From a virus: a stretch of DNA of 42,493 nucleotides. This document shows, piece after piece, positions 1 to 42,493 of this stretch. The position numbers and the translations under genes were made by a program. The stretch is from IMG/VR virus record IMGVR_UViG_3300049911_000061, positions 1-42,493 of that record; one strand, given 5' to 3'. The notes beneath the pieces are model-generated. The model was given only the letters and a program-made list of their open reading frames with translations. It was not told where the DNA came from and did no database searches. Numbering within the stretch: the stretch's first letter is position 1; the number at the start of each line of letters is the position of its first letter.

Positions 1-127
1 AGTAATATCGACCATATCATTTCACCTCTTCATTGTAACCCAAGTCTTTTCTTAGACCTTTGATGTCCCTTGAAATTTCGACCTGGCCCATCTTAATTAA
101 TCCGATGTCTTTGGCCAATAATTGTAA
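1..127. repeat. Terminal direct repeat, left copy
   Basis: Bases 1-127 are identical to 42367-42493. A perfect repeat of exactly 127 bp at both contig ends is what a de Bruijn assembler leaves when a circular or circularly permuted molecule is opened at k=127, so the unit genome is 42,366 bp. A physical terminal repeat is possible but less likely, because the repeat cuts through coding sequence: the gene at 42112-42381 starts inside it, and the next gene upstream ends at 17. Confidence 0.93.
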
Positions 128-367
128 GGCAATCATTCCATCCTTTAGTAACTGGATATCGGCTAATATTCCACGAAACCTTTCAGAAGTTGCGATATCA
201 GTTTGAGCAAGTAAATCCTTGATATTGGAGGCAGTTCTTTCGGCAAGAAGAGTATTTCTCAAAAATAATAGTTGAATATAATCCTTTACATTTTTGTCGC
301 TAATATCTTCCCTCCTTGCGTTAATAATTGAATCCATTTTCTCCATTGAATTCTTTTCTTCTTTCAT
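17..367 (-). CDS. Small helical protein upstream of lysis genes
   Basis: A 116-residue, charged, almost entirely helical protein with no membrane segment and no recognised family. The ATG at 367 has a GGAGG five bases upstream. Its stop TGA (19-17) lies next to the ATG (15-13) of the membrane-anchored gene at 42112-42381, so the two are translationally coupled across the circular junction. Position between tail and lysis genes suggests a lysis accessory or tail-tip-associated protein; function is unknown. Confidence 0.7.
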   Translation of the reverse strand: MKEEKNSMEKMDSIINARREDISDKNVKDYIQLLFLRNTLLAERTASNIKDLLAQTDIATSERFRGILADIQLLKDGMIALQLLAKDIGLIKMGQVEISRDIKGLRKDLGYNEEVK

Positions 368-381
368 ATCAACCTCCGATT

Positions 382-948
382 CTATGGCAGCATATGACCC
401 GAAAACCAGGTAAATGTGGTTGTTCCCAAAATATCCTTGTTGACACTACATTCGTGATAACCATAAATCTCAAAGTAATCCGTTATTGCAGTAACCGTGA
501 CATCACGGCTTATTATTGATGATGTTAAGTCGGTTCCGGAGACTTCTGTTATAGTGCCAAAATAAAGCCCCCCATTTTTATAGATATATACCCTTACTTG
601 CTTTTGATCTTCTGGGTTCACCCAAGTGATGCACGCATTGATATGGGCTTTTCCCACAATACCGGGAGTCCATTTAGAATTGGCAGCATCATAAGCACTC
701 CCAATATCATCCTCCTCTGTGGTAAATGTGACTTTGGTTGGATTTCCACTAATAAGGCCCGTTTGATTTGTTCCATTTTTATTGGCAGAGAATTTAGGTA
801 AGATTCTGTACTCAGCGGTGGCAACTCCAGTCCCGAACAATATACCCCCCGCTGCAGTGATCAGGTTTACGAGCCTATTCAATGTATCGGCCTTTGTTGG
901 ATGTGCATTGCCAACCATTTCTTCTGTATATTCGATTCGCTGTGTCAT
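382..948 (-). CDS. C1q/TNF-like beta-sandwich protein, candidate receptor-binding protein
   Basis: 188 residues. After a short helical N-terminus, residues about 65-188 are rich in beta strands with the pattern of C1q/TNF-like domains used by phage fibre tips: alternating hydrophobic strands, a GKAHINACITW strand, an RVYIYKNG strand and an ITDYFEIYGYHE strand near the end. The start has TAGGAGG upstream. It is the last structural gene of the tail block, the usual place for a distal receptor-binding or fibre protein. The fold is read by eye, so the assignment is an inference. Confidence 0.55.
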   Translation of the reverse strand: MTQRIEYTEEMVGNAHPTKADTLNRLVNLITAAGGILFGTGVATAEYRILPKFSANKNGTNQTGLISGNPTKVTFTTEEDDIGSAYDAANSKWTPGIVGKAHINACITWVNPEDQKQVRVYIYKNGGLYFGTITEVSGTDLTSSIISRDVTVTAITDYFEIYGYHECSVNKDILGTTTFTWFSGHMLP

Positions 949-957
949 GATTTCCTC

Positions 958-2205
958 CTAATAAACCGTAGTATCCCTATTCCCACCTGCCTTGATTGAT
1001 CCATTGGCAAGATGCGAGCCGTCAGCGAGATAGGCGATGGTCATAAATGCCATTGCCTGTAATGCCCGAAAGATGATCTTGTTTTTTGTGATATCGGGTC
1101 TTACTGATAACAACTTCCAATAATTATTTAAAAGAGGTTTGCCATCCGATCCATAAAGTCGATCTGCCGAAAATACGATAAAATCCCCAATATCTGACGA
1201 AAGTCTTTTAAGGGTCGTATCATCAATTTCAATCTCGTAGAGAGGGTTTTTAAGTTTTGCCACGATCAGGTCCTGAACCACCTGGATGCTCGTTAAATCC
1301 CTGCACCAATAGAACTGATAAGGTGTGTTTGGCTTTCTGACCCCGAATATTCCCTGGGATATTGCATCCGCATGGGTCGTATCATCGGTATGGCTTTTAA
1401 ATTCACCAACACAATAATTATAAGCATAATTGCCAGGACATTGATTGATGATATTAGCCCACCTGATTTTTGAGTCCGTAAGAACCCCATCCCCTCGCCT
1501 GATTATCGGGACCTGCTCATCCGGTATGGTATTTTTATCGATATCCAGGACAAGATCTCCCTCACCATTGAGATAAGCCGATCCGAGAAATGATCCCATC
1601 ATAGCGGTGATGATCTCCCAAATAACCGTGTCCTGATCGATCACTCCTGCCGCCTTGTATGCTTGAGCGGTAAAGAATTGAGAAACCCTGGCCTTTGCCG
1701 TGGATTCAAATAGTGCCGAGGTAAAGTCACATTCCACGGTTAAGAAATCATTTACGATGTCGATGATATTATCCATCAAGGTCGCCCCACCCGTAGTCGT
1801 CGGCTTCCCCATACCCCTGGCTGTGATAATGGCATTTTGTTTGGGTGTGGTGAATGTCACGGTTGTTATTAGTCCGTGTCCTTCAAAATTATCTGACTCA
1901 TTGAAGGTCCACATTATCGGGTTTAATTCCATCCCATCTTCATAAAGAGAGATAAAATTACCATTGGCAACAGAGAGAACGGGATGCCCCGCATAACAAT
2001 AAACGGGGGTAGTAAAAACACCGTCGGTCGTTTTCAAACAAGGAAGTGTCCATATCCCATTACCGGTCGGCACTGCCGGATCAAAACTAATTTTGCCATC
2101 GGTCAGATCCCCATAGACGATTGGAAGTCGTTCATTTCCATTCAGGGGAGCTGAATAAGCGGAAGCCCTTTTTAAATAATGGGTATCAGAAAGTTTTGTT
2201 GTCAT
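958..2205 (-). CDS. Tail hub/baseplate-like protein
   Basis: 415 residues, third gene downstream of the tape measure, where siphophages encode distal tail and hub proteins. The sequence is mixed alpha/beta with no clear enzymatic motif. The C-terminus carries LADGSHLANGS followed by a glycine-rich tail; a close match, LADGSHLADGS, lies in the neighbouring protein at 2202-2705, so the two tail proteins share a short repeat. The start ATG (2205) overlaps the upstream stop as ATGA. Role inferred mainly from gene order. Confidence 0.55.
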   Translation of the reverse strand: MTTKLSDTHYLKRASAYSAPLNGNERLPIVYGDLTDGKISFDPAVPTGNGIWTLPCLKTTDGVFTTPVYCYAGHPVLSVANGNFISLYEDGMELNPIMWTFNESDNFEGHGLITTVTFTTPKQNAIITARGMGKPTTTGGATLMDNIIDIVNDFLTVECDFTSALFESTAKARVSQFFTAQAYKAAGVIDQDTVIWEIITAMMGSFLGSAYLNGEGDLVLDIDKNTIPDEQVPIIRRGDGVLTDSKIRWANIINQCPGNYAYNYCVGEFKSHTDDTTHADAISQGIFGVRKPNTPYQFYWCRDLTSIQVVQDLIVAKLKNPLYEIEIDDTTLKRLSSDIGDFIVFSADRLYGSDGKPLLNNYWKLLSVRPDITKNKIIFRALQAMAFMTIAYLADGSHLANGSIKAGGNRDTTVY

Positions 2206-2705
2206 ACCTCATCCGCCTCAAGTATCATGGTAGGCATCACTGTCATTTCAGTTATGACGCCGGTGAAAAAATTCAAATGTTCTGCCTGGGAATCGGCCTC
2301 AAATCCGACATAATATTTAAGAGGGCACCCGATGAATGGTTCAGAGGCAATCAGTCTTGCAAATTTCCCATCTGCGTTGTCGAGCTCGATACTCATGTGC
2401 TGTAACGTCTTCGATTGATATGATCCCAGGATGTCTTCTTTCATGGACTGCAATGGTCGCTCAAATGAACCAAAGTTGATGATACGCCCTTCCTTTTCAA
2501 TGATACCGGCACTCCCTGATCCAGCCGTATGACTTCCATCCGCAAGGTGTGACCCGTCCGCCAATATTCCCAAAATATCAAATATCCCTTTCAATTCTTT
2601 TTCTGCATAGGCACGATATCCCATGTGAGTCTGAACCAGGATATAAGAGATCGGGACTTCCCCCCTCATTAAGCGTTTATGAAAATTGATTGGAATCCTG
2701 TACAT
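2202..2705 (-). CDS. Tail tip protein with LADGSHLADGS repeat
   Basis: 167 residues. The N-terminal part (YRIPINFHKRL..YILVQTHMGYRAYAEKEL) is followed by the LADGSHLADGSHTAG repeat at about residues 51-65, then a domain containing YVGFEADSQAEHLNFFTGVITEM. It starts at TAATG overlapping the previous stop and ends ATGA with the next gene. Adjacent genes are the distal-tail-like protein and the hub-like protein, so a baseplate role is likely; the exact family is not recognised. Confidence 0.55.
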   Translation of the reverse strand: MYRIPINFHKRLMRGEVPISYILVQTHMGYRAYAEKELKGIFDILGILADGSHLADGSHTAGSGSAGIIEKEGRIINFGSFERPLQSMKEDILGSYQSKTLQHMSIELDNADGKFARLIASEPFIGCPLKYYVGFEADSQAEHLNFFTGVITEMTVMPTMILEADEV

Positions 2706-3787
2706 TAAACACTCTTCATAACTTCGGTCATTTCAAGTGATGTCTGATACCATCCCGAAGCCATGTGCTTCTCTGGGATGACATCAAGGTTCACCATCCA
2801 GATATTTCCTGTAATTGCCGAATCGTCGTTAAAAAAGAAAGGGTTGAGCGTTCCCACATCTTTGTCAGTGATCCCGTCCACAAGGGCCTCCAACAGTACC
2901 AAATCGGCGAGTGGAATCACATTAAAGTCATAGATAAATTGGCGCTGGCGGTTATAAAAGCGATTCTTCCTAACTCCATAGGGCGTCTTGTTTGAATCAA
3001 AAAGTAGATTGATATTCTTCTGAAACCCAGGAGTATAATTTTTGCTCAGTTCCATATAGGAGCCGAGAAAGAGTTCTCCGATTTCGATATATCCGTCAGG
3101 ATTGGCGGTATTGGTGATCTCCAGCTTCCAGTAGCGTTTTGTTGTGTCGGCGGCGACGAGATAATGAAGAATCTGCCCACTTACTAAAGTAATGGACTCT
3201 GAAACCTGGGGACTCCCACCGTCAGAGTCAAATGTAGCCGCATCATCCCCCTCCAATACAATTGTCCCTGCAGTCAAGTTATGGTCAAAGAGGATGAGCG
3301 CCTTAACCTCTTGTTCCGTCACGAGGTCAATAGTGATTGTATTTGGAGACTCTAAAATCACCGATCGATAAGTATGATCCCTATTGAGATCAATCATCTT
3401 CCCAGCATTGAATAAATTTATGCCCTTAAAATACCATTTGTCGCCGACCACAAAATCAGCTCCGGCTCCGGTTGTCCATTTGACATAAACCCCATTGTTT
3501 AAAAGGATATTTGTCGTCAGGGTTGTTATTCCCGAACCATCCCATGTCCCCCCACCATCCGACCACCTAAAGGTTGCCTGCCCAACCTCGGCTCCTGCTG
3601 CAATCGAATCAATCTCGACGATATATTCAAGGTCGACTGCCCCAGAGAACGCTCCAGAGGGAATAATGATAGCCGAGCCTGCACCTTCTTTTTTGGCAGT
3701 TGTGACAATGCCAGGGCGGAGAGACGAGACAGTCAGCATGGATTCGACGGTAATCAAATTGTCATAAATGAATCTACATTTAGCCAT
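2705..3787 (-). CDS. Distal tail protein with carbohydrate-binding-like insert
   Basis: 360 residues, immediately downstream of the tape measure with TAATG coupling at both ends, the usual position of Dit-type proteins. Residues about 125-240 look like a discoidin/F5-8C-like beta-sandwich (VILESPNTITIDLVTEQEVKALILFDHNLTAG, then RYWKLEITNTANPDGYIEIGELFLG). The C-terminal third (YGVRKNRFYNRQRQFIYDFNVI.. SLEMTEV) resembles structural distal-tail sequence. The insert may bind surface glycans. Domain calls are by eye. Confidence 0.6.
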   Translation of the reverse strand: MAKCRFIYDNLITVESMLTVSSLRPGIVTTAKKEGAGSAIIIPSGAFSGAVDLEYIVEIDSIAAGAEVGQATFRWSDGGGTWDGSGITTLTTNILLNNGVYVKWTTGAGADFVVGDKWYFKGINLFNAGKMIDLNRDHTYRSVILESPNTITIDLVTEQEVKALILFDHNLTAGTIVLEGDDAATFDSDGGSPQVSESITLVSGQILHYLVAADTTKRYWKLEITNTANPDGYIEIGELFLGSYMELSKNYTPGFQKNINLLFDSNKTPYGVRKNRFYNRQRQFIYDFNVIPLADLVLLEALVDGITDKDVGTLNPFFFNDDSAITGNIWMVNLDVIPEKHMASGWYQTSLEMTEVMKSV

Positions 3788-6700
3788 TATGAATAGACTC
3801 GCCTTGCTCTCTTATCGAGGGCATAATCGATTTTTTCTATGAAATCGTCAAAGGCCTGTTGATTGGCTACCAAGTTGCCACCGACATTAAAATTAATGGT
3901 TATCCCAGTACCTTGCCCTCGAGCCCCCCCACTTTTTAAAGGAATAATTTGTTCAGTTCCATGCAATCTCGCCCAATACCCCGATTCCGGCCCCCTGGAA
4001 ATACCTCCCCATCTATACCCTTCTCCACCTCCATAGCCGCCCACACCAGCTCCACCTTCTGCGGCTCCACCTTCTGCGGCACCACCTTCTGCACCACCAC
4101 CTGCCTCACCCGGGACACCAAATCCCGACCAATAACTCTCTCGCCCTGGGGCCACCGGTGAATAGGGTCCCACTTCATACGGGGCATAATAAAGCCAGTC
4201 ATACGGGATAATCCCCGCTTTATATAATTCTTTTGCAATCATTGGAGTAAAAAATTGCCCAATAATCCCTGCCAATGCCCCTATCCCAAGAGGAGCACCT
4301 AACAGGGTGGCTATAGTCATGGCAGTGGTATAACCCCAGGAACTTTTAAGTTTTGATTCACCTACCACATCCAATCCAAATATTGAGGAGAATGCTGCTG
4401 GTATCCCTCCTTTTACCGCTGAAAATGCAAATGCCTGAGGACTGAATAATCCCATCATATACTGTTCAGGGTTTATTTTTCCCGTTACGGCCATTATGGC
4501 TCCAATCGTTGCTAATTTCCCTTGTTCTTTTGCCATCCCCGTCATAAATGATTCTAAACCAGGGATTTTACCGCCTTCTCTGGTTTCCATCATGCTTTGA
4601 AGAGTAGCAAATGAATCCCCTCCCCCTGCCTCTCTGATCAGGTCTGCCAAATCAGCAGGAATAATCATCTCACCAGGGTGGGCGATAACAGGAATCCCCT
4701 CCTTGGCTCCCTTAACATCCCAAATGCCTTTTGCGGCAAATATCGAACTAAGCCAATCAAGCCCTTCTCCCACGACGGGGCTTAACAATTTCCAAATCTC
4801 AGCCGTGGCTGCCTCCACTGCCATTTGTGCGAGCTTATCCGTGAGGGTGCGAAGCATCCCCTCCCATAAGGAATTCCAACTGACTCCCAATTCGTCAAAC
4901 TTTCCGGTCAGCACATTGAAAAGATTATCTGAGAGTTGCTTCTGGGCATCATCGGTAAATTTCTTGAAAACATTAGCCCCTACCTGGCCCCAGGTGATCT
5001 GATCCCTCGAATTTTGATTCATTGCTACTTTCATTCCGGCAAAGAAATTATTGCTCCGGAGGGCTCTCTCTTCTTCAAGCTGTATCAATCTGATATCGTA
5101 CCAGCGATCAAGGATATTTTTATCTTTGACGAATTTTGAATAATCCCTGTATTGTTCATCAAGAATATCCTTTTTTAATTGATATTCATTGTGAGTAAAT
5201 TTCCCGATATCCTCGGCCATTTTGCGGTCAATCTCAAGTCGTTTTTTGGCAAGTCCCTCATCAGATTTGGTAATAGCATTATTCTTCTCCAATTCTGCAG
5301 CCTTAATAAAAGTTGCCAACGTTTCGGCGTTTATCTTCCCTTCATTAAATTCTTTTTCAAGAATTCTTTTTTTCTCTCTATATGTTTGTTCGGCTTCAAT
5401 AACCTCTCGTTTATATCCTTCCGTTCCCAAAAGTGCCGATTGCTTTTCAAATTCGGACTTAGCTAAAAGTTCACGATCTAATCTTTCTAATGTGCGAGCT
5501 TCCATTTTCAACGTTTGTTCTTCCGTAGGAACTTCATATTGGTGAAGTTTATTAATTTCTTCTAAGGCTTTTTTCTCAGCATTGAGACGGACGATATAAT
5601 CCTCCGTTTTCATAACAATGTTATTTAACATCATATAGCCCTTGGGAAGTTCCTCTAAAGGATCTAACCAAGAAGGCATTTTCCCCTCGATACTTAATTT
5701 TTCAGCTTCACTTAATAACTTATGAAATTCAATATTTGCTTTTCTTATTACCTCGGGATCTAATAATGGAGGAAGCGGAAGTTTATTCCCATAAGTCGAA
5801 GCATAACCAGAGCCATGTGATACGGCTAATTCAAAATCTTCTATTTCTTTTTGGGCAGATTGAAGTCCTGTAAAAAAACTAAAAGTTCCTCCCCCGAGCC
5901 ACCATGGAATTTCAATCGGTTTCGTAATCCAATTGACCATATTGGCTAAATTTTCGGCACCCTTTGCAAATAAAAGAACCAAGGGCGCAAGATTTATCTT
6001 CATGGAATTCATACGAGTATCGAGATTCTTAAATTGATCCTCTGCTGCACTTCCTGCTTTAATAGCCACTTCTCCAATGACGCTACCCGTTTTTACAAGT
6101 TTATCGCCATATTCATCTATCTTCTTTCCGCCTCCCTCGAACATTGGAATAAGATCCATCCCAGATTTGCCCATGAGTTTGTTGGCATAATCTACCATGC
6201 GGGCTCCACCTTCATACTTAGAAAGTTCAGTAGCGACTTCTTTGAACATCTGTGTAAGTGGTTTCTGTTTCCCGGTGACATCAACCGTTGATAGTCCAAG
6301 GGCGGTAAGTATCAAATATCCTTCTCCTGATTTTTTATTGAATTCCTCCATTGAGGTAGAAAGACCTTTCATCCCTCTCATTAAACTTTCATTTGATACA
6401 TCAGACATCTTTGCAGCATAGGAGAATTTCTGCCATTCGGTAGTTGAAATACCGATCGTATTACTCATTCGTTGGATATCATTCGCCGCTAAAGCAATAT
6501 CCTTACCGAAAGAATATGCTTTTTGAATAAGCAAATATGCTGCAATGGCAGCCGCAGAAACCGCTACCCAATTCTTTTTAAGAGTATCTAAAAGAGAGGT
6601 TTGGGCACCAAACTGTTGCTCATTCAGGGCTGTCAACTTAGTATTCTTGGCCTCTTCGGCACGGACAATCTCGGCGGCAGAAGTACCGGCCTTATTGACG

Positions 6701-6900
6701 ATCATGGAATAGGCATTGATGACGCTCTGCCTCATGGCGTCATACATCACATCGGATTTTTCGCCTATAATCTTCCAGTTTTTTTCTACATCAAGAGAAG
6801 TTGTCTTGGCGCTGGCAAGAATGGCTTGTTGAGATTTGGTATATTTGGTAGTATCGAGGTCGAGCTCTACAAAAATCGTTCCAATCGGTTTTCCAGCCAT
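3787..6900 (-). CDS. Tape measure protein
   Basis: 1037 residues, the longest gene, between tail chaperone genes and distal tail genes. It has a helical, coiled-coil-rich body, hydrophobic stretches (VSAAAIAAYLLIQ; ATLLGAPLGIGALAGIIGQFF) and a lambda-tape-measure-like ALAANDIQRMSNTIGIST motif. A Gly/Ala/Glu repeat near residues 935-955 is encoded by an 18-bp-period repeat around 4048-4101. The C-terminus ends in an IIPLKSGG.. ITINFNVGG segment typical of phage tape measures. At about 0.15 nm per residue the length predicts a tail near 155 nm. Start ATG 6900 lies one base after the previous stop. Confidence 0.93.
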   Translation of the reverse strand: MAGKPIGTIFVELDLDTTKYTKSQQAILASAKTTSLDVEKNWKIIGEKSDVMYDAMRQSVINAYSMIVNKAGTSAAEIVRAEEAKNTKLTALNEQQFGAQTSLLDTLKKNWVAVSAAAIAAYLLIQKAYSFGKDIALAANDIQRMSNTIGISTTEWQKFSYAAKMSDVSNESLMRGMKGLSTSMEEFNKKSGEGYLILTALGLSTVDVTGKQKPLTQMFKEVATELSKYEGGARMVDYANKLMGKSGMDLIPMFEGGGKKIDEYGDKLVKTGSVIGEVAIKAGSAAEDQFKNLDTRMNSMKINLAPLVLLFAKGAENLANMVNWITKPIEIPWWLGGGTFSFFTGLQSAQKEIEDFELAVSHGSGYASTYGNKLPLPPLLDPEVIRKANIEFHKLLSEAEKLSIEGKMPSWLDPLEELPKGYMMLNNIVMKTEDYIVRLNAEKKALEEINKLHQYEVPTEEQTLKMEARTLERLDRELLAKSEFEKQSALLGTEGYKREVIEAEQTYREKKRILEKEFNEGKINAETLATFIKAAELEKNNAITKSDEGLAKKRLEIDRKMAEDIGKFTHNEYQLKKDILDEQYRDYSKFVKDKNILDRWYDIRLIQLEEERALRSNNFFAGMKVAMNQNSRDQITWGQVGANVFKKFTDDAQKQLSDNLFNVLTGKFDELGVSWNSLWEGMLRTLTDKLAQMAVEAATAEIWKLLSPVVGEGLDWLSSIFAAKGIWDVKGAKEGIPVIAHPGEMIIPADLADLIREAGGGDSFATLQSMMETREGGKIPGLESFMTGMAKEQGKLATIGAIMAVTGKINPEQYMMGLFSPQAFAFSAVKGGIPAAFSSIFGLDVVGESKLKSSWGYTTAMTIATLLGAPLGIGALAGIIGQFFTPMIAKELYKAGIIPYDWLYYAPYEVGPYSPVAPGRESYWSGFGVPGEAGGGAEGGAAEGGAAEGGAGVGGYGGGEGYRWGGISRGPESGYWARLHGTEQIIPLKSGGARGQGTGITINFNVGGNLVANQQAFDDFIEKIDYALDKRARRVYS

Positions 6901-6901
6901 C

Positions 6902-7294
6902 TTATTTCCCGTTTGTCAGAATGTTTCTTATTTCTTCCTTTGAACCATTTAAAGCCGGCCTCATGAATTGTTTCCCGTTATATTCCACGACCTGAGCATA
7001 ATAGACATTGTAATTCCCAGCATAAACCCTGATATTTCGCAATTGGGCAAATCCCGTTCCCGTATCCTTTTTCTCTACGACCCTGATCGTTTTCTTTAGA
7101 GCTCCGGCATCCCTGGCCGTCCATGATTTCCCAGCATATTTCCCTGTTTTATAAATAGGTCTTGAGATCGTTCCTACAGGACATTTCTGCCTTGCCTTCG
7201 TAGCGATGACCTCAGCTCCGGCTCTTAACCGTTCCATGCTGGCATTCATAAACTCATTATCGAACTGCTGAGGATTCCAATTACTAACTCTCAT
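6902..7294 (-). CDS. HK97 gp10-like tail component
   Basis: 130 residues from the ATG at 7294, which overlaps the TGA of the frameshifted chaperone as ATGA and has GGGGAG upstream; an in-frame ATG at 7351 is unlikely. The pattern ASMERLRAGAEVIATKARQKCPVGT..GALKKTIRVV..YYAQVVEYNGKQFMRPAL matches the HK97-gp10/putative tail-component family. In most HK97-like phages this gene precedes the tail terminator; here it sits between the chaperones and the tape measure. Confidence 0.75.
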   Translation of the reverse strand: MRVSNWNPQQFDNEFMNASMERLRAGAEVIATKARQKCPVGTISRPIYKTGKYAGKSWTARDAGALKKTIRVVEKKDTGTGFAQLRNIRVYAGNYNVYYAQVVEYNGKQFMRPALNGSKEEIRNILTNGK

Positions 7295-8027
7295 GACTCC
7301 CCCCACTTCCCTTGAAATCCGCCTTTGTTCGTTATCATATCGATCCACCATCTTGAGAGAATAAGTACCTTTTCAAAACACTCTCGGGGTTTTTCAACTT
7401 TGTAAAGTTTCATTGCTTCGTGAATAGCCTGATGGGATATATTTATTGGCCCGTTCACACTCATAATCAGTTGGTCCCTCACCAAGAAGAAAATATTGAT
7501 CGCATCCTGATTCTCATCGAAAGGTACTTCCCTACAAGTTCTGCAGGGTGGCTCTTCCGGTGGCGTTCTCTCATGGTATATATCCCGGCAACCGTCACAC
7601 GATGGAGCATAATCAATTATCCATCGTGCAACGGCTATGAGTTTTTTTCAGAAATCTCTGCTTGCCTCACCTCATCCTCAGTCAGCATCTTAAAACTGTC
7701 GCTAAAAAACTTGGCGAATTTACTATTGGTCATCAGAAGGATTTTATTCTCCTTCGTACAGGGGATTAAGGTTCCCTTATTGGTGAAGTTCTCAAAATTG
7801 ACGATGGCAATATCCCAGAAGAGTTCATTTTGGAGCTCTTCATTAACCTCTTCGAATTCGAATCTCCCCGGAGTCCCATCCACCTTTTTGAATTCAACCT
7901 TTTTACGAACAGTCTGCTTACGGATTTTTTTCCAATCGGCCATGGTAGGAATTCTCAATTGCAACCGACCCCCATCCTCTGCCTCAAACCACTTCGCATT
8001 GACTTCTTCGAAGTTAATTTCAGTCAT
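7291..8027 (-). CDS. Tail assembly chaperone, -1 frameshift product (GT-like)
   Basis: A slip at the heptamer 7647-7641 joins the G-like frame to a 116-codon open -1 frame (7641-7294) ending in TGA that overlaps the next ATG. The extension begins LIAVARWIIDYAPS, has two CxxC pairs (SCDGC and PCRTC) suggesting a zinc site, then an alpha-helical region ending GKWGES. The extension has no good independent start, no stop codons, and exact ATGA coupling downstream, which support translation by frameshifting. Lambda GT and many siphophage chaperones use the same device to bind tape measure and tail tube subunits. Confidence 0.85.
7635..8027 (-). CDS. Tail assembly chaperone, short form (G-like)
   Basis: 130 residues from the ATG at 8027, preceded by GGAGGAG; an upstream in-frame ATG at 8039 would lie on the ribosome site. 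It sits between the major tail protein and the tape measure, as lambda G does, and is followed by an overlapping -1 frame. The N-terminus (ADWKKIRKQTVRKKVEFKKVDG) is charged and soluble. The zero frame stops with TAG at 7637-7635, directly after a slippery heptamer. Confidence 0.85.
   Translation of the reverse strand: MTEINFEEVNAKWFEAEDGGRLQLRIPTMADWKKIRKQTVRKKVEFKKVDGTPGRFEFEEVNEELQNELFWDIAIVNFENFTNKGTLIPCTKENKILLMTNSKFAKFFSDSFKMLTEDEVRQAEISEKNS
7641..7647 (-). other. Slippery heptamer A AAA AAC for -1 frameshifting
   Basis: On the minus strand the zero-frame codons GAA AAA AAC TCA TAG contain A AAA AAC in the X XXY YYZ register, one of the most efficient bacterial -1 slip sites. The zero-frame stop follows two codons later and the -1 frame is open for 116 codons. 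Confidence 0.88.
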
Positions 8028-8064
8028 AAACTCCTCCATTAAATTCTGATTAAATCAAAATGGC

Positions 8065-8484
8065 TTATGTCCCGTAACAGGTCATGACTGCCGCTGAAAT
8101 CCTCCCTGTAAAATCGATTTTACCGAGAGAATTCCGTTCCATAGTAAGGGCATCGCATTTTGTGGGAAGAATTTGTCCACCTGGAGCCACGGCCCAATAT
8201 TTCGTCGCCGTTTCATAAAAATAAAGATTCGTCAGAGGAACCTCAGCTTTACATGCTGTGGCAAATAATGCCTGTCCAGTTGTGTCTGCGGGATCATAGT
8301 TTCCTGAGAATGAAACGGTCCCTGGATCTCCAGCCCCCCCGAAAACGAAGGATTGAACTAAATCACCAAACTCCGTATCCTCCAACGTTTGTGCTATATA
8401 TCCGCTCAATGTCCAAGTTGATAATCCCGCAATCTTGTTACTGCCATACATCACTTTTGCCAACTTGCCTGGTACTGCTCCCAT
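8065..8484 (-). CDS. Major tail tube protein
   Basis: 139 residues with AAGGAGG upstream. Located directly before the chaperone pair, the conserved place of the tail tube gene. Beta-rich sequence with tube-like features: MYGSNKIAGLSTWTLSGYIAQTLEDTEFGD, then SFSGNYDPADTTGQALF and a final KIDFTGRISAAV strand. Short for the family but complete in appearance. Confidence 0.75.
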   Translation of the reverse strand: MGAVPGKLAKVMYGSNKIAGLSTWTLSGYIAQTLEDTEFGDLVQSFVFGGAGDPGTVSFSGNYDPADTTGQALFATACKAEVPLTNLYFYETATKYWAVAPGGQILPTKCDALTMERNSLGKIDFTGRISAAVMTCYGT

Positions 8485-8502
8485 TTTCCTTACCTCCTTG
8501 TT

Positions 8503-9759
8503 TTATTCTACTAAGACCGTAGAGTAAAGTTTTTGTCCTGGAAATCGATCATAAAGCCATTTCCACATTGCCATGAACCTATCGTCAGGTTCCCACCCCT
8601 TATGGAATCTACTACAATAATGCTCTGCCCATGCGTCAATTATCCATGCCGTACCCATTTCCTTTGCCCGCATAACTGCATAGGTTCCATAGAGATCAAA
8701 TCCTTCAAGGGCCTCATCAAATCGAAAGCCACTTTTCATATTGACGATAATTGTGCTTTCATCAATACAAGAACATGGTGAGGGGTATTCTTGAGATCCC
8801 GCGATCCAAAGTGGTGTGCTCATATCATGAAATCTCCCGCAGAGCTCGCCCTTTTCATCCTTTCCGACTATCCCAGCGATAATCCAATTTTCTGGAAGAA
8901 GGGCAAGCTGGGCCTGTACCTTTCCAAGCCACGCCTCCCGATAATACATGTCCTGGTGAGTGAGGATACCGATCTTCGCCCCCTTGCTTTCGATAATGTC
9001 CAAAAGTTTATTTAACCCTTTTGCCGCACTTTCTGGATTCATGATCGTATAACAAGGAATATCCCCAATTTCAGAATTTCGTAGTATCATTTCCAGTCGA
9101 TGAAGATTATTTACCATGCAACCAAAGGCGATCCTGTGATTGCCATCATCCCATCTTCCAGACTCATAATAATTGAAAAAGGCATAAAGATCAGGTTCAT
9201 ATCGGATCTGCTCGCCCGATTCTTTATGGTGTATTGCTATCTCACCATCCCATTGATGGGAATCCTCATTGAATAGATGTGCCTTGAAGATTTTCCCTTT
9301 GACAAAAGACTGCTGGGCACTGATTCCCCCTATCTGAACGTTCTCGGGATGAGCGTAGAGCGTCGTTGTGGGATACTTCCTTATCTCTGGTACCCCAATA
9401 GGCATGAACTGACCCCGCTTCATGGAGATGATCACAATATCATCATCCATCTGCTTGATCTTATCGAATACTTCAGCCTCATACATATCGTCATCGTCGA
9501 CCGTGACATAATAATCATCGTCAATAATCTCACCATTTTTGATAAACCAATTTCGCTTGAAATTCCCCGGCATCAATGCTTCACATTCTTTTGAATCCAT
9601 GGGGATGATCACCGGGAATATCCATGGTTCATTGAATGCCGTTATCTCATTCTCAAACATAATCGGGTGCAAGATCACATCCATTGGCCTATAAGCCTGA
9701 ATCAACGTTTTCTCAAGGTTGCGTCGCATAAAAGGCATGATCAGGTGGATCTGCTTCAT
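8503..9759 (-). CDS. Two-domain GT-A glycosyltransferase
   Basis: 418 residues. Domain 1 (about 1-215) has a Rossmann-like start and a VTVDDDDMYE metal/nucleotide-sugar motif at residues 86-93, then an acceptor-loop-like GGISAQQSFVKG and a WDGE. Domain 2 (about 235-418) has KIGILTHQDMYYREAW, WIIAGIVGKDEKGELCGRF and AWIIDAWAEHYCSRFH, resembling phage and bacterial glycosyltransferase-like domains. ATGA overlap with the methyltransferase upstream shows co-translation. Its place inside the tail operon suggests that a virion protein or host surface glycan is the target; the substrate cannot be told. Confidence 0.75.
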   Translation of the reverse strand: MKQIHLIMPFMRRNLEKTLIQAYRPMDVILHPIMFENEITAFNEPWIFPVIIPMDSKECEALMPGNFKRNWFIKNGEIIDDDYYVTVDDDDMYEAEVFDKIKQMDDDIVIISMKRGQFMPIGVPEIRKYPTTTLYAHPENVQIGGISAQQSFVKGKIFKAHLFNEDSHQWDGEIAIHHKESGEQIRYEPDLYAFFNYYESGRWDDGNHRIAFGCMVNNLHRLEMILRNSEIGDIPCYTIMNPESAAKGLNKLLDIIESKGAKIGILTHQDMYYREAWLGKVQAQLALLPENWIIAGIVGKDEKGELCGRFHDMSTPLWIAGSQEYPSPCSCIDESTIIVNMKSGFRFDEALEGFDLYGTYAVMRAKEMGTAWIIDAWAEHYCSRFHKGWEPDDRFMAMWKWLYDRFPGQKLYSTVLVE

Positions 9760-10445
9760 GCTTTACTCCCTATCTTTGCGTTGTGGATAATCCCGATCCC
9801 CTGCAAGGGAACCTCTGACGTATAATCAAGAAACTCGATTGTCTTTTTCTTTGTAATCTTAATCTTTTTCCAAAACTCCACGATGTCCGGGCAGGTCGTT
9901 TCCTGGATATCGTGAAACATGCAAATTTTTGCGTGACGACCTACGTTCTCCCAATCCTTCTCTATCCATTTGGCGGTATGATCGCCATCAAGAAAACACA
10001 GGTCAAATTTCTGGCCGGCCATCTCATCACTTGAGATACCCTGAAATGAAAGATATTCTTCAGCATCGATGATTTCCTTGACCTCCGCATTGAGATAATT
10101 TGTCGGATCAATGGTCAGGCATCGGACATCAGGATTGAATCGTCTCAAATATTCAGAGACAAAAATGAAATTTCCGCCTTGAAAGGTCCCAACCTCGCAA
10201 TAAGAATTGATCTCAAATTCACTTAGGTAAACTAATGCCTTTGCTATCTGATCCGGCGTTTGATAGATTCCCGCCATGTCAGGCGAGGCGTTTTTAAACC
10301 TTTCATCTTCCCCAAAGACGGGAGGGCCCCATTGAACGATCCCGAAGGCCCTCACAAGATTAACCACGACCTCGGGGTTTTTAAGATTTTCAAGGTCAAG
10401 ACACCGGATAAGATTTTTAATAGCTATGATGTTTTTATTTTTCAT
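9756..10445 (-). CDS. Class I SAM-dependent methyltransferase-like protein
   Basis: 229 residues. Motif I reads YCEVGTFQGGN (82-92), an acidic residue follows in CLTIDPTN, and the LDGDHTAKW loop (152-160) plus MFHDI match the Methyltransf_24/sugar or macrocin O-methyltransferase group. The gene overlaps the glycosyltransferase by ATGA and follows the tail terminator gene by six bases, so the pair forms a modification cassette inside the structural operon. O-methylation of a transferred sugar is an attractive inference. Confidence 0.72.
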   Translation of the reverse strand: MKNKNIIAIKNLIRCLDLENLKNPEVVVNLVRAFGIVQWGPPVFGEDERFKNASPDMAGIYQTPDQIAKALVYLSEFEINSYCEVGTFQGGNFIFVSEYLRRFNPDVRCLTIDPTNYLNAEVKEIIDAEEYLSFQGISSDEMAGQKFDLCFLDGDHTAKWIEKDWENVGRHAKICMFHDIQETTCPDIVEFWKKIKITKKKTIEFLDYTSEVPLQGIGIIHNAKIGSKA

Positions 10446-10451
10446 ACCAAC

Positions 10452-10880
10452 TCATAACTGCGTTTTAATCTCATAATCCACAGCATAATGGAAAATCTGC
10501 CTCGTCCCTTCTGGCGTTTCCTCATCCTCTACCATCAGAATGGCATTCACTCTTTTCATCCAAACCAATGTATTGGCTTTGTCATGAGAAATGGCAGGGA
10601 TGCTCATGGAACATTCATCGTATAATTCTTTTAGATGAGCAAACATATCCTCCACTTCCCCAGAAGATGACGCCGAAGAGAAAAGAGAAAATTGAATCAG
10701 AATATCATCATATGATTCTGTAAAGGTAAGGTCGGGTACGTCCGAAACAATCTGAATAACCACATATGGATATTCCGTTCCTTCTGTCGCATAACCTTTA
10801 AAAAGCCGTCCCCCAATATCATCATAGAGAGCGGTTGATGATGTCATTAGGCCGAAAATAGCTGTCGTGAGGGATTTCAC
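10452..10880 (-). CDS. Tail terminator (DUF3168-like)
   Basis: 142 residues from a GTG that overlaps the stop of the adaptor gene (GTGA), with AAGGAGG upstream. LTTAIFGLMTSSTALYDDIGGRLF at the start, YPYVVIQIVSD, then a QFSLFSSASSSGEVEDMFAHLKELYD segment match DUF3168/gp17-type tail completion proteins. Order adaptor, terminator, then tail tube supports this. Confidence 0.78.
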   Translation of the reverse strand: MKSLTTAIFGLMTSSTALYDDIGGRLFKGYATEGTEYPYVVIQIVSDVPDLTFTESYDDILIQFSLFSSASSSGEVEDMFAHLKELYDECSMSIPAISHDKANTLVWMKRVNAILMVEDEETPEGTRQIFHYAVDYEIKTQL

Positions 10881-11194
10881 GCCACCTCCTTAACCATTAA
10901 ATCCAACATTTCATTTTCGGTATTTGGATTGATGATCCCTACGATATTAAAATATTTTGTACCATATTTAATTTTCCACGAGGCCTTAATATCGGCTCTA
11001 TATCTGATCCTGATGCGATGGGTGATGGTCATGGACACCTGCATATTTGCAACCTGTTCCGAAGCTGAGATAGGCCAGATCGCTGCAAATACGGAGGCGA
11101 CATCAACCCAACCCGTTGTAAATCCCCCCATTCCGTCCGGGACTTTTGTTTGATATTGCAAAGTAATCCGTTTTTTGAGATCTCCGATTTTCAA
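10877..11194 (-). CDS. Head-tail adaptor (Phage_H_T_join family)
   Basis: 105 residues starting with TTG at 11194, which overlaps the connector stop (TTGA). KIGDLKKRITLQYQ..DGMGGFTTGWVDVASVFAAIWPISASE..THRIRIRYRADI..KYFNIVGIINPN is the classic SPP1-gp16-like head-closure pattern. Ends GTGA with the tail terminator. Confidence 0.87.
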   Translation of the reverse strand: MKIGDLKKRITLQYQTKVPDGMGGFTTGWVDVASVFAAIWPISASEQVANMQVSMTITHRIRIRYRADIKASWKIKYGTKYFNIVGIINPNTENEMLDLMVKEVA

Positions 11195-12201
11195 AATTCA
11201 TCCCACAATCTTGCACTCGCCAAAAGGCGATCAACCGTTTTATTTTCAAAATAAATCTGTGCCGTTCCTACACTTTGTCTTTCTCGATTTTCATATATAT
11301 CAGCACAGATCATTTTCATCGCTGCCTTAATTTTGTATGGTACCAAGGCTGCCGTAGTCCATCCACAAACGAATCTTATAGTTATCGGATTGCTGGGATA
11401 GAGTGTCCCAGAAGGCCATGACTCTCCATAAGGTAAAACCACCCGCCCGCAATACTCCCCGTTCGTTTCCACAAGGTAGTCCGTTCCCTCAGTCAAAGTG
11501 ATGTCATCCGCCGATGTAAGCCAGTCACTTTCCCTATATTTGATGCTCGTCACAGTCTGAAGGTTACCATAGGGTAGTTTAATAAAGTTGCTTGACGGCC
11601 ATCCTGGTAAACAATAATCCCATGTCTGAGTGATGATTGCTCTGCGGCAAATATCTTCCACGTGCTCGCGTGCGCTCGTGATAATGTCATTTAAAAGAGT
11701 ATCTTCTGCCGTTGTTGCTGCATTGATCAATATCGAAGTCCCAAACTCACAGGCATCCAGAAGCACCCTTGAGGCTGTTCGAATATATCTTTTGCTGCCG
11801 GTATAGGGCAGTTTATAATCAGTGTTATCATTTGCAGCCGTGACCGTTGTAAATGTGCCACCCGTCCATGTTGTGTATCCCGTCGCTAACTGGTCGGATT
11901 CCTGAATCACCGTTTCATTCGTTCCCGTTGTGCTGTTAGTTCCGCAATGTAAAAGAACTTCCGCCTGTTTGCCCAGGACATCAACACCGGTGCCAACGTG
12001 AACAGTAAAATTATTCTGAATGGCATGGGAGCCATAAGCCAGACATTGGTCAATATCGAGATTGCCGTCGAAAGAACCGCTGTCAAGTCTTAGGTGCAAT
12101 TTTAATTCGTCGAGCGTGATTGGCTCAAATGCCGGGCCGACTATAAGTCCGCTTCCGCTTGTCCCTGGGACTGCCGTCGTTCCCGTTATTGTAGTTCCCA
12201 T
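11191..12201 (-). CDS. Head-tail connector, gp6-like, with beta-rich insert
   Basis: 336 residues from ATG 12201, which overlaps the previous stop as TAATG; an ATG at 12264 is in frame but overlaps 63 bases. FEPITLDELKLHLRLD and DIITSAREHVEDICRRAIITQTWDYCLPGWP are the two halves of the gp6-like connector family, whose helices normally follow closely. Here about 110 residues rich in Thr, Gly and Asn (GTFTTVTAANDNTDYKLPYTGSKRYIRTASRV) separate them, probably a beta-sandwich projecting from the ring. The C-terminal half (KAAMKMICADIYENRE) is typical. Confidence 0.78.
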   Translation of the reverse strand: MGTTITGTTAVPGTSGSGLIVGPAFEPITLDELKLHLRLDSGSFDGNLDIDQCLAYGSHAIQNNFTVHVGTGVDVLGKQAEVLLHCGTNSTTGTNETVIQESDQLATGYTTWTGGTFTTVTAANDNTDYKLPYTGSKRYIRTASRVLLDACEFGTSILINAATTAEDTLLNDIITSAREHVEDICRRAIITQTWDYCLPGWPSSNFIKLPYGNLQTVTSIKYRESDWLTSADDITLTEGTDYLVETNGEYCGRVVLPYGESWPSGTLYPSNPITIRFVCGWTTAALVPYKIKAAMKMICADIYENRERQSVGTAQIYFENKTVDRLLASARLWDEF

Positions 12202-12725
12202 TATGGCACCACCGTAAATCCAGTTGGGTTTGTGAAGTTTATTCCACTCTTGCGCACCCAGCAATAATAACCGCCAGCGTCAAGTAGGAAGGTTACTATG
12301 CCCCCGGCTGTAGTCACTCCTGAAGCAATAGTATCGGTTCCCGCGAGGTCGGTTGTTATCCATACTTCCGCACCGTCTTGAACAACGCCATCAGCATCAA
12401 CAATAATGGGCCATGAGATAGCACCTGCACCCGCCGCCGCTGTTATCGTCCAAACTGCTCCCGGCACGCCGATAACCTGCACATTTGCCGTTACGCTTGA
12501 CGGGCAAATCACAATCATATTGCCGTTCGTTTCTGCCTGAGTCAGATCAAATACATAATAGCCACCCTCAAGTTCTGTTGGGTTCGCGTCGTCAACAGGA
12601 TTTGCCGCGCCGCCATCAAGCCGGAGATTCGCCGTGATATTCAAAAGGTCGCCCGTTTTCGGCAAGCCCGTTGTGGTATCGAAGGCGAACGCAATCCATT
12701 TTTGACCGGCGGTATTTTTAATCAT
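12201..12725 (-). CDS. Structural protein with beta-sandwich repeats
   Basis: 174 residues, mostly short beta strands: GQKWIAFAFDTTTGLPKTGDLLNITANLRLDGG.. GGYYVFDLTQAETNG resembles N-terminal modules seen in phage tail or head fibre proteins. The second half (VVQDGAEVWITTDLAGTDTIASGVTTAGGIVTFLLDAGGYYCWVRK) resembles a carboxypeptidase-regulatory or Ig-like fold. Translationally coupled to the connector (TAATG). Probably a virion decoration or fibre component. Confidence 0.55.
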   Translation of the reverse strand: MIKNTAGQKWIAFAFDTTTGLPKTGDLLNITANLRLDGGAANPVDDANPTELEGGYYVFDLTQAETNGNMIVICPSSVTANVQVIGVPGAVWTITAAAGAGAISWPIIVDADGVVQDGAEVWITTDLAGTDTIASGVTTAGGIVTFLLDAGGYYCWVRKSGINFTNPTGFTVVP

Positions 12726-12732
12726 TTCATCC

Positions 12733-13530
12733 TCACGCCGCCATCAATCGGCGGTAATAATGGTCAAAATTTCGGTTCTGTTGGTTCATCATCCATGCCG
12801 GAATTGCCCTGTCAAACATACACCAAGGGAAGGCGTAGAGATAGGCGATCTCCTCGTCGGAGAGGGCGCGGTTGTAGATGGAAACGGAGGAGATGAGACC
12901 GGTGAGCAATTGCGAGTTATTTTCCCTGCGCCCGATGACAACTCTCTGTGTATTAGTGCAATTTATAGTTCCAGCTTGAGACTTAAAGTTAGAAAGACCA
13001 TCTCCATAAAAATATACTCCTATCCCTTGTTTTAAAACAACTGCCACAAAATGCCAGTTATAATCGGGGAATTGAGAAACATCTGATAATTGGGCGAAAT
13101 CGTTGAGAGTGTCAGTCCAATTAAGATATAAATTTCCACTTGAACTCCATTTAAGTTCGTACATGGGGGGCAAGATACCGGTACCCGTTTTAGCAATTAC
13201 GGTAGCCCAAGCGTCTGCAAGTCGTTTAGCCAATATCACCCAACTCATATCTCCGGTTCCCATATTCAACGCTGAATTGTGGGAGATGAAAACATAATCA
13301 TTACTCCCATCAAACGCCAACGCCCCGCCATGAGGCCCGGGAACCCATCCGGAGGTGCCGGACATCGGGGCCATGTTAATCATTTTGCCGTCGTTCATCC
13401 CGCAGGAGTCGTGAACGAGGTCGCCGCACATCTCATTCACGGTGTATTGTGCGACAAGCCCTTGTGAGGCCCAATGAGATCGACTAAGGGGAATCCCAAA
13501 GGGCGGTTTTATTTGACTAAGCCATTCCAT
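12733..13530 (-). CDS. LamG/concanavalin-like jellyroll virion protein
   Basis: 265 residues from the ATG at 13530, which overlaps the upstream stop as TAATG; the ATG at 13548 is less likely. Residues about 25-235 show LamG-like features: GLVAQYTVNEMCGDLVHDSCGMNDG, GGALAFDGSNDYVFI, DMSWVILAKR, WHFVAVVLKQGIGVYFYGDG and ISSVSIYNRALSDEEIAYLY. Such domains bind glycans. Placement among capsid-region genes suggests a surface decoration that attaches to polysaccharide. Confidence 0.75.
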   Translation of the reverse strand: MEWLSQIKPPFGIPLSRSHWASQGLVAQYTVNEMCGDLVHDSCGMNDGKMINMAPMSGTSGWVPGPHGGALAFDGSNDYVFISHNSALNMGTGDMSWVILAKRLADAWATVIAKTGTGILPPMYELKWSSSGNLYLNWTDTLNDFAQLSDVSQFPDYNWHFVAVVLKQGIGVYFYGDGLSNFKSQAGTINCTNTQRVVIGRRENNSQLLTGLISSVSIYNRALSDEEIAYLYAFPWCMFDRAIPAWMMNQQNRNFDHYYRRLMAA

Positions 13531-14180
13531 TATGAGTCTGCTCCACACGCCGTCTGATATACCACTTCACAGTTGGCAATCGTCGCATCAAGAATGAAAA
13601 GGTTTTTCATGAGATGATTAAGATTTCCGGCAGTTGGATTATCGACTGGGATCACTTTCTGATTCGCCGCCGCCGTGGATTTCACGGCCAGAGTAAAGGC
13701 CGTCTTTCCCGCACACATGACAAAACTGAAAAGTTTTGTCCATTCGTTCACGGTCACTTCATTTCGCACCTGTACGATAAATTCAGTTCCGAGGTGGGCC
13801 GTTGTTCCGACAATCGCACAGAAAAGATGCAGCATCCCGGAGCGGACTAAGGAAAGATCGGCCTCTACAGGCGTGGGAGGGACGGCATTTATGGCGATTG
13901 AGGTCCAGTCAAGAAGTTCGATATTCTGATATTTCGTCAAGGTGGTAAGTCCGGTCAGTCCCGTCATTCGGACCTTGGAAACAACCGTTGAGCCAGTCGC
14001 TCCATAGTTGTTATTGACGATTACCCGGAGGCCAAGAATCTTCTCTGCATCAATGGGGATCGCCACGCTTTCAACCGCCTGTCCAGCAAATCCGTCAGCA
14101 TGGACGGCATAAATGGCAGCGGTGTTTAGGTGTTGAAATTGTAAATTATCGAGGACTTCGATGGTATCGATTGCGGCCAT
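13530..14180 (-). CDS. Structural protein, unknown family
   Basis: 216 residues, beta-rich, of even composition and no signal peptide: IEVLDNLQFQHLNTAAIYAVHADG, IDAEKILGLRVIVNNNYG, FIVQVRNEVTVNEWTKLFSFVM. It sits in the capsid accessory block and is coupled to the LamG gene by TAATG. Probably virion-associated; function not recognised. Confidence 0.55.
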   Translation of the reverse strand: MAAIDTIEVLDNLQFQHLNTAAIYAVHADGFAGQAVESVAIPIDAEKILGLRVIVNNNYGATGSTVVSKVRMTGLTGLTTLTKYQNIELLDWTSIAINAVPPTPVEADLSLVRSGMLHLFCAIVGTTAHLGTEFIVQVRNEVTVNEWTKLFSFVMCAGKTAFTLAVKSTAAANQKVIPVDNPTAGNLNHLMKNLFILDATIANCEVVYQTACGADS

Positions 14181-14181
14181 A

Positions 14182-14463
14182 TTATACCCCCAATCCGTTC
14201 TTTAGAGTTGTTATCGCCGTATCCAAGGCCGCTGAGTTATAGATGATTTGTGCAGCCTTATAATCATCTATGGCTTTTTGCATTTTCTCCTTGAATTTTC
14301 CAACGACAAAAGCAGGGGTCTGCCCAGTCCAGTAATTTTCCGAAAAATCTCGGTCAATCAGGACCGTCGAGCCATCGAGATATTGCAGGTTAAGAGTGAT
14401 CTGATACAAACCTTCTTGCGAAAGCGTGACTGATTTCTTTGTGACTATGATTGAGAGTGCCAT
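14182..14463 (-). CDS. Small structural-block protein
   Basis: 93 residues with GAGGAG upstream. The N-terminus (IIVTKKSVTLSQEGLYQITLNLQYLDG) is beta-rich and the C-terminus (VGKFKEKMQKAIDDYKAAQ) is helical. Two bases separate its stop region from the next gene. No family recognised. Confidence 0.55.
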   Translation of the reverse strand: MALSIIVTKKSVTLSQEGLYQITLNLQYLDGSTVLIDRDFSENYWTGQTPAFVVGKFKEKMQKAIDDYKAAQIIYNSAALDTAITTLKNGLGV

Positions 14464-14494
14464 GTCATCTCCTCATCTGAAAGATTCAAAAATC

Positions 14495-15031
14495 CTATGC
14501 CAGATAACCCGCGGGGTTGATCGCCCGATATCTGCATGAGGTTATACAAGTTGTCGGGTCATCTGTCGCCGTTCCGCCAACAATGGTCAATTGAATCTTT
14601 TTACCGACCGGCAAGGCGAAGGGTGTCGCATAGGTGAATACTTTATTATTGGTCAGATTTACTTTGAGCCCCGCCGCCGATGCAATCAAGACAATGACCG
14701 TGGTCGTATCTGTCTGAACCGTTATTCCTGTCAGGGCCGCATCATCCGTCAAATCCTTGTTCGGCAATGTCAAACTGAAATACTCCACATAGACAGAACC
14801 TCCCGTTGCTGTAAAGAGATCATAGGTCGCTGCCGCTTGATGGAGGTCAATTGTTCCTGGCTGGACAACACTGTTGACGCTGTATGCAAGCCAGTTGTCA
14901 CCGTCATAGGTTTTAAAAAGCGTCCCGGTATCATAAGCCCAAAAATATGATCCCGGTGGTATACCTGTCGGTTTGCTGTCAGTGGATAATCCGGTAAATC
15001 TCTTGATGGTTGTTTCGAGTAGGACTGTCAT
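14495..15031 (-). CDS. Structural protein with fibre-like N-terminus
   Basis: 178 residues with AGGAGG upstream. The N-terminus KPTGIPPGSYFWAYDTGTLFKTYDGDNWLAY resembles modules seen in phage fibre and decoration proteins, followed by a beta-sandwich (VYVEYFSLTLPNKDLTDDAALTGITVQTDTTTVIVLI). The two parts suggest a head or tail decoration protein. Confidence 0.55.
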   Translation of the reverse strand: MTVLLETTIKRFTGLSTDSKPTGIPPGSYFWAYDTGTLFKTYDGDNWLAYSVNSVVQPGTIDLHQAAATYDLFTATGGSVYVEYFSLTLPNKDLTDDAALTGITVQTDTTTVIVLIASAAGLKVNLTNNKVFTYATPFALPVGKKIQLTIVGGTATDDPTTCITSCRYRAINPAGYLA

Positions 15032-15056
15032 TTTACTCCTCCTAATATTTGGAGTA

Positions 15057-15077
15057 GGCGGGGAATTTCACCCCGCC
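15057..15077 (-). other. Stable intergenic hairpin, 7-bp G/C stem
   Basis: GGCGGGG (15057-15063) pairs perfectly with CCCCGCC (15071-15077). On the transcribed minus strand it is preceded by TTTGG and followed by the AGGAGG of the gene at 14495-15031, with no T tract, so it is more like a processing or mRNA-stability element than a terminator. A related hairpin lies at 15912-15931. Confidence 0.6.
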
Positions 15078-15091
15078 CCCAAAAAATGTTT

Positions 15092-15610
15092 TTACAGAAG
15101 CGCCACCACATCAGCACCCGGATCAATGGGAGTATAGAGAACCCCAAATTTCAGGGTTCCGTCAGTTGCATTGGCAACCGAAGATAAAAACCCGATTCTC
15201 CCGACACTCGGTACGCCCGCTAACGGGGTTACTCCTAAAATGGTCGGTATGGTAGCAGGAAGATAAGAAATGCCAGCAGATAGCGTGATCGCTGCTGCCG
15301 CAACTGACCCGCCAACATAGGTAATCCTGCGACCCGGAACGAAACCATTGGCAGACGCATGAATCAAACTCAATGCCGCCAATGCGATTGACGGTGTGTC
15401 TTGAATATAGTTAAACACCGTCTGGACAGCACCGACTATCGTTTCCGTCACTTCTGCAAACAATGCATGAATGATAACTCGATTGGTAACCTGAAAATAA
15501 TAACGCTGGACCGTTTCGCCCCACACCGAAAAGATTGATTCTCCGGATTCGACAAACAACCCGTTTTTGATGTCGGCAATTCTGGCAATTGTAGATGGAC
15601 TATAATTCAT
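15092..15610 (-). CDS. Structural protein, possible head decoration
   Basis: 172 residues from the ATG at 15610, eight bases after AAAGGAG; an ATG at 15616 is too close to it. The protein has IARIADIKNGLFVESGESIFSVWGETVQRYYFQV at the start and long Ala/Ile/Gly/Val strands (YVGGSVAAAAITLSAGISYLPATIPTILGVTPLAG). No signal or family recognised. Located two genes after the capsid. Confidence 0.55.
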   Translation of the reverse strand: MNYSPSTIARIADIKNGLFVESGESIFSVWGETVQRYYFQVTNRVIIHALFAEVTETIVGAVQTVFNYIQDTPSIALAALSLIHASANGFVPGRRITYVGGSVAAAAITLSAGISYLPATIPTILGVTPLAGVPSVGRIGFLSSVANATDGTLKFGVLYTPIDPGADVVALL

Positions 15611-15660
15611 TTTCATTCTCCTTTGGGTTCATCCTGTTCGGATGCCACCCTGAAAAAGGT

Positions 15661-15879
15661 TTACTTCTTTGCCTTTTCGGCCTTAGCTGCTTCTTTCGCT
15701 TCCTTGGCTGCCGCCTTGGCTTCCTCGGCTGCTTCTTTCGCCTCCTTAATAATCTCAGCAGCCGCATCTTTTGCCATCTGCTTAGCTAATGGAGTTGCAT
15801 CTCCGAATGCTAATTTTATTTCTTCCTTCGCAATCTCTCTGACGATTGCCTTCACCTGTTCCATGTCTTCTCGTTGCAT
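15661..15879 (-). CDS. Lys/Ala/Glu-rich coiled-coil protein
   Basis: 72 residues with AGGAGG upstream. After a short head (MEQVKAIVREIAKEEIKLAFGDATPL), the second half is almost only Ala, Lys and Glu (EAKEAAEEAKAAAKEAKEAA), a single alpha-helix or coiled coil. Position next to the major capsid suggests a scaffold-like or capsid-associated helper, but no homology is claimed. Confidence 0.6.
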   Translation of the reverse strand: MQREDMEQVKAIVREIAKEEIKLAFGDATPLAKQMAKDAAAEIIKEAKEAAEEAKAAAKEAKEAAKAEKAKK

Positions 15880-15911
15880 ATTTTTAACCTCCTATGAATA
15901 AGGTAAACGGA

Positions 15912-15931
15912 GCGACCATATTTCAGGCCGC
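15912..15931 (-). other. Intergenic hairpin related to 15057-15077
   Basis: On the minus strand GCGGCC pairs with GGTCGC (one G-U), a pairing that is good only on the transcribed strand. The flanks TTTGGGGGCGG and TGAAAT are shared with the hairpin at 15057-15077, and each copy precedes an AGGAGG start region. Confidence 0.5.
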
Positions 15932-15945
15932 CCCCAAATCAAAGA

Positions 15946-16410
15946 TTAAAGATTCTCATTTCCCTGGAATCGCATACCATCCAGTAAATAGGTCACCGAG
16001 ATAATGCTGGACGCATGACCGCCGGAGCATCCTAACTGGACGTATCGATAACCAGCGGAGAGATCCGCGCCCTTGATATAGAAAACGACGATCTGCGAAC
16101 CAGTATAGACGCCCGTATCAATTGTGTATCCGAGGCCATCAGCCTGTCTCACTAATGTCGGATCGACCAGGGCACTCGTTGCTACCCAGATCGGAAACTC
16201 CGCAAAAGTTGTGATTGCCGTGGTTCCAGATGCCGCCGTCCCTTCGTGGACGGTCAATATCACATCCTGATCGCCACCGCGATAGTGGGAAACGATGATA
16301 TAAACCCCGTTGCATTTCGATAAATCGGCCCATGCCGAGGTGTCACCAAGGGCATCTGCCGACACTGGTTCATGCCCCATCTGAATACCTTGAATTTCGG
16401 GATTGAACAT
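15946..16410 (-). CDS. Head decoration-like protein
   Basis: 154 residues with AAGGAGG upstream, directly after the major capsid gene. MFNPEIQGIQMGHEPVSADALGDTSAWADLSKCNGVYIIVSHYRGGDQDVILTVHEGT and the ending GYRYVQLGCSGGHASSIISVTYLLDG form a beta-sandwich pattern often found in phage capsid-neighbour proteins. Decoration or auxiliary capsid role inferred from position. Confidence 0.6.
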   Translation of the reverse strand: MFNPEIQGIQMGHEPVSADALGDTSAWADLSKCNGVYIIVSHYRGGDQDVILTVHEGTAASGTTAITTFAEFPIWVATSALVDPTLVRQADGLGYTIDTGVYTGSQIVVFYIKGADLSAGYRYVQLGCSGGHASSIISVTYLLDGMRFQGNENL

Positions 16411-16437
16411 TTTAATTACCTCCTTATCTGTTAATTT

Positions 16438-17757
16438 TTATGACCTTGTTTCCAAGGCGATGAAATCTGATTGCGTTGCTGTTGCCCCACCTTTATAGGG
16501 GGTAAGGACAGAGGCCCTTACGGGTTGGCCATCTATACGAAGTACAAAGCGAAAAACGCTCTCATCGTAAATAAAACGTACGTGAATGCTCACGTCACTC
16601 TGAATCCCGCCCTTCTGGGCCAGGATGTACCCATTCATGTTGGCGAAGATGATATCGCCGGCAGTTCCCAAGGCTGCACATTGTTCGATGGGGATTACTG
16701 GACGGCCAAAAAGTGTTCCATAAGGCTGACCACTCAGACCGCCAGCGGGCATATAGATCGGTACACCTCCAGTGCCAACGGCCAGGGACATTGTAAAAAG
16801 TTGAGGCTCAATCATCTGATTGATGAGCCAGATTGAATTGGCCCGACTCGCTGCAAAGAGGCGGGAGTACATTTTGATGACATTCTCGGCTACAATGGTC
16901 GCAGCTTTCTGTCCGGTTTCCTTAGTCACGCTTACAAGACACCCAGCATTCAGGATGCCAAGAGGTTGTCCGGCTCCAGTCCCGTTGATAATCGCATCGT
17001 CAACAAGGAAGCCAAACTCCGATGGAAATGCTGCTCGGATGAAACTCTCAAGGGCTGCCGCATCTGCCAAGAGTTCGTCGGTCGCATAGCAAAGACCGAT
17101 GAGCTTATGGAGATTGAGTTCGATCTTTCGGAATTTCGGTTTGCTCTTTGTTTTCTCTTCCGCCTCGTCTGCCCAATATCCGGCGATCCCGCCGAATCGA
17201 GTAGAGGCTCGGGATGTTTCGTCAACACCGTTGATCTTGATACTGTTAGAAACGGCACTGATCTGCTGTGACCGGCATCTTGATGCCAAAATCCCAGTCG
17301 TCATAAGATCCTGCAAAAGATCATTTGTGAAATCCTGCTGAACTAAAAAACCTCCCTCGGAAGGAACGGTTTCGTTCAACCCAGATGCCGCTGCCGCTGT
17401 GAAAAGTCGAGGGTCAACCCTACCAGCAGGACGTCCAGCCTGATAAACAGAAACCAATTGCTGACCGAGACTGGCAAAACGATCCTGCGGTCGGGGTTCC
17501 GCTTTCCCACCTTGCGGACCTGGCTTTGTCACAGGCGCACCTTCTGGGGCTTCCATCGCGGTTCTGATCCGTTCCTGACGTTCCATAGATGCGATAATAT
17601 TCCGATGGTTTTCGATGGTGTCAAGAATCTCTTTCTTGACGGAAAGTTCTGTTTCCGAGATATCGCGGTTCTCGATTTCGCACTTTGCGTCAATTTCCTT
17701 TGCCTTCTTCATGAGGGCTTTCATCTCTTCCTGATATTGCGTTAATGTTTTAGCCAT
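16438..17757 (-). CDS. Major capsid protein, HK97 fold
   Basis: 439 residues with AAGGAGA upstream. Residues 1-100 form a charged coiled-coil delta domain (EIDAKCEIENRDISETELSVKKEILDTIENH). The mature part begins near residue 110 (SGLNETVPSEGGFLVQQDF), a typical HK97 start. GQPLGILN, YMPAGGLSGQPYGTLFGRPVIPIEQC and MNGYILAQKGG are family hallmarks. It follows the ClpP-like protease that should remove the delta domain. Confidence 0.95.
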   Translation of the reverse strand: MAKTLTQYQEEMKALMKKAKEIDAKCEIENRDISETELSVKKEILDTIENHRNIIASMERQERIRTAMEAPEGAPVTKPGPQGGKAEPRPQDRFASLGQQLVSVYQAGRPAGRVDPRLFTAAAASGLNETVPSEGGFLVQQDFTNDLLQDLMTTGILASRCRSQQISAVSNSIKINGVDETSRASTRFGGIAGYWADEAEEKTKSKPKFRKIELNLHKLIGLCYATDELLADAAALESFIRAAFPSEFGFLVDDAIINGTGAGQPLGILNAGCLVSVTKETGQKAATIVAENVIKMYSRLFAASRANSIWLINQMIEPQLFTMSLAVGTGGVPIYMPAGGLSGQPYGTLFGRPVIPIEQCAALGTAGDIIFANMNGYILAQKGGIQSDVSIHVRFIYDESVFRFVLRIDGQPVRASVLTPYKGGATATQSDFIALETRS

Positions 17758-17794
17758 TTTTTATCTCCTTTTTAAAAATGATTTTAAAAAATTC

Positions 17795-18631
17795 TCATTT
17801 CCAAGCCAACAACTCCGACACGCGATCCTTTCTCGCTGGCTTCGGTTTCTCTACATCCCGCAGAGGTTCCGTTGCTTTCGGGGGATCAACAACCTGGCCT
17901 ACATCACGCAGGGCGGCTGTATACCCCTTGGCAAGAAGGACCTTTCTAAACTTGACGCTACACCCTACATCACGCAGGGCATGCTCAAGGTCTTTCTCTT
18001 CTGGTATTTCTTTCATGGCCGTGATCTCTTTTGGGATGTGCTTAAATCCCGCTTTTGCCATGACTGGAATGAACTTCGCACATGCTGCCATATCCATCTC
18101 TTCGGCAATTTCATCGATAAATCCATTTTCCAATGCTTCATCAGCCGTCATCCACGTTTCGGCATCGAGGAGGACTTTGATATCGGCCTCTGATTTCTTG
18201 GACTTTCCGACATAGGTGGTGATCATCGTCCCGGCGATCTTATCGAGCACATCCGCCAGACTCCGCATATCATTGGCTGTTCCCATCGCCAACCCTTCCG
18301 GATTATGGATCATGTAAAGAGCATTCTCGGCCATAATGACCTTGTTCCCGGCCAGGGCGATCACGGAAGCAATGGAAGCGGCAAGGCCATCAATGTAGGT
18401 CGTGACATTGGCCGGATGCTGTTTGATGAGGTTATAAATTGTGATCCCGTCAAATACGACGCCACCCGGACTGTTGATATGGAGATCGATTTGAGAGGCT
18501 TTAATCTCAGAGAGTTCCTTCTGAAAGTTCTTGGCCGTCACTCCTCCACCAGTCCAAAAGTCTTCTCCAATCATCTCATAAATCCATACTTCGGCCTTGT
18601 CGGCTTTATTGGTGATTGAATACCATTTCAT
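17795..18631 (-). CDS. ClpP-like head maturation protease
   Basis: 278 residues with GAGGAGG upstream. INSPGGVVFDG (52-62), GLAASIAS (82-89, catalytic Ser86) and YMIHNPEG (His109) are the ClpP/S14 signature of HK97-type prohead proteases. The C-terminal 90 residues are charged and may serve as a scaffold-like extension. Contains two near-copies of a CRDVGQ/ALRDVG motif. Immediately precedes the capsid gene. Confidence 0.93.
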   Translation of the reverse strand: MKWYSITNKADKAEVWIYEMIGEDFWTGGGVTAKNFQKELSEIKASQIDLHINSPGGVVFDGITIYNLIKQHPANVTTYIDGLAASIASVIALAGNKVIMAENALYMIHNPEGLAMGTANDMRSLADVLDKIAGTMITTYVGKSKKSEADIKVLLDAETWMTADEALENGFIDEIAEEMDMAACAKFIPVMAKAGFKHIPKEITAMKEIPEEKDLEHALRDVGCSVKFRKVLLAKGYTAALRDVGQVVDPPKATEPLRDVEKPKPARKDRVSELLAWK

Positions 18632-18646
18632 CTTCCCATCCTCCTC

Positions 18647-19288
18647 TTATGCGGCTATCAAAAATGTTAATATTTGATCTTCTTCATAAGTCATCATGAT
18701 TTTCTTTCTTATGACAAAATCAATTACTCCAAGAGATACTCTGGGCGTGCCGATTTTTTCTTCCGATGAAATTCCATTATTTGCAATACTTAATTCAACA
18801 TACGGCATCCATAATTTTTCTTTTGATTCGATCCCCTGAAGATAAATATTTAATTTAGGTTTATAGCCGGGAATGATGTACGTTCCGGCCTCATAAAGAG
18901 CAATCAGGGAAACAGTCGGGGTCCCCAGGATTTCATCGGATTCTATCCCATTGCAATTAACATCTATAAAAGCAGGGACCAAAACTATATCAAGACTTCC
19001 TAAATCTTCTTCGGTAAAAATGCCGGTTGCTGAAACGTCAAGAGTAAAATCCAGGTTCCCGATTATCTCAGTTTCTGCGATTCCGGATGACGAAACATCA
19101 AAGGTCACCTGAGCCGATCCGGTCACCTCCGCCGTTAAGATTCCGGCGCTTAACAAGACAAGCCGAAAGTCAACCGATCCCAAAATAACGCCGGTCGCTA
19201 TATTCCCGACTCCGTTAATGACCAGAGCCGCAGCTCCGGACTGGAATGCGTTATTCTGAAAAGCAGTTGATTGAAAAGCGGTTGCCAT
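18647..19288 (-). CDS. Virion protein with short beta repeats
   Basis: 213 residues starting at TAATG. After FQSTAFQNNAFQSGAAAL, a period of roughly 22-30 residues recurs with GI-x-x-E-x-x-G-x-(P/L)-x-V strands (GILTAEVTGSAQVTF, GIAETEIIGNLDFTL, GIFTEEDLGSLDIVL, GIESDEILGTPTVSL, GISSEEKIGTPRVSL). This fibrous repeat style is found in tail or head spikes. Located between portal and protease, where HK97-like phages normally have nothing. Confidence 0.6.
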   Translation of the reverse strand: MATAFQSTAFQNNAFQSGAAALVINGVGNIATGVILGSVDFRLVLLSAGILTAEVTGSAQVTFDVSSSGIAETEIIGNLDFTLDVSATGIFTEEDLGSLDIVLVPAFIDVNCNGIESDEILGTPTVSLIALYEAGTYIIPGYKPKLNIYLQGIESKEKLWMPYVELSIANNGISSEEKIGTPRVSLGVIDFVIRKKIMMTYEEDQILTFLIAA

Positions 19289-19869
19289 TATTTTAGCCTA
19301 TCAATTCCAATCTTTTTCACTTCTTCTGGTGTTTTGGCCTTCTCAAGCTCTTTCAAAATAGTTGTAGGGAGATCCCGAAGTGTCTGGCGATCTTCCTCAA
19401 TGCGTTTAACATCTTCCATTTTTCCCTGCCCCATTGCCCGCATCCAATCTCTATCTTTCTGCTCTAAAATTGGGACTCTTTCTCGCCGTAGATGTTCAAG
19501 ATGTAATTTACGGACGTGATCCATGTCGTGGTAAATCTTCTTCCCATCATCCCGCCAGGCATTACGATAAAATCTATCAGGAGGTACATCGTCATAGGTA
19601 ATCTGCCGCCAACTTACGGCATGGTTGCCCGTCGGATTACTAGGGATTCTTTTAACTTGTGGATCTACACCCTCCTCAGTAGGCAACTTCACACTGTATG
19701 TAGGAATATTACCGAAAGCCTTTTTTACTTCTTTATCTACGTTCTCCGTAGTTGGAGGTTTCTCCCAACGGATAGTCCCGTCTGGCTTTCGCTCCCTGAT
19801 CACAAAGTGCATGATTGTCAAGGTTCCATCCGACATCGTAATGGAAATGGGTACGCATTCTGTTTTCAT
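19288..19869 (-). CDS. Conserved phage protein, fibre-assembly-like
   Basis: 193 residues. The second half, SWRQITYDDVPPDRFYRNAWRDDGKKIYHDMDHVRKLHLEHLRRERVPILEQKDRDWMRA, is a motif seen in small proteins encoded next to phage fibre genes. Coupled to both neighbours (ATGA upstream, TAATG downstream). Possibly a fibre chaperone; the evidence is positional. Confidence 0.6.
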   Translation of the reverse strand: MKTECVPISITMSDGTLTIMHFVIRERKPDGTIRWEKPPTTENVDKEVKKAFGNIPTYSVKLPTEEGVDPQVKRIPSNPTGNHAVSWRQITYDDVPPDRFYRNAWRDDGKKIYHDMDHVRKLHLEHLRRERVPILEQKDRDWMRAMGQGKMEDVKRIEEDRQTLRDLPTTILKELEKAKTPEEVKKIGIDRLK

Positions 19870-20507
19870 GCCTGATCTCCGAATCCTGCTACATGGTAAT
19901 ATTTAGGATCTCTCAAAACGGCGGTGGTTGCAGTGGTATCACGGGAAGCTATCACAACCGTTCCCGCAGCCTGCCCCGCCAATTTTATATACCCTGTTTG
20001 CACGTTAGCGGCCTCAGTCAAAGCGTCCGAGATGATTTCAACCGTTACCTGACAACACCAGTTTACGCTCGAAAAATCCGTCGCAATGGTGATCGTAAGA
20101 AGACCCGTCCCTGTGTCTGCGAAACTGGTTACATTGTAGTTAGCCAATCCTGGTGAACCCGTTCCGGCCCCTGCACAATATAACCAGAACTTTGCCGCCG
20201 AGGGATGGAATTGCATAATTGCTGGAGTAACATATTGAACGGCCTCCGTTCCCGCTTCCATATCTGTTTGATCAGCAACAGCAACATCTCCCGTATTTGT
20301 ACCAGAAACAGAGGCATCAAGAGGAACCGTAAGGGTTTTCGATGTCGTTCCACCGGCGATAGTAAATCCAACGGCCTGAGCGGTCAGGGTAAGGGCATTG
20401 ATCGTGACAACTACCAGGGCATTGATCCATCCCCCAAGCCATTTCTTAGTGGCCGTTCCTATCGTCCCTTCTCCGGTTGCTCGTGGTACTATATTCCGTG
20501 TAGCCAT
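19866..20507 (-). CDS. Fibre-like virion protein
   Basis: 213 residues. TGEGTIGTATKKWLGGWINALVV near the N-terminus resembles an anchoring motif common in phage fibres (IGT..KKW). It is followed by SGTNTGDVAVADQTDMEAGTEAVQYVTPAIM, a trimer-type fibre sequence, and a beta-rich tip. AGGAAAGG precedes the ATG. Presence upstream of the protease suggests a head or neck fibre rather than a tail-tip fibre. Confidence 0.6.
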   Translation of the reverse strand: MATRNIVPRATGEGTIGTATKKWLGGWINALVVVTINALTLTAQAVGFTIAGGTTSKTLTVPLDASVSGTNTGDVAVADQTDMEAGTEAVQYVTPAIMQFHPSAAKFWLYCAGAGTGSPGLANYNVTSFADTGTGLLTITIATDFSSVNWCCQVTVEIISDALTEAANVQTGYIKLAGQAAGTVVIASRDTTATTAVLRDPKYYHVAGFGDQA

Positions 20508-20516
20508 TTGCCTTTC

Positions 20517-20774
20517 CTATATCGGCATGATGTCTCCGTTTCCGTCTAATTCGTATATTGCATCTACTATTGTCACGCCCCCGGCGAGCGGCTCTACATC
20601 TCCGTTGCCATCGAGTTCAAAACTCGCAGACACATTTTCTGTTGGCATCATGTCCCCATTGACATCCGTTTCAAAAAGTCCCACGCCGTGGCCCGCATTC
20701 CAGTTTGAAGGTTGAACAAGCGTTGCATCTCCTCCATCTGCTATAGCACTTTGAAAAGGGTGGAAAATTCCCAT
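20517..20774 (-). CDS. Small protein with three DxNGD repeats
   Basis: 85 residues. Three spaced copies of an acidic loop occur: ETDVNGDMMP, ELDGNGDVEP and ELDGNGDIMP. These DxNGD loops resemble calcium-binding loops and also repeats seen in phage fibre proteins. The N-terminus DGGDATLVQPSNWNAGH resembles a fibre attachment motif. Likely a virion-associated fibre subunit. Confidence 0.55.
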   Translation of the reverse strand: MGIFHPFQSAIADGGDATLVQPSNWNAGHGVGLFETDVNGDMMPTENVSASFELDGNGDVEPLAGGVTIVDAIYELDGNGDIMPI

Positions 20775-20783
20775 TCCTTCACT

Positions 20784-21185
20784 CTATAATTTAAAAATTT
20801 TGTTGGCGCCCACATCCCAATTTATATTTACGGTCTGCCCTACCGCCGGAGTACAGGGAAGACCCGACGCCGGAGTATCGATATAGGCGATCAATCTTGC
20901 AGTTGCGTCTGCTCCTGTGTGCTGAAAGATAATAATGGCATTACAGGCAACCGCAGCCGTCGCAACAAGGGTCGTATTGGTCGCATTAAAAACCCCAAGT
21001 GCATAACTTTTCCCCGCAAGGGCCGCCGATCTTCCATTATCCACCGCGCCCAAATCCACAAGGAATTCGTCGGCATCATCAAAGACATAGGACGATTTCA
21101 CCAGCATGGCCCTAACATCCCCCGTCATGTCTATGGTGGTATCAAGTATTCCTTCCCTTCCTAAGCCAAAAAGCGCATTTGCCAT
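20784..21185 (-). CDS. Structural-block protein downstream of portal
   Basis: 133 residues, beta-rich: MANALFGLGREGILDTTIDMTGDVRAMLV..AAVACNAIIIFQHTGADATARLIAYIDT. The start lies shortly after the portal stop. This family is common in phages beside head genes but its role is not known to me. Confidence 0.55.
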   Translation of the reverse strand: MANALFGLGREGILDTTIDMTGDVRAMLVKSSYVFDDADEFLVDLGAVDNGRSAALAGKSYALGVFNATNTTLVATAAVACNAIIIFQHTGADATARLIAYIDTPASGLPCTPAVGQTVNINWDVGANKIFKL

Positions 21186-21186
21186 C

Positions 21187-22659
21187 CTACATTTCCTCCT
21201 CTATCACTTCCGCCCTTTTAGGCTTATCATCCATATCTCGATAATTAATCATCTTTTTTACTTTCCCTTTCTCAATATGGACGTCAATATTGACGGGAGG
21301 GGTCGTGACGTTGATCAGGGGAAACCCTGAATTTCTGATTTCGTTCAAATCAAATATTTTCTTTTGTTCAATCATTTTCGGCATCGGCGTCTTCTCGGGA
21401 ACTAATGCTGGTTTCGGTACGGGTTGAGGTTGACCACCGCCATCCTCAACAGCGACCATGTTCAACGGTACATAATGTTTATCGCCACCATCTATCGGGT
21501 CCATGTCCTCTTTTTCTCTGATCTCATTCTGGGAAATCGCACCAACCATCCACAATTCCTTGTAAAACGCAGCCCGTGCCGCCGCATCGCCCCTCATAAG
21601 TCCTTCTACGTTATGCTTAAAATAGAGGCGTCCCTGGCCATAAAGTCCACGATCCCCAGCCGTCAGGAGTTGTATGTTGTAATTTGCCTCCAACCTCACA
21701 AGCCATGGAAGAATTGAATCGATAACAAAGCTGATTTGCTCCTGTTCGATATTGGAAAAAGAAGACCGTGTTAAATCCTTGAGTTTGTGGGGAGGGAGAT
21801 TAAACCATCGGGCTATCTCAGGGATTTGAAACTGTCTCGATTCCAAAAATTGACTATCTTCAGGGGGAATGCCAACCTTCTCAATTTTCATCCCTTCTTC
21901 AAGGAGCATGAGTTGATGGGACTTACCGAGGCCGGAATAAACTTCTGATACTGCTTGCCGCATGTCCTTGGGGTCTTTTACCTGATGGGGATGAGTTACG
22001 ACCGCACTGGGATGGGTTCCTTGCCCAAAATAAAGGCTTCCAAATGTTTCCATCGCCATCGCCAGGCCGATAGACTTCCTGGCCATGCCAATGACTGAAT
22101 ATCCTATGAATCCATCAAAACCAAGACCAGGGACATGAAGAACCTTTTCTCTCGGGAGTGTGATATTCGGACCGGTGTCCATCCTGATTTCATAGACAAG
22201 GTTCCCGCCTTGCATTACAGGAGTACATCGGTTAGGTGTAATCGGCCAGAGTTCTACCACTTCTCCATATCCATTCCTGACTTTCTCAGCATATCCATTA
22301 CCCCAGGTCAAGACATGGGCCATAAGGCATTCACGCCCAACTACCGCCGTCATGTATGGATTCCATTGATCATGCATGACCTGATAGAGTTTGCGGTCAT
22401 CGGCAATGCGTTTTGTCTTTTCCTTGCGTTGCATCAAATGAAGAGGAAGAGTTCCGATTGTTCCAGAGATGAGGGAAACAGCATTCCAAACAGCGGAGTA
22501 GGTAAGGGCGGTTTCTTCGGTGACGTTCTCGCCAGATAGGGATTGTGAACCTAAAAGTGACCATAATGATCGGTCCCAACTTTTAGGATCGTTAAGAGAC
22601 AATCCACGGATAAGATAATCTTTTATCTTCCCAAAAATTGTCAAATCATATAACCCCAA
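21187..22659 (-). CDS. Portal protein, HK97/PF04860 family
   Basis: 490 residues. TALTYSAVWNAVSLISGTIGTLPLHLMQR, GNGYAEKVRN, DGFIGYSVIGMARKSIGLAMAMETFGSLYFGQGTHPSAVV and IARWFNLPPHKLKDL are standard HK97-family portal motifs. The first candidate codon is TTG at 22659; no good Shine-Dalgarno lies before it, since an intrinsic-terminator-like hairpin ends at 22661. A further in-frame TTG lies at 22644. The N-terminal 20 residues are therefore uncertain. The protein forms the head vertex for DNA entry. Confidence 0.92.
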   Translation of the reverse strand: MGLYDLTIFGKIKDYLIRGLSLNDPKSWDRSLWSLLGSQSLSGENVTEETALTYSAVWNAVSLISGTIGTLPLHLMQRKEKTKRIADDRKLYQVMHDQWNPYMTAVVGRECLMAHVLTWGNGYAEKVRNGYGEVVELWPITPNRCTPVMQGGNLVYEIRMDTGPNITLPREKVLHVPGLGFDGFIGYSVIGMARKSIGLAMAMETFGSLYFGQGTHPSAVVTHPHQVKDPKDMRQAVSEVYSGLGKSHQLMLLEEGMKIEKVGIPPEDSQFLESRQFQIPEIARWFNLPPHKLKDLTRSSFSNIEQEQISFVIDSILPWLVRLEANYNIQLLTAGDRGLYGQGRLYFKHNVEGLMRGDAAARAAFYKELWMVGAISQNEIREKEDMDPIDGGDKHYVPLNMVAVEDGGGQPQPVPKPALVPEKTPMPKMIEQKKIFDLNEIRNSGFPLINVTTPPVNIDVHIEKGKVKKMINYRDMDDKPKRAEVIEEEM

Positions 22660-22660
22660 T

Positions 22661-22696
22661 AAAAAAGCCGACCTGCCTGAGCTCAGATCGGCTTTT
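22661..22696 (-). terminator. Terminator-like hairpin before portal
   Basis: AAAAGCCGA (22663-22671) pairs with TCGGCTTTT (22688-22696); the inner loop contains a CTGAGCTCAG palindrome. On the minus strand the right arm is followed by six T residues. It lies three bases upstream of the first portal start codon, so it would separate the packaging/early genes from the late operon unless antitermination acts. Confidence 0.7.
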
Positions 22697-22824
22697 ACCA
22701 GAAAGGAGAGAGAAGAAATGAGGGAGCGACCCTCTTAGTTAAACTTTAGTTAAACACAAAAAAAAGGAATTTACAAAGAAGAATTGTGACCAAATGGAAA
22801 ATTTGGAAGGATTGGAAGGTTTTT
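22697..22824. other. Noncoding interval with direct repeats and a small hairpin
   Basis: No gene fits here. On the minus strand the interval holds two copies of GTTTAACTAA (22736-22759 region) and a GAGGG/CCCTC five-base hairpin beside them. It sits next to the terminase genes, so a regulatory or packaging-related site is possible; no cos or pac site can be identified by eye. Confidence 0.45.
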
Positions 22825-23022
22825 TTATTCAATTGATTTCATTTTGCTCTCCATCCGGCAATTTATGACGGATTCTCGTGGAATTCGGATAGTCCCACGG
22901 ATCTTCTCAGCTTGTAAAATGCCATGATCGATCCAGAGGTAGATTGTCGAAATGGATACATCAAAGTAGATAGCACATTCATCAACCCGCAATAGGGGTT
23001 TATTTGGAAGATCGGTCATCAT
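22825..23022 (-). CDS. HTH_17 DNA-binding protein (MerR/excisionase-like)
   Basis: 65 residues from the ATG at 23022, which overlaps the upstream stop as ATGA; the ATG at 23058 would overlap that gene by 40 bases. LRVDECAIYFDVSISTIYLWIDHGILQAEKIRGTIRIPRESV is a winged helix of the helix-turn-helix 17 type found in excisionases and small phage regulators. Its place beside terminase genes makes a role in packaging or late regulation possible. Confidence 0.75.
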   Translation of the reverse strand: MMTDLPNKPLLRVDECAIYFDVSISTIYLWIDHGILQAEKIRGTIRIPRESVINCRMESKMKSIE

Positions 23023-23282
23023 CTCTCCACTTCCTTCAAATCCAATGGCTTTCCGCACTTCTTACAAAGTAAGCACGGCACTTGTGCGGTTAGTTCCTTA
23101 CCGACCGGTGAAAGGATAGCCGACACGGTGAAAAGCTTTATAGCCCCCTCAAAGAACTCATGCCCGCATTCACAGACCTTCGGCGTCGCCTTATCAAGAT
23201 CAACCTGAACCTGAATCTGTTCCCCCGGACGCAATGCCCTTGGTGCCAATCCCAATCCCTTACGTCGTTCTGCTTCTCCCAT
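23019..23282 (-). CDS. Zinc-ribbon-like small protein
   Basis: 87 residues with AAAGGAG upstream. Two Cys pairs, CECGHEFF and CLLCKKCGKPLD, fit a treble-clef or zinc ribbon. Coupled to the HTH gene by ATGA. It lies just after terminase; function unknown. Confidence 0.65.
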   Translation of the reverse strand: MGEAERRKGLGLAPRALRPGEQIQVQVDLDKATPKVCECGHEFFEGAIKLFTVSAILSPVGKELTAQVPCLLCKKCGKPLDLKEVER

Positions 23283-23294
23283 TGTTTTCTCCTT

Positions 23295-24902
23295 TCAAAG
23301 CATCATACGTTTTTTTATGGATTCAACATCCAGATTTTCATAGACCGATATTTCCTCTTCTTTGAACATCGCCCGCCCCCAGGCCATCATCAGAGCTACT
23401 AATCCATCAATCTTATCAGTGGCCTTTAATTTATCTGGCGCCACATTCCCGTTCGCATCTGCACGCATAACGAGATTATCTGCGTTCCACCTTGCAACCG
23501 GATTCCCGCCATGCCTTACTTTCCCTGTCATGATCTTGACAAGAAGATCCTTGGCCGGCTCATTGAATGTCTTGGCGCCCTGTCTCATTTCGACCATTTG
23601 GAAACCATGTTCAGCGTTCGCCGGATTCAATTTCTCCATGATCCGGGTCGCCGTCGCCTGGGCATTCCACGAATCGTAACCGATCTCCCCAAGTTGATAA
23701 TTCTCTGCTGCCTCAAAGATATCCTTCTCGATAAAGGCGTAATCAATCACATTCCCGGGCGTGGCTATTAAAAATCCCTCCTTCTGCCAAATATCATAAT
23801 TCACCCGGTCAACCTGGGATCGCTTTATGATCCCTTCTTCTGGACAATAAATTTTCCATATCACATCAAAAATCCCATCTCGATCATCTGGAGGAAAAAC
23901 TAAGACAAAGGCCGCCAGATCGATTTTTGATGAAAGGTCGAGTCCACCATAGCACTTCCGGCCTTTTAGGGATTCTAAGTCAACCGGGCCAGCGCAGGAA
24001 TCCCATTTATCCATAGGCATCCATTTGGAGAGTTGGCGAATAGGAATATTGAGCCTAAACCGCTTGAAATTCTGAAAGTCGATAGGGTTCTGTTTGGCCT
24101 CATTATAGTCCTGCCTGATCTTGTCAAGAGTGAAGATTTGACCGAGGGAAGGGTTGACCCGTTTCCAAAGTTCCTCATCTTCTGGATCGTCTTTCTCGAG
24201 ATCGGCCAGGTAGAGGACAGGAAGCAACCGGTGATCTTCGATGGTTCCGGCCTTGACTTGTTGGGCGCGGGTCCTAAGTTTCCACCAAATCGATTCTTTG
24301 TCATAGATCCCCGCCGTGGTGATCACAAGCACTATCTGTTGACGACGGGCATAGTCAGTGCCAGCCGTGAGGACCTCATAAAGCTCACCATTAGGATGAG
24401 CATGAATTTCATCGATGATAACCGCTGATGGACTTAGACCGTGTTTTGTATAGCTTTCTGATGACAGAACCTGCATGAAGCTATTTTTCTTTTTAAAAAC
24501 AAGTCTCCTCCGGGCATCTAACCGCTTGATGTGTCTCGTCAGGTCTGGTGAATTACTCACCATCGTCGCTGCCGCCTGATAGACTATCCCAGCCTGTTGA
24601 ATGTCCGCAGCCGCCAGATAGACCTCCGCTCCTTCTTCTCCGTCATTGGTAAGCATATAGAGACCGACTGCAGCGCAAAGTTCAGATTTTCCATTCTTTT
24701 TCGGAATTTCAACATAACAATTCCTGTATTGGCGGTATCCATCATCGTTGACCGTCCCAAACAGAGGCTTGATAATGTCGTCCCATTGCCAGGGGAGAAG
24801 GATAAAGGGTTGACCGGCCCACTCACCCTTACTGAAAGAACAATAGGTTTCAATAAATCGTTTCACCCGCAATGCTTTCTCTTCACAAAAAGGCATGATC
24901 AC
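23295..24902 (-). CDS. Terminase large subunit (Terminase_1/P27 type)
   Basis: 535 residues starting at GTG 24902 (GTGA with the small subunit stop). ATPase: PKKNGKSE (67-74) replaces the classical Walker A, VIIDE (161-165) is Walker B, VITTAG is the coupling motif. Nuclease: GGLDLSSKIDL (Asp322), with conserved acidic residues later. The protein cuts and pumps DNA into the prohead through the portal. Confidence 0.94.
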   Translation of the reverse strand: MIMPFCEEKALRVKRFIETYCSFSKGEWAGQPFILLPWQWDDIIKPLFGTVNDDGYRQYRNCYVEIPKKNGKSELCAAVGLYMLTNDGEEGAEVYLAAADIQQAGIVYQAAATMVSNSPDLTRHIKRLDARRRLVFKKKNSFMQVLSSESYTKHGLSPSAVIIDEIHAHPNGELYEVLTAGTDYARRQQIVLVITTAGIYDKESIWWKLRTRAQQVKAGTIEDHRLLPVLYLADLEKDDPEDEELWKRVNPSLGQIFTLDKIRQDYNEAKQNPIDFQNFKRFRLNIPIRQLSKWMPMDKWDSCAGPVDLESLKGRKCYGGLDLSSKIDLAAFVLVFPPDDRDGIFDVIWKIYCPEEGIIKRSQVDRVNYDIWQKEGFLIATPGNVIDYAFIEKDIFEAAENYQLGEIGYDSWNAQATATRIMEKLNPANAEHGFQMVEMRQGAKTFNEPAKDLLVKIMTGKVRHGGNPVARWNADNLVMRADANGNVAPDKLKATDKIDGLVALMMAWGRAMFKEEEISVYENLDVESIKKRMML

Positions 24903-25261
24903 TCCTCAAAAAACTCTCCTGATTTCTTTTCTACTTTCTTTTCCGGCTTCGGCCTGAATGACTTTAATTGGCATGAAATTATTCTGTCAATATCCCGTGA
25001 CATCTTAGCGAAAGCAGACTCCTTAAATGTGCTATGTTCCTGCCCAGATGAATCTACAAACTTACATTCCTGTAAAAGTGATTTATTTACATCATGAAGA
25101 AAGTCATCGACCTCATCTCTTCGAGCAAGGTTCTTACAGAGCTTAATAAATTCTGGAAGAGTGGCTTCTGTAAGAGTTCCTTCCTTCTCAAACTCCACCG
25201 ACAACATCTTCCAATAAATCTTTGATCTACCTTCAATTTTTGACCATGCCGGAATTCTCAA
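24899..25261 (-). CDS. Terminase small subunit (P27 family)
   Basis: 120 residues, start TTG at 25261 with an in-frame TAG just upstream, AGGGTAGG nearby. SKIYWKMLSVEFEKEGTLTEATLPEFIKLCKNLARRDEVDDFL and SAFAKMSRDIDRIISCQLKSF match P27-type small terminases. It recognises phage DNA and loads the large subunit. Confidence 0.82.
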   Translation of the reverse strand: MRIPAWSKIEGRSKIYWKMLSVEFEKEGTLTEATLPEFIKLCKNLARRDEVDDFLHDVNKSLLQECKFVDSSGQEHSTFKESAFAKMSRDIDRIISCQLKSFRPKPEKKVEKKSGEFFEE

Positions 25262-25362
25262 AACCTACCCTTTTGACAAAAAACCAACAAAAATTCGCGC
25301 ACTATGACCACCTCGGTTATTCAGACTCATTCCCCAGAGATTTGACCCGCCCTCCTTATGGC

Positions 25363-25530
25363 TCAATCAGGCATTTCAACCTTAACACTGACGTTCTCAA
25401 TGCCCTGTTCATCACGTCTGATCCCAATCCCCGTTACTTCCATTCCCGTCTTTTGTTCGAACTCCCTGATCTCTTGGCATATTCTGAGACCCAATCCTCT
25501 CTTGGCATCTGCTAAGTCTTTAATGTCCAT
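25363..25530 (-). CDS. Small conserved phage protein
   Basis: 55 residues from the ATG at 25530, overlapping the HNH gene stop; the longer frame from 25629 would run through that gene. MDIKDLADAKRGLGLRICQEIREFEQKTGMEVTGIGI.. is amphipathic and helical at the start. No family recognised. Confidence 0.55.
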   Translation of the reverse strand: MDIKDLADAKRGLGLRICQEIREFEQKTGMEVTGIGIRRDEQGIENVSVKVEMPD

Positions 25531-25885
25531 TGTTTTTACTCCATCTGTCGTTCTTGTGTTTAACCTCATGACACTCAATACAAAGAGATTCAAGATTATC
25601 CCAATCATAGACAGCACCACCTTCCGCAATTGGGATGATGTGGTGGGTCAATGTCGCTGCCGTTGTCTTGCCCTGCTTCTCACATTCAACACAAAGAGGG
25701 AACTCGTTTAGGTGCATTTCCGACACCTTATGCCATCGAGCATCGTAACCTCTATCACTTGCAGACTCTCTTTCCTCTTCGTATTTCTTCTTAACGAGAT
25801 GATCATGAGTAGGACAGTATCGTTCGTTCGTTATCAGTGGACATCCTGGGAAGTTACAGGGGTGCTTTGATTTAAATGGGCTCAT
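25520..25885 (-). CDS. HNH endonuclease
   Basis: 121 residues. Two structural Cys pairs (CNFPGC and CVEC/CIEC), the catalytic LTHHIIPIAEGG, the Asn in DNLESLCIECH and a final H form the HNH motif. ASDRGYDARWHKVSEMHLNEFPLCVEC is the typical phage packaging-associated HNH front. Such nucleases cooperate with terminase in HK97-like phages. Start follows TAA as TAAATG. Confidence 0.9.
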   Translation of the reverse strand: MSPFKSKHPCNFPGCPLITNERYCPTHDHLVKKKYEEERESASDRGYDARWHKVSEMHLNEFPLCVECEKQGKTTAATLTHHIIPIAEGGAVYDWDNLESLCIECHEVKHKNDRWSKNNGH

Positions 25886-26071
25886 TTAAACTCCTCTATA
25901 AAAATAGAAGTCCTCAGCTCTACTCCTACCATCATATTTTACCTTTAAGTTTTCGGCCTTAATTTCTCTTCCACAGTATTTACAAATTAGTCTATCTTTC
26001 CCCTTTAAAAATTCCCCGACTGTTTTAACCTGAAATTCCCTACAAATATGACAACGAAAAAAAGCTTTCAT
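25886..26071 (-). CDS. Zinc-ribbon protein
   Basis: 61 residues: CHIC at residues 7-10 and CKYC at 30-33 form a two-knuckle ribbon. The ATG overlaps the upstream stop (TAATG) and the stop precedes the HNH gene. Unknown role, possibly nucleic acid binding. Confidence 0.65.
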   Translation of the reverse strand: MKAFFRCHICREFQVKTVGEFLKGKDRLICKYCGREIKAENLKVKYDGRSRAEDFYFYRGV

Positions 26072-26475
26072 TAAACTTCCTTAATTTTGATATGATGAAA
26101 AAATAACATCATCTTTCTCTTGATTGGATATTTCTGATCGAGTCCCCGAGATCCCTTACAATCAATAACCACCGTTTCACCATCGGGATAGGTGACCACA
26201 AAATCAGCCGTATAGGTGATTGCTCTTTCGATCACCTTCTTTTTCTCAATCTCTTTCCCCTTTTTATTGAGACACTTTTCCACTTCACATTGATTAGGGA
26301 GGAGCTCAAAGGTCTTCTGCCTTTCGAAGTCTTTAATTTCTCCCCTTTCTTTCATAGTCTTTAGGTCGAGATAAACGGAACTTTCTTTCTTTGAGTCGAA
26401 GAGGATTCCATCGACCATAACTTTCTTATTTCGGAATTTATTTATAGAGGCTGTCTTAAAAAATGGATCCGGCAT
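26071..26475 (-). CDS. DUF1064 predicted PD-(D/E)XK nuclease
   Basis: 134 residues. NKFRNKKVMVDGILFDSKKESSVYLDLKTMKERGEIKDFERQKTFELLP, TADFVVTYPDG and VVIDCKGSRG fit the DUF1064 family with a restriction-endonuclease-like core (D..(I/V)D-x-K). These are found in phages as candidate Holliday-junction or branch nucleases. AGAGAG upstream of ATG. Confidence 0.82.
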   Translation of the reverse strand: MPDPFFKTASINKFRNKKVMVDGILFDSKKESSVYLDLKTMKERGEIKDFERQKTFELLPNQCEVEKCLNKKGKEIEKKKVIERAITYTADFVVTYPDGETVVIDCKGSRGLDQKYPIKRKMMLFFHHIKIKEV

Positions 26476-26484
26476 ATTTTCTCT

Positions 26485-27051
26485 CTAAAGACGACTTTCT
26501 TTTTCTTTATAAAGCTGGACCTTGCGATTAATCTCTTCTCTTTCTTTCTTCTTCTTTCCTTCATCATCGAGAGAAAAAGGGTTTTCGGGGGTACTTCCCT
26601 TAACTTCTCTTAACTTAACTTCACTTAACTTAACTTCACTTATTCTCCCATCCAGGTGGCATCGTACACCCTCGGGGGTGTCGTAATACACCGTCATGGG
26701 TGTATCTCCTATTATCTTTTTGATTTTACTTGGTATTTTATGAATTCCTTTAAAGAATTGCCGTTGATCCCAGACAGGATCACGAATATAGACCGTAGAA
26801 TTAATGTGGAAAACATCCCATAACTCCGCAATATTTAATTCAATTATGAGATTTTTTATCTCTTCTAATGGGATATCGTCTCGGAATGGGACAATATTAA
26901 TTTTTATGTCCCGAGGTTCGCCGGCCTGGAATCCCTCATCATCGAAATGGGATATTGCCCAGGTATAAAGGAGTGCCGCTTTGAGTGATATTTTATTAAC
27001 CTTTTTCGATTGACTAATTGATCCCCACAACGATCTTCTTTCTCTTGTCAT
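26485..27051 (-). CDS. Replication initiator-like winged-helix protein
   Basis: 188 residues from ATG 27051 with AAGGGG upstream (ATG 27072 has no such site). The N-terminal 110 residues (LKAALLYTWAISHFDDEGFQAGEPRDIKINIVPFRDDIPLEEIKNLIIELNIAELWDVFHINSTVYI) match phage replisome organiser N-terminal winged helices. An internal 15-bp tandem repeat (26596-26640) codes for SEVKL/SEVKL/REVKG, as iterons do inside lambda O. No polymerase or helicase is encoded, so host replication proteins must be recruited. Confidence 0.7.
   Translation of the reverse strand: MTRERRSLWGSISQSKKVNKISLKAALLYTWAISHFDDEGFQAGEPRDIKINIVPFRDDIPLEEIKNLIIELNIAELWDVFHINSTVYIRDPVWDQRQFFKGIHKIPSKIKKIIGDTPMTVYYDTPEGVRCHLDGRISEVKLSEVKLREVKGSTPENPFSLDDEGKKKKEREEINRKVQLYKEKESRL
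26596..26640. repeat. Three tandem 15-bp repeats within the initiator gene
   Basis: Units 26596-26610, 26611-26625 and 26626-26640; the last two are identical (TAACTTAACTTCACT) and the first differs at a few places. They are AT-rich and lie in the coding sequence of the replication-initiator-like gene, which resembles the iteron arrangement in lambda O. Candidate origin of replication. Confidence 0.6.
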
Positions 27052-27130
27052 GTTAACCCCTTGTGAAAACAAACATTTGTAATGAATTCAACAACTTGCG
27101 ATATTTTAACCAAAATAGCAAAAATAATGC

Positions 27131-27159
27131 TTGACATCTTATATAGGCTATGCTATATA
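27131..27159 (+). promoter_or_regulatory. Rightward sigma70-type promoter with overlapping palindrome
   Basis: TTGACA at 27131-27136, a 17-base spacer, and TATATA at 27154-27159. Spacer and -10 together hold the palindrome TATATAG-N6-CTATATA (27140-27159), a strong operator candidate. It drives the 27200-28469 operon, which ends in a terminator. Confidence 0.75.
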
Positions 27160-27199
27160 TATAATTAAGATGATACAAATAAAAAAGGAGGTAATGGAA

Positions 27200-27913
27200 A
27201 TGAAAGGATGCTTGAGAGTAGTAAGGGGTCAAGAGATTAAATTGATACTGCCAGGTCCGTCGATCACCGTAAAATCTGATGGCACGCTGTGGTCCTCTGG
27301 TATGCCGATTTTGGGAATTGAAGATGCAACGGAAAAAGCCCGTATCGCTGAGCTGGCGAGAGCCAAAAAGTATGATGCGATCCCCGCCGAATATTTTACC
27401 CGCTTGGGAGATAACCCAAATGGACTTTGGGCTGGTACTGATTCTGATTGGGATAAACATCCACTTAAAGCGGAGCAAGATCGGATCGCAACTGGAAAAG
27501 AGGTGGAGCGGGCTAAGCGGGTCCGAATTTATCTGTCTTCCCGAGGTTGGGGAGATTTTTCTCCGTGTGAATGGGTAGGAAACATTACCCGCCCCGACGC
27601 GGAGATATTGGCCGAGTGCCGACACCAACTGGCTTCCGGGCATGATGTGGATCAGCCTAATCAATCGGATGATGAGATTATGGCAAAGATCGTAAAAGCC
27701 CGTGCGGATTGGAAAACCGCCCCCGCCCGTAAGGTAGCGAGGGAAGCTGAAGAAGCCGCCGATATCAAGAACAAAATCGAAACCGGGTATTGCTTTAATT
27801 GCGAGAGTTGGTGCCAAGGTGATTGTGGGCACTACAGCAGTGATCCACAAATTAAATTCCGACGCGATTTGGGTCAAGCGATATGTGAGCAAAATTACGG
27901 TATTAATGATTGA
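27200..27913 (+). CDS. Conserved phage protein, unknown function
   Basis: 237 residues; ATG at 27200 is eight bases from AAGGAGG, whereas the ATG at 27194 is only two bases from it. Sequence includes KAKKYDAIPAEYFTRLGDNPNGLWAGTDSDW, a helical middle and a CFNCESWCQGDCGHY zinc-like cluster near the C-terminus. First gene of a rightward operon with its own promoter opposite the replication genes. No family identified. Confidence 0.65.
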   Translation: MKGCLRVVRGQEIKLILPGPSITVKSDGTLWSSGMPILGIEDATEKARIAELARAKKYDAIPAEYFTRLGDNPNGLWAGTDSDWDKHPLKAEQDRIATGKEVERAKRVRIYLSSRGWGDFSPCEWVGNITRPDAEILAECRHQLASGHDVDQPNQSDDEIMAKIVKARADWKTAPARKVAREAEEAADIKNKIETGYCFNCESWCQGDCGHYSSDPQIKFRRDLGQAICEQNYGIND

Positions 27914-27970
27914 CCTCAAACTAAAAAGGGGATGATTGGGATATCTAAAAATCCGAAAAAAGAGGGAAAG

Positions 27971-28156
27971 ATGAAAAAGATGAAAGAAATAAATCCAGTA
28001 TCGGCCAAAAGAGACAGAAAGTTTATCCATCTTGCAGATGCAATGATGATATCTACTCTCTGCGGGAAGGAAATTAAAACCGCAGAGGATACTAATGTTT
28101 GGTTTACGGAAACCCAATGCCCAAAGTGTAAAAAAATTTACCAAAAGGAGGATTGA
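27971..28156 (+). CDS. Small zinc-binding-like protein
   Basis: 61 residues from ATG 27971 with GAGGGAAAG upstream. FIHLADAMMISTLCGKEI and CPKCKKIY give His, Cys and CxxC, a small zinc knuckle that recurs in phage early operons. Followed five bases later by the next gene. Confidence 0.65.
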   Translation: MKKMKEINPVSAKRDRKFIHLADAMMISTLCGKEIKTAEDTNVWFTETQCPKCKKIYQKED

Positions 28157-28160
28157 AAAA

Positions 28161-28469
28161 ATGGAAAAACAATGGGAATCAAAAGGACTGCATGAGCATC
28201 CGGCAAAGCACCAAACTGGCACCTTCGGGAAAATCCAACTCTCTAAAGCTGGTGTGTATGTCCTCAAGGTTGGCTCCTCACACATGAGCTGCCCCCAGGA
28301 TTGGGCGACCAAGATCCACGCCCAGGAGCAAACGGATTCCGAAGTTGATTACATCCTCAAGGATATTCCTTTGGATGTTTGGAAATCGGCCAAGAAGAAG
28401 GCAATCGACGATAATAAATCCATGAAACAGGTTTTGCTCGAAGCGCTGAAAAAATACATCGAGATATGA
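28161..28469 (+). CDS. Ribbon-helix-helix-like protein
   Basis: 102 residues from ATG 28161, nine bases after AAGGAGG. The C-terminal 40 residues (ILKDIPLDVWKSAKKKAIDDNKSMKQVLLEALKKYI) have the strand-helix-helix pattern of CopG/Arc proteins. The N-terminal half (GTFGKIQLSKAGVYVLKV) has no known match. Possible autoregulator of the palindrome promoter. Confidence 0.65.
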   Translation: MEKQWESKGLHEHPAKHQTGTFGKIQLSKAGVYVLKVGSSHMSCPQDWATKIHAQEQTDSEVDYILKDIPLDVWKSAKKKAIDDNKSMKQVLLEALKKYIEI

Positions 28470-28491
28470 TGAGGACTTAAATTCCGATGAA

Positions 28492-28519
28492 GCCTCGGAG
28501 TGATCCGGGGCTTTTTTTT
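28492..28519 (+). terminator. Rho-independent terminator
   Basis: GCCTCGGA (28492-28499), loop GTGA, TCCGGGGC (28504-28511), then eight T (28512-28519). It ends the 27200-28469 operon just before the convergent 28538-30661 operon. Confidence 0.9.
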
Positions 28520-28537
28520 GCCTCGAAAAATCAGATA

Positions 28538-29041
28538 TCATACCCATCTCTCTCTGACCTTGCTGAGGACATCTCCAATTTCCTGTAATATTTCCTGAGC
28601 AGCACCCCTTCGAAGGGCCTTTATAATCTCCTCCGGCGTGGCCTTAGTGATTGAATTATTCTGATTAGGGCCAATTCTCTTTGCCGATCTTTGTTTATAT
28701 TTCCGGAACCCTTTGTCTTTCGCATTTATATTTCTTGGGTTTTCTTTTTTAGAGATATGACTACGATCTTTATGGCACTGACGGCACCACCAACCCAGAC
28801 CGTCTTTAGACTTTGAATCTTTATAAAAAAACTCCTCCGTTGCCGGTTTCTCAATATGACACTTCGAACATTTTTTAAGAATATCTGCCATAATCTCCTC
28901 CTTTTTGATCTGCTTTAATGAAGCAGTTTCATCTCCAGACCTAAAGGTCCAGCCGCAGATGACACATTTGAGATGATCTCCCTCAAGAGAAGTTGATCCT
29001 TTTACTTTTATTACTCCCTCATGACCTTTTGGACATTTCAT
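28538..29041 (-). CDS. Zinc-finger protein with internal start
   Basis: 167 residues. Two zinc modules: CPKGHEG..CVICGW near the N-terminus and CSKCHIEKPATEEFFYKDSKSKDGLGWWCRQCHKDR in the middle, the latter resembling endonuclease VII-like zinc fronts. A perfect AAGGAGGAG seven bases before the ATG of Met51 (28891) suggests a second, 117-residue product. The C-terminal helix is short. ATGA coupling to the gene upstream. Confidence 0.65.
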   Translation of the reverse strand: MKCPKGHEGVIKVKGSTSLEGDHLKCVICGWTFRSGDETASLKQIKKEEIMADILKKCSKCHIEKPATEEFFYKDSKSKDGLGWWCRQCHKDRSHISKKENPRNINAKDKGFRKYKQRSAKRIGPNQNNSITKATPEEIIKALRRGAAQEILQEIGDVLSKVRERWV

Positions 29042-29403
29042 TCCTCAAGTATCCTTGATTCCCAAAGCGCAGCATTGGCGCAGTGACTTGAAGGTGTCTG
29101 AACATGGACATATCCCACCTGATTAATCCATCCCTTGCGAGATCCAGTTAATAGAATAGAGCCCCATGATCTGAGGGATGGAGGTTCCGGCACTTTCCCC
29201 CTCGCTTCGATTCTCACCATCTCCCCCGAGAATCGATGATGAGTTTTACAGTATTCTTCAAGGAAGGACAGCGCCTTCTCTGACCAGCCATTATTTATTT
29301 TCTCGGCGTGATTGAAGGCCTTCTTGATCCCCTTATCCCGCAAGTGTTTACTGGTAGGGATAAACGCAGAATCTTTGAAGGGGAAGGTTAGTTGAGTTTG
29401 CAT
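29038..29403 (-). CDS. Conserved phage early protein
   Basis: 121 residues; SEKALSFLEEYCKTHHRFSGEMVRIEARGKVPEPPSLRSWGSILLTGSRKGWINQVGYV is a pattern I have seen in phage replication neighbourhoods (a short F-x-x-E-x-V-R..P-P-x-x-R-x-W-G core). No function is known to me. Start TAAATG after the radical SAM gene. Confidence 0.6.
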   Translation of the reverse strand: MQTQLTFPFKDSAFIPTSKHLRDKGIKKAFNHAEKINNGWSEKALSFLEEYCKTHHRFSGEMVRIEARGKVPEPPSLRSWGSILLTGSRKGWINQVGYVHVQTPSSHCANAALWESRILEE

Positions 29404-30210
29404 TTAGTTCTTCTTATAAATAAGTCTTGGCCTTGCCCAATGTCTTTGAAAATTCAACCAGCGATTATCGTCATGCTTTCCCTTCTCATTTCTGTACAGC
29501 ATGGCCATAGGGACAACACCCAAAGAAAGAATCGCTTTCAATCTTTTTTCTGCTTTTTTTTGTGTATCTCCTTCATAACCAATAAGGCAATATGCGCTTA
29601 GGATATGAGAAGAAGGAGAAAGGCCAGATAAAAAGAAAAGCTTGGCCGCAGAAACCAAGGGGTCATAATCATCTTCGGTGTCATAGGCAAGATATAGACG
29701 TTTTGGTTTCAGGGATAGAATTCTTTCAACGTGCATTCTTGTGAGAGCCTTTGAATCTAACCCACCTGAAAAAATGGGTTGTTTCGATTGGCGAGAAAGC
29801 ATATCGCATACGTTTTGAAAATGCTCATTGCTGGATTGAAGAATATTATCATCCATGACATTCCAACCTTCGGTAATTGGCAATTCTTTTAATGTGCCAT
29901 TCCTTTTCCATACCTCGCAAAACCAACACTGATTTCCACATCCACGAGATGTAATTACAGCTCCCCTTTTTAGGAAACGGCCAGGAACAAATTCTTTTTC
30001 TTTTTCTCCAAAAGCCGGACCTCCCAATTCAACATCAGAATAAAATCTTTTCCATGAATGATAGAGCCTTTCCGCCTCGGGGATATCCCACGTGAAGGCT
30101 ACGGAAATTTTAACTGGCATTTCTGCCGGTCTAAAAAGAGAGGGATCTCCCACAAAAGCCAATTCATCATCGGGAGTCCATTTCGTTCTACGAGGGAAAA
30201 CTCTAATCAT
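29404..30210 (-). CDS. Radical SAM domain protein
   Basis: 268 residues. The motif RGCGNQCWFCEV gives Cys91, Cys95 and Cys98, the CX3CX2C that binds the [4Fe-4S] cluster of radical SAM enzymes. Nearby IFSGGLDSKALTRMHVERI and RLYLAYDTEDDYDP resemble SAM and sugar-contacting barrel strands. The N-terminal 80 residues (KISVAFTWDIPEAERLYHSW..VELGGPAFG) may be a degenerate cobalamin-binding-like part. Function of this phage enzyme is unknown; a nucleic acid or protein modification is conceivable. Confidence 0.78.
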   Translation of the reverse strand: MIRVFPRRTKWTPDDELAFVGDPSLFRPAEMPVKISVAFTWDIPEAERLYHSWKRFYSDVELGGPAFGEKEKEFVPGRFLKRGAVITSRGCGNQCWFCEVWKRNGTLKELPITEGWNVMDDNILQSSNEHFQNVCDMLSRQSKQPIFSGGLDSKALTRMHVERILSLKPKRLYLAYDTEDDYDPLVSAAKLFFLSGLSPSSHILSAYCLIGYEGDTQKKAEKRLKAILSLGVVPMAMLYRNEKGKHDDNRWLNFQRHWARPRLIYKKN

Positions 30211-30253
30211 GATTCCTCACAAAGAAGGTTAGTTGGATTTGGTTATTCATTTC

Positions 30254-30475
30254 TTAAAGGCGCCATCTTTCAAATTCTGATTTTCGACTGGTTTTCCCAG
30301 GTTTAAAAATGTTATATGGAATTCCCAAAAAATCGGCGTCGCATATTCTTTGGGCATTCTCTTCGGAAAAATCTAATGCCTCGGATATATTTGTAGATGT
30401 CACCACATGGCGATAACCTGGGGCTTCCTCCAATTCCTTGATAAATTGTCCATCCTTTTTTCTTCTAATCTTCAT
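30254..30475 (-). CDS. Small hypothetical protein
   Basis: 73 residues, starting immediately after the previous stop (TGAATG). KIRRKKDGQFIKELEEAPGYRHVVTSTNISEALDFSEENAQRICD has a helix near the centre. No family seen. Confidence 0.55.
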   Translation of the reverse strand: MKIRRKKDGQFIKELEEAPGYRHVVTSTNISEALDFSEENAQRICDADFLGIPYNIFKPGKTSRKSEFERWRL

Positions 30476-30661
30476 TCAAACCAATCCTTTCTTTTCAGCC
30501 AGGTATCTTGGCACACCCACGATCTTGCTCCAATCTCTGAGGTCAATTGCACATTTTGGGAGCCAAACCAACTTTTCACCGAAGTCAATTAGGATTCCCC
30601 CCTTATCGGTCTCCATTAAAATTTCGTCGAAAGGGAGTTCTATAAAATCGTCAGAGTTCAT
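30476..30661 (-). CDS. Small hypothetical protein
   Basis: 61 residues: NSDDFIELPFDEILMETDKGGILIDFGEKLVWLPKCAIDLRDW. First gene of the leftward operon ending with the zinc-finger gene at 28538. GAGG is upstream of the ATG. Confidence 0.55.
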   Translation of the reverse strand: MNSDDFIELPFDEILMETDKGGILIDFGEKLVWLPKCAIDLRDWSKIVGVPRYLAEKKGLV

Positions 30662-30726
30662 AAAACCTCTACCAGTTTACATTTTGGTCACAATATATAA
30701 TAAGTTCCTAAAATCATTATCGGTTG

Positions 30727-30745
30727 ACACTACTATGTTTAGTGT
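30727..30745. promoter_or_regulatory. Inverted repeat near the integrase 3' end
   Basis: ACACTA (30727-30732) and TAGTGT (30740-30745) are perfect complements with a 7-base spacer. A TTGACA overlaps the left arm. It lies between the integrase stop and the leftward gene at 30476, a common place for attP or an operator; it cannot be assigned further. Confidence 0.45.
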
Positions 30746-30748
30746 AAT

Positions 30749-31795
30749 CTACTTAGTAATTATTAGGTTTTTGCCTCCTAAAACAGGAAGCAATCTGGTT
30801 ACATTTATCGTTCTGTAATTATTTTCTACAACCTTCTCCGAGTTTCCGAGAATTCTGGCAATCGTGCTTAAAGATTCCCCCCTGTTTGCCAATTGGGAAG
30901 CCAGCGAGTGCCGAGTGGCATTCTTTAGAGCAATCATTTTGATTCCGTATTTTTGGTGAGCTTTCAGATTTGCCTGTCTCCAAATATCAGATGGTTTTTG
31001 TCTTCGATATTTCAGGCCTAATGCTGTGCAGAAAATATATTCAAGATGTTCAATCTTCTTCGGGGATCTCAAAATATCTGCAATCTCATCAATAATTGGT
31101 AGTTCGTTCTCATCATTTGCCTTCCTATTCCTAAACATAATTGTCCTTTTCCCCCAATCCACATCAGGTTTTTTCAGATTACAGGCCTCCGATGGTCTGC
31201 ATCCATAAATCTTTATAAACCTCAAAATCCCATAATGCTGTGGAGGAATAAACTCAAAAACCCTTTCTTGTTCCTCTTCGGTGAGCCAAGGTTTATTTTT
31301 TTTGGGTACAGATATGGGAGGAAATTTGGGTATCTTTATAAGACTATCAGAATGAAACCATAAAAAGGCCCGGAAGGTCCCCTTGATCAATCTCAGGGTG
31401 GATGGTTGAAGTCCTTGTTTTGATATTTCTGTAAACCAATTATGGATCTCAATTGTTCGGATATCGCGAATGGATTTCTCTTTAAAAAATGGAATTAAAT
31501 ACCTTTGGAAAATCATCTCACGCTGTTTATAACGAAGTTGCTTAACATGGGAATGTTCTTGGTAGGTATCCCACGCATTCTGAAAAAGAAGTGCTTTGTC
31601 CTTACCCCAGGATGAGGGATCAAAAATTCCTTGATCGACCTCGGCCCGAATCTTCTCAAGCACACGCCTTGCCTGTCCTTCATGAAATATTTTTGAGCCA
31701 TCAAGATATTTTCTGATCCAAATTTTCTGACCCTTCCATGGATACCAGACATAAAAATATTTTCGCCCTCTTGGTTTTATGAATCCTCCAGACAT
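30749..31795 (-). CDS. int: Tyrosine recombinase integrase
   Basis: 348 residues from ATG 31795, which has GGGAGGGG seven bases upstream; the ATG at 31864 lacks good spacing. Arg200 (YGCRPSEA), Lys225, Arg295 and His296 (TRHSLAS), and Tyr327 (NNYRTIN) are the catalytic set. Positions usually held by His are Asn (Asn292 and Asn318). N-terminal SAM-like DNA-binding domain from about 70 to 155. Catalyses integration and, with an excisionase, excision; it shows the phage is temperate. Confidence 0.9.
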   Translation of the reverse strand: MSGGFIKPRGRKYFYVWYPWKGQKIWIRKYLDGSKIFHEGQARRVLEKIRAEVDQGIFDPSSWGKDKALLFQNAWDTYQEHSHVKQLRYKQREMIFQRYLIPFFKEKSIRDIRTIEIHNWFTEISKQGLQPSTLRLIKGTFRAFLWFHSDSLIKIPKFPPISVPKKNKPWLTEEEQERVFEFIPPQHYGILRFIKIYGCRPSEACNLKKPDVDWGKRTIMFRNRKANDENELPIIDEIADILRSPKKIEHLEYIFCTALGLKYRRQKPSDIWRQANLKAHQKYGIKMIALKNATRHSLASQLANRGESLSTIARILGNSEKVVENNYRTINVTRLLPVLGGKNLIITK

Positions 31796-31875
31796 ATCAA
31801 TCCCCTCCCTCTCTTTAGATTTGGGAGGGATTTTATTTTGTTCAGACAATAAGGTCAAGGTCATCTCCTAAACAA

Positions 31876-31988
31876 AATGAAGCCGGACAGGGAGCTCTGA
31901 ATCGACTTGTTTGAAAGGAGGGGTCTATTACGAGGAGGTAATAGGTAGGAATCGATCCAGTTACTATGTCCAGCTTCATTCTTTTTTT
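31876..31988 (+). ncRNA. Stem-closed structured element with T tract
   Basis: AATGAAGCCGGACA (31876-31889) pairs with TGTCCAGCTTCATT (31967-31980), 13 of 14 positions, followed by seven T (31982-31988), as in a terminated small RNA. Nested inside are CTGAATCGA (31897-31905) with TCGATCCAG (31952-31960), and TATTAC-GAGGAG-GTAATA (31926-31943). Two Shine-Dalgarno-like stretches are present. No ORF uses them. The RNA reading is an inference; an attP-related inverted repeat is the alternative. Confidence 0.5.
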
Positions 31989-32060
31989 AGCCCTCAAACA
32001 CTACCTGTGGTGGTATTTTGGGTTTAAAAAAAACTTTGTAGAACTTCTTCTACAATCTTC

Positions 32061-32258
32061 TCATTCCTTTTCAAAAAAATTTTCTATATACTTTTCAATA
32101 TGAAAATTTTCTTCTGCTTCGATTTGGGAAATGCCTTTGGAAAGCACATGAACGATTGCTTGATTAATTGTGAGACCTTTTTTCTTGGCAAACTCTCTAA
32201 CGAAATGATCTACTCTGGGTGGAAGTCTAACCGGTCGTGGATCGCATTGGATTCCCAT
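32061..32258 (-). CDS. Ribbon-helix-helix regulator
   Basis: 65 residues from ATG 32258 with AGGAGG upstream. RPVRLPPRVDHFVREFAKKKGLTINQAIVHVLSKGISQIEAEE has the Arc/CopG strand and two helices. The frame stays open upstream to a TTG near 32360 but the ATG fits the ribosome site. Lies beside the integrase; may control integration or lysogeny. Confidence 0.72.
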   Translation of the reverse strand: MGIQCDPRPVRLPPRVDHFVREFAKKKGLTINQAIVHVLSKGISQIEAEENFHIEKYIENFFEKE

Positions 32259-32397
32259 TTCCCCTCCTATAAAAAAGTTGCCAGACCGTTTTTGAATTTG
32301 TTAAAATTAAATGTCGCTTGTGAGGAGGTGATTGCTTACAGGTCTGTTCATAAACCAATTCCAATAAATCCCTCCTCAATATTCTATGGAAGAAGCC

Positions 32398-32601
32398 TTA
32401 ATCTTTGGCATTTGGATACAGCAGCTCTAAACGATCAACCTTGCCCTTCGTGGCCCGCTCTATGCGAAGAGCCATGTCGGGAGAGGGTTTGTATTTCCCA
32501 ATTATCATCACCCGAAAGGATTTATAATTAAATTGGTTGATTTCACAAAATCTTTTTATAGTGAGGTTATTCTTCTTGAGAAAGTTACGTAAGGTTTTCA
32601 T
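32398..32601 (-). CDS. Cro-like HTH protein
   Basis: 67 residues, starting one base after the operator 32603-32621. KTLRNFLKKNNLTIKRFCEINQFNYKSFRVMIIGKYKPSPDMALRIERATKGKVDRLELL is a YdaS/Cro-type HTH. The predicted transcript would be leaderless. It faces the XRE repressor, a lambda-like divergent switch. Confidence 0.75.
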   Translation of the reverse strand: MKTLRNFLKKNNLTIKRFCEINQFNYKSFRVMIIGKYKPSPDMALRIERATKGKVDRLELLYPNAKD

Positions 32602-32878
32602 CGTTGAGGCTAACTTAACACAGACCCAGCCTGAAAGTCAACAAAAATCTTATTTGGGATGGACGATTGGCTGTCTTTTAAAAGAGAAAGGAATTAAGCC
32701 GGCAGAATTGGCACGCAGATTAAAGATTGATAGAGCGGCAGTAAGTCATTGGATAAATGGAACAAATGCCTTTAAAATCGATAATTTGCTAAAGGTACTT
32801 AAAGCACTTGAAATAGATTTCTTGGATTTCGCTGTGAGTGCAAATAGAAATACTTCTTGGGGTAAATTTAAAAAGTAA
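32537..32878 (+). CDS. XRE-family repressor
   Basis: Open frame of 113 codons from TTG 32537, but it overlaps the Cro-like gene on the other strand. Domain limits suggest a start later, possibly TTG 32654 (before GWTIGCLLKEKGIK) or TTG 32576; no ATG exists in frame early. ELARRLKIDRAAVSHWINGTNAFKIDNLLKVLKALEID is a clear XRE helix-turn-helix. No C-terminal autoproteolysis domain is present, so induction would not be by RecA cleavage. Confidence 0.72.
   Translation: MISQNLFIVRLFFLRKLRKVFIVEANLTQTQPESQQKSYLGWTIGCLLKEKGIKPAELARRLKIDRAAVSHWINGTNAFKIDNLLKVLKALEIDFLDFAVSANRNTSWGKFKK
32603..32641 (-). promoter_or_regulatory. Leftward promoter and 19-bp operator for the Cro-like gene
   Basis: On the minus strand TTGACT (32641-32636), 18-base spacer, TAAGTT (32617-32612). 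The 19-base sequence GTGTTAAGTTAGCCTCAAC (32621-32603) overlaps the -10 and ends one base before the ATG. The same sequence, one base different in the centre, lies at 33498-33516. Confidence 0.75.
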
Positions 32879-32906
32879 TTGATATTTTAAAAATTTGGTA
32901 TATAAT
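32879..32906 (+). promoter_or_regulatory. Promoter of the lipoprotein gene
   Basis: TTGATA (32879-32884), 16-base spacer, TATAAT (32901-32906). It stands in the gap after the repressor gene and serves the lipoprotein only, which has its own terminator. Confidence 0.78.
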
Positions 32907-32931
32907 ACAGAAAAAAGGGAGGGATAAACCA

Positions 32932-33378
32932 ATGAAAAAAATATGCTGGATTGTTTTTGGAATCACCCTTTTGTTAACTGCTTGTGGAGGGCTCAGGCCA
33001 ACTCCTGAACAAATTAATTCAGCGGATTATGGGCCATTCCCCGAAAATTGGAAGCAGATCGTATCGAATGCCATTGCAGAGGAATTGGTAAGGCCAGAAG
33101 AATTATATATCCGTAAGATAGAACAACCTATTAAGACATGGATAGCTACTCCCGATGGTGAAATACTTTATGTCTGGGCTGTTTGTGGAATGACCGTTAT
33201 GGGCCCAACGGGTAGAGGCCATCTTGAAGGATTTGTTGTTTTTATTCATTATGATAAGGTAGTTTATAAAGCCCTCGGTTTTGATCTTACAAAGCAAGTC
33301 CCAGGTAAGACATGGATGGGGAGAGGCATAGGGGGAAAGGCTTATGATTGTTGCCCGAATCTTTTTAAATCTTTTTAA
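32932..33378 (+). CDS. Lipoprotein, candidate moron/superinfection exclusion protein
   Basis: 148 residues with GGGAGGG upstream. Signal peptide MKKICWIVFGITLLLTAC with lipobox LTAC (Cys18); Gly at +2 predicts outer-membrane sorting in Gram-negative hosts. The mature part (PENWKQIVSNAIAEELVRPEELYIRKIEQPIKTWIATPDGEILYVWAVCGMTV) has no known family. It stands beside the repressor with a private promoter and terminator, the usual layout of a lysogenic conversion gene. Confidence 0.78.
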   Translation: MKKICWIVFGITLLLTACGGLRPTPEQINSADYGPFPENWKQIVSNAIAEELVRPEELYIRKIEQPIKTWIATPDGEILYVWAVCGMTVMGPTGRGHLEGFVVFIHYDKVVYKALGFDLTKQVPGKTWMGRGIGGKAYDCCPNLFKSF

Positions 33379-33407
33379 AAAATAGGTTTAAATATAGATA
33401 AACTTCC

Positions 33408-33432
33408 AAACCCGCCCTTCGGCGGGTTTTTT
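33408..33432 (+). terminator. Rho-independent terminator after the lipoprotein
   Basis: AAACCCGCC, loop CTTC, GGCGGG (33421-33426), then six T (33427-33432). Confidence 0.93.
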
Positions 33433-33478
33433 ATTGCCCACCATTTATAAAAATCTTTGATTTTCCCTAAAAAAACAC

Positions 33479-33516
33479 TTGACAGGTTATTTTAATTGTG
33501 TTAAGTTAGGCTCAAC
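33479..33516 (+). promoter_or_regulatory. Early rightward promoter with 19-bp operator
   Basis: TTGACA (33479-33484), 17-base spacer, TAAGTT (33502-33507). The operator GTGTTAAGTTAGGCTCAAC (33498-33516) touches the ATG at 33517. The start would be at about 33514, so the message is leaderless. Repressor binding here would silence the whole rightward early operon. Confidence 0.78.
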
Positions 33517-33897
33517 ATGGGAAATCAAACCCTAAATTGGAATACTCGCTGTCTTAACTCCATTCGGGAAGAAAAAGCTGAAATAGCCAAACGGTACAAT
33601 ATTCGATTCGGCCAGACCGAGATTTACTGTGGTCGATGTAAGGTTTCCATCTCAAATCCCACCAAACATATCTGCGCCGATCTCCAACTACAAAATTTCT
33701 ATGAAGCTCAAAGAGAAAAAAAGGAGAAACTGAACCAAGAAAAACAAGAAATAAGCGATCACTTTTTGTGTCGGATTAGGTCAATTGGAAGAACAAAAGT
33801 TGCAACCATGCTTGAAATTAGCCCAAATACCGTAAACCGTTGGATTGATAGGGGGAAAATCCCGAAGCAATACCACAACAGACTCTCAACTCTATGA
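33517..33897 (+). CDS. Zinc and HTH early regulator
   Basis: 126 residues. The middle holds CGRCKVSISNPTKHICADL (CxxC and His/Cys). The C-terminus IGRTKVATMLEISPNTVNRWIDRGKIPKQYHNRL is an HTH related to Cro/YdaS. It is the first gene of the rightward operon and its start touches the operator. Likely an early gene regulator. Confidence 0.7.
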   Translation: MGNQTLNWNTRCLNSIREEKAEIAKRYNIRFGQTEIYCGRCKVSISNPTKHICADLQLQNFYEAQREKKEKLNQEKQEISDHFLCRIRSIGRTKVATMLEISPNTVNRWIDRGKIPKQYHNRLSTL

Positions 33898-34286
33898 ACT
33901 ATACAGATACGTCGATTTTTGTGGCATTTTGGGTATTGAAATCATTGAAGAAATTAACCCTAAAAAGTGGGGTTCGGACATTTTTCAACCCCTTATCGTC
34001 ATAAACCTTAGAGGATTTGAAATAAAGGCACTCAATGACTCAATCCAATCTCCAAGCTATGTTTCCCGAAACGGCCACAAGACTGACCCCTCCGAGACTG
34101 TCCGTGATCCGTGAGGATCGCCAGAAATGGCCTGTCTCCAAGAGGGTCCGGTTCGCCGGTACGCACGCCGTTGACGACGGAAATTTAACCCTTCACGTTA
34201 GGTGAGCAGGATTTATCCTGTGATTTGGGGGGCGAAAGAGAAGAGGTTGAGGGAAACAGTAGGAGAATACTATCAAGAGAAAGGAG
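33898..34286 (+). other. 389-base gap between early genes
   Basis: No secure gene. A frame with start TTG 33845 stays open to 34114 but overlaps the HTH gene by 50 bases; it could be a separate gene or a +1 continuation. A 56-codon frame (34035-34205) also reads through. The second half (34094-34220) is dense in hairpins with stable tetraloops, so RNA function is the better explanation there. Confidence 0.5.
34094..34220 (+). ncRNA. Multi-helix structured RNA element
   Basis: GAGAC (34094-34098) pairs GTCTC (34134-34138), enclosing GATCC-GTGA-GGATC (34106-34119) and GCCA-GAAA-TGGC (34120-34131). Next AGGGT (34143-34147) pairs ACCCT (34188-34192), enclosing CCGG-TTCG-CCGG (34148-34159) and CCGT-TGACG-ACGG (34168-34180). 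Then TCAC/GTGA and CAGGA-TTTA-TCCTG (34207-34220). GNRA and UNCG loops in that number are not expected by chance. It precedes the gene at 34296. Confidence 0.6.
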
Positions 34287-34295
34287 GTGTTCCCA

Positions 34296-34730
34296 TTGAA
34301 ATCGGCACTTACTCAGATACCTAAAGTCATCGAAGGAATGCTCAGGGATTACAAAGACGACCTTGAGCAGGCGTGGGCGAATTTACAAGAAAATGAATCG
34401 CTCAACATTGGTCTATCGGCAAAGGTGGGATTTGACAAAAAGGGGATACCCGCCTGCGAGGTCGGAATCTCCTTCGTCAAAGAAAAAGTTAAAGATAGCG
34501 TGACATTTAATTGGGATGATAAGCAGGAGAATCTTTTTAAGATGGTCAAAGGCATTGATGATCACCTGAAAAAAGACCATACCTCAATGACCATTAAGGG
34601 AGATGATGGAACTTCGGTCACCTTGGGATCTCCTATCAATCAAACCGTTCCCGATTCTGAACTTCCGGAAGATACCAATGAATTTTATACAAGGGCGAGG
34701 GAAAGAAAACAGATGGAGGTAGAGCCATGA
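34296..34730 (+). CDS. Hypothetical early protein
   Basis: 144 residues. Start is TTG 34296, eight bases after AGGAGG; GTG 34287 is too near. KVIEGMLRDYKDDLEQAWANLQENESLNIGLSAKVGFDKKGIPACEVGISFVKEKVKDSVTFNW resembles a common phage/prophage family of unknown function. Ends ATGA with the membrane protein. Confidence 0.6.
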   Translation: MKSALTQIPKVIEGMLRDYKDDLEQAWANLQENESLNIGLSAKVGFDKKGIPACEVGISFVKEKVKDSVTFNWDDKQENLFKMVKGIDDHLKKDHTSMTIKGDDGTSVTLGSPINQTVPDSELPEDTNEFYTRARERKQMEVEP

Positions 34731-35086
34731 AACTCATCCTTAAAATCATTTTCTATTTGATTATTGTTGTTCTGGCTACTTCAATCGGGGTAGTCATTGC
34801 CGTCGGCCCAATCTTCTGGAGCGCCTTACTAACCGGTCTAATCCTTGGCATATTCATGACCTTTTGTTTTGTGGGTATTTGGTCTTTACGGATGGATTTT
34901 AAACATAGGTTCGATTCCCTAAAAGATCGCTTACGCAAAGACAAGCTTCGTTTTGTCCTCTGGCTCCTCTGTAAGCTCATGGGCCAGAAAAGGCCTCCCG
35001 CTTCTCCTCCCTCTCGTCGGCGGGATGATCCTGGGAACCAAAATGATAAGGTCGTCTATTACGATGGGCACATCGGGGTGGCATAG
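34727..35086 (+). CDS. Two-TM membrane protein
   Basis: 119 residues. Two hydrophobic spans (about 3-26 and 30-50), then a basic cytoplasmic tail and a Pro/Ser/Arg stretch. Translationally coupled by ATGA to the gene before. Function unknown; might be an early exclusion or membrane-docking factor. Confidence 0.6.
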   Translation: MKLILKIIFYLIIVVLATSIGVVIAVGPIFWSALLTGLILGIFMTFCFVGIWSLRMDFKHRFDSLKDRLRKDKLRFVLWLLCKLMGQKRPPASPPSRRRDDPGNQNDKVVYYDGHIGVA

Positions 35087-35097
35087 GGGAAAGAAAA

Positions 35098-35322
35098 GTG
35101 AGCCTTGAACTTCATGTAGATATATTTGCAGGAGCTGATATTGAAACCACCTGTAAGGAAGCGATTGAACTCGCTACAAAATTAAATTTAATAGTGACTT
35201 TTAATTTTAATGGGGTAACGGTTATGGCAAAACCAAATGTAACCCCCTCAAAATTAGTTGAAAGATGGAGAGAAGAATTAACAAGGGATAGTCCATATAA
35301 AATTGCTTGCGTTCATGATTAA
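35098..35322 (+). CDS. Small phage protein with helical end
   Basis: 74 residues, GTG start with GGGGAAAG upstream. LELHVDIFAGADIETTCKEAIELATKLNLIVTFNFNGVTVMAKPNVTPSKLVERW is alpha/beta and well formed. No known function. Confidence 0.6.
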   Translation: MSLELHVDIFAGADIETTCKEAIELATKLNLIVTFNFNGVTVMAKPNVTPSKLVERWREELTRDSPYKIACVHD

Positions 35323-35334
35323 AGGAGACAAAAG

Positions 35335-35568
35335 ATGGGTTGCCAAACGCCATATCCCAAAAGGTTTTATAGAGGAAGGATTTCAAGGACCGCCAAGCGT
35401 TCAGAAGGCAAAAACTACTCTGGTAGCAGTGTCACAAAGGAAAACAAAGAACTGACTCAAAAAGCAAATCTTCTCTCAGTTATAGTAGCGGCCTTACAAC
35501 AATTGAACAGAATCCCATTTTATAGAAGGATTTTTAGGCCACAATCTCGATCCCAGGGAAGGGGATAA
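35335..35568 (+). CDS. Basic small protein
   Basis: 77 residues with AAAGGAG upstream. Rich in Arg and Lys near both ends; no recognised domain. Probably nucleic acid or protein binding. Confidence 0.5.
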   Translation: MGCQTPYPKRFYRGRISRTAKRSEGKNYSGSSVTKENKELTQKANLLSVIVAALQQLNRIPFYRRIFRPQSRSQGRG

Positions 35569-35570
35569 AG

Positions 35571-35753
35571 ATGTGGGCACTCGCAGCAGGAGATGATATT
35601 CTGCATGACTTTGGAGGCCAAGACCCGCCATTGGCTATCTGTGGGTACAGGGGAAAATTTCCTATCGACTACACTTCGGTACTAACTCCTAAATGTCAGC
35701 AATGCCTTCTATTGTGGCCTACCTATGACAAAGAAAGGGGAAAGAAAGAATGA
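35571..35753 (+). CDS. Small protein with CxxC motif
   Basis: 60 residues with GGAAGGGG upstream. Contains CGYRG and CQQC, possibly one zinc site. ATGA overlap with the membrane gene that follows. Confidence 0.55.
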   Translation: MWALAAGDDILHDFGGQDPPLAICGYRGKFPIDYTSVLTPKCQQCLLLWPTYDKERGKKE

Positions 35754-35989
35754 AAAAGAAATATAACTGGAAAGATAGATTAATCCAAATAGTATTTACA
35801 GTTATAGGTTTGGGTCTTGCGGGAATACCAATATACTTCTTTATTTTTATTAAATCTATATTGAATCCAGAGGGATTTTGGCAGAAATTTTTAGTCTATG
35901 GCGTAGGAATTTGGTTTATTGGAGGATTGCAAATTGTCCTTTTTATAATAGCCATTATTTTAATTTTTAAACTTTGGACAGAACTTTAA
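35750..35989 (+). CDS. Two-TM small membrane protein
   Basis: 79 residues. Two hydrophobic spans (LIQIVFTVIGLGLAGIPIYF and FLVYGVGIWFIGGLQIVLF) and a basic N-terminus. Start overlaps the stop upstream (ATGA). Confidence 0.6.
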   Translation: MKKKYNWKDRLIQIVFTVIGLGLAGIPIYFFIFIKSILNPEGFWQKFLVYGVGIWFIGGLQIVLFIIAIILIFKLWTEL

Positions 35990-36004
35990 ATATAGGAGAT
36001 AAAA

Positions 36005-36142
36005 ATGTACTGGATTCAAGCGTTCGATCTACCCCTTGAAAGCCCTGATCCTGTAATCTCTGGTTCTATCTGTGCCGGTATAATCATCATAATGGGGATA
36101 CTGTTTGTTTATACAGTAATCAAGGCGAGGATTTTTGAATGA
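36005..36142 (+). CDS. 45-residue single-TM peptide
   Basis: AGGAG precedes the ATG. The C-terminal half CAGIIIIMGILFVYTVI forms one membrane span. Stop TGA overlaps the next start region. Function unknown. Confidence 0.55.
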   Translation: MYWIQAFDLPLESPDPVISGSICAGIIIIMGILFVYTVIKARIFE

Positions 36143-36153
36143 GGGAGGGAAAT

Positions 36154-36369
36154 ATGCAATCTCAGATATTTATAAAGCTTATGCCATTCCAGAAAAAACG
36201 ATTAGATATACTTTTTAAAATGGCTATAGAAGAAGATAAAAAGGGCAAGACAGGAGTGGTAATTTTACAAACGGGAACATCTTCGATTCATCCCAATGGA
36301 ATAATCAAGGGATCTTTTATTCCCCATAAACAGGCAGTAAAAATTAAAAAAATATTGGATGAATTATGA
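36154..36369 (+). CDS. Small early protein
   Basis: 71 residues from ATG 36154, close after GGGAGGG; an ATG at 36139 is on the ribosome site. QSQIFIKLMPFQKKRLDILFKMAIEEDKKGKTGVVILQTGTSS is alpha/beta. Unknown. Confidence 0.55.
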   Translation: MQSQIFIKLMPFQKKRLDILFKMAIEEDKKGKTGVVILQTGTSSIHPNGIIKGSFIPHKQAVKIKKILDEL

Positions 36370-36395
36370 AATCCATCACAGGGGCAGGGGATAAG

Positions 36396-36426
36396 AAGGG
36401 CAAATGATCCTGCCCCAAGGAGGTCT
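36396..36426 (+). repeat. Duplicated gene junction with hairpin, copy 1
   Basis: AAGGGCAAAT-ATCCTGCCCC-AAGGAGG type sequence; GGGCA and TGCCC form a small hairpin before the ribosome site of the gene at 36429. The matching copy at 36564-36595 ends the gene at 36429 and leads to the next gene. It contains the end of a 13-codon frame (36366-36407) ending KGK, like the gene at 36429. Confidence 0.6.
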
Positions 36427-36428
36427 GA

Positions 36429-36575
36429 ATGAGAAAGAAAATAATCTGCCCTACGTGCAAACAAGATATGAAATCTGCTCCACATGAAGGGTTGAGGGGT
36501 AAAGATTGCCCTCAATGTGGACAGGGAATTTCTTGGAGAAGGGCAATTAAAAAAAGGAATAGGAAGGGCAAATAA
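36429..36575 (+). CDS. 48-residue zinc ribbon
   Basis: AAGGAGG before the ATG. CPTC (8-11 region) and CPQC (27-30 region) make a two-knuckle ribbon. The C-terminus is basic and ends KGK. Role unknown, likely nucleic acid binding. Confidence 0.6.
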   Translation: MRKKIICPTCKQDMKSAPHEGLRGKDCPQCGQGISWRRAIKKRNRKGK

Positions 36576-36595
36576 TCCTGCCCCGAAGGAGGCTC
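36564..36595 (+). repeat. Duplicated gene junction with hairpin, copy 2
   Basis: Second copy of the junction at 36396-36426, nearly the same sequence and with the GGGCA/TGCCC hairpin; it holds the stop of the gene at 36429 and the ribosome site of the gene at 36597. Confidence 0.6.
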
Positions 36596-36596
36596 C

Positions 36597-36743
36597 ATGA
36601 AAGAATTATATGAATGGTTAGATAAAATATGGCCTTTATTTATAGATCACAAACTTGCGAAAGGTGAAATTGATTTAAAAATTGGGAAAGTTTGTGCATA
36701 TTGGGCAGGGACAGTTCTAAGAATAGATATAAAACCTAAGTAA
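36597..36743 (+). CDS. 48-residue small protein
   Basis: GAAGGAGG before the ATG. KELYEWLDKIWPLFIDHKLAKGEIDLKIGKVCAYWAG is compact alpha/beta. Unknown function. Confidence 0.5.
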   Translation: MKELYEWLDKIWPLFIDHKLAKGEIDLKIGKVCAYWAGTVLRIDIKPK

Positions 36744-36755
36744 AAAGGAGGATTC

Positions 36756-36872
36756 ATGAGAAAGCGATTCATTAAATGGATGATAAAATTATTGCTCCCT
36801 CATCATCACCTTGCGAAAAACTCAACGGGAGGTGGAAGGAAAAAGAAAGTGGAGGTGGAAAATGGAAAATAA
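36756..36872 (+). CDS. 38-residue basic peptide
   Basis: AAAGGAGG before the ATG. Basic ends, a short hydrophobic helix and a LLPHHHLA. Its stop overlaps the next gene's start. May be a leader for the recombination gene. Confidence 0.45.
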   Translation: MRKRFIKWMIKLLLPHHHLAKNSTGGGRKKKVEVENGK

Positions 36873-37749
36873 AGATTTGGTAACGCAGGATATTTCGATT
36901 GCAGATGATTTTCTTATTCAGGTTGCGGAACACGCAGAGCGCCGGATTGATGCTGTAATGAAGATCAAGAAGGTTGCTCTCAAGGTGACCAACCCTCGAG
37001 ACTGGACAGATCAGCAGGGGAACCCCTATCTCATGGCCTCGGGATCGGAAAAAATCGCCAACCTCTTCAATATCTCCTGGAGGATTGACGAACCGATATA
37101 TGAGGAAGATCCGGACGGGCATTATACCTATTCCTACAAAGGATTTTTTTCTCTGGGTTCCCGTACTACGGAAGCCGAAGGATCGAGATCGAGCAGGGAC
37201 GGATTCTTTAAACAATATCTTTATGAGGAGAAAGAGCGGAAGGAAATCTCAATCTTAGAGCGTACCAATAAGCGCGATGTAAAGATGGCCGCCCTGACTA
37301 ACCTTTTGGGGAATGGCATTACTCGAATATTGGGTATCCGAAATCTTACCTGGGAAGACCTCAAAGAGTTTGCAAATATCACAAAGGATCAGGTAACGGC
37401 TATCCAGTATAGAAAGGGAGGGGAGAAATCTCCAATATCTCAACCACAAGAATTGAAGAAGAACGGAGATCAGAAACCCAAAGATACCGAAACCCTCATT
37501 ACCTTAGTTGATAATGTGACCATGAAGGATGGTAAAAATGAAAAGACGGGAAAATCCTGGACGAAATATACCATCCATGTGGGGGATAAGGATTATTCGA
37601 CCTTTGATAAAAATATTGCCAAGGATGCGGATCAGGCTAAGAAATCTGCCGTGAACGTCAACCTTGAGTTCAAGAATACCACCTATGGCCCCGAGATCGT
37701 ATCCTTGACCATTCAGGGGCCACCGGAGGATGGGGAAAACGCACAATGA
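36862..37749 (+). CDS. Recombination-mediator-like protein
   Basis: 295 residues from ATG 36862 with GGAGGTGG upstream. QQGNPYLMASGSEKIANLFNISWRIDEPIYEEDPDGHYTYSYKGFFSLG resembles single-strand annealing or replication-fork mediator proteins in phages, with a C-terminal OB-like stretch (TLVDNVTMKDGKNEKTGKSWTKYTIHVGDKDYSTFD). Next to an exonuclease gene, the usual annealing-exonuclease pair. Family not certain. Confidence 0.5.
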   Translation: MENKDLVTQDISIADDFLIQVAEHAERRIDAVMKIKKVALKVTNPRDWTDQQGNPYLMASGSEKIANLFNISWRIDEPIYEEDPDGHYTYSYKGFFSLGSRTTEAEGSRSSRDGFFKQYLYEEKERKEISILERTNKRDVKMAALTNLLGNGITRILGIRNLTWEDLKEFANITKDQVTAIQYRKGGEKSPISQPQELKKNGDQKPKDTETLITLVDNVTMKDGKNEKTGKSWTKYTIHVGDKDYSTFDKNIAKDADQAKKSAVNVNLEFKNTTYGPEIVSLTIQGPPEDGENAQ

Positions 37750-37940
37750 TAGATCCATATTTTGATAAAATCTGTAAAAATTGTGGATTGACATACGGGG
37801 CACATAGAGGGGATTCTATCGACCCTGATCTCTGTCCTGGTCATGAAGGAGGAATGGATTGGGATAAAGGGCCAGGTACTCACTTTGAGAATAGTGGAGA
37901 AGTCCGTAATGTTGAATATGGAACACCAGCTCAACCTTGA
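37746..37940 (+). CDS. Small zinc-binding-like protein
   Basis: 64 residues. CKNCG and CPGH make a zinc-like knuckle (ICKNCGLTYGAHRGDSIDPDLCPGHEGG). Coupled by ATGA to the gene before and overlaps the exonuclease start. Confidence 0.6.
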   Translation: MIDPYFDKICKNCGLTYGAHRGDSIDPDLCPGHEGGMDWDKGPGTHFENSGEVRNVEYGTPAQP

Positions 37941-38517
37941 CGATCAACATATTTACCGACTGGATGGGAAGATAATTGACGGCCTGACCTCCACAATCCA
38001 AGAGGCCGGTCTAATCCGTAATTGTGATCCTTGGTATGGGGAAAGAGGATCAGCCCTTCACCTTGCTACCGAATTCTACGATAGAAATACCCTCGATGAA
38101 GCGACCGTTGACCCTCAGATTCAGGGTTATCTATCCTCTTGGAAGCGATTCAGGAAGGACCAGGGTTACACGCCTGTAGAAATCGAATATCCTACCTATC
38201 ATCCAGAACTTCTTGTAGGATGTAAAATTGATAGGCTTCCGGGCCCCGTTGATTTAAAAAGCGGTTCTTCTGAGCCTTGGCACATTTTGCAGATCGCTTT
38301 TCAGACCGCAACCCTTAGAATTGGTCATAAATTGGATTTATCGTCAGCACCCAAAGATGTCTATTTAGACCCTGATGGAGGGCCGCCAAAGGTTAAATCC
38401 TATACATCGTCAGAATTAAGGGAGGCATTCAAGGTCTATGCCTCGATGTTACATTTTATAAGATGGAGGAGAGAAAAATATGGAAATTTGCAGAGGATCG
38501 AAACGACTTCCCCATGA
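37909..38517 (+). CDS. PD-(D/E)XK exonuclease (RecB/Cas4-like)
   Basis: 202 residues from ATG 37909 (or ATG 37918). ERGSALHLATEF (His51), then VEIEYPTYHPELLVGCKIDRLPGPVDLKSGSS with Asp108, Asp115 and Lys117, and QIAFQTA form the RecB/YqaJ-type nuclease core. It should act on linear dsDNA ends, providing single strands for the annealing-like protein encoded just upstream. Confidence 0.8.
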   Translation: MLNMEHQLNLDDQHIYRLDGKIIDGLTSTIQEAGLIRNCDPWYGERGSALHLATEFYDRNTLDEATVDPQIQGYLSSWKRFRKDQGYTPVEIEYPTYHPELLVGCKIDRLPGPVDLKSGSSEPWHILQIAFQTATLRIGHKLDLSSAPKDVYLDPDGGPPKVKSYTSSELREAFKVYASMLHFIRWRREKYGNLQRIETTSP

Positions 38518-38635
38518 TGAGATAGTTTATGAGAGGGATTGTCCGTGTTGTGCTCTTATGGATGAGAAAGATAAACTGCAAGACAAAATATCGGAATTGG
38601 AAACCGACATTGATCGGTTAAACGAGGAGGAATAG
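38480..38635 (+). CDS. 51-residue zinc and coiled-coil peptide
   Basis: Overlaps the exonuclease 3' end. CPCC at 21-24, then a short coiled coil (KDKLQDKISELETDIDRLNEEE). The stop TAG is followed at once by the next ATG. Confidence 0.55.
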   Translation: MEICRGSKRLPHDEIVYERDCPCCALMDEKDKLQDKISELETDIDRLNEEE

Positions 38636-39328
38636 ATGGAAGCACAAATCATTAGTCCAGAAGTCCAGAAGTCAACAGAAACAGCACTTATAATTATCGA
38701 GGTCGCCAAATCTACCATAATCCAGAAAGTTGAGGATTATCAATTTGCTCAGGGATTGATGGCTGATATTAAGGGCAGGATTAAAACCCTTGAAGAAATC
38801 CGCATGGGGCAAACAAGGCCGATTGATGAAGCCAAAAAAAAGATCATGGATTTTTTTAGAAGCCCGATCCAAAAACTAGAAGAAGCCAAAGCCTACCTGA
38901 ATCTGATCATGGTGAATTGGGCCGACGAACAGGAGAAGAAGCGCAAGGAAGAAGAGAAACGCCTCCAAGAAGAGGCCCGGAAGAGAGCCGAGGAGGAAAC
39001 GCTTCGTCAGGCATTAGAGGCAGAGGCAGCCGGAGAGACCCAAGAGGCCGAGCAGATCATATCCGAACCTATCTATATACCTCCTATCAAGGTAGTCTCT
39101 GAGATCCCAAAATCAAAAGAAAGTCATATCAGGGAGACATGGAGTGCTGAGATATTTGATATTATGGCGTTGGTTAAATCAATCGCAGAAGGGAAAACAG
39201 ATATTCAAGCAATTGAACCTAATAATCTTATCAAAACCCATGCCTTTTTAAATACAATGGCGACAAGATATAAACAAACCCTAAATATTCCAGGCGTGAG
39301 AGCGATTTCCAAAAAAACCCAAATATGA
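38636..39328 (+). CDS. Coiled-coil recombination accessory protein
   Basis: 230 residues with GAGGAGG upstream. A helical bundle front (QKVEDYQFAQGLMADIKGRIKTLEEIRMGQTRPIDEAKKKIMDFF), a long Lys/Glu coiled coil, then a compact end (SHIRETWSAEIFDIMALVKSIAEG..GVRAISKK). Commonly found in phage recombination cassettes. Confidence 0.65.
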   Translation: MEAQIISPEVQKSTETALIIIEVAKSTIIQKVEDYQFAQGLMADIKGRIKTLEEIRMGQTRPIDEAKKKIMDFFRSPIQKLEEAKAYLNLIMVNWADEQEKKRKEEEKRLQEEARKRAEEETLRQALEAEAAGETQEAEQIISEPIYIPPIKVVSEIPKSKESHIRETWSAEIFDIMALVKSIAEGKTDIQAIEPNNLIKTHAFLNTMATRYKQTLNIPGVRAISKKTQI

Positions 39329-39438
39329 GAGCGTATTCCGACGAAGAAGAGTTGGATTTGCGATTAGAAGATAAACTCGATAGAATGAGGGAGGCAAGGG
39401 CAGAGGCAGAGGAAGAAGAGAAAGAGGAGGAGGATTAA
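39325..39438 (+). CDS. Acidic 37-residue peptide
   Basis: ATGA overlap with the coiled-coil gene. Almost only Glu, Asp, Arg and Ala (EEEKEEED end). Its stop codon lies in the first helix of the RNA element that follows, so translation and RNA folding may interact. Confidence 0.5.
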   Translation: MRAYSDEEELDLRLEDKLDRMREARAEAEEEEKEEED

Positions 39439-39587
39439 GGTGGGTGGTGGCGGTTCATCGGTGAGGCGGAGTCTGGTTAGTGCTTCCGAGGGAAACCTGA
39501 CGGGAAGCGAGCTGTTGGGAAGAATAGGGCCAGACAGCGACAAGGTGGAGTCCGAGATCACCGACCATTCACCCACCTTTTGAAAGG
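39437..39587 (+). ncRNA. Riboswitch-like structured leader, copy B
   Basis: P1: AAGGTGGGTG (39437-39446) with CACCCACCTT (39570-39579), 10 bp. P2: TCGGTGA (39458-39464) with TCACCGA (39558-39564). P3: GTCTGG (39471-39476) with CCAGAC (39530-39535). P4: GCTTCC (39482-39487) with GGAAGC (39503-39508) and inner AGG-GAAA-CCT. The P1 3' arm CCTT (39576-39579) can pair AAGG (39584-39587) which is the ribosome site of the gene at 39595. This is the layout of a translational switch. Confidence 0.65.
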
Positions 39588-39594
39588 AGAAAGG

Positions 39595-39777
39595 ATGGGA
39601 CTTTGTATTAAGTGTGGAACATGGCATTCTTCTGTGGAATGTCCTCCACCTAAAAAGGTTACTTGTGAGTGCGGAAATTCTTTTTTAATGCCTTGGGATT
39701 CTACTGGGTTAATTGAATTTATTACTTGTGGGAAGTGTAGAAAGAAGATGGTGAATGCAAAGATTGAAGATGTTTAG
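39595..39777 (+). CDS. Double zinc-ribbon small protein
   Basis: 60 residues. ATG 39595 lies six bases after AAAGGAG in element B. CIKCGTWHSSVEC, CECGNSF and CGKCRKK form zinc knuckles. Its stop lies inside the P1 helix of element C. Confidence 0.65.
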   Translation: MGLCIKCGTWHSSVECPPPKKVTCECGNSFLMPWDSTGLIEFITCGKCRKKMVNAKIEDV

Positions 39778-39901
39778 AGGGTGCTTCAGAGATCCCACTC
39801 CGTAACCAGTCGGTCTTGTGAGTCGAATTACCCCATATCGGGTAAGTAAGACAATAGCAAGAGGGATAGGCCACCTGGGCACTCTCTAACCTTTTAAGAG
39901 G
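39774..39901 (+). ncRNA. Riboswitch-like structured element, copy C
   Basis: P1: TTAGAGGGTGC (39774-39784) with GCACTCTCTAA (39879-39889), 11 pairs including one G-U. Inner helices: ATCCC (39792-39796) with GGGAT (39863-39867); GTCTT (39813-39817) with AAGAC (39848-39852); TTACCC (39828-39833) with GGGTAA (39840-39845). P1 is followed by CCTTTTAAGAGG (39890-39901), again able to form a CCTT/GAGG hairpin over a ribosome-site-like segment. No ORF starts right after it. Confidence 0.6.
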
Positions 39902-39910
39902 AAGAAGATT

Positions 39911-40026
39911 AAGGTGGAGTGGTGGCGAAAGCCAGAGCGACGTAGCCCGTACGAGCAGGACTAATCGACAGGAGAATAACCTGTACTCTGTAAAGAGTGG
40001 AGCCTGCCCACCCACCTTTTGAAAGG
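39911..40026 (+). ncRNA. Riboswitch-like structured leader, copy D
   Basis: P1: AAGGTGGaGTGG (39911-39922) with CCACCCACCTT (40008-40018), one bulge. Inner: TGGC-GAAA-GCCA (39923-39934); CGTA/TACG (39941-39953); GCAGG (39955-39959) with CCTGC (40003-40007); ACAGG/CCTGT (39968-39984); ACTCT-GTAA-AGAGT (39985-39998). CCTT (40015-40018) can pair AAGG (40023-40026) in the ribosome site of the gene at 40035. Confidence 0.65.
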
Positions 40027-40034
40027 AGGATAAG

Positions 40035-40103
40035 ATGGCTTGTAATATGAGGTGTAAAGAATGTAAATTGGCTTGTGGAGGAAGGAGGAATCCCAATGAG
40101 TAA
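40035..40103 (+). CDS. 22-residue Cys-rich peptide
   Basis: GAAAGGAGG lies before the ATG in element D. MACNMRCKECKLACGG has four Cys spaced to bind zinc. Its stop overlaps the next gene. It may be the translated target, or a leader, of the switch-like RNA. Confidence 0.5.
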   Translation: MACNMRCKECKLACGGRRNPNE

Positions 40104-40320
40104 AGAGAAGTGGAAAGAGGAGGCTCAGAAATATTGGGAGAAGCATCACAATGATGGTAATCCTGCCTATGTAGTCCAAGAGGCCTATCTCCAAGCCTGC
40201 AAGGTGAGGCAGGAGGAGATTGAGAAGTTGAAGGATGAGAATGCTACCTTGAGATATACAATTAGAATGTTACAAATGCCAGCAGAAAGTTCTAAGTTCA
40301 AATTTAAGGAGACAAAATGA
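40096..40320 (+). CDS. Small coiled-coil protein
   Basis: 74 residues from ATG 40096 with AGGAGG upstream (within the peptide before). KEKWKEEAQKYWEKHHNDGNPAYVVQEAYLQACKVRQEEIEKLKDENATLRYTIRML is helical; coupled by ATGA to the next gene. Confidence 0.6.
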   Translation: MSKEKWKEEAQKYWEKHHNDGNPAYVVQEAYLQACKVRQEEIEKLKDENATLRYTIRMLQMPAESSKFKFKETK

Positions 40321-40538
40321 GTGAGATTGATGCCAACAAAACTATTGATGACCTTATTACCGAACTCGAAAAGGAGAAGAATCGGGCTGACGAATTTCAG
40401 GGGAAATATACAGATTTGGCAGGAGAATATAATGGTATATGGACAGATAATTTTGAATTGAAGCAGAGGGTGAAGGAATTAGAAGGAATACTTGCCTCAA
40501 TTAAGAATGATCCCTCTATTGGTAAACTTGAGATATAG
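40317..40538 (+). CDS. Small coiled-coil protein
   Basis: 73 residues; ATGA overlap with the previous gene. Long helix (IDDLITELEKEKNRADEFQGKYTDLAGEYNGIWTDNFELKQRVKELEGIL). Last gene of the rightward operon. Confidence 0.6.
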   Translation: MSEIDANKTIDDLITELEKEKNRADEFQGKYTDLAGEYNGIWTDNFELKQRVKELEGILASIKNDPSIGKLEI

Positions 40539-40598
40539 GCCAGTCATAGATTCGATCCTAATCGCTCTATGGGGGAGATGAAGTGGCTGGCTTGTTTT
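40539..40598. terminator. Hairpin terminator between convergent operons
   Basis: GCCAGT (40539-40544) pairs GCTGGC (40586-40591) with one G-U; CATAGA (40545-40550) pairs TCTATG (40566-40571) and CGAT (40553-40556) pairs ATCG (40561-40564). The right arm is followed by TTGTTTTATT. It lies exactly between the ends of the rightward operon and the leftward late operon, so it may end both. Confidence 0.65.
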
Positions 40599-41145
40599 AT
40601 TGTTTAATTGCTTCTGCCTTTACTAAAAGATCAGTTTTCTCGGATGACCCCTTACTCGATCCGAAGTAATACCCTATAACAGTTCCAAATCCAGCTGCCA
40701 ATGCTCCAAAGAGCATAAAAACAACGCCATTTTGGTCTTTAGGTAATTCATGAAATATTAATAATGCTGTCAGACTGAAAAATCCAAAAACAATCGTCCA
40801 TCCCAAAATATACTGATTGATGTCCCTTTTCCCAGTAGCCTTTGTGATTTCAACTTCCCTTGAACGTGCAGATTGAACATCTTTAATGTACATATCCTGT
40901 TCATCAAGTTTCTGTTTATTAAGCGCAAGTTGAAAATCCATCTCTGCTACCCGAAGTTTCAAGGCAGATTGAGGATCTTGCTGGATGGCCTGATTGATCT
41001 GATCTGGCGTTGCATCCTCACTTAATCCAAAGACTTTCGCCAAGACCTTTATCCCTCCCCCAATCAATACTCCAGGTGCCCCAAACAAAGACCCTATCCC
41101 TGGAGCCATATCTGCGATCTTACCGCCGAGTTCTTTCCAGTCCAT
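40597..41145 (-). CDS. Holin-like 3-TM protein (GTA_holin_3TM type)
   Basis: 182 residues; start ATG 41145 overlaps a TGA upstream (TGATG). N-terminal amphipathic region (GIGSLFGAPGVLIGGGIKVLAKVFG), a coiled charged middle (FQLALNKQKLDEQDMYIKDVQSARSREVEITKATG), then YILGWTIVFGFFSLTALLIFHELP and VVFMLFGALAAGFGTVIGYYFGSS membrane spans. Matches holin-of-3TM proteins. It should control pore formation for the endolysin. Confidence 0.78.
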   Translation of the reverse strand: MDWKELGGKIADMAPGIGSLFGAPGVLIGGGIKVLAKVFGLSEDATPDQINQAIQQDPQSALKLRVAEMDFQLALNKQKLDEQDMYIKDVQSARSREVEITKATGKRDINQYILGWTIVFGFFSLTALLIFHELPKDQNGVVFMLFGALAAGFGTVIGYYFGSSKGSSEKTDLLVKAEAIKQ

Positions 41146-41234
41146 CACATCACCCCCGCTTTATCATGTAGATACCATCTTAAAACCCATCCACCAATAA
41201 TGCCGACTACAAAGGATACAATTATCATTTGCAT
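41145..41234 (-). CDS. 29-residue membrane peptide
   Basis: GGAGG before ATG 41234. One membrane span (MIIVSFVVGIIGGWVL). Its stop overlaps the holin start as TGATG, so it is probably a lysis accessory or leader peptide. Confidence 0.55.
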   Translation of the reverse strand: MQMIIVSFVVGIIGGWVLRWYLHDKAGVM

Positions 41235-41272
41235 TTGTCTTACCTCCTTCAATGTTCTAAACATTTCAATCG

Positions 41273-41338
41273 TTAAAATCCTATCCCAAAATATGTAATC
41301 ACCGCAAATACCCCAAACACAGCCAAGCCTAAAAACAT
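41273..41338 (-). CDS. 21-residue membrane peptide
   Basis: Perfect AGGAGGTGAG before ATG 41338. The whole peptide (FLGLAVFGVFAVITYFGIGF) is hydrophobic. Tiny but with a strong start site; possible holin helper. Confidence 0.45.
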   Translation of the reverse strand: MFLGLAVFGVFAVITYFGIGF

Positions 41339-41350
41339 TTATCTCACCTC

Positions 41351-41524
41351 CTATTCACTCATCAGACTCTTACAACAATCATGATATTCTTCCTTCTCCT
41401 TCACGGGAGGGAAACAAATTCCATGAATTCAAACACCCGAGATTATCTTACCATCAACAATAGTCATTAATTGCCACGGTGATACAGATGTCGAATTAAA
41501 TTCTCTTCCGCAAACACAAAACAT
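41351..41524 (-). CDS. Cys-rich protein interrupted by in-frame TGA
   Basis: AAAGGAGG before ATG 41524. MFCVCGREFNSTSVSPW.. reads 31 codons, then TGA (41431-41429), then continues in frame IHGICFPPVKEKEEYHDCCKSLMSE to TAG (41353). Both halves carry Cys residues of the same zinc-like style. Whether the UGA is a nonsense mutation, read-through, or selenocysteine is open. The first half may be the only real product. Confidence 0.45.
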
Positions 41525-41526
41525 AT

Positions 41527-41619
41527 CTATTTCCTCCTTTCTTTTTTGACCTTAATCTCTCGCTTTATTTTGTCTCCCTCACCTTGATACCAATGGATGA
41601 TAATGGTTATAATTGTCAT
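41527..41619 (-). CDS. 30-residue small peptide
   Basis: Begins just after the endolysin stop (TAACATG). Hydrophobic front (TIITIIIHW) and basic end (KIKREIKVKKERRK). Short; moderate support. Confidence 0.4.
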   Translation of the reverse strand: MTIITIIIHWYQGEGDKIKREIKVKKERRK

Positions 41620-41620
41620 G

Positions 41621-41935
41621 TTATCCTTCCCAATGCCCTTTATCCCAAATGATCATCTCGGCCCCGTCCATCTCTCTCCATCGTTTGTGCCAGTGATCAA
41701 ACCCCATGTTGGGTTCTCCCAACTTGCCGTCTTGCACAAAATAAATATCCATTGCTCTTCCAATTTGATGTTTGGATAAAATTTTCACCCCGTCACATTT
41801 AGATTTTCCCTCTTGAAATAAGTGCATCTGTTCTCCGTCAGATCGTTTACAATAGTCTATGATTGGATGCTCCCCCAGAAGGATCATCTCATGAAGCAAT
41901 TGGACAATACTTATCGTGAATTCGATTCTTGTCAT
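41621..41935 (-). CDS. M15-family peptidase endolysin
   Basis: 104 residues. LSKHQIGRAMDIYF supplies His56 and Asp63 of the SxHxxGxAxD zinc motif; the end GHWEG supplies the third His101. These are the M15 (D,D/L,D carboxypeptidase or L-alanyl-D-glutamate peptidase) ligands. Compact, no signal peptide, so holin-dependent release is expected. ATG 41935 overlaps the upstream TGA. Confidence 0.83.
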   Translation of the reverse strand: MTRIEFTISIVQLLHEMILLGEHPIIDYCKRSDGEQMHLFQEGKSKCDGVKILSKHQIGRAMDIYFVQDGKLGEPNMGFDHWHKRWREMDGAEMIIWDKGHWEG

Positions 41936-42111
41936 CCAAACTTCTCTTTGTTTCTTAGATAATTAATATGAGCTTGAAACAGGTAAATAATTTCTTCTCC
42001 TGCCTTGATATAGTCCGAAAGATGGGTTTTAATATCAATCTGAGACATTTTCCTGAACCTAAATCTAAGCTCTCGTTCTTGTTCCATGACTAAAAATTCA
42101 AGAGTGGTCAT
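41932..42111 (-). CDS. 59-residue helical peptide before endolysin
   Basis: ATG 42111 follows the XhlA-like gene stop directly; its TGA overlaps the endolysin start. TTLEFLVMEQERELRFRFRKMSQIDIKTHLSDYIKAGEEIIYLFQAHINYLRNK is helical, charged. Unknown. Confidence 0.55.
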   Translation of the reverse strand: MTTLEFLVMEQERELRFRFRKMSQIDIKTHLSDYIKAGEEIIYLFQAHINYLRNKEKFG

Positions 42112-42381
42112 TTATTTCGCCATGTGGGTGGTTAATTGTGCAGCCAATGCAGAAACCTCCTTAATCAAATCAATGTTGTATTTTACCCCTATTCCCAAGA
42201 GGGCAATTACGGCTGCTGAAATAACTGCCAATATCCCAGAGAACCATTTTAAAAATCTCTTGAAGAAGACCATTTCTAAACTCATATCTTTCACATTCTC
42301 AATGATTCCTTTCTCCTTAGTGAACTCATTACCATATAAGATTTCTTCAATCTTATGAACCTTATCAGTAATATCGACCAT
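42112..42381 (-). CDS. XhlA-like single-TM lysis protein
   Basis: 89 residues. A coiled front (ITDKVHKIEEILYGNEFTKEKGIIENVKDMSLEMVFFKRFLKW) leads into one membrane span (FSGILAVISAAVIALLGIGVKY) near the C-terminus, the layout of haemolysin XhlA-type holin partners. The ATG lies inside the terminal repeat (also 15-13), and is coupled to the gene at 17-367. Confidence 0.68.
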   Translation of the reverse strand: MVDITDKVHKIEEILYGNEFTKEKGIIENVKDMSLEMVFFKRFLKWFSGILAVISAAVIALLGIGVKYNIDLIKEVSALAAQLTTHMAK

Positions 42382-42493
42382 ATCATTTCACCTCTTCATT
42401 GTAACCCAAGTCTTTTCTTAGACCTTTGATGTCCCTTGAAATTTCGACCTGGCCCATCTTAATTAATCCGATGTCTTTGGCCAATAATTGTAA
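42367..42493. repeat. Terminal direct repeat, right copy
   Basis: Exact second copy of bases 1-127. It should be counted once in the circular map. Confidence 0.93.

Follow-up and report, generated by a model that had tools for sequence, protein, structure and literature searches.

Several kinds of structured element are known to lie between genes. In tRNA punctuation, RNase P and RNase Z act between cistrons; an acceptor of 12 bp is atypical for RNase P. The RNase III R sites of phage T7 are hairpins, several per operon, which lie between a stop codon and the next RBS and are variable in their loops; such a signal is not defined by its structure alone. Translational riboswitches are structured RNAs in which the ligand core is conserved and the closing helix (P1) drifts. 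In integron attC sites, which lie between small genes, a variable terminal structure is closed by conserved ends.

The RNA family described here resembles each of these in part. Like punctuating tRNAs, its members lie between cistrons, and about half of them are predicted to form a cloverleaf; a 7-bp inner acceptor lies flush with a 5-bp GYAGG/CCTGC stem, and a U follows the acceptor. However, the acceptor-like helix is 9–12 bp long, there is no CCA, the D-loop is short or absent, the T-loop is lost except in one member (L310), the anticodon arm is variable, and 11 of the 12 members are not recognized as tRNA. The T7 R sites are similar in being repeated within an operon, in their placement between stop codon and RBS, and in their variable loops, whereas in this family unrelated phages have kept the sequence of P1 and of the bases at its inner end, and the continuous duplex is shorter. 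As in translational riboswitches, a structured RNA has its P1 directly before the RBS, but the family has no conserved ligand core and no common switch, and its SD is open by default. As in attC, conserved ends close a variable structure between small genes, but core-site motifs are absent, there is a sense-strand (RNA) bias, and the orientation to the SD is constant.

The stretch of DNA analyzed, which we call the window, is an IMG/VR virus record of 42.5 kb. One reading frame (MAKDIGLIKMGQVEISRDIKGLRKDLGYNEEVK) is present at each of its ends (17–115 and 42383–42484), which suggests that the genome is complete and circularly permuted, with a terminal repeat. In the operon that ends near 40.5 kb, neighboring genes mostly abut or overlap (gaps of −98 to +59 nt), and there are two large gaps: one of 156 nt, which holds an element that we call B, and one of 257 nt, which holds two more, C and D. 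In two comparisons with shuffles, the first of them dinucleotide shuffles, the folds have z scores of −4.06 and −4.3 for B, −2.39 and −3.4 for C, and −2.69 and −4.1 for D. These results, together with the homologues of D, agree with the earlier note, which had placed structured RNA elements ahead of RBSs in this region. The note had also stressed their long P1 helices. Both P1 arms were located in B, C and D, but helices of 10 bp or more with similar span occur 31 times in the window, and the P1s of B and C, taken as helices alone, are ordinary. The support therefore comes from shared edges and homologues and not from helix length: B and D are set apart by their common flanks, and D also by its homologues. 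A promoter and terminator scan of the element region gave nothing clearly above shuffles. Elsewhere in the window, a minus-strand intergenic stretch of about 360 nt between structural genes (22660–23018) contains a strong terminator-like hairpin (GCCGACCTGCC...).

Element D (39911–40018), like all features of this operon described below, is on the plus strand; it was identified from the covariance model, its z score and its homologues. The 5′ arm of P1 (AAGGTGGAGTGG, 39911–39922, with one bulged A) pairs with the 3′ arm (CCACCCACCTT, 40008–40018) in the MFE folds, and is compensatory relative to GGCCAATGG of other phages. Within P1, the MFE structure contains a D-arm-like hairpin, P2 (GGC-GAAA-GCC, 39924–39933), followed by a variable middle arm, P3 (a CGTA/TACG hairpin, 39941–39953), whose position is common to several relatives although its sequence differs. 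P4 is T-stem-like: its 5′ arm GCAGG (39955–39959) pairs with CCTGC (40003–40007), which is flush against P1. Five nucleotides past P1 come the SD AGGAGG and the ATG (40024–40037) of a 22-aa Cys-rich ORF (40035–40103), which is overlapped by a 74-aa ORF (40096–40320), the first larger gene past D in the ORF list.

Element B (39437–39579; P1 arms 39437–39446 and 39570–39579), recognized from its edge repeats and z score, has the edges of D around an unrelated interior. The upstream 22-mers of B and D are 91% identical and the downstream 20-mer CACCCACCTTTTGAAAGGAG is identical, which bears out the common P1 and platform noted earlier for these two elements, whereas their interiors differ. The ORF list places a 60-aa Cys-rich, zinc-ribbon-like ORF after B (39595–39777), for which no Pfam family was found. 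Element C (39774–39889; P1 arms 39774–39784 and 39879–39889), an 11-bp P1 hairpin recognized from its z score and the helix itself, adjoins D and resembles B and D only in the stretch past P1 (ACCTTTTaaGAGG). Two 24-nt arms, one in the gene after B (39638–39661) and one at the end of C (39887–39910), are 75% complementary, which may be chance. B, C and D do not represent a single riboswitch repeated three times.

Relatives were reached through homologues of the exonuclease gene, which led to two phages with GGCCAATGG/CCATTGGCC P1 elements before RBSs; IMG/VR viral contigs were then scanned with patterns, combined with a P1 test. This gave at least 12 members in at least 10 IMG/VR contigs: D, three elements in L139, and one each in L137, L142, L148, L150, L152, L310 (of which L311 is a repeat), L344, and L366. 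The family is probably larger than these 12. Several of the carriers have few or no structural genes in common with the window phage. A covariance model (R1) scored 49–88 bits on all 12 members, with D at 49 bits, and, across some 3.1 Mb of further viral DNA, matched nothing else with E ≤ 0.01. A second model (R2), which left out the window and used the 11 other members, gave a single match in the window, at D (39909–40018, E 5e-5). Neither model detected B or C; of the three elements described in the earlier note, D belongs to a wider family and the other two were not recovered with it. A search of INPHARED phages gave no similar DNA, a plasmid search gave one weak match, inside a VOC gene, and a model search of 795 bacterial genomes from two phyla gave only weak isolated matches resembling coding DNA. 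Six matches to the core motif in genome contigs lacked the closing P1 and 3′ arm and were taken as chance. No Rfam family matches B, C or D, consistent with the earlier note, in which no known riboswitch class was recognized, and in the literature collection that was searched no such family of phage RNAs had been described. On sequence comparison, D is one of at least 12 related elements, predicted to be folded, that make up a real and uncatalogued family.

The closing helix of the family is 9–12 bp long (GACGGCCARTGG/CCATTGGCCGTC). Immediately inside it, TGG is invariant on the 5′ side in all 12 listed members (TGGC in 11/12), and (T/A)GC is found on the 3′ side. The GYAGG/CCTGC arm pairing, flush with P1, occurs in most members and is absent in L137 and in the first L139 element, while the GGC-GAAA-GCC hairpin after P1 is found in D, L142 and L152. 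The interior columns are unconserved; the conserved parts are P1, TGG(C), (C)TGC and the common P4. In about half of the members the MFE fold is a cloverleaf or four-way junction, and RNAalifold favors a P1 extended by two conserved G–C pairs across a 2-nt bulge, so that the predictions leave two alternatives, a cloverleaf or an extended P1. P1 covaries among the homologues, as the earlier proposal of a structured RNA would predict: five pairs are changed on both sides, and 0/500 shuffles reach the score, in what is a modest sample of 12 related sequences. The inner 10 bp of P1 contain 10 G–U wobbles versus one A–C mismatch (p 0.012), an excess that speaks for the sense RNA, so that the sense strand is probably the one that folds. 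Interior stability is weakly above that of shuffles, with a Stouffer z of about −3 on both strands.

Some further observations were made in the carrier phages. The phage G006 contains an extra hairpin (L152, 11344–11420), whose closing helix, GGCCAATAGG/CCTATTGGCC, varies that of P1 with compensated changes; the hairpin lies before another RBS and has a weak model score. A 56-nt hairpin with GGCGGCC/GGCCGCC closing (L003, 9203–9258) lies directly 5′ of the G001 family member, with an SD-like AAAGGAG between the two, in a tandem like C and D of the window. The 5′ part of the L142 element, CAATGGTGGCGAAAGCC (95–115), looks like the beginning of a bacterial tRNA-Leu (GGTGGCGGAA) and like a stretch of 16S rRNA (CAATGGGCGCAAGCC); we take this as a lead only.

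Relative to the gene downstream, all 12 elements point the same way. Ten of them are 2–10 nt upstream of an SD, while L366 and G002c have no clear SD; several begin at the upstream stop codon or within 15 nt of it. The genes that follow are mostly small and without an assigned function, and several appear by eye to be charged and coiled-coil-like. The Cys-rich character that the earlier note gave to the controlled genes does apply to the ORFs at 39595 and 40035, but generally not to the genes that follow the relatives. In 8 of 10 members tested, the computed accessibility of the SD is higher beside the native element than beside shuffled ones (Wilcoxon p 0.005); the SDs of L344 and B are poorly accessible. 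The calculations favor an element by which the RBS is kept open over a switch that sequesters it by default.

We also examined the resemblance to tRNA. The L310 element matched the Rfam tRNA family RF00005 in one run (31.1 bits, gathering threshold 29), but in later runs with a near-identical sequence the sole match was to tRNA-Sec, at 19.6 bits, so the likeness to tRNA comes mainly from ARAGORN. This program calls L310 a tRNA of unknown type, with a four-letter anticodon in an 8-nt loop, and calls no tRNA in the other 11 members or in B or C; Rfam likewise gives no tRNA match for D. When the interior was shuffled and the ends kept, ARAGORN made 0/18,000 calls, and when the GYAGG arm was also kept it made 6/18,000, all from L310. 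A tRNA would be expected to have a TTCRANT T-loop and a 7-nt anticodon loop; a T-loop-like TTAGACT occurs in L310 alone, where the anticodon loop has 8 nt, and in D there is a long inserted arm instead. The geometry of an acceptor and T-stem does fit the innermost 7 bp of P1 together with the flush 5-bp stem. Given that 11 members are unrecognized as tRNA, we treat a tRNA-like origin of the family as no more than plausible. A tRNA-like 3′ half, perhaps Pro, was seen in G005 (L150, 18100–18150), with an integrase-like gene on one side and the element on the other, and is probably the attachment site.

The earlier note read these elements as translational riboswitches, in which a small molecule or metal would toggle P1 against an SD-sequestering hairpin. 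There are indeed stable folds before RBSs, and the CCTT in P1 of B and D could pair with the SD. However, the CCTT/AAGG pairing, which the note had taken to exclude P1, competes with only the outer 4 bp of that helix; the hairpin is weak, at 6.1 kcal/mol above the MFE in B and 4.8 kcal/mol in D, and the CCTT...AAGG sequence was not seen in the relatives. Furthermore, P1 and its adjoining bases are kept while the interior, where a ligand core would be, is free to vary, which is the reverse of riboswitches and leaves this reading unsupported. With an SD that is usually open by default, following genes that have no common pathway, and no match to any Rfam riboswitch model, we regard a riboswitch as very improbable. 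It is scarcely credible that the elements are instead small protein-coding genes: open frames with SD-like sequence do run across B (for example a 47-aa frame at 39440–39583), L142 and others, but the frame is stopped early in L310, L366 and G002a, and the ends of the members fall in different frames.

The conserved bases are at the inner end of P1, which makes a protein operator the main rival: a host or phage RNA-binding regulator would recognize these bases (GG-U-GGC/(C)UGC-CC) and control translation of the next gene. The (near) invariance, in 12/12 members, of P1 and of the TGG and (T/A)GC beside it, around an interior that varies, and the lengthening of P1 predicted by RNAalifold both fit such a site, but no protein is common to all of the carrier phages (BLASTP, E ≤ 1e-3), so that the factor would need to come from the host, and we consider this explanation unlikely. 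An operator in DNA was also considered and rejected, since the GGCCAATGG motif occurs elsewhere only sporadically. Conserved ends around a variable interior, between changing small genes, could also mark a DNA recombination site or gene-cassette boundary, that is, an attC-like folded hairpin used in small-gene exchange. B and D are alike at their edges and not inside, and a tyrosine integrase is nearby in G001, G005 and G006; in the window, however, the integrase (30.7–31.9 kb) is about 7.5 kb away. The wobble bias towards the sense strand and the absence of attC core sites (RYYYAAC/GTTRRRY) at the element ends nevertheless disfavor recombination, as do the constant orientation and SD spacing, and it seems to us quite improbable.

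We therefore return to the reading that we prefer, with a probability of roughly 0.45: an intercistronic spacer element that punctuates the mRNA, freeing the RBS from upstream pairing, marking a site for processing, or both. D, and B with a replaced interior, would be intercistronic RNA elements of a polycistronic phage mRNA, in which a long closing helix, with a stop codon before it and an SD after it, surrounds a fast-evolving interior, in a predicted fold resembling a tRNA with an extended acceptor stem. Such an element may free the RBS of the next small gene from pairing with upstream sequence, and/or may mark the junction for host RNase P, RNase Z or RNase III, the tRNA-like fold making host tRNA-processing enzymes or RNase III the candidates. 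What the analysis shows is the family itself, the bias towards the sense strand, where the elements lie, and an SD that is open by calculation; recognition by an enzyme or protein, and any effect on expression, are inferred. The elements are likely to set apart or shield the next gene. Against punctuation is the fact that L310 is the only member recognized as tRNA-like, and so are the atypical 12-bp acceptor, the weak extra stability of the interiors, the poorly accessible SDs of L344 and B, and the two members in which no clear SD is present. A more specific version, in which tRNA-derived elements have been turned into phage mRNA punctuation, with an extended acceptor, placement between stop codon and RBS, and possibly several copies per operon with exchangeable interiors, and recruit the host tRNA-processing machinery to separate cistrons, we hold to be rather doubtful.

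The analysis reveals an RNA family common to phages whose genes are otherwise different, and defined by its edges and not by its core. Its members provide concrete sites for end-mapping and reporter tests. If tRNA-like punctuation is true, these phages would partition their polycistronic mRNA by means of a tRNA-like fold, rather than by promoters or riboswitches.
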